From Paralichthys olivaceus (taxonomy: Eukaryota; Chordata; Actinopteri; Pleuronectiformes; Paralichthyidae): a stretch of 64,000 nt of DNA. Both the position numbers and the translations under genes were made by a program. Shown one piece after another: positions 1-64,000 of the stretch. The stretch lies in contig NC_091110.1 of NCBI RefSeq assembly GCF_024713975.1, positions 19,669,501 to 19,733,500 on the forward strand, written 5' to 3'. The notes under the pieces were generated by a model. That model was not told where the DNA came from. It did no database searches and saw only the letters and a list, made by a program, of their open reading frames with translations. Within the stretch, counting starts at the first letter, position 1. Every line of letters begins with the position of its first letter.

Positions 1-435
1 GTGAGTTGGACACGGTTAGAAAACGGCTGAAGAATTCAAGACTTCAGAAAAGATGTGAGCAGACCCAAGTTTATTACAGAGCACTTCACAAAGCTGGCAA
101 CAAAAACACTTTAGTCTTCAGTTGAGCTGTGATTCAGCAAGTTGATCAAGAAAGAAGGAAACAACACATTCAGCAGCGAGGGAATTTACTTTGCTAATGA
201 AGAATGTTGTCTTGTTCAAGTCCTGGACTCTTTTCAGTGCAAGTATAACTTCAAGCTGAATGTTTTTACCAAAATGAATTAGACTTAGCTCTTTAAATTT
301 ATTTGCCTCTGCTGATAACTGATGCCAAGGCATTTACAAACTGCACAGGCAGACAAAACGCGGACCACCCCTGCTAAAAAAAACGAGTGCTAAGGTTTCC
401 CATGTCTGCTCCTATCAGGTGTAAGAATCTCGTAC

Positions 436-783
436 CCTCATCATGGCCAGGAATCTGTCCAGCAGGTTAACAGCCAGGACGAAGGTCTGCGTGCTGTAAC
501 CAAAGAAGCTGGTGAGACTCCACAGGTCCTCAACTTTGGCATCTCTGCACTTGGCCGAGATCCGACTGTCGTCCTGGAAAACAAAGACGTGCTGATGATA
601 AACCTGCTTCCTCTGTTACAAGAATAATAACTTCAGCGATGCTGTGGATCAACGAACCAGTTTGTCAAACGTTCTCACCTGTGTGGAGGATTCGATGAGG
701 CTCAGTCCTGTTTCTTTAGGAAGATAAAAAACCTCCTGCTCATAATTCACCCGCAGCTCCTTCATCAGCTTATAGGCGTCCAT
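436..783 (-). CDS. ccng2: Cyclin G2, first two coding exons (partial)
   Basis: Two exons read on the minus strand. Exon 1 is 679-783 (ATG at 783, 35 codons, phase 0 donor). Exon 2 is 436-573 (46 codons, CAG acceptor, GTACG donor). The joined start contains ETGLSLIES and then AKVEDLWSL and FVLAVNLLDRFLAMM, which is the start of the cyclin box. The wording AKVEDL..FVLAVN is closer to cyclin G2 than to cyclin G1 as I remember both. Cyclin G2 is an unconventional cyclin linked to cell-cycle arrest and PP2A. The N-terminus is shorter than the human one. The rest of the cyclin box should lie left of position 1. The gene is divergent from ccni, as in human. Start choice: first ATG of the open exon, matching the family start region. 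Confidence 0.85.
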
Positions 784-2660
784 GTCTCAGCTGGCACAGC
801 AGGAAGTGATCTCGAATTTTCACAGTATTCACACTGCAGGAAACGGGGAAATGCAGAGATTCAGTCTCAGTGTGAGAGTTCTCTCTTCAAACACCCAGAC
901 CATCATTAAACCAACAGCAAACTGATACAGGGAATAATCGGTAAGTCAATAACGTGGCACATTGTTTGATTTAACTTCCACCAATGTAAATACATTTCTA
1001 TAAATCAGTAGAGAGGTCCAATAAAATATGAATATATTAGATTTTAGGTGAACTGTATTTCACTGTAAAATATAACCTGCTTTATCTTTAATGACAAAAA
1101 TCATTATTCTAACCTCCAGTAATAAACACATTAATAAAAACCATTTATCTCTGGGGGATGTTTAATTTTCACTCCGCTGGTTGGAAACTGTTCAGTTTAA
1201 CATTCCTCCGACACGTTGACGTTATAATGAGATTATTTAAGAATCATTTGTGGATGTTTGGTCAAAGAGGGTTCGATCGTCTCTGTGTGACTCTTGTGTT
1301 TCTCTCCCGGAGCTCGGAGAGCCCAGCCCACATCCCTCAGCTGGGCTCCGGTGTCAGATTTCCTCTGGTCGACGCCTTCTGGCCTCGAACCGAAAAAAAA
1401 ACAACCGCTTTTCCACAGTTCCGCCGGTTAATTAAACAACCGACGGCAAACACAACAACCTCCGTGCAAAAGAAACCTCCATCTTTGTCGTGTTTTTTTC
1501 CGGACGCTAACGGGGGAAGCTAACGTTAGCCGCTGCAAGCTAACGCATTAAAGCCTCTCCGGTCGGAGGGAGCGGGGGGAGGGGCTGGTTGTTTATGAGC
1601 TTTATGAATTTAAACCGCTCGACTTCATTAATGACGTAAAACACGAACGATGTTTAATGGTGGAGACGTGTCGGAGAAAATAACCGAATAAAAGCTGGTT
1701 TGTGTTGTTGTTGTTGTTGTTGTTGTTTGTCGTGAACAGAACCGAGGTTTTTTTTTTTTTTTTTAAAGGTTGGACCCGAGGCAGAGACACGAGAGAGACC
1801 AACATCAGTCTGGAGACATTTGTTCTTCACGAGCAGGATAAGACGGATGATGTTTCACCTCCGTCCAGCCCCAGTGAAGCAGAGGAAGCCCTCGGTGGAT
1901 CCTTCTCTTCTGCGGGCAGAGACCAGGAAGCACTGTTCGAGTCCATCCGTCGAAATCAGAGGATTCAAGACGATGTTTCCAGAAGAAACCCAGAGACGTG
2001 TTGTCCACCTGTCTGTGTAAAGATCTCCGGCTCGTGAACGTTCAAATAAAGAAACGTCCCTTCGTCGATCGATCACGTTCGTGTTTCCTGTTCTTTCACT
2101 TTCTCTCAGTTTGTCTCGGTGAAATCTGTGAGAGCGGAAGTTAAATGTTGTGTTTACCTGCTGCCGAAGTTAAATCCTCATCTCTGTTGTGTCTCCTGTG
2201 TCTGTGGACTCCTTCCTTCCTTCGTCCCTTCCTTCTTTCCTTCTCTTTCTCTTTTCTGTCTCTTTCTCTCCTTTGTTGATGTCCACAACGCTCACGCCCA
2301 CAGGCTGCGTCACGCGGATTGCAGCCAATCAGAGGCGCGGGTTCCAGACCCAGAAGTCCCCTCCTCCCGTGTTTTGCTGCTCGATTAATCGCTTATTTTT
2401 AGCGTTTGACTCGATTTTTAACAAAGAAATGAACAAATGTTATGATGTGATCGATGATCAATCACAAATCAATGGATGGATTCCGCAGGAGGTTAGATAC
2501 AACCGGTCTTCTGTGTTAGACGATCCCCACTGACTGGCCGCTGCTTCAGCCAATCAGCGAGCCGCACTTTGGCACGTTCAAATATTCCGCCCAAATTGGG
2601 ACGCTCTGATTGGCTAACCGATGAGCTGAGCCCTGACGCAATGTTGGCATTACGTAGTGC
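784..2660. promoter_or_regulatory. ccng2 upstream region with CCAAT cluster
   Basis: No coding exon is supported here. A CpG-containing stretch lies at about 1300-1620. A second cluster at 2320-2620 carries CCAAT motifs in both orientations (ccaatcag near 2326 and 2550; attggct near 2609), with TTCAAA and TTTGGC-like elements between them, as in CCAAT/CHR cell-cycle promoters. A TGTTTAC forkhead-like word is at about 2152. Cyclin G2 is a known FOXO target, so that word could matter, but this is inference from short motifs. Confidence 0.35.
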
Positions 2661-4139
2661 CTTCTGTCATTTATTTATTTAATAATAATAATAATAAATA
2701 AATAAATAGAAGAAACTTTATTGTAAATGTCGAAAATAACTGAATGTGAAGGTTGTAAGAACTTCTCAGGGACTCTGTGAAACATATAGAGTCACATACA
2801 TAGAACATACCAGGTGTTAATATAAGTATATAAAGTATTTGAGTTTATATTTCTTATACCTCTTGTTTTTTAAGTTTGACTTTAGTACTGTTTTGACTTT
2901 TTTTAATACACTTCTGCTGTACCATCATTTTACCGGTTAGTTTAATGCACAACTTTGTATAGCTTCAGATATTTATCTTCAAAACCTGTATTTATCATTG
3001 ACTTCAATACTCTGCCTTGGTTACTTGTGTCTTTGTATCACCTTATACTTCAAATATCTGTATTGTCTATATCTCCATTTGCACAATACTTCTTTACAGT
3101 GACAGCTTAGTTGATCTGGTGCCAAGACTTTCACCTCACTGCAGTGAGCTTACTCTTGACCTATTTTGACTATCTATCTGTTTATCTATCTACAGACAAT
3201 ATACGACCAATGTCGAGGACACACATTATGTGTTTACCAAATAAACATTAGTAATAAAGGGAGTATATCATTTACGAGTTTGACATGCAGCTGCAGTCAG
3301 AATACAATGGATATAAAATGATCTCCTCAGGCGTTAGCTGATGTAAGTGTTGATAATAATCAGCCCATATGTCAATGTTTGCTTTGGAGTTCACTCATTT
3401 ACATACCCAGGCGTCACACAGACATTAGAAACCCAGAGGAACAGAGAACAGATCTGACACAAGGACGTTTTGGGATAATTCTCAAATTCAAAATCCATTT
3501 CAACTCGTTTATTACAGACTCATTGGTCAGTTTCAGTAGAGAAATGGAACAAACATCACATTAAAACACAAGAACACATTCGTCTCAGAAAAACCAGATA
3601 GTCTGAGTTAAAGCCACAGTTTCTTCATCATATATTATAATATATATATATATATATTGTGAACTTTAAACACGTCACTAAAGATAAAGTTTTCATTCTA
3701 AAGGGAATATTCCACCGAGGGTGTGATTGTTTTCTCCGCCCGTCCTGCCCTCAGCTGGGCGGAGTCTGCCCCCTCTCTTCCCCCCTCAGTCCCCTCCTCG
3801 GAAGTAGACCCTGTCTATGTTCCGTTATTTTATTTTTATATCTTTTTTTACAGGAACCTTTTCCACCAGGGAAGAGAAGATGGAGGTCTGAAGAGAGGGA
3901 AGCCTCAGTTCCCCTTGGACCGAGAGGACCAGATGAAATCCAACTGTGGCTTTCTCCGCTTCGCAGGGGAGGTGAGGCTCCGTCTATGCTCTGGCTCCCG
4001 GTCAGGCATTTAAACGGCCCCAGTGTGGAGTTAGCTCAGCCGTCGACGTTAACACAAACTCGGATGTTTTTAATGGCACTCATCGGTGGTAGACACGAAC
4101 AGTTTTTAATACGTGAATGTGTTTTAAATTTAAAAAAAA
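2661..4139. other. AT-rich intergenic stretch, no gene seen
   Basis: Contains a short AAT/AAAT simple repeat (about 2676-2710), GATA-like tetranucleotides near 3170-3195 and an AT dinucleotide tract near 3635-3659. The overlapping open frames at 3659-4159 show no family resemblance or splice support. Confidence 0.4.
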
Positions 4140-5057
4140 AAGAGCCGGGGAGTTGCTAGCGACGCTACGTGAGCGGCTGGCTGTCGAATTAGCTCCGCTC
4201 CAGGAAGTAGTCTGACCCGGGGTAATAAAAGGAAGGGGACGCTCGGTGGTGCACCTGCTCCGGGAGGCCCGGTGCTTCCCTCAACATGGTGGGAACTCCC
4301 GGAGGAGACTCCTGGTGCTTTCACACTCACTGAACCCTCGGCTGGACTCAGCGTGTCTCTCCTCGCTGGCTGTTTGCGTCGCAGTTAGCTCGAGTTAGCA
4401 GCTACACACTGGGTTAGTGGGCTAACGTGCTAGCTGAGGCTGCGGTGTTCAGTGTCACGGCTTCTTCAGGAAAACGTCTGAACTCGTCTCGATGTGCTCG
4501 AACCACGTTGGACTGAGTGAACCCGGTGTCTTCAGACGCTTTGTCCTCAGATGACTGTCTCCACCTCGTTCATCATTAACAGGATGGAACAGTTTCACCC
4601 TGTTCTCCTCAGACTGATCACAAGAGGAACTCCGCGTCAGAACTGTTTTAAAATGTCAGAAACCGTCTTTGATATCAATAAATGGATTTGTTGTTTATTT
4701 CGACTTGTTCACTTGTTCCTTCCACTAACCAGGAGGAGGCAGGATGTACGACCTGCACTGCAGCCACCCAATAGCCTGTGGTGTCATCCATCTTAATATA
4801 AAGTCTATTGTGTCAACGCACAGTTTAAATCCTCATATTGCAGAATCCTACTTTAGCAGAAAATCTTTGATATGTTGTGAAGCAAAACATCAAGATTGAA
4901 GAGAATCCTCTTAACTCGTGTAAACCAGCTCTGTCACTGTCTCTCTCCTCGTGGCGGACCGGTGGGGTGTTCGGGGTGTGTGACGACCTGATGTGCTGTG
5001 TCGTTGTGCAGGTAGCTGTTCCCAGTGAGGAGGTAGGCTCAACGAGGGGAGGAAAGA
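4140..5057 (+). promoter_or_regulatory. Candidate ccni promoter and 5' UTR
   Basis: CpG-richer DNA at 4140-4460 precedes ccni. A TGTGCAG acceptor at about 5005-5011 begins the exon holding the ccni ATG, leaving 46 bases of 5' UTR in that exon, so at least one upstream non-coding exon is expected. Its exact position cannot be fixed from sequence alone. A diverged dispersed element lies inside at 4735-4812. Confidence 0.4.
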
Positions 5058-10402
<5,345 letters not shown>

Positions 10403-12408
10403 AGACCAAACAGGAAGCTGTATACCGAAACCACCTCTACGCCGACATCCTGTTTCCCTTTCAGAATAAAGTCCGCCGGTCAAAGTATCCAAACGGTGAC
10501 AATTAGGCTGTTCTCGTGGCGGCAGTGATGAGCACCTCGCTCAGTAACGGGCGGCTAATTCAGAGGAAGAGAAAATGTTTTTCAATTCATTCATTTGCTT
10601 AATGAAGCAACTGAGGCAGCTCCTCAGGGAGTGATGTCCGTCAGCGCTGCCAGAGAAAACAGAGTCACCACTTCTCATCAAACTAATATTAACGATATAC
10701 TCAAAGCTTTGATACAGACGATGTCGGCAGTCGAGGTGGTTTTGGTGTAAATGACCCCAGCGTGACCCCGAGTCGTTCAGCTGCCCTGAGGACGGTCGTC
10801 CTCGTCCCCTGCGGCAGGAAAACGGAGCACAAAAAAAGTTAAACATTCAAAAAACAAAAAACCTGCTGCTGCTACTTAACTGAATACAGATATTTGTTGA
10901 ACACAAATAGAATAAACAAAAGGTTTAAAAAAATTATAAATAGAAAAAGTTGCCTTCCAAAAAAAATAATAACCTAGAATTGACTTCTCGTCCCGTTCTG
11001 TCCTGCTGTGGAAGAAATGTTCGTCAACTTATATTTGTCGTTCACTTTTAAACTTCTTTGTTTCACATATTTATGTTTTTATTCTTGTCTTCCCTGTCCC
11101 CCCCACTCTGCATGTTTTCATGTCTATTTATAACTTCTCCATAGAGTCTAATTCAAACGTATGAATGTTACTGAGACGATCATCTCACCCAGATAGAATA
11201 AGGTTTGTTTTTATGAAGTGCAATTTGATTGTTGATCCGACGCAGATGAAAACACGTCTGTCTGTTTTCAGCTTGTTGTGAAGTTTGACTGAAAGTTTCT
11301 CAGGTTGTTTGAGTTTCCTCCTGCAGACGCCTGCAGCCCAGGTTATGTTCAAACATTGCTGTAAGCTCCACCCACCTGGCACTTCTGGGAGTGTAAAACA
11401 AACATTACAGTTGTGCAGTCAGGGCCTTGTTCATCCTAACGAAACAAACACAGACACCAAGAGATCGTGATCATTTCACATTAACATCCTCTAAAGTTGT
11501 CTTCGTCACGGATACTTGTTGCTGTGACAACAGCTCCAGTTAAGAACCCGTCCTGGTACAGAACAGGGCTCTGGTCAAAGTCTGTAGTTTCTCTATTAGA
11601 ACAACCAGAGGAATTCAAAGTTGCAGATAATATATTCATGTGATGAAACAGCCTTGAGTTATTGAAAGTGTTTTAATATTAATCTGACTGACAGAAATGT
11701 GGTTTTAGTGTCTGAGCTGATTCACAAAACAAACACGAGTGACGATCTTCACTTTGATGTTTAAAAAAAAAAAAAAAAGACGCTCTGCTTTAATCTCAAA
11801 GTTCTGTTGAATATTTGTGTTCCTGTAAAAAGCTCTGTTGTTCCTGCTGCAGCGGCTGCTGGAGGCTGCTCCAGGTCCCTGAACGCACCGCGGCACCAAA
11901 AAATAAACATACAAGTATGAAAACTGACTTTGATCTCTTTGTCTTCATCTTTCATCTCAAACATTCATCGTCCACGTCGAGGTGTCGCTGAGTTACGCAG
12001 CAGAACGAAACATGTTTTTAGATGATGGTGAAGACCAATGAGGAGGAGGCCGCAGGTCAAAGGTCCTAACGTACAATAATATAAATGATTGCAGCAAAAC
12101 AATGTGTTGTTTCTTTTAGTAAAATAATTTATGCTCAGCATGAACTCAGATATTTGTGTTAAGAGCAGGTGAACTAGGAAATTTGTTCAGTAGCTGAGTA
12201 GTTCTTGTGTAATTCTGTGAAACAAACCACAGATGAAAACATTTCCTCCTTGATGAAGGTAATTAGTCCATTTGTCTCAATTTCCATTAACAAGATCAGT
12301 GTGAAGGATCTGAGGATTTCATGATTTATCGACTGTAAAAGAATCATCGTCAGAGCTGTACCGACTCCAACTCCAACACAGGTTGAACCGGCTGTTTCAG
12401 AATGTGTG

Positions 12409-12439
<31 letters not shown>

Positions 12440-12784
12440 TGAGCTTCTTCAAACAAAACACACACATCTGTACTTTGAGACAAACCTCAATGACTTCATC
12501 CTTCTTTTAAAGTAAATTCTCGTCTTAACCCTAAAACCAGAGTCTTGATGTTGAAGTAGTGAAGAATGAACTAAACGTTCTCGGCCTCTGAGACAGTAAC
12601 AGGTTGTCGTGGTTACAATTTCACGTACAAACACAAACACACAGTCGTGAACAAACACGTCCAGCAGCTGCAGAGTTTCTCCGCAACGAACATGTTGTCA
12701 CAGGATTGATTCTCATGTCCGGGGTGGATCTGCCGGGTGGAGCCACTGAACGTCTCTGAGGAAGAGTTCATGGGTTTGTTTGGT

Positions 12785-13158
12785 AACTAAGTACATTTAC
12801 TTTATTTGTACTTCAGTACTTCATCAAATAGATTTCTTCTCAGGTTCTTTTCACATTGTGTTTCCACTTATGTTTGTATATTTTTATAAAATAATCAATA
12901 TTTAGAGTGCGTATGAATAAACCTCATGTCTGTGTTTGAGGTTAATGACAGGTTGTATACTATTATTGAAATAAATATTATATACAGTTATTGATGTTAT
13001 GGACTGTTATGTACTTTTACTTTTAAAACTTCAAGAATATATAAAAGCAAGTGCTTACTTTCCTTTACTGCAAACGTTTACTTTAGTACATATAGTATTT
13101 GTCCATTCATTGGTACTTTTACATGAGTAAATGTTTGAGTTCTTCCTCCGCCACAGAT
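12785..13158. mobile_element. MITE-like element relic
   Basis: Begins with ctaagtacatttactttatt and ends with gagtaaatgtttgagttctt followed by cctccgccac. This pattern of repeated 'tacttttac' words ending in 'agt-cttc-tccrccac' resembles a non-autonomous DNA element I recall from many fish genomes. No coding capacity. Family name not assigned. Confidence 0.5.
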
Positions 13159-13564
13159 GAAAATCAACAGAACATAGAAAATAGAGATAGAGACTCAATG
13201 TTATTCACAGTAATTTTTATATTTGTGAATTTAATACTGTGAGAAAAATACTGTTCCCGTCCTCATGGGTCAACTTCAATATAATTTACAAACCTGAACA
13301 AGTTTGATCCTGATTATCAAAGTGAACTGTGAAAAAGTCACAGCGGGTAAGAATACAACAACGTGACTGTGTGTGTGTAAAGGAGGTGAACAAAATAACA
13401 CCCGACGACAAAATGCACCACAAGTTCTACTCTTCGTTCTTTTTCCAATTAGTGCTAATGACAAGTACTCACCTACTTTACAAGAAAATATTGCAATATT
13501 TTGTTCTTACAGAAAGATAAGAGGATCAAACGTAGCAGATATGAAGCTATAACAGGGAAATAAT

Positions 13565-13655
13565 TAGCTTAGCTTAGCACAAAGACTAGAAACAGGGGGG
13601 AACGGTTAGCTTGGGTCTGCATGATCAAAGGCAACAAATCTACATTATATCCTGT
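13565..13655. mobile_element. Dispersed short element, copy 1
   Basis: Contains agcttagcacaaagactaga, then aacaggggggaac and gttagctt. A clear relative lies at 45851-45916. I recall this as a frequent short interspersed element of fish. Confidence 0.55.
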
Positions 13656-14279
13656 TTGTTTGATCTGTACAAGTCGGACTGACAATGTTATCAAAGGAAA
13701 GACAAAAGTACAAAACTGAAAACCAGCATCACCCTTTAATTCAGCTCATCACCTTAAATCACCTTTAAGACTTTTACCTTGTTGAAGTGTTTGTGATATT
13801 TTGTCCACAGCCTGAGTGAGTTCATCGCTATAGAAAGTGAATCAAACCGGAGGAAGAAACTCAAAGTGAAAAGCAGCAGAGGGTGAAACAATGTGAAGAA
13901 TATAAAGTTGTTGTGCAACAAAAGCTGCAGTTTGGTCTTTGTTGTTGAACAAAGTGTCTGAGTGAAACTGGAGCTCTCGTTAATAACGTCCTGCTGAAAA
14001 CTGATCCGCTCTGTGAACGCAAATCACCTCCACACGTCTGTGATCCAGAACTCAGAGTTCTATCTGTGACGTTCACGTCCAGCAGGTCTCAAAGTTTAGT
14101 CGCAGACTCTGGTGCTCCTTTATCTGGACTGAGCTTTAAGATGAATCACTTTTACATCCAGGGGAAACATTAGAATCGTAAAGTTTAAACATTTTGAATT
14201 AATACCGTTTCTATTTGTGAGACCAGCTGGACAGTTAACGTCCAAACAAATCAACTTAATCCATCAGTTGAAGTTTTCT

Positions 14280-17200
14280 TTAAAATAAGAAATCAGATTT
14301 ACGTGCGTGAAGCCGGCGCAGGGATTTGTGTTTGAGTAACGCAGCGATCGAAGACGACCTTTTGACCCGAATCGTGCCCGCAATGGTCAATGGCCTCTCT
14401 CCAGAGGAAGCTGTGGAGAAATGATGGCGGCGGCGGCGGTGCTGCTGCTGTTGCTGCTCCCAGCTGGAGTCTACTTTCCTGCCTGATCCGTCTCCGCCCA
14501 GAGCGACTCGAGCTGGTGCGCCCAGCAGCTGGAAGATTTCCAGCGGTGCGTTGCAGCCCAGGTACTGCCAGGGCCTCTTTCCCGCCGTGTCCCTGAGTTT
14601 CACATCAGCATCAAACTTGCTGACCAGCAACCGCATTATGTTCTTGTTGCCGTGGATGGCGGCAATATGGAGAGGCGTGTGGCCAGATGTTGACCTGGCG
14701 TTTATGTCAAACATCAAACCGGCCTTTTGGACTCCATACCTGAAACCACAGCCGGAGAGAGCAGATCAGTGCCGGGTCACAGAGTATTAATCCACATCAG
14801 CAGATCAGATTAATTACAGACCGCAAAGCTCAGTGCTCTTCAAAGAATTACTTTTAGGAGTGAAATCAGTTTCATGAATCGGAACTTCATCGAACTGCTT
14901 CGTACCATAAGGTGTTCAGGACTCGGTGGTCTCCGTGTTTGGAGATCCAGTGCAGCACAGTGAAGCCGGAGATGAAGTCTCGCTTGTTGAGCAGAGACGG
15001 TTCATCTCTGAACAAGGAGTAGATTTCAGGCCAGTCCCCCGCCGCGCCCTTCACCAGCCAGGTGTGCTCGTTGGGCTCCAGAGGAACCAACGACTGAGAA
15101 CAGGGATCAAACAACGGCCTCGTGAACTGATTCAGTCAATTACATAAAAGCAGGAGGACAGTAATCAGTACTAACGGTTATTATGTAAATCAGAATCGAT
15201 CGATTCGAAGGATTTACAAACAGATTACTGCGAAGAATAGAACAGGAGTTTTGAATAGGACATTTCAAAATAAATAACCTGTGCAGATGGAAGGTCTCAC
15301 CTGTTTACTGGAGCCTTCATGCTGAGCGGTGGAGGGGGAGGCAGGGTTAACAGCAGGGAGGCTCCTCCTACCTCCGACCCGCCTTTCCCTCTCGACCAGG
15401 TCAGCGACGCTGTGGCTGCGCGGCGGCGTGGAACACGACGACAGAGAGGAGGAAGAGAGGTTGTGATGGAGACTGAGTGAGGAGGAGATCAAATGGAGGC
15501 GGTTCAGTCGGGCCACCTCACTTCCTCCTCCTCCCTTCACCTCCTCCTGCATGAGCTGGTCGAGGTCAGCCCCGAGGCTGCGGCACATCCTGCTCCTCAC
15601 CTGACTGCTGAGCCGCCTGGTGACCGCCGGGCGCTGCCGGACGGGTGACGATAAGGATGAGCCATCGCTGGACTCAGCGTCATCATGGTCGTCATAGAGA
15701 TCACCTGAGGGTTCAGGATGCGTTGAGCTAGGACACAGATCGTCTGAACGAATCTCACGGCACCGTCTAGTTTCCACCTCATCCAAAATCACCTCTTACT
15801 GACTGATGACCTTTGTTAAGTTTATATTCACTGTAAATCTCCTCACACTGAATATACCTCTATCTGTCTTCACACTGAATATCTAGTTTAATTACATTCA
15901 TATGTTTCTATATAACTTTGTATATTCCTGATACTTAAGTGTTGCATGTTAGTTAATGTCTTTTTGACTCTTGCTGCTGTAATATTGCAAATGTCCCCAT
16001 TGTGGGACCAATGAAGGATGATCTCATCTTCTTATCTTATCTTGTCCAAAGCCACGATAAATGTTTTGTAAAATGAATAAGAGCGGAAGTGTCTCTCCAG
16101 AGGGCGTCAGTGTGTCTCACACAGTTGGACAAACAGAGATAGTTGTGTTATGGATGATAAAGATAAGTCCAGAAGGAAGTTCGATCTCTGAACTTTCACT
16201 TTCCTCTGTTTCTCTTCAACTACAGCACCTGAATGTTTCACTGTTCTGACAGTGATGCCACACAATCTGCTGGAACTTCAACCAAACATGTTGCAGCAGG
16301 TTACTAACAGAGAAGTTCTGTTCTTTTTCAATGTGCCTGTTACAGTTAGCCCACATTCCAACACGCCTCACGTACATCAACACAGAAACTGTGCGAGAAG
16401 CTCCATGTCAAGAAATACTCATTTCGACTGAACTTCACAGCCGCGTTCATCATCTGATTCTATTTCTAACTAGCTATGATGACTTCCTGTCAGTTGGTGA
16501 AACAGCCTTTAATTAGCTCCTTCATAGAACGGATCCTTTAAAAACGAACTGAATGTATTTAGTTGAACACTGAACATCTCGGTCTTCAGAGAAAAGCCTT
16601 TCAACTCTCACCTGTGGAGAGGTGCCATGGCAACACTCGGAGTTTAGAGTCCTGGTTGTCGTGGAGATGTTCAGTGGAGTGGTGGAACGGTGACAAATGA
16701 CCTGCTGTGATTTTACTGTCATCGAGATGCGTCACAGACTCAAGCTTGGTCCTTTGTGCTCGCTGGAGTACGTCCTCGATTTTATTTCCACGGCCAGTCT
16801 CACCTGATGAGTTAAAGTTAAAGAGACAGTTTTTTGTACAAACGTCAATTATCTGATTTTCACAAGCGGAAAGAACTCCAAACACCTGTATAGTTCTATT
16901 GTTTTTAAACCTTTGAACGTAAACGACTTTTCCCATCTAATGTCACCTATTAACTAAAAGACTGATGATCTCTGTTGTTGTCTAATGTAATTGTTTTGGT
17001 CTGAGGATCTAACGTGATAATTTAATAAGCCTCAAAATCAGTCAAAGCCTATTTAAAGAGTTGTATCCAGACAAAGTTCTTCTAACACTTTGTCGTTATG
17101 GATGCTAACTTCCTGCATGGAATGTTTTGTCAAAGACGACTCCAGCGGAGGTCATTTTTCTGACTATACTCTGTAGAGGATTAATATGTGCGTTACAGTG

Positions 17201-19028
17201 AGCGTTTCAGGAAGTATGATGTGTGTGTGTGTGTGTGTGTTTGAGTCGTAACAAACTGCAGTGTGTGTTCGTGATAACCTCCCCCAGTGGAAAACCGTGG
17301 TTCACTAAAGTATTGTTAACAGTCTTTGAATCAAAGGAGCTCCATGGCACAGAAGAATAAGATGCATCAGGTTTTACCTGCCGGGGCCTGTAGTTCCTCG
17401 TAGCTGCTGTTCCACCGGGATCCTCTGGAGGAGCCAGACGGAGGCCAGTCGCTGCTGGAGAAGCCAGCGTCCGAGGAGGGGGAGAAGATGCTGCTGTGGC
17501 TGGACGACAGCTGCGCCCCCTGGCTGTGATGAGACCTGGGTTCCGGCTGAACGCCTGGCGGCTGCGGGGATCGACGGTCCTGGTGGACGCCGTGATGAGG
17601 TGAAACCTTTCTTACCCCGTCTGGAGATGGCGTGTAGAGGTCTGGTCGGCTGAATCTGATGGGTGTCGACTCTGGTGATACATGTGTGTGTTCCACCCCT
17701 GCCCCCACCCACTGTCCTTTTAGCTCCTCCCCTGGCTCAAAGCTAAAAGCTGGGCCAATGGGGGGCAGCGTTCCTCCTTCCACATCCTGGACGTAAATCT
17801 TTGGGAGATTCCTTTCTGATGAAGAGGAGGACGCAACAGAGGGAGGTGCAGGTGACTCTATGATGCATGGCGAGGAGGCGGAGAGGGCCCTCATGGAGCC
17901 TTCTAGCGGAGCACTGAGGGGCCACACTCCTCCTGCTGAACCTCGCCTCATGGTGGCCTCTTCCTCTTCCTCTTCATCCTCATCATCATCATAAGAAACA
18001 GCCGATTTGTAGCTCGGCCTGTGTCTGAATCTGCGTGGAGCGACCTGAGGATGAAGGGGAGGATCTTGATGAAGGCCTCCTCCTCCTCCTCCAGGCTGCA
18101 CACAGGCCTCCCTGCCCCTGAGGGGTTGAGGGGCTGCCCCCTGCTGGGGGGTTTCTCCATGATGTCGGACCACGGGTGTGATCCCAGGGGGGGGGCCGAA
18201 ACCCAGAGTCTGCTGCCGCACCTCGGTGCACTGAAGTCGGACGGGAGGCTCAGACACACCGGGGGTCTTCAGGAGGGGTTCTTTAGAGAAGTGGAGCGGA
18301 GCAGCTGCTGCAGGTGAGACACGAGGCTCAGGTGAGAAGTTTACCTGTTTTTGATGCTGTTGATGATGTGATGGTTGTTGTTGTTGTTGATGCTGTGGTT
18401 GTTGTTGTTGTTGTTTTTGTGGTTGGTGCTGTGGTTGTTGTTGTTGCTGTGGTTGTTGTTGTTGTTGTTGTTGTTGATGATGCTGTTGTTGTTGTTGTTG
18501 ATGATGATGCTGTGGTTGTTGTTGTTGCTGCTGTGGTGGTTGTTGTTGTTGTTGTTGTGGTTGTTGATGTTGTTGTTGTTGTTGTTTACGTTTCAGGTTC
18601 AAATTCGTCTCCATGTTGTTGTTGTTGATGATTCCAGCTGCAGGTAGGATCGTTTTCATGGCGGTTTCTCCCGGCGGGGCGGGTACTGTCACCTCCCTCA
18701 TCTGTGCTTGTATCTGGGGCTTCTCCGCTCGCACCTCAGCCGGACTCAGGTGAGTCTCCGGGGACCTGGAGCCTGCTCCTCCTCCTCCTCTGTCCCCCGG
18801 GACATGTCCCCGGAACTTCTTCCTCAGAACCACATAAGACACTCCGTCCTCCTGCCGGACCGTCGCCAAGGTGTTAACGAACCTCTTGAACATCTCCCGG
18901 TTTCGGTCCCGGTCCGCGTGGTTCCGGATAAAGTTCCTGAAGTGAAGCAGCAGGTCGGAGTTTTTCACGGAGCCTCCGTTGCTCCGGAGGAAACCAAGAA
19001 CCGCGTCCTGCGATAAGTCTGTGGCCAT
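14280..19028 (-). CDS. sowahb: Sosondowah ankyrin repeat protein, SOWAHB-like, 994 aa
   Basis: Minus-strand coding exons: 17378-19028, 16612-16803, 15301-15794, 14906-15093 and 14280-14739 (stop TAA). All phases agree. The ATG at 19028 is the first in its frame and gives MATDLSQDAVLGFLRSNGG, matching the SOWAH N-terminal winged-helix-like domain (about residues 1-80: LLLHFRNFIR, MFKRFVNTLATV, YVVLRKKF). Residues about 149-230 are a Gln/His/Pro-rich tract. The middle is low-complexity Ser/Pro. Ankyrin repeats lie at about 787-905, with GFTVLHWISKHGDH and GHTPLHIAAIHGNKNIMRLL. Synteny with ccni and shroom3 supports SOWAHB over its paralogues. Biochemical function is poorly known. Mammalian SOWAHB is, as I recall, single-exon and about 790 aa. 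The exon 3 acceptor (TAAG before 15794) is the least certain junction. Confidence 0.87.
15820..16045 (+). mobile_element. LINE-like 3' end relic in a sowahb intron
   Basis: Includes tgttagttaatgtctttttg, then ctgctgtaatattgcaaatg, the word ccattgtgggaccaatgaag, and a terminal short repeat of TCTTAT. This arrangement resembles the 3' tail of fish non-LTR retrotransposons. No reverse transcriptase frame is present. Confidence 0.5.
18345..18584 (-). repeat. sowahb: Gln/His/Pro-coding trinucleotide tract in sowahb exon 1
   Basis: On the coding strand about 80 codons are CAA or CAG runs interrupted by CAT/CAC and CCA. The plus strand reads as gtt/ttg/gat runs. Interruptions are dense, so this is not a pure CAG array. 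Confidence 0.93.
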
Positions 19029-19200
19029 GATGGGTTCAGTGTGTGTCCGTGTGTGTGTGTGTGTGTGTGTGTGCTCGTTCCAAAGGTCGGGTCTGTCACT
19101 CAGGAATGAAGCCCCGCCCACCTCAGGTATTCCACCCCCGCCCAACCTGCTGCATTCCTGCACGTGACCCGGATGTTGGAGTGTGCTGGAGACTTCATGT
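19029..19200 (-). promoter_or_regulatory. Candidate sowahb promoter
   Basis: Two GC boxes (ccccgccca at 19112-19120 and 19136-19143 region), a palindromic E-box CACGTG at 19161-19166 and a CA/TG tract at about 19048-19073 lie just upstream of the sowahb ATG. Confidence 0.45.
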
Positions 19201-19395
19201 CACAGAATCAAACGTTCAGTTTAACAACTGTAAATAAAAATAGAACAAGAAACACAATGATAAGAAATTATGACGACATTTGAATTTTCAATTAATTTCA
19301 GACCAAACTTTTTTTACAGACTCATTAAAGGAGATTTTCACCTTTGATCCTGGAAATCAGTTCATCTTTGACTCTGAGTGACAAGTTCGGAGGGA

Positions 19396-20622
19396 ACTTA
19401 GCAGGTGTTAGCAGGTGTTTGTAGGTGTTAGCAGGTGTTAGCAGGTGTTAGCAGATGTTAGCAGGTGTTTGTAGGTGTTAGCAGGTGTTTGTAGGTGTTA
19501 GCAGGTGTTTGTAGGTGTTAGCAGATGTTAGCAGGTGTTAGCAGATGTTAGCAGGTGTTTGTAGGTGTTAGCAGATGTTTGTAGGTGTTAGCAGGTGTTT
19601 GTAGGTGTTAACAGGTGTTAGCAGGTGTTAGAAGATGTTAGCAGGTGTTAGCAGGTGTTAGCAGGTGTTTGTAGGTGTTTGTAGGTGTTAACAGGTATTA
19701 GCAGGTGTTAGAAGATGTTAGCAGGTGTTAGCAGGTGTTTGTTGGTGTTAACAGGTGTTAGCAGATGTTAGCAGGTGTTAGCAGATGTTTGTAGGTGTTA
19801 ACAGGTGTTAGAAGATGTTAGCAGGTGTTAGCAGGTGTTAGCAGATGTTAGCAGGTGTTAGCAGATGTTAGCAGGTGTTAGCAGATGTTAGCAGGTGTTT
19901 GTAGGTGTTAACAGGTGTTAGCAGGTGTTAGAAGATGTTAGCAGGTGTTAGCAGGTGTTTGTAGGTGTTTGTAGGTGTTAACAGGTGTTAGCAGGTGTTA
20001 GAAGATGTTAGCAGGTGTTAGCAGGTGTTAGCAGGTGTTTGTAGGTGTTAACAGGTGTTAGCAGATGTTAGCAGGTGTTAGCAGATGTTTGTAGGTGTTA
20101 ACAGGTGTTAGAAGATGTTAGCAGGTGTTAGCAGGTGTTAGCAGATGTTAGCAGATGTTAGCAGGTGTTAGCAGATGTTAGCAGGTGTTAGCAGATGTTA
20201 GCAGGTGTTTGTAGGTGTTAACAGGTGTTAGCAGGTGTTAGAAGATGTTAGCAGGTGTTAGCAGGTGTTAGCAGGTGTTTGTAGGTGTTAGCAGATGTTA
20301 GCAGGTGTTAGCAGGTGTTTGTAGGTGTTAACAGGTGTTAGAAGATGTTAGCAGGTGTTAGAAGATGTTAGCAGGTGTAAGAAGATGTTAGCAGGTGTTA
20401 GTAGATGTTAGCAGGTGTTAGCAGATGTTAGTAGATGTTAGCAGATGTTTGTAGGTGTTAACAGGTGTTAGCAGGTGTTAGAAGATGTTAGAAGATGTTA
20501 GCAGGTGTAAGAAGATGTTAGCAGGTGTTAGCAGATGTTAGTAGATGTTAGAAGGTGTTAGCAGGTGTTAGAAGATGTTAGCAGGTGTTAGCAGATGTTT
20601 GTAGGTGTTAGCAGGTGTTAGT
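19396..20622 (+). repeat. 10-bp minisatellite, about 120 units
   Basis: An uninterrupted array of ten-base units of a few types: GTTAGCAGGT, GTTTGTAGGT, GTTAGCAGAT, GTTAACAGGT and GTTAGAAGAT. Unit types recur in blocks: the ten-unit order from 19751 to 19850 is repeated exactly at 20051 to 20150, a 300-base offset. The array begins about 370 bases upstream of the sowahb ATG. Most units contain CAGGTG across the junction with the next unit. Confidence 0.97.
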
Positions 20623-20899
20623 GGCCACCAGCTGATGTTAGAGGAACATAACTTCAGTTGTTCACCTTAGTGTCATCAAATGTTTTGGCCTTGTGATCAT
20701 CGATACAGGTGAGTATCGAACCTGCGAGCTAAAGGTAAATCTGACTGTCTTCTGTCTTGTATCAGTCTATGAGAGTACTATGAAAACCATGTGGACGCTC
20801 AGTAGATCAGACATCATTACCATGCAGTCCACTTTGAGGACATAAGACAAGATGGACAACATCCCTTCTGTGCTCTTCTCTTCATCTCACTGCAGCTGG

Positions 20900-20980
20900 T
20901 TCTGTCCAATCAGAGGTCGTGTTGGTGAAGGGGTCACCTGTGCAGGGGGGCGGAGTCATGAAGGGGAGGTTATATAAGCT
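20900..20980 (+). promoter_or_regulatory. CCAAT + GC box + TATA core promoter
   Basis: CCAAT at 20906-20910, a GC box (ggggggcggagtc) around 20945-20957 and TTATATAAG at 20970-20978, in the usual order and roughly the usual spacing. Transcription would start near 21000 on the plus strand. Confidence 0.6.
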
Positions 20981-20999
20981 CAGAGTGTTTCCAGGTGAG

Positions 21000-22600
21000 T
21001 CCTTTGTTTGAACCGTGTGGCCTCAAGTAAGTTTGGAGATTATTCTGTTTTTAAGTTTGTTCTACTGCACGTTCGTTGAAAGTTCAAATAAAATAAGTCA
21101 ATGTGGAAGAGTCGAGTGTTTAAATACGATTTCTGTTAGTTACTGAACTTAGTTAAATATTGAATTGTTATATATGTGGTTTTCTAAAATGGTTCTCTTC
21201 AACACATGTTCAGTGAAATGAAGGAAAATGTTTGAGTTGTTGAATCTGAATGTTTTCTTTGAATAAAACTACAAATTTAAAAAATCTGTGTCTGGTCATT
21301 TTGTTTGTCCCAACATGTCTGATGTGATGTTGTGAACTTTTGAAAAACTTTGTGTTGCATGATCTTCAGATTTCAGATTTGTCTTCGAAACGTGCTGTGT
21401 TGAACTATTTGTGTTTTGTTCTTTAGATATTCAGAGATTTATAATGTCCTCGTGAACTTTAGTTTTGTAGATTTGTATTTTTGTATTAGTCATCGTTTGC
21501 ACTTTAAGTTCATTGTTTTAATGTTTGATGTCTGTTTATTGTCTCTGTGCTTCACTTTGTTCGTTAGATTTTTCTTGGTCCAGTTTTACTTTCTGTAGTT
21601 TTTACAGTTTGAACTTTTATTTTCTTGTGTTTAACTCTACTTGATTAAATTCCTCACACGTCTCTTTGCTGTTTTTCTTCAGATTCTCTGAAGGTGACAC
21701 GATGACGAGCGGCAGCTTCGTGCAGCAGGTCAATCAACAGCAGAACAAACATTCTGGCTCCTGCAGGAACGTGAGTCACTGCAAACTTTTTTATTCTTTA
21801 TTCTCCTGAGGTCTCATCAGTCTGTGATACTAATTCAGACACTGCCCCCTACTGGAGGAATGACCAGATTATAGCAGGTGTATGAGGAGAATGACTGAAT
21901 ATATATAAAGAGTCTGAAGTCGTTTATGAAATACTTTTATTTTGCAAAAACCAGGAGCAGTTTTCAAATCCCCCCCTATTCTTTCAAAGCAAACATTGAA
22001 TTTGATTCAACGATAAAACCAAGAAATGTCTCAGATTCTCTGTTTATGGAAAAAACAAAACAATAAAACAAACAGTAAAATCAGTGACGACGACAGAAGG
22101 CAGAACGTGAGCTGGAAAGTTTGTAGCATGTTTAAAAGGTGCTCTCAAAGAATTAAAAAAAAAAAAAAAACTTCTGTATTTTAGATTTACACGTCGCTGC
22201 AGATTTTTATTACACAATAAATATTGACCCTGTAGAACAGAAGCTCTTTGTGCCATTTGGAGTCCGGGAGGGAAGTGAAATGGCTTCTGCTACATGTGAA
22301 GAACACGTGACTGGTGTTTAAACCTGATGTTTTATTGATGGAGAAATGAGAATAAAGAGGAAAGAAAACACTCGATGTCACAAAGTGATAGTGTCGTAAT
22401 GAGAAGTATTTGATCAAAGTGGTGCAACCTTTTATATTTATTATAAATTCATTATTTTAATTCATAGGTCCTAGTTGAAGTCAATGTGAAGCCACAAATG
22501 TTAAATTCTCCTCCCTCCAGTTTCCGTCCTGAGACAAAGTGCTGATTCTTTAACTGAATGAAAACCTTCAGCTTAAATAAAGAATTTCATTTGTATGACG
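21000..22600 (+). other. Small three-exon candidate gene, unknown product
   Basis: Not recognised. Below the TATA box, a first non-coding exon would end at the donor CTCAA|GTAAGT (about 21026). An acceptor TTTTTCTTCAG at 21682 opens exon 2 (21683-21770), which holds an ATG at 21702 and 23 codons starting MTSGSFVQQVNQQQNK, then the donor GTGAGT. An acceptor CTCCCTCCAG at 22520 opens a possible exon 3 with three further codons and a stop, followed by AATAAA at 22576-22581. The coding product would be only 26 aa, so this may be a non-coding RNA with an incidental ORF or a micropeptide gene. The exon 3 assignment is the weaker part. If exon 2 reads through instead, it stops after about 12 more codons. 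Confidence 0.4.
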
Positions 22601-23359
22601 CTCGTCTCATGTTTGTATCATGTGTTAGTAGTTTCTGTTTCTCAATGATCAACTGTGTTTAGATATTTTACCACTTTAAATAGTTTCTTCTCAAATTTTA
22701 AGAAAATTTCATCATATATAAAATTCTCGTTTTTGGTCCAAACTAAACTTCGTATCCAGAAATTAAAACTATGAATCAGGAATGTGAATTATTGGGACGT
22801 CAAATGTTTGAAAAGAGGGAAAAAGTTTCTGGTTCAGTGTAAATTCATCGTGAACCAGTCAAAGAGCTGAAAGTGCTACGAGCTGCAGTGATGCTGTGAC
22901 AGTGACGAGAACAGTTCAGATCTGTGGGCGAGGACACGCCCACTAACGTCTGAATGTTTGGCGCTCCGTAAAGAAGCGTCAGGGTCGTTTAAGGACAATT
23001 CTAGAGACGGAAGCGTTTCTACCATTCATGCTTCTTTTTAACCTGCACGTGCATCGGCTCAGAGGAGTTACGAGCTCTGAGTGATTCTAGTTCTGAAGGA
23101 TGTATGTTTACCTGTTGGAAGGATCAGAAATGATTTATTTTAGTTCAGACTCTTCAGACATGTCGTGTATTTTGATCAGAAGATTTTTAGCTGTGACACT
23201 AGAATTGTTCTTTAAAGCGTTTGACGATGAGCTGTCTTCAAATCTGAGGACAAAGAAGCTGTTTCCAGACATGAGCTGTGTCGCATGTTGAGTGGACGTG
23301 TTGTGTAGTGTCAGTGTGTGTGAATGTTCAGGCGAGGGGTGGAGCCTGTAGAGCAGCAG

Positions 23360-23535
23360 GAGGCGGGACATGACGTATAAATTCTGTAGAGAAGATGTTG
23401 GAAGAAGAAGCTGCTGACTCAGCTGTCATGTTTGTTCATGGAGAATTAAGATTCGTGTTCTTCCATCAACACGTCCGTCACGTCCGCTCACTCACTTTGA
23501 ATGTTCCGGACATTTTGCTGTTGTATGGATTCTGA
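23360..23535 (+). promoter_or_regulatory. Second TATA-type promoter-like site with short ORF
   Basis: GC box aggcgggac, TGACGT (CRE half-site) and TATAAA at 23376-23381 are followed by an ATG at 23395 opening a 46-codon frame (start MLEEEAADSAVMF). It lies antisense to the shroom3 3' region. No further exon or homology is seen. Confidence 0.25.
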
Positions 23536-23849
23536 CATTTTACGAGAGGCTGCAGGAAAAGTTCCAGAAAACATCCAGAGACACTGACGCAGACATTTGT
23601 TCTCACGTCGGTGGTTCACATCTGAAAACAGCTTCAGAAACATTGACAGCAGTTGGTTTGAGTCCAGGCTGACGTTGAGGTGTGAATGGTGACGAGGCCG
23701 TGAACAGTTTGAATCCTGCAGAGCTTCTTCAGTGTGAACTGAACCTGCCTCGGGTTCTTCTCCTTCATGTGACACTTTCAGAGTTTTTAAGGAATCTTCA
23801 TCATTTCCTGTCCTCCACTGCCACCTGCAGCAGTGGCATCGCCATGACG

Positions 23850-26534
23850 TCACAGTGACGTCACGGTGGTGGGCCTGACGGAGTGGGCGGGGCCTGGCAG
23901 CAGTGGTGGAAACAAAGAGGAACAGGTCGTGGGGCCTTGCAGCAGGAAGGGGGAGGCCCTCGACCAGCCGCGAGCCTGCGCCACGTCCACGGGCAGGCTC
24001 TCTGCGAGCCGCGTCAGCTGCTCCTCCTCCTGTCGTATGAGGTCCTCTAAGTGCCGTCGGCGAATCAGAAGCGAGGGTTTGGTGCTGACGAAGAGCCGGT
24101 AGTCCTGGAGCTGTGGTTCGGTGAGGTAGCCGGACAGGATGGCGTGGACGACCCGCTGCCGCCGGTCCAGGTTCTCCTTCAGCTCCCAGGCGTCTTCGGT
24201 TTGACGGAGGAGCAGAGAGCGTTTGTGATGGAGGGAATCCTGACGAAGAGGAGGAGACGAGGTTTCAACAGTTGATTCAAAACAGGTATTTATACTTTGA
24301 AACTTATTTAAATCTCAATGGAAACTACAACTTTACAACTTTTAACCAACGTTTAATCAAAATGTTAAAGAATGAACTCATAAAATTATCAGTTTTCTCA
24401 TTTTCTTCAGACTCATAAGTTTTCATGACCTTTGACACTGAAATCTAACCATTCATTCAGTTCTTCAGATAAACAAAAAGGGTTTGAGGTCATAGTGACC
24501 AAATATAATCAGTTCATCTTTGAGTCAAATCGAACATTATTGTGGAATTTGAAAAAACTCCCTTGAAGCATTTTTAAGATATCGTGTTCACAATGGGACG
24601 AAACAGAAAACAAAATTAGTTTTGCCTCCGGGTGGCGCCACCACAGAGGCAAATGTTTTCACGAGTCATGGAGCTCAGTTGAACTCATGTATATGTCAGA
24701 CAGGTAAAGTCGTGAACGTTAGACAGGTGAGCGTCATCCTGTCTCACCCGCTCCTCTGCTGTTTCCTCCTGCGTTAGCTCCTCCCTCTGCAGGGCGACCA
24801 GCGACCTGTCGATCCTCGACAGTCGACTGCACAGCGACAACAGCAGGTTCACGATTTTCTCCAGATCTCCTGCAAACACAACATCTCAGTCTCTACTAGC
24901 AGCAAGGCATCATGGGAGCTGCAGTATTATTAGTGACGGTGTGGTGCTGTACCGATGAACATGCTGTACTTGTCCCTCTCGTTGGTTTTTAGGCGTTCCT
25001 GCACCAACGCCTCCACGCTCGCCCCCAGCTCCTGGTGATGCTTCTGCTCCTCGCTCAGCGCCTCCTTCTCCTGCCGCAGAGCGTCCACGCTGCTCCTCAG
25101 AGCCTCACACAGCTCCACCTGGTGGACAAGGAGGGAGATTCCCAGGAGTTTCACTTGTCAAGGTAGTTAAGTTCTCATCTGTTTTTCTGAATGTTTAGTC
25201 TGAAGCAGTTTACACAACTGACTTTATTAAAAACTTGTCTGAGGGAAGAACTCGTTTATATTTGGAGCAAATTCAATGAACGAGTCGGATCCAGGAATTT
25301 TACGAAATATCTGTTTTAAAGTAAAAGACATTTTACTTATAGACCTGATGTGAGACTCTGGTGTTTATGTTTGTGCTTTGCAATAGATTTTATATTAATT
25401 AGTTTATAATATATAATTGGTTTATAATGATGATAAGGTGAAGAGTTCTTTTTACCTTCCTAGTGTTGACATCTTTGTCGTCCTCCTCAGTCTCTGTGTC
25501 TCCATCCATCACTGCCCTTGGAGCAGAACCAAAAATACCATCTTGGATCCTGAGGAAACATGATCAATAAAACTTTATTTATTTTTCCCAAATACAGACT
25601 GAAGATGAGCCGGACTGGACCTCAGAGACAAATCAGAACACAAGAAAATCGCAGACCCGCTGGTATGAGCTCCTGTTTTCATCTTCCATCTGTAATATTT
25701 GTTCATATTTATTAAATTCTTTAATTGTCTGACTTGTGTGAATATTGTACTCTATGGCCGCCAGGTGGCAGTGTAGTTCTGTGAATCCCTGACTCTGTCA
25801 CATTAAAATCAAACAAGTAAACAAAGTAATAATAAGTAATGAACCTCCGACTACGACAACAGAAGGATTGAAAACACTTTCCGAGCTGAAACTGCTGCAG
25901 CTTCTTTTAGACACTGAAACATATTGAAACTGTTGATCTGGTTCGTCTGGTCGGTCCTGACTGATGATGTCATTAACAGGAAATCACACTTTCACCTTCT
26001 AACCCGCTTCCAGTGAAGCACAGAGGATTCAACCTAATTTACATTCAGACGAAACTTTGCTTCATCGTTTCCAAATCCCCCAAAAACACTTTAGATGGAT
26101 TTATTCTGGAAACAAGAAACACGTGTGACTTACACATGAAAGAGCTGCAGACGTTTCACTATGATCAGTCAACACATTTCTAATGGAAAGATTCTGTTGA
26201 AATCTTTAGTGGATGACTGATGAGTCCTCTCCTGAGGAAACATTCCGAACACGATGTTCACCAACAAACAAAACACAGTTTAAATGTCGCTGACTTTAAA
26301 AGCCTCAACGTGCAGAGACAGCAGAGGTTCGTTTCTCCAGATTAAAAAACATCAGCTGACTGAAATAACACATGATGTCAGAATGTACCTGTCGTCCATC
26401 TGACGGCTGCCTCTGTGCAGCCAGTGACTTTTATCAGCGGTTCTGCTGTTTGGAAAGATTTCCTTCATAATCTCAACCGTGGATTTAGCTCCCCACGTGT
26501 CCAGGAGGGGCGCCAGAGAGCTGTCCAGCAACAC
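23850..26534 (-). CDS. shroom3: shroom3 ASD2 (Rho-kinase-binding) exons
   Basis: Exons 26389-26534, 25456-25549, 24953-25118, 24748-24869 and 23850-24239 encode the coiled-coil ASD2 (about residues 1754-2030), with [40 protein letters not shown] and [14 protein letters not shown]. These are family-defining. The protein ends [11 protein letters not shown] before TGA at 23850-23852. Confidence 0.95.
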
Positions 26535-29500
26535 CTGGGCACAATGAAAATGGAAGAGTTAAGACCAAACTAGATAAGAGGACAAAGACGGAGTCGTAAC
26601 TCGGGACAGAAGTATAGTTTGAACTAGGACAGAGGTAGAGTTAGGTACCAACCAACTTCTGGGCCAGCGCCTCCACTCGCTGCTCCTCTGGTGTCTTTTG
26701 TCTCTCAGGGAGGGGCTGGTACTCCAGACTGAGGCTGTCCTGGGTTGTGGTGTAGGTGTTGATGGGGGTGACGGTGGAGAGCACAGGTGGAGGGAGGACA
26801 GCGGAGGAGGGGGGCATTGGAGGTGGAGGAGGAGGAGACAACCTTTTGGTGGAAAGTTCTGAATTAGTACTGGACTCATGGAAGAGACATTGAATAAGAA
26901 TCAAATCAAAAAGGTTCAAATCACGGACGACAAACCTTCCCACAGACTGGAGTTCAGTTTCCTGCTCCAGGTCGACAGGAGGTGGGGGAGGTGGGAAGTC
27001 CTCCACGATGCTTGTCTCTCTGATTGGTGGAGGAGGTGAGGGAGGGGGAGGGTTTTGGAGGAAGACCTCGTCATAGTCGTCCTGTGAGCGTCCTCGGGAG
27101 GATTCTAACGGATGCGGCTGCTCGTAGGGGCTCAACAGGCTGGACTCTGAGATTCTCAGTGAGGACAGGTGGCGCATGGACGGATAGAAAGTCGGGGAAG
27201 GAGACAGCAAATTGTTCTCGCTGTCCTTCTTGTTGGGTGGGGCCGAGAGCTGGGACAGGGGTGTTGGCATCACTGGTAAAAGATGTTTGGTGTTTTCTGA
27301 AGAATGCCCCTCCCCCATCTCTAAGCTGTGCGCTCGTCCTCTGTGGATGTCCTGCTCACTGTCCTCTAGAATGCTGGCGTCACTCAGACGGCGTCTTGTC
27401 TGTCCGTCCGTCACCAGGGTTTCATCGAGCCCGGTCGTGTTAGTGACAGCACCCACGGCGCTGGTGCTGGTGGGCGGGATGCCCGGGTAGGCGATGGCGT
27501 CCAGGTTAACTAGGCTCAAACTCTCGTTGGGTTGCCACTCGGTGCCGCCTCCATCCTGAGGCTCGGGAGAGAAGAAGGGGCAGGGCAGGCCGACAGAGGC
27601 CGCCAGGGTGGAGGTGCTGTGGGCTCGTTGGCGCTCGGTGTTCCTCTGGCGCTCTCTACGGGTGACAGGAGTGTATGAGGAGGAGGAGCCTGGGTCTGCG
27701 AATCAAAACATAAAGAAGAGTCAGAGACAGACTTCAGAGAATTATCACGAACCAATGATTCGATTAGTCCGAGGCCATAGAGCTAATTATGGAGGTTATG
27801 TTTTCACCCCCATCCATTGGTTTGTTGTTTGTAAGCAAGATTATGCAAAAACTATTGGATGAATTATGATGCATTGTGGGTCAGAGACGAATCCCTAGAA
27901 GTTTTTTTTAATGCTGAGACTCTTGGACTTTGGGACAAGCTCTATGGAGACATTTAAAAGTGTGAGGGACCTTGAGACGGTGCTGCAGGTGGGGGTGCGT
28001 TCAGTCTGTCCTGGGATGGTTGGGGACAGGTGAGACCCTCTGATGCGTGGACGTCTGCAGGTCTGAAAGAAACCAGAAGTTACAGAGGGTTGAATGAGTT
28101 GGGTTCATTATTAACTTCCTGTTTGCTCAGAGCGTGTCGCGGTTTTTAACGTCGGTGTTCAGCAGCTTCCTGGTTGAGTTCAGACGATCAGTGTAAACAC
28201 TCAGATTCCTGTGGTGACCTTTGACCTTCACATCTTCAGAACAAACATCCATCTCTGGGCAGTGTTTGGTGTCTCGTTTATTTTTCCATCTTCCTTAAAT
28301 TCCTCAGTGTCTCCTCCTCCTCCTCTTCGTCACTCCTCCTCTTCCTCCCTCCTCTAAACTCTTAAGCCCCTGGATCCAACCCCAACACTCCTTTTGTCTC
28401 ATTTCCTATCTTCCTCCCCCTCACTCCATCATTTTTCACCTCCCTCATACTGCCTCGTCCTTCATCTTCTCCTCCCTTCATACCAACCAGTCCTCCCTCC
28501 CTCTCTCTCTCTCCCTCTCCACGAGCTTGCCTGGAGTTTTATTTAAAACCATTTGGAGAAGACTCTTCCTCACTTCTACCTCAATCCATCATCCCTTGTT
28601 CATTCCCCTCATCTCCCTCCCTCTTTCTCTCATCCGTCCTTTCTTCAATTTCTTTTACATTCCTTTCTTGTTCTCCCTCTTTTCACTTCCCTCGTCCTTC
28701 CTTCTTTGACTCTTCCTCACTTTCGTTCTCTCCTTCCACCGGCTGTGCTCTCTCTCATTTTAAACCCAGGATGTGAAACCTGCTGCTTGGTCACATGTTT
28801 GAGTACCTGTCCGCAGGTAGAGCGCAGCGTTCAGAGATGAACATCCGGCCGTCGGCTGCAGGGACGTCCTGAAACACACAAACACGCTCCTGTTAAAAAC
28901 TAGAAGATTTTCACGGAGTCATATTGAATTCATGTTTCATATCCATTCATAAAGATTTCTCTGTTTGATATCCCAGATTTATTTATCTATTAAACCACAG
29001 CACAATAATGTGACCTGTGATAAACATGATTTTAACTTTTCAAGTGTATTTATAGACCTATTTATTTAAATGTATTAATATTTAATGTGCAGCTTTGTCT
29101 CCTGTTTCCTTGAGATATTTTCAGTATGGTTCAACATGTAAATGTCACATTTTGAGGAAACCACGAAAATAAAGTTCTTGAAATCTTTAATCTGCATTTG
29201 TTTCTGTTAATTATCAGGATTACTCAAAAACTCCTGGACAATAATCATGTTACTGAAAATGTATATTATCGTGTAAACATCTGAATCTAATTGAATAAAT
29301 CTAAATGTAGAGAACCTTTTGTTCGCTGGTTGACTCATGAAACACTGAGTGTCCCTGTTTTCAAGTGACCATAGAAAGAACAAACCAGGACTGTGGCATC
29401 ATCAGTAATCACATGTCTGACCACAGAGTTTTTACCAAACCCTGAAAACACTGTTTGATCTCCATCACAAGCTTCTTTTACTTTAAAAAGAAAAACTGCT

Positions 29501-32500
29501 TCATGTGCTAATCATCACTTTATTAATCAAGTGGTGCGATATTTTCATTTTTTTTCTGCTCGGCTGTAGACTCACACACCGACAACTCTCCAGCAGAATC
29601 TGGAGTCATGAACCAGTGGATTAAAAAAACAAATAAATAAAAATCACCTGAAATAACTGCCCCCCCCCCCCCCCCCCGAGGACAGAGTGTCCGTTGGTCT
29701 GTCTGAACTCTAATGATGTTTATGTGACACTCTGATCACTGACAGAGATAAATGACAAATTCATCCTTTAGGACCTCTGTAGATCTGTCGTATGTTCTGT
29801 ATACGTGCGCGTGTTATCTTTGCCATCGTCCACATCGGACAGCGCCCAGCCACCGTCTCCGGCTCTCTGGCACCTCACAGGAAACCCTGAGGATTCGGGG
29901 AATTTCCTGTCCTGTGCGACTCTGGGACCAAATGTCCCAACGGCAAACTGTCGTCAAATAATCAAGGATCCCGACTGTTTCAGATTTGTTTTGAGAAGCT
30001 CATATATTTAATTTCCTACCCGAGTGGACAATATCACACAAACTCTAAAGCTGAGATGCAACTTTGTCTTAAGACTTAGAACTTGTGTCTAGTGTTGTTT
30101 TGAAAGACATTTGGATATTTTATCCTTGTCGGACGCGATAAATCTGCTCGTCATTTTAATAAGTGATTACTGTGAAAGGTCTAAATGCACAAATGTTAAG
30201 AAATCACATGAGTGTCTTCAGACTGTCCATCGCTGCAGCTCCCCTTTTCAGCCTCTGTCTCTTTAAGACCCTCCTCCTGATAAAGCCCAGTCTTCTCTGA
30301 TTGGTCAGCTGCACCTCTCAGTTGGGATTGGTTAACCTTTTTTAGCGCATGTAGGAAATAACTCTGCTCTCGCTTTACCTGCTGTCATTACAGGACGAGC
30401 CCGACTAGCATCATGTAAATGAGGAGTATTGTGATGTGACATCACTTCCATAATTGGGTCTGATTGGACAATCCTTGTCTTACCTTGTTAACTCTCTCCA
30501 CGGACGCGGAGGAGAGGAAGTTTGTCGGTTGTCTCTCAGATTGTCCCAGCAGATCCTCAGCAGACACCGACCTTCCTGGGCTCCGATTCGACCCGGCCCT
30601 CTCCAGAGCCCCATTGAGCTGCTTGGACAGACCCAGGCTGAGCTGAGCCTCTGCGTCCGGCTGCTGGTGGCCCGGACCTGGGTCTCTGCTCAAAGACTGA
30701 CTGTGTCTGCTGAGACCTGCCTCAGCACTGAGGTCCTGGAGGATCTTGCCCTGGGGCTCAGGAGGAGAGTCAGGAGGAGCACTGCAAATAGAAAAACAGA
30801 AAAAGTTATAAAACTGTAAAAATTCATATTTCGAATGAGACCCTGACACTGAAATCCTGAAAACCACATCATGACTATGGAAAGAAGCCGGCGTTAGATG
30901 TTGCATGTGTCTGCTTTTGGTCACCGGTGTGGCGGGTGCGCTGGAGGCCTTGGACTCGTCACTCTGCCCGGGTAGAAGAGGTTGGACTGGTGGTTACGCA
31001 GGTCGGTTCCAGGGAGAACGGTGGAGCAGATGCGCCGCTCCCCAGAGTGGCTTTGTTCTGGGCCAGAGTCCTGGAGGGAGAGCAAGCTGGAGGCGGAGGA
31101 GAGGCTCTGGGTTTCTGAGTAACTGTAGGAGACTGGAGGGAAGTTAGGACAGAGGGAAGGAAGCAGGGGAAAATGAGAGAGAGGTAGAAAGTGATTTTAT
31201 ATTTGTCTTTGTCGTCATTGTTTTCCTTCTCTCGGTCGACTCATCACTTCCTCCTCACTCACTCACCCATATGACTGTTGTTGTCAGGTTGTATAAAAGC
31301 ACTGCGAGGCCTCCTCTGTCCTCCCTCTCCTCTCCTCACACTTCTCTTCCTCTCCACATACTCGGTGAGAGCGTCGTGCTGAAGCTGCCGTAGGTCGGGC
31401 CTCGGCGCGGCGTTCTGAGAAGCCCCGCCCCCGACACGACTGGCTGCCAGTTCAAATATCCTCCGCCGGTCTGCCACGCTGGTCTCTGGGAGGGAGATCA
31501 GGGTCAGAGCTCATGATTAGCCACATATAGACTCAAAATGTTACTGACTTGGTAAATTTGTGTGCGGCTGCTTTTAATATGCTTTTTCTAAAGTGCTCTT
31601 ATTTACCTCCTCCACGCCTGAAGAGGGCAGCAGTCTCAATATCTGAAACCCCAACCTCGTTCAAATTCTCTGGCTCCGAGTATGAGCGCTTCTTCTGCTC
31701 GGCCATCAGACGCTTGCGGCCACAGATCCGTGTCAGAGCAGGTGGTCCAACTGGTGGGACGCTGGGAAGAGTTGGCGGGCTCTGTCCTCGAAGCTCCGGG
31801 CTAACCACGTGCCGCTCCTTCGGGGTGTGAGGGGAAGTGACCGGCGGTGGGGACTGTGGTGTGATGATGATGCCATGTGGCTTGGGCATGGTTTTTGGGC
31901 CTTTTTTCTCCAGGGAGTGATACTTGGCCGGGACGGCTGGAGGCTGGTGGCTGCTGGAGGAGAACGCAGGACAAGGAGCTGCGGGTGGAGGACTGATTGA
32001 GGAGCTGAGGTCTCTCCGTCTGAAGGAGGTGGACCGCAGGACCTTAGACTGGGCATCTTTCAAAGAGTCTCTGTAAGATCTGGTCAGAGAAAGAGGATAC
32101 AGATGCATTAAGACTCAGTATATTATGATCGACCTCTTAGGTCCTGGAAGACTCTTGACTTGTTGAAGGACTCTGACTTGTTGGAGATCCTGTCTGAGAA
32201 CTCTGACCTTGTGAAGGCCTGTAAGCTGTCGGGAGCCTGAATTGTTGGAGGACTCTAAACCAGTAAAGCTCTCTGACCTGTTGAGGGGCGTGTCCTGCAT
32301 GGTGCCCAGCACCTCCTGGACGTCCTGTCTCCATGTGAAGTCTTTGTTGCCGTCCATCTCCCTGGAATCTTCCAGCTGGAAGCTGCTGCGACTCCTCTGG
32401 AGAGCTGAACTGGGATCTGCTGTAGTCCTGGGCAGCACAGAGAAAAAGTGTAACTGTTATAAATAGTTATATTTCAAACTCATTTTGGGATCATATAGAT

Positions 32501-35500
32501 CTGATGCAGGGAAAAGACATTCAGCTCCATTAGCTCCAGCTTCTCTTCTACCTGTATTTCATGAGGTCGTTGCTCGTTCCCCTGTAGCTGAGAGTTCTGT
32601 GGGCTTTGGTCCCATTAGTGCTTCTCTCCAGCATGTGTCTCAGGTCATCTGCTCCGCAGGGGGAGCTCCGGCCTTTCTCAGTCATCTGATCCAGAGAAAA
32701 TAAAAACAGAAGCATCGATATATGAGGTTAGTTGAAATCAGTTTGGTGCTTTTTACAATCAAATGCTCTTTAAAAACTATTTCTAAGTTTGATTTACCCG
32801 TTGATGGTTTGCTTTGCTCTGTGAATTGTTTGTGCTGTGACTGCGCTGCTTTCCGGCACGTTCCCGGCGCTCAAAGCGACTGACTTTCTCCAAGACCGAG
32901 AGGCTACGGGTTGGCCCGTGGCTGCCATCTTCAAAGCTACTGCTGCCATGGCTACTGGCAGAGACGACACTGTCAGAGCTGGCGCAGCGCTGCACCTCGA
33001 CGAGGGCGATCTCCAGCCGAGTCAGTGGGTGTTCTCTGTCTTTCTCCCGCTCTCTGTGGTCCCAGTGCTGGTACTGCAAAGCCGCTGAGTCGCTGAGATG
33101 ACGGGGAGACGTCTGGGGGGCAGAGGTGGGTGGAGCCTGATGCTGAGAGTGGACAGGGGAGTGGGTGGGTGGTACCTGTCCCTGTGAAGACCTGGAGAAC
33201 GCCTCTGAGTCTGAATGAATGCTGGTCTGGTCCACTGATCTGAATGGAGTGAAAAATAATTAACAGATGATGAGGAAGAGAAGAAATCACTGACATGAAG
33301 TAATGTCTTCTGATTTTAACCTGCTTGTATACACATGGATTCACGGCCCAGATCCCTCCATACCTGCTCTGGTCTCCTCTGGACTGGACAGGTGGGTAGG
33401 GGTCCCTCCACTCCTGTGAGGACGAGGGCCTGGGAGGGGTGGGCTGGTTATGGGGAATGTGGAAACCTTGGTTCTGTTCTTGGAACACGTGGCTGTGGGG
33501 TCCCTGGCCCTTGTGACTATAGGACCCGTGGTAGCTCTGACTGAAAGGTTCCTGGTGGTTTTGGGGCCTCTGGGCCCCTGGTGGACCCTCTGATCGTCCT
33601 CCAGGAGCTTTCAAGTAGGTACTGTACTGTCCAACGGTTGAATCTGTCTGCTGGGGCCTGATAGAAGTAAAAGACTGAGTGAGCATTACAACTTTTAGAA
33701 GAAGTCAAGTGAGTTTGTGATTTAAAGTCGTCACCTGTCTGCGTCGTGTGCTTCAGTCCTGAGCTGTGAAGAGGGGTAGAAGGATTCTGGGTACGGTGAA
33801 GAAGAAGGAATGTTATTTTGGTGTCCGTTTTCTGTGGTTGATATCTTTCCATCTTTTTGCCGCTCTGTCACTCCTTCATCCCTCCCTCCAGTTCCCTGCT
33901 GACGGCTGCTCTCTTTAGCGAGGGCCGGGTAGACAGCAGAGGAGCCTGGTCCAGGGTTGGAACTGGGCATCTGTGCATAGTGGGGCTCGGGCTGGGGGAC
34001 GGGGTACATCACAGTGGGAAGTATGAGTCGGCCGGACTGGGGGGCGGGGCCTACAGACCCAGAGGAAGATTCAGGGGGTGAGGGCGGCTGAGGAAACCCT
34101 CCACCCTGACGAGGCTTCGTGGTGGGGCTACTCTCTGGACTCTTCTCTATCACTGTGTGGAGCTGACCCTCCATCCCATACGAGCCTTTAGCTGGAACCA
34201 CAGTGAAGTTTGTAAGACAAAACACTGCAGCTTGCACCGGCTGCTCACTAAACAAAACCAAAACATTGGAGATAGACTTGAACGGTACCTGCGCCTGAGG
34301 CCACGGGGCCACTGGAGTGATGCCAGGAACCTTTCTGCAGAGACCTGAGTAAATACATAAGAATATAAAAGTGTCATTCCATTTTCTAAACATAAATTCG
34401 GAGCTTTTAAGAAAATCCTTCTCGTAATGAGGTGTTTGTAGGAAACAGTGAGTCAGACTTTCTAACAACTTCTCCTCAACATCATCACTCCCCCATAATT
34501 CTGCATTAGAATCAATTATCACTCTGATCCTCTCCTCACCGCAGCGACCGGGCATTGTCCAAACTGGACCAGGAGTTTGGTCTCTCGTGGTTCCTGATGG
34601 CTGCATAGCTGTCACTGCGCCGCGGTGGAGCTGGTGCCCCCTTCAGGCTCTCGTAGGAGCTACCGCTGGCCGCCGGGCTCCATATGGGACCTACGCTGTG
34701 TCTGTTGGAAGCCGGCACGCCACCGCTGCTGCTGCCGCTACTGCTGCTGCTGCTGCTGCTGGTGCCACGGTAGCAGACGCCAACCAATGATCCTGCAACC
34801 AATGGTACAAAGAAAAGAGGTGATCATCACGTCGGTATAACGTCACCTGAAAACTGCTAAAACAGAAAGTTCACCTTGCAGATCTCGGTTCAGCCCCGGC
34901 CTCGTCCCTCTGGAATCTTGGTTGCGTAGCATCGCTGCGGAGGAGGAACTTAGCTCGTGCTCCTGAGATAGGCCCTGCTGGTTGTCGTAAACAGCCTGGA
35001 TGTAATGAATGTCAGCCTGCTGCATCTCACCACCTCCTCCTTCTCTCTGAGGGACGGTCTCTAGAGAATAGGAGCGCTCTGGGCTGAAGGAGGGGGTGGA
35101 GGCAAGGTACTCTGGGATGCTGGAACTGGTGGAGAAGGAGGAATAGGCGGAGTCTCGTTTGCTGTGGAGGTGGTCGATGCTGTTGGAGGACCTGAATTAC
35201 AACAAGAGATTTAATTAGAGAGTTTTGTACTCGTCACACTTTCAGTCGGTGTCTGCTGAAGTGTATTTGTCGTTGTGAACCTGGCAGAGGACAGCTGGTG
35301 GCAGGACGAGTAGGCAGGGTGAGGTCCACTGTGGGCGTGGTGTCCCAGCGGGTGGTGGTGCTGAGCTCCGGAGTGAAGCTGGGAGGAATGGGGAGGGTCC
35401 AGGCTCTCCATGCTGCCTCTCGAGCTGTACTGGTCCGGACTCTTCCTCAGGTAGCTGCCGCCGGAGTCAAAGCCGCCGGACAGGTTGGTGGTCGAGGCAC

Positions 35501-36071
35501 TGAAACAGACACGGAGGGAAAGATTTAATATTCAGTCTTTTAATAAATCGTCTCTTCACTAAACTCAGACACTCGTGTGTTCAGCTTAGAAAATAAATGT
35601 GTATATTTTTAAAATGCAAAACAAAACAGGATGTCATGTTGAAGACGTTTGTGTATTGTGCTGCAGGGACATCTGCTAAAGATAGCATGCTAACTGTCAT
35701 CTCTCGTAATACCCCTTTCTACCACAAGAGGTGATAGCAAGCGATCGCAACATGAGGACGACGTCCTGTTAGTGATGATCACACAAGAATATTCAGACTA
35801 TCGACATCAGAATATTCTCGTTTTACCACGTAAAAAATATTCATGATATTTATATAGATTCATTTGAAATTTTTAAAAGTTAAAAAAGATTTTCAAGCTG
35901 ATTTTTTTTGTGCAGAAAAGATAAAGTGATATTTCCAGAAGAAGAGTGAACAAGACCTGATTCATTGTGACGTGAACGTCTGAAAGAAGCTTTTTGTTTC
36001 CTGGTTGTGAATCTGCTGATACCTCCCTGTAAACAAGTGTGTGTGTGTGTGTGTGTGTGTACGTGTGTGTG

Positions 36072-36118
<47 letters not shown>

Positions 36119-39100
36119 TTCAACCAAACACAATGCAGTTCTGCTCTGGAGCAGAGAACAGTCTCTGTCTGTGTTTCCCTCTTTTCGTTGTGTCAGAAAC
36201 TTTCTCTGCAGCTGAAACATCAGCTCCAGAGTCAGTCTGACTTTCTGTCGTTGACCTCAGTTCTAATGAGGCAGAGCCGCACAAATGTTTCTGCACAGAC
36301 TTTACTCACAGGATGTGATGAAGGGACCTCAACGTATTTACAACCTCACATTAAGGGGACATGAAGCACGTTAACCGTTAAACCAGGTATGGTTAGGGTT
36401 TAAGATAAGGGTTAAGATTGGGGTTATGGGTTAGTTAAAGGGTTTAAGCTTCAAAATACATTTTCAGAAACTGCACGAAAGATTTTCTTGCAGAATTCCT
36501 GTTAGTATTGTGACTTTGACATCGGTAGAAACACAGAAGTCACTAGAACAGAAGACGAAGGCTGTTTGGGTACTAACTGTATTTCCCTTTGATTGCAACA
36601 GGATGACTACGTGGCGGCTAACTGTCATCGAGCACAACAGCTGATCCGGAGAGTAAATATGGAGACGGAGTTCCAGCAGAGACTCAGTTATGGATATTTA
36701 ATATCGTATCTGTTGTGGAGCGCTGACCTGGTGTGATAGTTGTGCTGCCAGACGCTGCTCATCGCGTCCATCTCCTCTTGGTCGGTCCCTCGCTGAGCTT
36801 CGGCGAGTTTTGTCGAATGCCACGAGTGAGGACGAGAGGCCGGGTCGCTGCGTCTGTTGGGTCACAATACAAAGAGAGAAACGTTCACCATCGCCTTAAA
36901 TGACACAAACTCTTTGACGTGAAAAACAGAGTCAGTTATTTGATACGATAGTTGTGATGACAAATATTCCACATGTTGCATTTTTAAAGCATTTACTCCA
37001 CAACGTTAAGAGATAACATTCAGATTCTCATTCACACCTTAGATAAAAAATAAAGATGGACGACATTATAGCTAAAGTGAAGCCAAAACACAGAGATCCT
37101 CCCCTGGTGGCCGCCTGCAGTATAGCTCCCTTTGTTTGGCAGCAAATATAATGCCCTGTTTGTTTTTATACAATGTGCAGTAAACAGAAAATAAATGTTT
37201 GCTGTGAGCACCAGACGTTTGTAAAGTGTCTCTGTTGTCCGTTGGTCGTGATGTGACATCATCGTTATCTAACCAGTTCAGTGATAACAGATGTGGACGA
37301 GCTCGGCGGTTCCAACAATCTTTCCTCATCCCTGTCACATTCCACATGTTCTCACGCTGCGTGCTTATCCTCGCAGATAAACAGGAAGAGATTTTATCTG
37401 AGTAAATAGGAGACTACAGGATTGTGGGTAATGACAGGACGTGACTGGAACACCTCAGCACATAGTTATCATCGCTGATATTCACCCTCTGCATTGGGTC
37501 TGTGGGGAGCTGGTGTGGGGGCGTTGAGTTCAACTGAAACCTGGTCGGCATTAACGCGGATGAGATTTAAAATGTTGTTAATTTGGAAATTAAACAATAT
37601 CGAGCAAAATAACAAAGGCTCAATACATGATATTATAGTAATGCATTGTGTAAACACAGGAGGTTTAACACACAAATGATTTGTCAAATGTTATTAAGAG
37701 TTTGTCATTCTCTGCTCATAAAGATTAAAACCAACAAAAAGCAAAAATCTGTCTTTACACTTAAAAGAAATAAAAATGTGACATTTACTGTGATGATAAT
37801 CAATATCTGACAATAACTGAATCCTTGATATGATTTTTTGTGATATCGTCCGGCTCCACATCGTCTCTAAGACTCAGAAAGTCTTTGTCTGTTAGAGGTT
37901 ATATTTCAGTTGCCATGGTAATCTGATGGATGCAGAGGTCACGTACGAACCACCAAAAAAGACGTAAAGTCACAGAATCAAGTGTCAACGTCCAAAAAGT
38001 CCTGAAGCTCATAAATGTTATATCAGATATATGAACCTCACAAATTCAGCTGAAACTCCTGAATACACACATCTCCACTGACACAACACACGAGTGTGTA
38101 CAAATCAATCCATGACTTCGTTCCTCTAACAATGTTTTAAGATTAAAACCGTTAATTAAAAATGTTGATTGTATTTGTAAGATTATATAAAATGTTACTA
38201 TCAACTCTTCCTTTCTGTCCTGAGCTGATCAGAGCTCATCCCTGGATCATGTGACCTGTTTTACCTGGCGGTGAACCTGAGGACCTTGGAGATGAGACCG
38301 GTCGCCAGGCTGTTGACGTTGGTCTCCGATGGCGTCCGACACAACGCCCCGTCCGAGCGACCCAACTCCGCTTTTTTCTGCTTCCTGCGGAGCTTCCTGC
38401 GGTAGAAGACCTCCAGCAGCTCCATGGTTCAATTCAAAATCTTCTTTATTCTGGTTTCTGCTCTTTCGCTCTTTTCAGCTTTTCTCTTAGAAAGTGGCAG
38501 CGGCTTCTAATCTATTTTTAAATTTCTACTGAACTCTGCTCAACATGATTTCATTTGTGTAAGAAAACAACTTCTCTACTGGATTCTTACACTTTTATCC
38601 ACTTCTGCCCAATTTTCTTAAATTATTCTCGTCTTATTTCCTTTTTTGAGTTTTAACCTGAACTTAAATTAAATCGAGACCCTCGTCCTGAATCGAATGA
38701 GTCTCTGTGTCTCCTCAATGATCTGTTCCTTTACTTCCTCCGACTCTCCTCTCCTGATCCCGTCTCTTTGCTCCACTTCCAGTTCTGGCACGTCGGACCG
38801 AGTCGCGCTGCGTTGGCCCCCGAGCTCGTTAAACAAATGTCGCAATTAAGTGTCATTAGGCCGCCGTACGATAAAAGCATGCGGTAAACATCCTTGGCTT
38901 GGTCTGGACGGTGGCTGCTGATGTGTGAGCGAGAGACACAGAGCGTCTGAGGAGAGAGAGAGTGAGAGAGGGAGGGAGGGAATGAGCAGAAAGAGAGGGA
39001 GGGAGGATGGAGAGAGATAAGAGCAGTTAGGGAAAAGATTCAGAGGAATGAAGAAACTACAAATGGAGGATAAGAGAGGAAAGGGTGAGAGAGAGGTAAA

Positions 39101-39714
39101 GGAAAGGGAGGATGAGAGGAAGGGAACGCTGCCGTTCTGTCATTCCTGGTGTGAGATCAAAATGAAATCAGGAACAACTGGAGGAGGAGGTGAAGAAGAT
39201 GCAATAACAAGTGCAAAGGTGAAAGAGGAAGGGAGGAGTGAAGAAGAGGAGGATGGAGGAGTAAGAAGACAAACAGAGAGAGGGAGGTGTAGAAAACAGT
39301 GGATTATTGAGCTGACTGAGACAGAAATGGATTTTGAGGCCGTGGGGGGGGGAGACGTCTCATGATGCAGCATGTGGCTCCGCACTGAACAATGAACTCA
39401 CTATTATTGACTCTCAGATTATCACCGTCAGACGGACTGAGGTCCCAACACACGGGGACGTGTCGACGGAGACGAGCTGTTAACGAGCTGCATCGTCACT
39501 AACGTCCACGACTGAGAGTCATCGGACGTCTGAGAGCTGAGGGGACGGTCGGAGCAGAGTGTCCTGAGGCCCGACAGTCAAACAACCACAGACATCAGAC
39601 TGTAAATGTGTCTCAGACTCATCAAGATGAATGAGTCTCTGGGAAAAAATCACAAGACTCATCTCTGGTGCAGCTAAATATTAATTAGGCCTCCAGTTTA
39701 TACGCTGCCATCAT

Positions 39715-39745
<31 letters not shown>

Positions 39746-41052
39746 GCAGGGTGTGTCTCTCTGAACAGAGACCTTATCTGTTGCCGTGGGAAACTGTTCC
39801 TCCGGCCCATAATAATAATAATAATAATCTGTCTTATCTACTCAGAAACTAAAAGTGGAGCGAGAGTGGAAGCATGAAATCACCTCGAGGATTGTGGGAA
39901 CTCGTTAAGGTGAAACCTCACGTCTGTTTATTAAAGTATTATTTTCATAAATACATCGTCATTACATTATTTAACTCTTTCTGTTCGACTGCAGGGAACC
40001 AGAGGATCAACACTGGTTCTACCTCAACTTGACTAACGACCCCTGGTGTTGAGGTTCCTTCTTGGAACCACCGGACACGAGGAAGCTCATCGTCGGTCCT
40101 GGGATCTTTTCAAGGTCCCTGGAACATCAAGGACCAAAGTACACAAACACACACTCGACTGCATCGACAGACTACAACTCCCAAATTGATTTACGAGTCT
40201 GGTAACACGCAAACTTACACTACACTCAGTGTGTGTGTGTGTGTGTGTGTTTTTATTATGTGATGTCATTTTAGAAGAATGTGGTGATTCAAAGAGGAAA
40301 GAAATGAAAGGAATGAAAAGAGTGGAACGGAAATGAGAGAAGATAAGAGGAGGAACAGAACAGACCATAAAAGAGAGGAGAGGAAAGAAGATGACGAGGA
40401 GGAGAGGGAAGAAGAGTTCAAGACGAAAGTGAACGAAGGGGAGAGAGGAAGTCAGTCTGTCCTCTTCAGATTAACACCCAGCCTCATGGGGCACCCCCCA
40501 CCCTCCGTCCTTCAGCCACCCCTCTCCTCGCTGGTATCTGATAACCGCCCCCGGCCCGGGGGATTGTGGGAGAATGGAGTCATTTAGCCTGTTTATCTGA
40601 TTCCATGGGACCAACAGGGGGTTCGGTCTCAGCAGGATTCACGTTAAACACACAGGAAGAGGCTGTAACTGTCCACACGGCCTTTCACAATAAGAGCTTT
40701 ATATCCAGGAGCAGTGAGGTCAAACAACACGATGAGGAGCAAAGAGAGAAGTCGAGGCTGACAACCAGAAAAACCAACAACAGTAGCTCCCCCCAGAGGC
40801 TGTGGTGGACATTACACACACACACGCTTGTTGGGACGCTGCACTTCCAGATTTCCATGATCCCAAACATGCACCTGCATTTAACGTGAAACAGAAAACA
40901 GTGAGAGAAGCTGCAGAGCGATGCAGACCCTGAGCCTCAGCTCACGTCTCAGCTCTGTAACTTCACTGTGGAACTCAGGAATTATGTTTTGCCTCGTTGG
41001 TCTTGTTTTGGTCCCAACTAGAGCAAGAAAAGGACCCAAGAAGGTAAAAACA

Positions 41053-41083
<31 letters not shown>

Positions 41084-41509
41084 GTAAACTCAGTCCGCAC
41101 AGACAAACAGTCTATAAATACTCTGCCAGTTTCAACCTAATATGGAGATCAACTCCTTCAGAGAGTGTGTGTCAGAGCGAGAGTCTCTCCGACTTGTAAA
41201 ATATATATTTTCTTCTGTTTATTGGATATTTCTGTCTGATGTAAAGTTTTGGTTTTTTTTTCAAGATGAATAAAGTTGTTAAAAAAAGAAAGGAAGTAAA
41301 AATCCTCTGGAATCATTGATTTTTTTTTTTTAAACCATATATAAAATATTCAGATCCAGTTTTCTGAATAATATTTTGTTAAATATATCAAAACAATCTA
41401 AAGATATAAATAATATTGTGAGGTGGTTACCATGGTAACCTGGGCTGAAACTTTGTTTTCCTGTTGATCTGCGATTGACCCCAACACACAACACTAATAA
41501 ATCCTCTGA

Positions 41510-41548
<39 letters not shown>

Positions 41549-41941
41549 AAGCACAGGAAGGACATCCTATCAACCTGTCACTCGTTTGACATCACTTCCT
41601 GTTTAATCCCGCTGTGTGTGTGAGACCAACAGGAAACTGGAGGGAACCGTTATCATGTGTCGGACAGGAAGTCGCCACAGTGACAGCGTAGCTGCAACCA
41701 ACCCTCTGAAAGGGAATGAACCCATCTGTGACCTGCTCGCCATCTTGTACCTTTCGTACTGTCACAGTTTTAAAATGTCCAGAGCGTCGAACAGTGCAGC
41801 TGAGGTTCGTCACATATCGACTGATCGGTGCAGAACATCGTCACGATGACAATGTTGACTTGAAAACTGCTGTTACCTGTTCTTAATGCGTAGTTGGACT
41901 CCTCCTCCTGAACATGTTCTGCTGTGGTGGGACGACGCAGG

Positions 41942-41972
<31 letters not shown>

Positions 41973-43189
41973 TGTCGTTGTGGTGATGGGGGAGGAGAAG
42001 GGAGAGAGGGAAGAGAGGGAGGTGTGTCTCTGATGAATCCTGGAACAAACTCCCTGAGGAGAAAGACAGAAAATACAAATGTCATTGATGAGAAATTCCT
42101 GCAGCTCAGTTGTTTTACACTCGTGTGTCGACACGTTATTTAAATGAGTCTAAGATGGTGAATAACTTTTATATATGAATATATTGAGAACTACTGAATG
42201 ACAGGACTCATCTTTGACAAACACATTTAACGCCTACTTAGATTTTTGAATTTGGCCCATGTCCCATTTGCTAACATGGAGTGGGTGGGGTTTATGACCT
42301 TCCCTGCAGCCAGCCACCAGGGGGCGATCAATACGCCTCCACTTTTGGGAGCTGACACGTTGTCCGTCTTTAAATATTCCATATACACGCTGCCAAAATA
42401 AAGGACGAGGTCCGACCGGTTCAAACAGGAACATCTGGTCTCATCATTATCACATCAGTTATTAATGCTGTTCACCACAGCGGCCTACAGGGGGCGCTCA
42501 GGCAGCTGCAGTTCAAGGGCAGAGGAACTTTTACTTAAATACTTTCAAGACTGTTTTCAGCCTCGACACCTTCTTGTCGCTGGCATTTTCCTTCGGGGGG
42601 GAAATGATGAGGTCATAGTTTAGGCACCAAATATCAACCAGTCACTTTAAAATTCTCTTTTCTAACTTTCACCCTCAGAATTTATAGTTTCCAGTGAAAA
42701 GGTGCTCAGTGTCTGTTTGAAAGTGTGTCCTCCCTCCACCCGACGTTCAAACACACAGGTGAATAAAGAAACACAATACACAACTTATAAAAGCACACAC
42801 ACACAGGAACACACCCACGCTTCTGTTATTCACCGAGGACATTCCACTGCGGTGTATTCAGAGAGACATCAAAACACACACAGGTAAACACATAAAGGCC
42901 CATTAAGGTGAAACCTGTCGGGCAGGTCAGAGGAATGTGCGGCAGCCACAACTCCCTGGAATCACCAGAACAGAAGAGTCACATACCGACGCATCTCGAC
43001 ACAACACACACACACACACACACAACATAACGTCCCGCACTCAGTCAGTCCGTGTGTGAGACGGGTACGAGACGACGAGCAGCTCAAAGACGGGTTCATG
43101 CCCTTTAATGGGTTTGAATGAGGCATAACCGTCACTGCGCTGACTTCCTGTCCGATAGATGATAATGGTTCCTTCCAGTTTCCAGTCAG

Positions 43190-43225
<36 letters not shown>

Positions 43226-43982
43226 ACCCTGTTTAACAGTAGCGTTCAGCCGATTCAAACACCTTCATACCTTTAACCAACACTCACACTGCACCTGAAC
43301 GCATCATCAGCACCTCATCATCCACTCCTCTTCCTCTTCCTCTTCCTCACCATTTCATTTGGTCATGATGACATCAGGGCAGCTTCAGATCCATAAGGTG
43401 CAACAGAGCCCGTTAAAGAAAACTTAGAGAGACACCGCTGACCCGGCTCCTTACCGTCCGTCAGTCTTCAGGATTTATGAGACGTCTCTGTTGCAGTTCA
43501 GTGATTTGCTCTGTTTGCTCCGTGGTTTGTTTCATGCAACTGAATTTCTCCCTCTGGGACGAATGAACGGACTCACTGACTAAACTGCAGCACGTTCGAC
43601 CCCAGAAGTTTCTTAACCCCGTTTCCACCGGTCAAAGTTTCTCTGCGATGTGATTGGACCCAATCATCATCATTCACTTCTGTAGCAGAGACGGGTTCTT
43701 ATCAGCTCCGCCTCTTGTCGGCAGTGATGGAAACACGACATCAACTCAAAATAGCAATAAGCTTCCAAACGTTCTCAAACAACCAGGAGTGTAAATGATG
43801 CCTTTAACGGTCCATCTCTAGAAATACACACAACCTCCTGCATTTACCACGAACAGACATCGAAGGATGTTCTTCATACACAAGCGTCCATTACAAACAT
43901 TGTTTTCTAGTGAAAAGATTTTCCAGATGAGTCTTTAAAAAGTCACTGTGTGAACGGATCTCGCTGCTACACAAAGTCTTAA

Positions 43983-44018
<36 letters not shown>

Positions 44019-46493
44019 CGAGCAGTTGCCCTGGAAACAGTATCGTGGCGGTCTGTCCCTGTAATGACTTCTTCCTCTTCTTTTTTTTGAGCAGAGAAAC
44101 TCAAACATTCATTCGGCTCGATTACGTCAACCAACAACAAAAGGGCACAAAAACACAGGAGATGAATGGAGGAAGACAAAGAGAGGGAGAGGGGGGGAGG
44201 GAGGGAGGGAGGGAGGGGGGGGGGGCAGATGGGGGCACCTACACAACAGTGATCAAAACTTGCAGGAAGACAAAGTGTTCAAATTCCTCTTGGACCTCGT
44301 TCGTCACCGAGCACATGACCAGATTCAATCCAGTCTGAAAAAAATGTGTTTATTAAAAAAACGCTAAATGTTTTAATCTGAGTTCCACAAAAACATTTTC
44401 TTTCTCCTGTTGTGTTTTGGTGAAATTCACTTCAGGTGAAACACTGACGTGAAAACATTATTATTAAAAGCTTCAGTCGTCAAATCGACAACCTCACGAA
44501 TGAATGTAAAGAAGCCAGAGGTCAAAGGTCACAGCACCTTGACAACAGCTCCAACAAATATTCCTGCTATCTCACAGATCCCTGTTATTATGCCTCACAC
44601 ACACACACACACACACTCACCTCCTGCTCTTCAGTCGACTTCATATTTGTACATTTGTGAGTAGAACTCTTTGTTCAGAAGAGTTGAACATCAGCACGTC
44701 TTTATTTTGACCTCGTTCTGTGACTGCAGGTCACTTTCACAGCCTCGGACAGAAACGCTGCATCATCCGGCTTCACCACAGACGCAACGGTCCGTTCCAA
44801 ACAGACACGTTTAGAACGGACATGAGTCTGAAAACAACTGATCGTGATCGATCTCGCTGGTTTTAGTCAGATTTTCATCAGGACTGACTGAGGGAGAGAC
44901 GTGTGCTGATGTTCTGTGGTCGGTTTCACATTGTTTCAGACCAAGTATTTGCAAATACTGAGAGCAGTGGAGGAAGTGGCCACCAAACCTGCTTTGCACA
45001 ATACAAACTGACAAACTGACTGAGTCTGTAAATCCTCCACATCCCGTCTGTCGCCGGCTCTTTAGATTCCTGACGGAGTTGGAACACGGCAGCATGAGCT
45101 CCAGCTGCTGGGTGTTTGTTTTCATGTGGAGCAGATGTTACAGATGTTTGGGTTTCCTAAACTCTGGGTTTTATCTAAAAAAATATCTGGTGAATGATCT
45201 CAAATTAAAAATCATGAATCTGATAACAAAAAAAATCAAATATTCATCACTGGGATCAGATTAAGACACAGGTCACAAATCATTCAGGGTTTACCCTCTG
45301 ATTCTAGATGCCGATTCATTATGGAAATAATGAATAGTTATTCATTCACTTAGCACATGAGCTTTCAAAGGTTTTATTTGGCTCAGCTGTTAGAAAGTAC
45401 ATCATCAGTTTGTCCAACATGATGTGAAAGACAGGATCTATTCCGACCAGCAGGCGCCTCGTGAACGTGTGCATGTGAAACGTTACACCACGGAAAAGTG
45501 CAAAGTGCTGGGAATTAGATGACAACACGCAGGTGAAGCAGCTGCAAGGTGCAACGTAAGGAGGATTAATACACGGGAGGAATTCACACACAACACAACA
45601 CGCTGAACTAATTTAACGTCTTATTTTACATGTGCATAACACACACACACACACACACACACTTCTATCTTAGTGGGGACACTCAATGACATAATGCATT
45701 CCAAAGCCGCTCACACTAACTTGAACCATCCAAACTAAATGTCTGACCCAAACCTGAACCTCGTTCTAACCCTGAACCAGGTCTTCGCCCTCAAACAGTC
45801 CATGTATGGAGCGAGACAAGTGACATCACACATCTATGGTAGGGACGTGGCTAGGTTAGCTTAGCATAAAGACTGGAAACCAAGGGAAACTGTTAGCCTG
45901 ATTCTGTCCAAAGGTCAAACATGTTCAGTTCCTCCAGATTAAAATAAGCTCAGTGTCTGTGACCGTCTGAGCCTTTAGGGGCATTTACATGCAGGAACTA
46001 TCTCCTGACAAACAGCGGCGTATCCATCCGCCTGCTCTGTACCCTTGTCTCCGCTTGTCTCCCGGCAACGTCACCGTGACGACAAGACTGTGGTGAGTCT
46101 GCAGCCATCTGTTGTTTCCCATTAAAAACTTCCCCTGAAGCCACGACTGTCCTGGTCTGACAGCCCCGAACGGGCCAGAGCCGGGTCACACGTGGTCTGA
46201 TATACATCGCTGGAGGCCCCCAGGGGCCCGACACTCAGGGGCCCAACACTGAGGGGCCCGACACTGAGGGGCCCGACACTGAGGGGCCGTCACACGTGCT
46301 CAGAAAAATAGAAAGTAAATGGAAAAGTCTTGTGGCTTTGCAGTTTTTAATAAAAGTTGCTATTAAAACAAAACTTGAAGCCTGTGAAATCCTGGAAGGA
46401 CCGAATAGAAATAATATTATTTATCATGATGTTGATTTTTATAACGAGTAAAGTCTGTTGTGTCATGGTCCATGTAGGAAACACACACACACA

Positions 46494-46531
<38 letters not shown>

Positions 46532-48097
46532 ACAGCTCTGATGTGCAGATCCCCAGAAAACCACCCAGGTTGTTTTCAGCTTGTTGTAAAAACGCTAACA
46601 TATTTGTTCTGTCTCTCTGTCTCTCCCTCTCTCTCTCTGTCTCTCCCTCTCTCTCTCAGTCTGTTTCTCTCTGTGTCACTTTACCTCTCTGCTCTCAGCC
46701 AATCAGAGCTCAGCAGCAGGTACGGAGGAGAGAGGAAGTCAGGTGGACGGACAAACAGGTGAGGTGAGCGAGGCGGGGTCTGACTGACAGGTGTGTTTGG
46801 TGTCGACATCACACACACACACACAAGCTAACACCTGTTACAGAAACTCACACGCAATGCATTCAATACCTCACACACACACACACACACACACACAGAC
46901 TTTGGCCTTGTGCTTCCGTGATCATCATGTTGATTCAATAAATCTTTATTGTTCCTGCGAGGCTCAGAGGAGAAGTGATAAACGAGAGGACCGGACACTC
47001 AGAGTGTCAGAGAGTTTAAAATATCACGTTCAGATAAAACCTCCAAATATAAAACATATAGATACTGATGGTAACAAAGGTCGTGACTTCAACAGACATC
47101 TGCTTTATGGTTCTTCACCACAAACCTGCTGAGCGGAGTTCTGAAACAAAGACCTCGTAGTTAAATCTACAGAAACACTGAATCATCCAATCGTAGCTGA
47201 AATCATTTTCCTGGTTAATATTTCCCACGGTAACAGCGAGCGCCACCAATCACAGCCATTGCTTTTACACCTGAAGGATTGTGGGTAGTGTAGTGCTCAG
47301 TTGATTTCACACAGACTTGCTGTATGAAATGTGCTGAGTCGACCACGGATGGTTAAAACATTACGGCTGATAATGAGAATCTTTACTTCCTGATCCACAC
47401 AGTTGAGTTTCATGTGTCTCAGGTCTGCAGCCTCAGACTTCGACCTGCTGCACGTTTCACTGCACATCCGCACCAACGTGCAGAACCAAACCGATCAGCC
47501 CCAAAACAGCCGCTCGTTTTTCAGCTGGAGATTCTCACGCCGTCCGCTCCTCGCCACGCCTTCCCACAGAGGCCACGTTTGCTGGTCGTCCTGTGTGAAG
47601 TCTAAAGTCCTGTATTGTGTCATGCCTCTCACACGTCTTCCAGTAAACACAAGCTGCCGCAGTAGCAACAGCAGCCTCGCTCGCAGTCACACCCCAAACC
47701 CAAACACATACCTGGCTGAGTACCTGGCATCAGCCTGAAACTCTGAGAGATGCTCAGCGACACTTTCTCCCTGTGTTCTCTGTTCGATAACGTGATCGAT
47801 TACATGGAGTCTGCAAAGTGGTGACCCCCCCCCCCGACCTCTCGACTAAACGGTTACAGATGTTGCTCTCTGATTGGATGTCGGGTGTTTTGCTTGAAGT
47901 GTGTGTGTGTGTCTCTGTGTGTGTGTGTGTGCGTGTGTGTGTGTGTGGTAGAGATCATCAAGCTTCTTATCAATAAATGATTTACCAGGATCCAAAAACA
48001 TCAGAATGATTTATTGAAAGGTGTTTTCTCCTCCCTGCCAAACTTCCTGCTCATTGTTGATCTTCAACCAGGGAGATTTCAAATATTCTCTCTCTCA

Positions 48098-48146
<49 letters not shown>

Positions 48147-49186
48147 AAGTCACTACAGGTCAGTTTTGCGGACATGAGACTTACATTAATTTCCTAACAT
48201 CGTACCCTAAACTGACCTTAACCACTGACCCCAAAATCAGCTTTTCCCCAAATGGGGACACAGCTTTTGTCCCCAGTTGGACGAGGCGTCCCCAATTAAC
48301 CGGTCTTCGGTCTGAAATTTGTCCCCAACACACACACATGGGTTCCGCTACTTGGCCTAAATCTGACGGCTGCTGACAAAGTCCTGAGTTTCTGGTTGTT
48401 CCAACTCAACCCTCGACTGTGGGTTAAAACCTGTCGTTTCCATTTCAGGCCACTTTCTCCGTCCGTTCCACTTCCCCCCACCCCCCCCCCCCCCAAGTCT
48501 GAAGATGTCTCCTCCACTATCAGTTTATATAAAATGTTCCTATTGGATGAAGTCTAATGTCAAACGTCTTGACACTGGTGAAACACGCACAGGACTCGGA
48601 GCTGGTGCGTCTCTGTCTGAGTTAGATATGAACGTACATGAGCGTAGACACTACAGTGTCCTGCTGCTTGGCACTTTATCTACAAGCTGACCTTCGGGGA
48701 CAGAAAGGAGAATAAGTGGAATTGGACAGACACGGTTCTCCTGGTGGTGCACAGATGTAATGTGAGAGGATGGTCAAAGCTCCTCAACAGCTGCAAACTG
48801 AGAAAAAGATAAAATGGCTAGTTTTGACGTGTAATTGTTGTTGTGCAATCACAAGGTCAACGCCTCCGACACACACATGACCTGATCTCCTCCGGCTCCT
48901 GCTTCAGATGAGAAAGTCTTAAACTGGAGTTCATGACTGGAGCAGTATCTGTCAGATTCACGTGGTTTCTATCTTAGGTCAGTTCTTAGTTTCAGTTCAT
49001 CACACACACACACACACACGTCACGTACCTGCGGACCATGAGCTTCAGAGTCTTGTACGATCCTTTCACCAGAGTAATGGCCTCCTGTCTGTATCCCGTC
49101 AGCTCCACATCATTAATAACGATGATCTCATCTCCCACCAACAGAGGCTGCTCCAACGTGTCGGCCTTACCGCCCTCCTCCACCTG

Positions 49187-49223
<37 letters not shown>

Positions 49224-49819
49224 CTGAGAAGATGTCGATGTTTATGTGAATTTCCAGTTAATTGTCGGAGGCTCATGACGCAGCTTCTTCTTGGTTCTGT
49301 GAGCTGAACATGTTCTGGATCGGTCTATGTACTGGAAACACACTGTGATGAAACGTGTTGAGTCACACTCACTGTTATCAGGGTTTCCATTGTTGTGGAA
49401 GGTTGGAAACACTTGTGGTGTGTGTGGGGGGGGGGGGGGGGGACATTTTAAAAGTAGCACAGAAGCATTTGTATCTGATTGATTTCATCTTATAACACTC
49501 ACTGTGTATTTTCTTTGTATCTGCCGTGAGCTTTTATATAACATTTAGCCTCCCACCTATAGTCGTGATGAGTTATTTCTAATGTTGTTTCTGTAAAGGA
49601 GCAAATCTCTACTATGTAAGAGCACAGACTGTAAATACAGATGTTTCCACTTCCTCCCCTTGTGGTTAAATGACTGAATATCATGATGTTTTAATATCAT
49701 CAAATAACTAAATGGTGTAAGAATCATAATATCACACACACACACACACACACACACGCACAGTATATCATCTTGACTTTATCAGTGTTGCTGATGATGC
49801 CTCTTTACAGCCTGTCAGA

Positions 49820-49892
<73 letters not shown>

Positions 49893-52483
49893 CAGTACCA
49901 GACTGTAGCTGCGTCTGTGTGTTTAAGGTCATTTGTCTTGTTGTCTGTGAGATAAGCTCAACCAAATCCTCAGTATGTCGTCAAAATGTCTCCGCGCAGA
50001 CGTCACCAGCTCAGACTGGATCGCTGCACATTCGACTGATGAGCTGAAACACATGTTTTCTTTTGTGAAGTCAGAATTCACACGAGCTGCTGCGTTGCTC
50101 AAAGTCGGTTCCTCAGATGTGAGTCACTTGTCTGAGAGGGAGACATTAAGCTCAAACTTTGTCAAACGACATCCTTTCTTAAACTCAAGAGATGTCGGGT
50201 GTTTACAACCATCGCAAAGTGTCTTTATTAAACGTTTTTACAAACTTTTCCTGCGATCGACAAAAGCCTGATGAAGCACTGTTCTGAAATATTAAACCCC
50301 CGCCCATGTGGGATGTTATAACAACTGCCAAGAATTTCTGTCAGGGTGTGTCTGACCCTCCTCTGACTTACAGCATGTGTTCGTTTTCAACAAAAGCAGC
50401 AAGTGTTCAGGCCCCGAGGCTGCAGCTCCACAGATCTCTAACAAAAACTCTTAACAATCATTTATCCGCAGTCTGAGCGACTCCGCTCCGGAACAATAAT
50501 TGACCAAAAAAAAACCGAAGTCAGATTCGTGTTAAAGCTGTTTTCGAGTGAATCTACATCAGTGGTTTGAGAAGAATGACGGAAATGAAACATCATCTCA
50601 GACCTGTGAGAGAAAATCTAAACTGTTCCTGCAGAACAATCACACGCCTGCACTGTTTGACTTATTCAGGAATAAATATACCCAAATAAGGCCGGCCGAG
50701 TGTGTGTGTGTGTGTGTGTGTGGTGTTGCAGCTGAAATGAATTATCCTGCAGATGGAGATATCCAAACAGAGCACCTCAGCCTGTTCATACCGTGACTGA
50801 AACAACATGCCTCCTCTAATCAATGAGGACTGTGTGATCTCTTCCTTCCTGCATAGATTCATCTGAAGGATGTTTTCAGCTGAATATCTCCAGGATTTCT
50901 CAGAGACGTCCCGGAGAGTTCCTGGTTAAGACCATGTGGTCGGAGATCTTTACTCCTCAGTCTGTCTCTGTGTTTCCTGTTTCTCACCATCTGACATAGA
51001 GAAAATCAAATATATACACAAACAACTTGAGATTGGCTCCACCCCCCTCATATAGATGATGGACAGATAAAGGATGAATAGAGAGTCGAGTCGAGTTCCA
51101 AAACACGGGATCAGTTTTTGAGTTAGTTTTGTTTTCGTATTGTAATTTATTCGCTGAAGAGTTTTGTCTGACGTGCGTACGTCCTGTCGTCATCACCCAC
51201 GGTCGGTGTCACCCGACCAGTTTGATACCAGTCATGAGACCTTCAGATTAAGACTCATTAAGACTCTTTAACCTGAGCTGAAGCCTGGATTAACAGAAAT
51301 CTTCACTGTGACCTCTGACCCCAACTCTCAACCACAACAACACGGATGATAAACAAGCTGAAATATGTTCACGCTGCAATAACAAGTTAGACATCACATG
51401 TTTGACTGGTTCACCGGAGACAGAGAGACGATGTCAGGTCCCTTCATCTCATCGTTCATCCTCAGAAGAAGCTCATTTATTCTTTCTCTCAAGAATCAAA
51501 GAAAACCAAAACTCAGTCGAGCTCAGAATATTTACCCTCCTGGATTTTCTTCTGTATTATATTCACAACTTTTGTTCCAAGCTCATCTTCATAAATCAAC
51601 ACTTTGTACTCACGTTACTGAAAATGTTTTTAAAAGACAGTTTGTAAAAGGGCAACTCTAGATTCTCATATAAGTAAAATGAGCTAAAACACAGGCGGTT
51701 CCACTCCAGCTAAATGTCGAGCGTGTTCGTCCTCCGAGGCCGAACATTCCCTTAAATCTGCACCAAATTACACACACGTACGTTTTACGTAGAAAAATAT
51801 CCAGATTCTTTAATAATTATCTTCAAAATCTGTGAAAATCTCTCAACGTTAAAGAAAGTGATCATTTCTGGATCCGCCCGTCTCGATCCCAGAGTTCTTT
51901 CTTTAAACATGACCTCCATGGCAGAGGTAGTTACCCTCTCATCATAGTCCTCACATCCCTCCGCCAAGCAGTCACACTGCAGTTTATACCCACGTCTGTC
52001 CAGACTCAAACGTTTGTAGTGAAACATTTATAGAAATGTACCAAAAAGGTATTATAACGTCTGAGTTTCAGATCTTTGACGACTGCATTCTAACCAGTTA
52101 ACGGATGTTTGTGCCTAATTTGAAGATGGCATTCCTGAGATATCAGAGTCGAGAGAACGAGACGGAGGAACAGACGGCTGTTGCCAAAAATCAGTATTAT
52201 GGACAGAGAACCAAAAGAAAAAATAGTTGCAGTAAGAGACAGAGGGAAACGAAGGCAGAGGAATGAACGAGACAGACAGAAGAATGAAGGTGTAATGTTA
52301 AATCCACAGACTCTGTTGAACCAGCAAACACAGAGTTGTTGTTGGGTCAAACCCGGACAAGTGTGCTCAAACTCATCAGCACAAAATAAAAGCATGAGTG
52401 TGTTCGAAAAGCTCCAGGAAAACACATAATTCACATTCTTGTCCTATTTTACAGCCGTTTGGCCTCAGTCCCAGAATAACACA

Positions 52484-52526
<43 letters not shown>

Positions 52527-54240
52527 ACACACTCACTCACACTCTCACTGGCCTGCTGATTTGCATTTTAATAAAATGAGGTCACGATGGCTGTAAGGAC
52601 AGAGGAGAAATCGTTAGTGGTGTATTTGCTTATTGCAGAAGCTTCGATAACGCGACAAATCGAATATCAATAAAACATAATTGATGTTCTCGCTCATGTT
52701 TCAGCTCCTTCAGTCAATCACAAGTTTCTTTAGTCTGAATCTAAAAACAGTTTTTGCTTTATGAGGCTAAAACCTCCGACTACTAACGATAAGAAGCTAA
52801 ATGAAGTGAAACCATTACTCAGCGTCTGTTGATGTCACCGGTTACCATGACAACTGTCTCCTGCAGATGAAGTCATCTGTAGGTAATTAGTGTTAATTCT
52901 GGTTGGACGACTATAAACTGAACTCCAGTGATTCTGTGTGACATCGTTTCATGTGTGAACCTGAACCCAGAGTCCGTCGTTCAGGGACCGGTTCGTTGAA
53001 ACTGGCAGAGTCCGTTTTTTTTTTCTTTCATTCTTAATTTTTGTGCCTTTTTGTATAATTTAGTTTGTTGTTGTACAGAATTATGGAAATTGTGACTTGA
53101 TTCTCTTTGACCTCTGTGTCGTGTTAAGAATCTGAAAAACCTTTAAATGTATCACCATGAAATCATCATAGTAAACTTGAATTCGATGTTATTGGTTTCA
53201 GAATCGTACAAAGATCAGTAAAGCTCAGAATATCTGAAAACATCTCAGCTTCTCTCTGCGTCTCGGTGGAAGTAAAATAGTTTGCGTGACTCTTTAAATC
53301 CCCTGTTGACAGTTTTCTGGTCGTTGTTCCTGACTCTTGTTGAGACTTAAGAACTGAGGATGTCACACCTTGTTAAAGCCCCAGGAGTCAAATCGTGATT
53401 TGTGAATATGGGTTATACAAATAGAACTTGATTGATTGATAAATCACAGCCTCAGGTTAGAAGGATAAGAAGCTTTTTTTATTGTTGATTCATATTTTAG
53501 ACTTAACATGTCAGTAGTTTGACCTCCGACAATCGTTCACCTGTAAATTATAAGGAAACTTGTTTTGATGCATCGATTAATCGAACAACACTCGACAATA
53601 ATACGTCATTAACTGTAACACTGTTAGTTGTGTCTCATTTAGTGAACGAAGGATCAGATAATAAAGTTTTATATCTCAAACTAAAAACACGAGGATCTGT
53701 CTCAGCCTCTTTCAGCAGCTTAGTGGAAGTGAAGTGTTAAAACCCTTTAAATAGTCACCGTAATGATATGATATGATATGATGTGATATATGACATGATA
53801 TGTAATGATATGTAATGATATGTAATGATATGTAATGATATAATATGATATAATATGATATATGATATGTAATGATATGTAATGATATGATATATGATAT
53901 GTAAATGACTCTGACAGAAGAATAGTGTTGGATGATGGACATGTTTCAGTTTAATTTATTTAATCTTGGTATTTATTCTCTGTTGGACTCTTGACCTGAG
54001 TGAACCTGAGTTCTGAGGAAACACGTGTTGACTCGTCGACTAATCGAACAATCGTCGATAACTAAACCTCCATGAATCGTTGGTTCGTACCTTGGAGATG
54101 ATGAGCGGCTCCCGGTGCTCCAGGCCTCCCTGCAGGGTGAAGCCCCACGGAGCTCCTCCCTGGAGCCGGGCCTCCACCAGCACCCAGCCGCCTCCTCCTC
54201 CTCCACCTCCGCCCGCCGCCCGGACACCGCCGCTCTCCAT
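23850..54240 (-). CDS. shroom3: Shroom3, complete PDZ-containing model, about 2058 aa
   Basis: Coding exons (minus): 54091-54240, 49029-49183, 41877-42053, 36728-36853, 35281-35499, 34875-35191, 34540-34792, 34289-34344, 33735-34191, 33364-33657, 32798-33239, 32552-32685, 32278-32427, 31607-32079, 31267-31485, 30925-31132, 30484-30781, 28807-28868, 27971-28062, 26936-27695, 26653-26869, 26389-26534, 25456-25549, 24953-25118, 24748-24869 and 23850-24239. They sum to 6177 bases and close in frame; human SHROOM3 is about 1996 aa. Domain order is PDZ, central Ser/Pro region with ASD1, proline-rich segment and C-terminal ASD2. Shroom3 binds F-actin through ASD1 and Rho kinase through ASD2, and drives apical constriction and neural tube closure (established). 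The start is the only ATG in the open first exon. The weakest calls are the 66-base intron at 26870-26935 and the GTTGGT donor after 26653. A candidate polyadenylation signal is the minus-strand AATAAA near 23134. Confidence 0.93.
26870..26935 (-). other. shroom3: Probable 66-base mini-intron in shroom3
   Basis: Begins GTTTGTCG and ends GTCCAG on the minus strand, with a T-rich middle. Its length is a multiple of three and it contains no in-frame stop, so retention would insert 22 residues (giving about 2080 aa). The inserted residues are hydrophobic and unlike the flanking Pro/Ser-rich protein, which favours an intron. Confidence 0.6.
27770..27885. mobile_element. Dispersed-repeat relic in shroom3 intron
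   Basis: The words ggttatgttttcacccccat, ttatgcaaaaactattggat and gaattatgatgcattgtggg resemble the element at 6835-7085. The same family leaves a trace at about 29205-29260 (caggattactcaaaaactcc). Confidence 0.5.
28290..28760 (+). repeat. Long polypyrimidine tract (C/T-rich)
   Basis: About 470 bases of mostly cct/ctt/tcc on the plus strand, so strongly purine-rich in the shroom3 transcript (intron between 28807 and 28062). The open frame through it is a by-product of composition. Confidence 0.85.
29658..29678 (+). repeat. Poly-C run
   Basis: About 18 consecutive C. Other homopolymer C/G runs are at about 47827, 48480-48494 and 49427-49442. Confidence 0.9.
31607..33239 (-). CDS. shroom3: shroom3 ASD1 (actin-binding) exons
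   Basis: Exon 32798-33239 carries [17 protein letters not shown], the ASD1 start. Exons 32552-32685 and 32278-32427 follow ([12 protein letters not shown]). Exon 31607-32079 carries [23 protein letters not shown] and [17 protein letters not shown], all strongly conserved with human SHROOM3. ASD1 targets the protein to F-actin. The intron at 32079-32290 edge contains imperfect copies of a word like CAACAAGTCAGAGTCCT on the minus strand. Confidence 0.92.
36038..36117 (+). repeat. (GT)n microsatellite
   Basis: About 80 bases of GT with single-base interruptions, in the shroom3 intron. Confidence 0.95.
37065..37140. mobile_element. SINE/MITE-like relic, family 'gtgaagccaaaaca'
   Basis: gctaaagtgaagccaaaaca followed by cctggtggccgcctgcagta. 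Related copies are at 58735-58850 (same orientation) and 42236-42400 (opposite). The segment at 4735-4812 ends with catccatcttaatataaagt, like the tail of the same recalled fish family. Confidence 0.55.
38265..38425 (-). CDS. shroom3: Candidate alternative first exon of shroom3 (PDZ-less form)
   Basis: ATG at 38425 opens [18 protein letters not shown] and ends SKVLRFTA plus AG at a phase-2 donor, exactly the phase needed to join exon 36728-36853 ([12 protein letters not shown]). An in-frame TGA lies two codons upstream of the ATG, so it cannot be a plain internal exon in this frame. It would replace the PDZ exons with a basic N-terminus. A shorter Shroom3 form without PDZ is known in mouse; whether this is its counterpart is inference. 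Use of an internal acceptor inside this exon is less likely but phase-compatible. Confidence 0.6.
38945..39345 (+). repeat. Purine-rich (GA) tract
   Basis: About 400 bases dominated by gag/gga/aga, upstream of the alternative shroom3 exon. A similar GA stretch lies at 40268-40455. Confidence 0.8.
41425..41440. promoter_or_regulatory. Perfect palindromic RFX X-box
   Basis: GGTTACCATGGTAACC, a 16-base perfect palindrome matching the RFX X-box consensus GTTRCCATGGYAAC, about 440 bases downstream of shroom3 coding exon 3. Confidence 0.6.
41628..41760 (+). repeat. Inverted repeat arm A
   Basis: Contains aactggagggaaccgttatc, tcggacaggaagtc and aaagggaatgaaccca. It aligns by eye at about three quarters identity with the reverse complement of 43080-43200. 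Confidence 0.8.
41877..42053 (-). CDS. shroom3: shroom3 coding exon 3 with polyQ run
   Basis: Phase-2 exon reading [15 protein letters not shown], a pure CAA-coded run of about nine Gln, then [13 protein letters not shown]. The last part matches the human segment ending SGGVKLRLKHR, which justifies including an otherwise unconserved exon. It lies between an inverted pair of repeats. Confidence 0.82.
42236..42400. mobile_element. SINE/MITE-like relic (inverted relative to 37065 and 58735)
   Basis: Contains gagtgggtggggtttatgac and the core agccaccagggggcgatcaa, a recalled common fish element. Confidence 0.6.
43080..43200 (-). repeat. Inverted repeat arm B
   Basis: On the minus strand it reads aactggaaggaaccattatc, atcggacaggaagtc and aaagggcatgaacccg. 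Copy A is opposite, so the arms can pair in the shroom3 pre-mRNA. Both arms keep the same short open frame (KLEGT..RTGS..SD..KG.EP), hinting at a once-coding source element. Confidence 0.8.
45640..45800. mobile_element. CA-flanked dispersed element, copy 1
   Basis: A (CA)n tract followed by cttctatcttagtggggaca, atgacataatgcattcc, then repeated 'ctgaacc/ctaaccc' words. A related unit follows the CA tract at 48100-48340 (tggggacacagcttttgtcc). This type is recalled as widespread in fish. Confidence 0.5.
45851..45916. mobile_element. Dispersed short element, copy 2
   Basis: Contains ggttagcttagcataaagac, tggaaaccaagggaaac, gttagcctg and attctgtccaaagg. It is a relative of 13565-13655 and better preserved. 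Confidence 0.6.
46217..46289 (+). repeat. 15-bp minisatellite, about five units
   Basis: Tandem GAGGGGCCCGACACT with few changes, between two unrelated intron segments. Confidence 0.9.
49029..54240 (-). CDS. shroom3: shroom3 PDZ domain exons
   Basis: Exon 54091-54240 begins [11 protein letters not shown], followed by a Gly run, and gives the first PDZ half ([20 protein letters not shown]). Exon 49029-49183 gives the second half ([20 protein letters not shown], then [18 protein letters not shown]). Together they form residues about 20-102. The exon 2 acceptor is preceded by a GT repeat. The 4.9-kb intron between them contains only simple repeats and dispersed-element tails. Confidence 0.93.
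49187..49222 (+). repeat. (CA)n tract at the shroom3 PDZ exon 2 acceptor
   Basis: On the transcript strand this is a GT repeat followed by GCGTGCAG at the splice acceptor (exon starts at 49183). A second, shorter array lies just past the donor at 49003-49020. Confidence 0.95.
49821..49889 (+). repeat. (GT)n microsatellite
   Basis: About 68 bases of pure GT. A CA array of about 26 bases lies close by at 49734-49759, so the two could pair. Confidence 0.95.
53380..53450 (+). mobile_element. Retroelement-tail-like relic
   Basis: Contains aatcgtgatttgtgaatatg, ggttatacaaatagaacttg and gattgattgataaa. The end with a short GATT repeat resembles tails of fish non-LTR elements. Confidence 0.45.
53764..53905 (+). 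repeat. ATATG/ATGTA-type AT-rich tandem repeat
   Basis: About 140 bases of gatat/tgtaa words (tgatatgatatgatatgatg, then repeated atgtaatgat). Confidence 0.9.
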
Positions 54241-54582
54241 GCCCGGACGGGGAGCGCTCCCTCCGGGCTCCTCGGTCCTCAGCCCGGCGGCGGAGGAGGG
54301 AACCGGACGTATGGAAACGATGTCTCCCGCACGGACACGCAGTTTCCTCCGGTCATTGAGTAGAAGTTGGTGGGTGAGAGGAGGAGGAGAACCAGGGGGA
54401 GAACCAGGAGGAGGTGTCCGAGCAAAGAGCCGGGCTGCCCGCAAAGTGCATTCCTCCAGCGGCCCACAGCCTCCACACGCTGCCCGAAAACACAGCCGGT
54501 CCCCGGCCACCGGACAGACGGAGAGACGGAGGAGTTCAACCGAGAGAGGAGAAGAAGAAGAATCCACAAGTTCCTCACACAC

Positions 54583-54613
<31 letters not shown>

Positions 54614-54620
54614 CTCTAAC
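54241..54620 (-). promoter_or_regulatory. shroom3: shroom3 5' UTR / CpG-rich promoter region
   Basis: GC- and CpG-rich DNA directly upstream of the PDZ-form ATG. The coding frame stays open for about 340 bases upstream but has no other ATG, so it is taken as 5' UTR. It is bounded by a TG tract at about 54586-54613. Confidence 0.5.
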
Positions 54621-54869
54621 ACACACTGTCTGTCTCTCTCTCTCTGTCTCTCTCTCTCTGCCTCCCTCTCTCTCTCTCCAAAAATCAGTTTAGCATCACA
54701 ATAGGATTTACTGCGAGTGACTGAGCGAGGAGAAAAGAGAGAGTGGGAGGGAGAGAGAGAGGGAGAGAGACAGTGTATTAGAGAGAGGAGGACAAGTGAG
54801 GGAGAAAGGTAGAAATAAAGAAAGACAGAATCAAAAAGAAAGAAAAAGTGGGAGAGTTGAAGGAAGAGG

Positions 54870-54917
<48 letters not shown>

Positions 54918-57055
54918 CCAGATTTGGTTCAAATCATTTTAATGGTTCTCAACAAAAACTAAACCAAAACAACACAAGGTACTCGACTGTATTTATTTGT
55001 TTGTGGTAACTCAGCTCATTGTCTCGTGTCCAATCGAACTGTATTTTATTCATCGTGTGGTGAATCATCTCTTTACTGTAATTTAACTTTGTTGTGTTGC
55101 ATCATCTTCGGTTTGTATCACACCTTATCTGACCTCGCTGCATCGTATCAATCATAAACCATCATATCAAATAATATCTCAGCGGTTTGGACCTCGGTGT
55201 CTCGTCAAACGTACGAAAGTCACGTGACTGGGGCCGGTTGAGATTCATTCATTTGATGCTGTCGATTGAAGCGATGAAAGTTCCTCTGTAACTCTCTGAG
55301 TCACGAGTGTCTCACACAGTCTGTGGGCCGAAGCAGTGAAGGAGCTCAGAGGAGCTGTCGTAGGTGAGACTCGTCCTGAGGAGAAACCGTGTTCAGCGTG
55401 TTGGAGCTGGGGAATGTGGTTTGACTGAAGTGTTGTTGAGAGCCTGAGGTCGCAGAGGTCACAGAGGTCAGAGGTCACGGGGGCGTCATGAAGAGCCGGG
55501 TCGGTGTCTGGATGAAACGGGTTCAGGTGACAGTTTCATCTAATGTCAGGGGGCTTCACCTGTAGCTCGGTCTGATGGACGTGGGTCAAACAGAGGACGA
55601 GCCGCCGGGCGTCCTGTCGTCGTTACATCTGTGTCCCTGAACGTCTCACAGTTTGACAGAAACTCTTGAGTTTTCAGTCCAGGTTTATTCTGTCACACGA
55701 TAAAAAGCTACAGAAGCGTGTAATCGGACCCGGAGACGAGTTTTCATTTGTGGATGAGGAAGTGTGTGATCACACAGCGTCATCTAGAGGACCGTTCGAG
55801 TATTACAACTGAGATAAAGTACATTTTACTTTCCTGGATGTAAACATGAGCTGGAGCAAGTTTCATTAATGTGAGACAACAGTTGATTTGTGAAAATGAT
55901 CTTGTGACTTATAACAAAATCTGTGAATATAATATCAAAGCTTCAGAAAGAAAGAAAATCAAGAGGCTACAGTTTCAGCATGTACATTTTATTTTGTTAT
56001 ACATGTGAATTCTTTATTTCATGATTGAGATCAACTCATTTACTGCGCAGACAGTAACCGTGATTCTGATAAGGCACCGAGTTTAAACAAGCATGTGCAA
56101 ACACAGAAGGAGAAAAAATCATTCTGGAGAAATGTGCAATTCACATAAACATGTTTTAAAAAGAAAACACTTTAGTACTTAGAAAGATTCAAAATAGAGT
56201 TTTACATTTCACCAAAACCTAAAAATTAAATATGTAACACTGAACAAGAGACAGAAACATTAATAAAATAAAGGTACAGGTGTATAAATTAAAATATTTC
56301 ACAGCTCTGCAGCAGCTGATAAGATCGACTCCAGAATGAAAACTCAACAACTTAATTGTAAAGAAAACATTAATGTAACATCTTCTGACTGATAATACAA
56401 TATCTTAAGTTACAGTACTTTATCGTAGACTTTCTCGTTAATATCATAATATACATTAAGTCTGAATATATTTCTACACGATCTTTCTTCAAACTCAACA
56501 TTTCAAAAAATCTATTTCGGTAACAGTAGATTTTTTCCATATAAATATACAGATGTACGTTAAACATCAAATACTTTGTACAAATATAATCTATAGAGGC
56601 CAACCTATATATCAGTCGGCTCGTTCTGTATATTTGGTTGTATTTGTGTTTTCGTTTTGTAGTTGTTTAAAATAACCATTGTGGTAAAACGGTAACACGT
56701 CGATCCTCAGGTACGTTTCTTTGTCAGAAGGGTTTGATCACAGATTCTCTGTGATTTATATCTTTATCTTCTTTATCTTTATTTCTTTCAGTATCTGATT
56801 CTTTCCTCCCCAGTGTCCGAAATCTTTATCAGACTCGTTCTGAATTTCAGCAATTCTTCAAGTTGTAGGATTTTGTCTCCCACGTGTCTTTGCTGCTTTA
56901 AGACAGACACGTCCACCTGGTTTAAATAAAGCTGCACTTCTGTCCCTCTGAGCTCATGCTGGTGTTTGAATGAGGTGAGATCAGCTGCACTGTTGACACT
57001 CAGCTGCTAGGAATTATGGGTAAAGCTACGAGAATAAGACTCAGAAACAAACAAC
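54621..57055. other. Intergenic region and probable 3' UTR of the MADF gene
   Basis: CT and GA tracts at 54630-54680 and 54720-54870, and a GT array at 54873-54915. From about 55980 to 57055 the minus strand is AT-rich with AATAAA complements at 55988-55993 and near 56013, consistent with a 1-kb 3' UTR. No other gene is seen. Confidence 0.45.
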
Positions 57056-60000
57056 CTAAACTTCCTCTGACGCGCTGTGGATCGTCTCGATTATCTTCTT
57101 CTTCAGTTTCTTCACTTTGTCCGGCGGCGTCTCGTTCAGACACTCCTCCACGTACTTCAGGAAGCCGGCGTGCGGCGACACCGTTTGACTGTGACAGAAC
57201 GTCCTCATGAAATCCAGCATGTCTCCGGTGGAGGGCGGCGCTCGTTTGCGCCCCGACACTCGGCTGCCGGTGTGAGAGGAGGATGTCGAGGGGGGCGGGG
57301 AGGAAGAGGGAGAGGATAGCCGGGAGTCTGGGGGAGTCGGTGAGGGCGGGGCTTCGAAGCCTCGCGGCGTGACGTTCAGCTTGACATCGGTTTGACTGTC
57401 AGTGTGGTAGTGTAGGGTGGGGGGCGTGGCCTTGCTGTCCAGGTGGAGGGGGATGGACTCCTGCGGTTGGTGGAAGTGGAGGTCTTCGGGTCGCTCGTCC
57501 TCGTCGCAGGAGTCACAGAGGAACATCAGATCCCGGTAATGTTTCCACTTGGGAAGGTAAAAGTCCTCAGAACCACACGTCTTGTTGGAACTCACCGCTT
57601 TGTGTTCCCGCTGGAAGATGGTTCGCAGGTTCCTGAACTTTGTCTTTATGTCGTCCACTGAAGAACGAAGAACAACAGAACCGTTAGTCTCCGCTGACAC
57701 GGACACGTAAAGAATGAATCTGCTCAGATCTCAGTTTGATCTGAAATGTCTCCATCAGCTCCATCGTCGTTACCTGTGAAGGGGACGGACTCGTTGTCCG
57801 ACAGGAGGCCGCTCAGCGTCTCCAACAGACTCTGCCTCAGCAGACGGTTCCTGTAACTCTCGGACTTGTGGTTCCACAGACAACTGCGCTCTGGAAGAAG
57901 AGAAACGACTTCAGCTCGCACATCATCTTACCTCACATCATACATTTAACAGATTCATTCTCTCAAAGCTCAGCAGCGACGCCACCTACCGGAGTAAAAT
58001 GAAATGAGCTGCTGAACTTTGGCCTCGCTCCAGTGGCAGCGGGACTCTGCGCTCGCTCTGCCGTCCGTCTCGAAAGGCACGGACACACAGAAACTCAGAG
58101 GGGAGGAGCTTGCGCAGGGTTTCGTGTCAGTTGGTGATGAAGATCGGGAGGTCGGGAGTGCGGCCGTTTGGTTTGATAGTTTGAGATTGTCTGGAGACGC
58201 AGAGAGGAGGGTTTGGTATCCGGAGCCGGTCCTGGCGCTGCTCTGGACAGAGGCGTTATTGACCTTGATGCTGTAGGTGGAGCTGGAGGAGAAGCTGCTC
58301 AGCGTGGAGGAGGGTGTTTGGTTCCCCTGCTCCACGTCCTTGTCGTCCCGCGGCATCGGAGCCTGCAGGTCGTCCGTGCCGTCGTCATCGTCCCAGGACT
58401 GGCAGAGGAAGAGCAGCTGCTGGTAGTGCTTCCATTTGGACACATAGAGTTTGTCGGACGCCTGGCTGGAGAGGACCGCCTTGAATTCACGGTTAAAAAC
58501 CGTCCGAAGGTTCTTGAACTTGCACTTTATGTCTTCAACTGCAAAACAACAACAAAGGAGTTGGATGAGTCAATTAAAGCTCTAAACTTGTTACAGGACA
58601 GTTTTCTGGACTCATTCTTCCGTAGTCAGTCTGTATAATGTTAAAGTGACTCTGCAACATTCCAGCTCTACGTAGCTTTTTGGAGACTTTTAGCTCATTG
58701 TTTTGGTTTTAGCAGCTCTTTAAACCCTTCGTATGCTAACTGCTCAGCACTGGAACATGGACTACAGGAAAGCTCCCAAAGTGAAGCCAAAACATCTTGA
58801 TTGCCCCCTGGTGGCTGGTTTCAGTATAGGTCTTATACTGACAGTGGTGACGGTTTAGGATGTTAAAGAAGAAGAACATTTGGATTTTTACCTGAGAAAG
58901 ACACTGACTGGTCGGACAGCTGAGCTCTCAGAACCTCCAGCAGCCTCAGCCTGAGCTGACGGTTGTTGTGGTTTTCAGATTTCTTGTTCCACAGACAGCT
59001 GTGTTCTACAACAACACACAACAACACACAACAACAACTCCTGTCAGCGCTCACTCTGTCTTTTATACATGAATCCCTCTGAGAATCATCCTGAAGCTTC
59101 AGTCTGTGTTTTTACCGGAGTAGAAGATGATCAACGCTCGCTCCCGCTCTTCGGTCCAGAAACATTTAACCATCATTTTGGAGGGGACGCAGGAGGACGA
59201 GGTGGAGGGGAAGGTGGGCAGGTTGGGGAGGAAGGAGATGATTAATCCCGGGGATGAATCGACCGTCTGGGTCGCTTCCTGTGGGAGAATCAGCGGCGAC
59301 GGCGGCTGGTCGTCGACGCCGTCGTCCTGGTCCCAGCAGCCCTGCAGGAACATCAGCTGCTGGTAGTGCTTCCACTGCGGCACGAACACGTCGTCCGCCC
59401 CACACACCTTGCTCGCCTTCACCATTTTGTACTGACGCTGAAAGGTGGTACGAAGGTTCTTGAACTTATTCTTAATGTCTTCCACTGGAAAGAAGCTTAA
59501 CATTAGGTTTTCTCCTGAATGCAGGCGTGAACGTCTCAGGATGTGTCGCGGTCTTACCTGTGAAGGGAACAGGCGGAGGCTGAGCGGACAGAAGGATCCT
59601 CAGGTGTTCCAGAGTTTTCCATCGCAGCTGCCGGTTCTTGTAGCTCTCTGACTTGTGGTTCCACAGACAGCTGTGATCTGAAGAGTGAAAAGAAAACAGA
59701 TGAATGAGCGCTCAGAGTGATGAAGAGGTTTTCACCACTGTCTATCAAGGTGTTGAGCTCCGACTGTGTCGTCCCACTCACTGAACTGTATCAACACCAA
59801 ACTATAATCAATGTAAGAAGTATTAAATATATCATGCACACAAATATATAAGAAAGTGTACATTAGTTTATAACCACAGCTTTATGATAATGTTCTGCTG
59901 AATATCGTCTTAATATCTTTTTTATAGTGTTTCTGGTCTGATCAGATTCTTTCATGTTGTTTACATGGTGACATCATAAAGTCACTGATTAATACTTTAT

Positions 60001-60679
60001 GTCATTAAACAACAGTCAGAAGTAAATACAACAGTCAGATGTTATTAAACAGTCAGATGTAAATAAACAGTCAGATGTAAATAAACAGTCAGGTGCAATT
60101 AAACAGTCAGTCACAAGTAAATACAACAGTCAGATGTTATTAAACAGTCAGATGTTGATAAACAGTCAGAAGTAAATAAACAGTCAGATGTTAATAAACA
60201 GTCAGTCAGAAGTAAATAAACAGTCAGAAGTAAATAAACAGTAAATAAACAGTAAATAAACAGTCAGATGTAAATAAACAGTCAGATGTAAATAAACAGT
60301 CAGAAGTAAATAAACAGTATATAAACAGTATATAAACAGTATATAAACAGTCAGATGTTATTAAACAGTCAGATGTTAATAAACAGTATATAAACAGTAT
60401 ATAAACAGTATATAAAGAGACAGATGTTCCTCCTGAACATCTGTCTCCAGTCGCTCCTCCATATCTGTGAACACTCGTCGCTCTCCTCGGGCAACAGTTG
60501 CCTCAGTTTGTTGCTGGTTCGAGAGAAGCGGGTGAAGAGAGGGAGTCAACCTGGAGCCGGAGGGAGGAGCAGGGCGAGAGGAGGAGAGCTGACTCACTGG
60601 AGAAGAAGCAGATCAACGTCTTCTCCTTCTCCTCGGTCCAGAATCTCTCCGCCGGGAAACTGAACGGAGCCGCCGCCAT
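57056..60679 (-). CDS. Triple-MADF-domain predicted DNA-binding protein, 650 aa
   Basis: Minus-strand coding exons: 60598-60679, 59558-59677, 59116-59484, 58892-59005, 57990-58538, 57774-57890 and 57056-57657; they sum to 1953 bases, close in frame, and every junction is phase 1. The ATG at 60679 gives MAAAPFSFPAERFWTEEKEK. Three MADF (Adf-1 type Myb/SANT-like) domains lie at about 13-114, 176-273 and 397-497. Each has an aromatic-rich start (WTEEKEKTLICFFS, WTEERERALIIFYS, WSEAKVQQLISFYS), then SCLWN.KSE, then V(E/D)DIK.KF(K/R)NLRT.F and a W-K-H-Y motif with L-FL. The linkers are acidic and Ser/Pro-rich. The C-terminal 40 residues (GFLKYVEECLNETPPDKVKK) resemble a BESS-type motif, the usual partner of MADF. 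MADF proteins bind DNA and regulate transcription; the target is unknown. I do not recognise a named orthologue. Confidence 0.88.
58735..58850. mobile_element. SINE/MITE-like relic in the MADF gene intron
   Basis: Contains aagtgaagccaaaacatctt, gattgccccctggtggctgg and tttcagtataggtc, the same family as 37065-37140. Confidence 0.6.
60010..60420 (+). repeat. AACAGTCAGATGTAAAT-type minisatellite
   Basis: About 400 bases of imperfect 17-19 base units with variants (agatgttattaaacagtc, agaagtaaataaacagtc) and a tail of aacagtatata units, in intron 1 of the MADF gene. Confidence 0.92.
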
Positions 60680-60800
60680 GTTGATGTTGCTCTGTCTGCT
60701 CACGTGACTCCCTCCGCGGGCTGTGATTGGACGATCCCTCCGGGCTGCTCCCGACCGGCCCCGCCCGTTGCCCAGTAGAGGTCGCTATGGCAACGCGGAG
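60680..60800 (-). promoter_or_regulatory. Promoter of the triple-MADF gene with RFX X-box
   Basis: CpG-rich, with a GC box (ggccccgcccg at about 60757-60767), an inverted CCAAT (gattgg at about 60725) and GTCGCTATGGCAAC at 60781-60794, which fits the RFX X-box form GTNRCY-AT-RGYAAC, about 100 bases upstream of the ATG. Confidence 0.5.
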
Positions 60801-63743
60801 GAAACGCTGCTGCACGTTAAAACTTTTATTTCTTACTTTTATAAACTAATGCAAATAAAACATTGTTTAAAAGCTTATGTTAGAAATAATTCACTATTAC
60901 TATAACAATAAACCTTAATTTAATGACTCTTAGAAAGAATTCACTATTATTATAACAACAAAATACGAAGTAATTTAATATTTGATTTTTTTTTACGGTA
61001 GTAGTAAATATATAATAGTCTAATTATACCAACAACTTATTTTACTCTCAAGGTCAAGTATGAACTTTCAATTAAAATGTCTTTTAATAAAAAAATGATA
61101 GAAATGTAATTGAAATATTCATATTGTTTATGTAAAAAAGTTATTTTTTAAGTTTCCATGTCCTACCAGAACACACTAAGTAAATAAAAAGTCACATCAT
61201 GCTCGTGTTGTTCCATTTTAATTTCCACTAACCTTGTACACTTTCAGACGAGACACTGGACAAAGTGTATTTACAGTGAATCCTTGTGTACATTTACTTT
61301 GCTCATATACATTCACTCCATGTATTTACAGTTTTACTGTCACTGAACCATCTGAATTTAATAACACTTGAGTATTTACGTGCACACTAATGTCCTAATT
61401 TATCATCTGGAGGTTTGAGGTTTTTGCACAGATTAAGAAAAGTCACTGAACTGCAGACGTGTTAATGTTTAAATAAAGTGTTGGATTCATTCATGGACTT
61501 TAAAAGCTGGGGATGAAAACATCATGTGACAGAATCAATGTGCATGTGAACACAGTCAGGTGTAAATAACAGAAGAATTATTATCTGTTGCAAAGTCTGA
61601 TCTGAACAATTGTTTTTTAATGGTTTAGCTGCACAAGAGGAATCAAACCTTCCACCACTTCCACCCACTGTTTTAGTGCCATTGAGCATCACAGGACAAA
61701 AACACAGAAGGAAAACCTTCTGATGAACCAGACTTCACTTCTACATTATTTACAGACCATAATATTCACATTTTTTCATGTACATTTTAAGGTCATAAAG
61801 GAAATAACTCTGTGCCACTTAAACTCTGTTAAACTCTCATAGAATCTCTGTCTGATGCTTCAAGTATAAATTCATTCACAGGATTTTCACTGTTGTCAGA
61901 CAGAAGAACCTCAAACCTGCAACACACGAGAGAGGAGACAAAAAAAACGTTTCCCTAAAATCTAACAGTGAAGGATCATGGGTAACAGAAATGACCGACC
62001 GATCTCATGGTGTAAAGGAAAAAAAACTGCTATAAATACATTTCAGTGCTATTAATATACTTGTATATACTTGACTCACATACTGTGTTTGGTGTTGTGT
62101 TGTGCTTGTCCTCGGAAGTTAGCGCCACACACACACGATATTAAGTCATAACATAATCTTAACTAACAAATGAAAACGAGATCTTCTCCACATTTGTTGA
62201 CATTTAAATGATGAACTGATGATGAACTGATGAGCCGAGAGCACGGTTGTGTTGTATTGTCAACATCTGGAGCACATGCAGGACGTGAAGGGCCTGACGC
62301 TAAATATTACCATTAAATATTCAAGAGTGAGCAACAGTGAACATATTGGTTATTAACACCGTGACGAAGGCACACGAGCCCCTGGAGACGTCATTTTAGT
62401 AATAACACAAATCAAAATGATATAAAATACGTCTCCTCTAAAGATGCAGTCCTGAGTGAACAGGAAAGATGTGTTGAAATGCTGGTTGTTATCGGATCTG
62501 CTTCAAATCACAGAATCTGTTGAGTTTAAAGTTCAAAAATTACACTGAAATTAAAAAATACAAATCTGAGTGTGCTCGGATTTCTCTCGGAAGTTAAAAC
62601 ACCAGGTTTGCAGCTCTGAGGTTTTTCCACCGTCAGCAGCCGGCAGCACCTTCATAAAGTGACAATGATATAAAAATAAGAGTAAAATGAGTAAAATCCA
62701 GGTTATGATTTAAAAACATTTTTCTGAGGTAGAGTGACAAACAATGGGGATAATAAGTGGTGAGATTAGGAGTGAAGCTTATACACTGAGGTCATTTTTC
62801 TAACTGACATTATTTCGTTTCTCGCAAAAAATATCAACAATAAACGTGTGGTCAAAGTGCACGGCCTGAAAAATGTTCCTACTTATTTAAAATCTAAAGA
62901 AATTTAAATAAAACAGGACTCTTGCCCCGTTGATGTACATTTCAATGTAATGGATGATTTAAATAGATATTTTGAAATCCTGGATTTCACTTGGTTGTCT
63001 CGTCTCTCAGATCTTCACATTCAAACCTTGGCATCAATAACTCAAACATTTAAAAAGAATAAAAATCCTTAAACTCAAAAGGGAAGAAAGTTTAACAAAG
63101 TACGTTTTCTCCAGCTGAGAGAGTAGAAACAGTTTCAGCTGCTGTAAATATGTTGCAGACGTGTTTGTTTTATACAATAACCAGTAAAAAATTAAACACG
63201 ACATTAAAATACGACGTTAAAATAAAACAGCTGAAGGTAAAAACACTTTTTCTTGTTTATAACAAAAAAAAAACCAATCAACAGTTTCAAGCTTTAAGAT
63301 GAACGAGAATCCTTCGTACGTACGTCTCTCTCTTCACATGATTGACAGCTGGTTCCTCGTCCTCTCAATCACATGATGGTTTCGTCCTCGGCCGTCGTTT
63401 TTTGTCCCACGTCCGTCTGTCGTTGTCTCCGTCTCCTCCGTTCAGAAAAATAATAATGACATCTTATTTGCAGCTCTTTGCTCCCGCCCCCTCGTTAGAG
63501 AGCCGTCCTCATTGGTCGCTCACGTGATGTTACCGTCTGTGCTCCTGATCGGTGACATTAGCTCCTCCTTCTGGTGGAGAGACGATGCTGTTGGAGCTTC
63601 TCGCTGTCAATCACCTTTTCCTGACTTTGGAGGTACTTAGTTCCACCCTGCGGCAAAAATCTTCATCTTTTTTTTTTTGCAAAATGTCAATCAGTGAAAC
63701 TATAAACGTAAGCCCCGCCCTTTGTGGCTCTTCCACCTGTCCG
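60801..63743 (-). other. Probable long 3' UTR of the MFSD14-like gene and spacer
   Basis: AT-rich and free of supported frames. On the minus strand an ATTAAA variant signal lies near 61213, which would give a 3' UTR of about 2.5 kb after the stop at 63744. The segment between about 60830 and 61200 would then be the short spacer to the MADF promoter. Confidence 0.4.
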
Positions 63744-64000
63744 TCAAACGATACTGTCCTGCAGCAGAGGCTCAAAGTCCTCGTCGCTAGTGGTGGGAGG
63801 CGCCTCCTCGTCGCTGCCTGGGAGCGGCGTGTTGATGTGGACGCCAGCCAGTGAGGACATGGACTCTTTGCTGTCCGGGTGGGGCTTGTCGCTGAGGGAC
63901 AGGTGGGAGGAAGAGGAGGAGCAGGAGGTTTTCTCTGGGATGAAGAGGGCCACGAAGAAGGCGACCACCACGGTGCACGCACCCAACAGGAAGGGCGGGC
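63744..64000 (-). CDS. mfsd14a: MFSD14/HIAT1-like transporter, last exon (partial)
   Basis: The minus frame enters from the right edge and reads PPFLLGACTVVVAFFVALFI PEK, a final membrane helix, then a Ser-rich cytosolic tail ending TSDEDFEPLLQDSIV and TGA at 63744-63746. The last-helix wording and the EPLLQD ending match HIAT1 (MFSD14A) and HIATL1 (MFSD14B) as I remember them. The helix favours MFSD14A; the tail SDED.EPLLQDS favours MFSD14B. The family is orphan major-facilitator solute carriers of internal membranes. The paralogue assignment is therefore provisional. Confidence 0.7.
   Translation of the reverse strand, partial: PPFLLGACTVVVAFFVALFIPEKTSCSSSSSHLSLSDKPHPDSKESMSSLAGVHINTPLPGSDEEAPPTTSDEDFEPLLQDSIV

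Follow-up and report, generated by a model that had tools for sequence, protein, structure and literature searches.

The window analysed here, a 64,000-nucleotide stretch of Paralichthys olivaceus DNA (C18:19669501-19733500 in an assembly of 588 Mb and 25 contigs), carries on its minus strand a gene with three tandem MADF domains, whose coding region runs from an ATG at 60679 to a TAG that ends at 57056. In the predicted gene model seven exons are spliced into 650 codons plus a stop codon, all six introns are GT-AG introns of phase 1, and GC3 is 0.77. Splicing of these exons reproduced exactly the coordinates, the 650-aa length, the 114-120-base middle exons and the six phase-1 introns of the initial annotation. 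The features of the locus are listed in the table. Intron 1 also contains a minisatellite (59999-60428) made of about 20 copies of an 18-base unit (approximate length), AACAGTCAGATGTAAATA, with overlapping longer periods.

Table. Features of the three-MADF gene and of its neighbours in the window (window positions)
Feature	Position	Strand	Notes
Exon 1	60598..60679	-	82 coding bases; start codon, MADF 1 first helix segment; donor GTGAGT, phase 1
Exon 2	59558..59677	-	120 coding bases; MADF 1 middle segment, HSCLWNHKSE...
Exon 3	59116..59484	-	369 coding bases; MADF 1 VEDIK segment and end, acidic patch, linker 1, MADF 2 first helix segment
Exon 4	58892..59005	-	114 coding bases; MADF 2 middle segment
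Exon 5	57990..58538	-	549 coding bases; MADF 2 VEDIK segment and end, acidic patch, linker 2, MADF 3 first helix segment
Exon 6	57774..57890	-	117 coding bases; MADF 3 middle segment
Exon 7	57056..57657	-	602 coding bases; MADF 3 VDDIK segment and end, acidic patch, Ser/Pro-rich tail, C-terminal helices, stop codon
MADF domain 1	59336..60643	-	aa 13-117, exons 1-3; pI 9.54, net charge +8
MADF domain 2	58396..59161	-	aa 176-276, exons 3-5; pI 9.47, net charge +6
MADF domain 3	57509..58035	-	aa 397-500, exons 5-7; pI 8.85, net charge +3
Acidic patch behind MADF 1	59309..59335	-	WDQDDGVDD
Acidic patch behind MADF 2	58369..58395	-	WDDDDGTDD
Acidic patch behind MADF 3	57482..57508	-	CDEDERPED
C-terminal helix pair (predicted)	57065..57172	-	BESS-like by remote comparison only; no Pfam BESS
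MFS transporter C-terminus	63741-63998	-	by eye; frame end at right window edge
Shroom-type gene	23850-54615	-	about 30 kb; past the MADF gene, same strand
Shroom-type start	54040-54615	-	by eye; frame without Pfam match
Shroom-type PDZ part	48992-49324	-	below Pfam cut-off
Shroom-type ASD2 domain	23850-24314	-	Pfam, 121.4 bits
SOWAH-like frame	17367-19199		by eye; without Pfam match; contains a glutamine-rich run
Ankyrin exon	14280-14765
Cyclin exon	7780-8073		strand opposite to MADF gene

The gene order across positions 7780-64000 (MFS-like, MADF, Shroom-type, ankyrin/SOWAH-like, cyclin) is that of guppy LG12, where the accessible text of PMC7643365 places a MADF-domain gene with an MFS transporter on one side and Shroom3 on the other, a SOWAH-like gene and Cyclin I coming after Shroom3. 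The same text calls the guppy MADF gene a putative transcription factor, its annotation having started from matched transcripts, and describes the LG12 gene island as flanked by repeat-rich blocks with male-biased coverage. By neighbour order the guppy gene is likely the orthologue of the window gene. The three-copy layout, which the initial annotation wished to have sought in other teleosts, is matched in guppy as regards the place of a MADF gene, the numbers of its domains and introns not being given in that part of PMC7643365. About 200 bases from the SOWAH-like frame lies a 1.2-kb array (19398-20621) of TTAGCAGGTG units with a period of 20/50/70.

The presence of three MADF copies in one frame was confirmed with the Pfam profile (PF10545). 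The whole protein matched it in three stretches (147.7 bits, E 1.2e-43); taken singly, the copies scored 52.7, 59.5 and 60.1 bits, well above the cut-off of 22 bits. Over 116 columns copy 2 was 61% and copy 3 was 55% identical to copy 1, and in pairwise alignment copies 2 and 3 were 58% identical. Alignment scores between the copies were 301, 316 and 295, against a best shuffled score of 15 (300 shuffles per pair), and the VEDIK..LRT segment was similar in all three. Helices are numbered here as is general for MADF/SANT domains. No fourth, decayed MADF copy was found in the window: the best tblastn match outside the exons had an E value of 0.45 (63363-63440), and a match of intron 1 to the MADF domains reached only E 1.1 (59938-59759) and is not a copy. 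Among solved structures, the whole protein as query had no relative at E<=1 and a three-domain profile gave seven matches (E 0.54-1.5), all at chance level. The viral and prokaryotic collections yielded 307 and 91 pattern matches, none of which was a relative by tblastn, as expected for a vertebrate gene.

The domains are separated by linkers of 58 aa (linker 1, pI 4.05) and 120 aa (linker 2, pI 4.33), of which Ser, Thr and Pro make up 38-39%. The initial annotation had described long acidic linkers, and the low pI values agree with this; the linkers are not evenly acidic, however, the acidic residues being partly clustered in patches. Linker 1 has 7 D/E, 5 of them within a 9-residue patch directly behind MADF 1, and linker 2 has 15, with 6 in the corresponding patch behind MADF 2. 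The top-ranked acidic windows of the protein lie behind domains 3 and 2, and the patch behind MADF 1 falls outside the best 12.

When the genome was searched with 98 aa of domain 3 (minus the first helix), all six matches listed at E<=1 were exons of the window gene, and as judged from the assembled genome the three-MADF gene is single-copy. A search for the MADF family gave at least 33 matches at E<=0.001, including the three VEDIK-type exons of the window gene. Among the other MADF genes found, L031 (C18:12539000-12548999) is a MADF-BESS gene of two exons, located like the window on C18 (MADF 69.1 and BESS 36.1 bits; BESS alone 38.6 bits with Pfam), L032 was recognized by exon pieces of 31.1 and 32.8 bits with a custom small MADF profile, and L034 (C23:14713000-14722500) is a MADF gene of 68.6 bits.

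A BESS-like segment had also been proposed at the C-terminus of the window protein. Pfam BESS (PF02944) did not match any of three cuts of the tail at E<=10 in the same library that detects the BESS of L031, and direct comparison of the tail with that BESS was at chance level (211 and 184, then 254 of 2000 shuffles scoring as high). On the other hand, only 4 of 2000 shuffles scored as high when the tail was compared with that of L034, and none of 3000 when it was compared with three tails summed, a comparison picked post hoc. The L034 tail, which resembles that of the window gene, matched no Pfam family at E<=10, and no match was seen between the tails of L031 and L034 (462 of 1000 shuffles as high). 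Since residue shuffles lose helix periodicity, the shuffle support for a BESS likeness is weak. AlphaFold2 predicted helices at residues 13-25, 32-45 and 48-67 of the tail alone, with low to middling confidence (mean pLDDT 66.5, pTM 0.31). The tail may thus have a remote likeness to BESS.

Both introns within a MADF domain cut the alignment at columns 16 and 56 in all three copies, and each copy is indeed split in the same way, with identical intron columns and phases. In a tree of nine rows a branch with 99/97 support separated the three MADF domains of the window gene from six other MADF domains of the genome. Because the intron positions and phases are identical and the three domains share one side of this branch, the copies are explained by duplication inside one gene, introns included, as the initial annotation had supposed. 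What was repeated is a pair of exons, a short one and the long one after it, which ends in the first helix of the next copy; this is the exon-pair pattern that had been put forward. The order of the duplications is only weakly resolved by the tree: MADF 2 grouped with MADF 3 (89/85), and the long branch of one outgroup row adjoins the rows of the window gene. Between copies dN was 0.29-0.33 and dS 0.95-1.52 (Nei-Gojobori), so that dN amounts to between one fifth and one third of dS, which is what would be expected of old copies mostly under purifying selection. With dS near saturation, these values are too high to date the duplication.

The two introns of each copy appear to differ in age. An intron of phase 1 before the residues matching EDIK is common to L031, L032 and L034, that is, to all three other MADF genes found with a split MADF domain, and this sharing of position and phase with the second intron of each window copy is a new observation here. 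At the site of the first MADF intron of the window gene these three genes are uninterrupted. Since the VEDIK-side intron recurs in L031, L032 and L034, it probably predates both the window gene and the duplication. The presence of the second intron in three relatives and of the first in none gives the order of an older second and a newer first intron, the latter probably gained in the lineage of the window gene before the duplication. The ancestor would have been a cellular MADF gene with a single domain, in which a phase-1 intron before the third helix was already present. Another phase-1 intron, placed behind the first helix, would then have been acquired, and two rounds of tandem duplication would have copied the exon pair lying between; as the internal exons are all symmetric (phase 1-1), each round left the reading frame unchanged.

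From its family membership, our best guess is that the protein is a nuclear DNA-binding regulator of transcription or chromatin. All three MADF domains are basic (pI 8.85-9.54), which makes the binding to spaced or multiple sites suggested by the initial annotation plausible: all three, carried on flexible linkers, may contact DNA, so that the protein would grip several sites or one extended composite site, and the acidic patches and C-terminal helices may serve for contacts with partner proteins or with another molecule of the same protein. The self-association step is weak, since the tail has no Pfam BESS and resembles the L031 BESS no more than chance allows. For fly MADF domains, DNA binding is ascribed to the basic ones and protein binding to the acidic ones (available text of PMC11229372 and PMC5982830). 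Basic charge is nevertheless no proof of DNA binding, because in the same part of PMC11229372 EMSA showed no binding of the tested motifs by the Mzfp1 region with tandem MADF domains, and the MADF-BESS protein CP60 is described in PMC10573801, as far as its accessible text goes, as binding none of the tested DNA. Taken as a whole, the explanation by which a single-copy nuclear regulator with three MADF domains arose from a one-domain ancestor through intron gain and two tandem exon-pair duplications, and grips DNA at several sites, is given a probability of about 0.65; the match with the guppy gene order raised our confidence in it slightly.

The strongest alternative is that only one MADF domain binds DNA, the other two serving protein interaction. 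A division of labour of this kind is proposed for Mzfp1 (accessible part of PMC11229372), and domain 3 is the least basic of the three (net charge +3, against +8 and +6). However, all three domains are basic, unlike the acidic and basic pair of Mzfp1, and their VEDIK..LRT segments are similar, so that we regard such a division as possible yet doubtful. Less probable again, and speculative, is a further reading in which the gene acts as a splice-tunable domain counter, producing one-, two- and three-domain forms with different DNA reach. Each of the five internal exons has a length divisible by three and phase-1 ends, so skipping a short/long exon pair would remove exactly one MADF domain and leave a whole hybrid domain at the joint.

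The genome also harbours a dispersed MADF repeat, found on many contigs as frames of a single repeat type (L001-L025), many of them 132 aa long; a strict motif of one type was present in 22 of the 30 fetched loci. From its form and spread we infer that this repeat is PIF/Harbinger gene 2. At L006 a downstream frame terminates in a stretch alignable to the tails of MADF genes. The abundance of the repeat, together with the description of a fish ADF-1L as PIF/Harbinger-derived (available text of PMC11893794), might suggest that the window gene was recently taken from it as a domesticated PIF/Harbinger gene 2. Against this, the open repeat copies examined lack an intron before the third helix (L033 and L035, the latter containing L004, are uninterrupted at the second intron position too), whereas the window gene has the intron of the three other MADF genes. 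Domains 1, 2 and 3 scored 76, 70 and 48 against L031 and 43, 43 and 34 against the repeat, and in the tree they stood beside the C23 gene (weakly, 71/70) and not beside the repeat. A Pfam scan of nine neighbouring frames detected no transposase. A recent domestication is very unlikely, the possibility that the entire MADF family descends from an ancient transposon being a separate matter. That the gene is a pseudogene or an assembly artefact is scarcely credible, given its 650 open codons, canonical splice sites, GC3 of 0.77, dN below dS and the guppy MADF gene in the corresponding position, and judged by these features it looks intact.

The preferred reading, a three-MADF regulator built by duplication of an exon pair, would provide a clean case of a DNA-binding domain multiplied within one gene, in which an older and a newer intron can be told apart through relatives in the same genome. 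Vertebrate MADF factors are little studied, and a single-copy three-domain gene with an apparent guppy orthologue by Shroom3 lends itself well to testing whether MADF repeats cooperate on DNA.

No three-MADF fish protein was found in the literature searched (open-access, mostly at listing level). Several MADF domains per protein are a known kind of architecture, because dAdd1, Mzfp1 and Hmr provide examples in flies. The view that MADF proteins usually carry one domain and rarely two holds for the two of Mzfp1 (available text of PMC11229372), but fly dAdd1 already has three (PMC10671109); in the accessible part of PMC4249797 the text gives three MADF copies for dAdd1 and a figure legend two, and its MADF is predicted to be basic. 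The window protein thus carries at least two MADF domains as these fly proteins do, a likeness of layout and not of orthology. Drosophila dAdd1 (CG8290; isoforms b and c) differs in having an ADD domain, none being found by Pfam in the window protein, and would be the nearest precedent for a splice-tuned domain number, its isoforms differing in MADF content. Drosophila Mzfp1 (CG1603) shares tandem MADF domains in one protein (PMC11229372 and PMC11677238, in the parts available); according to the same parts it combines two of them, one acidic and one basic, with C2H2 zinc fingers, whereas the window protein has three basic domains and no Pfam zinc finger match. Drosophila Hmr, cited as a multi-MADF protein in the accessible text of PMC5982830, is likened by description only. 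Among fishes, the miiuy croaker ADF-1L is a MADF protein described with a MADF domain in the available part of PMC11893794, where no layout of several such domains is mentioned. The MADF-BESS family (Adf-1, Dip3, Stonewall, CP60), and with it L031, has the MADF domain in common with the window gene; L031 combines one MADF domain and a clear BESS with the same phase-1 intron, whereas in the window gene the MADF domains number three and Pfam detects no BESS.
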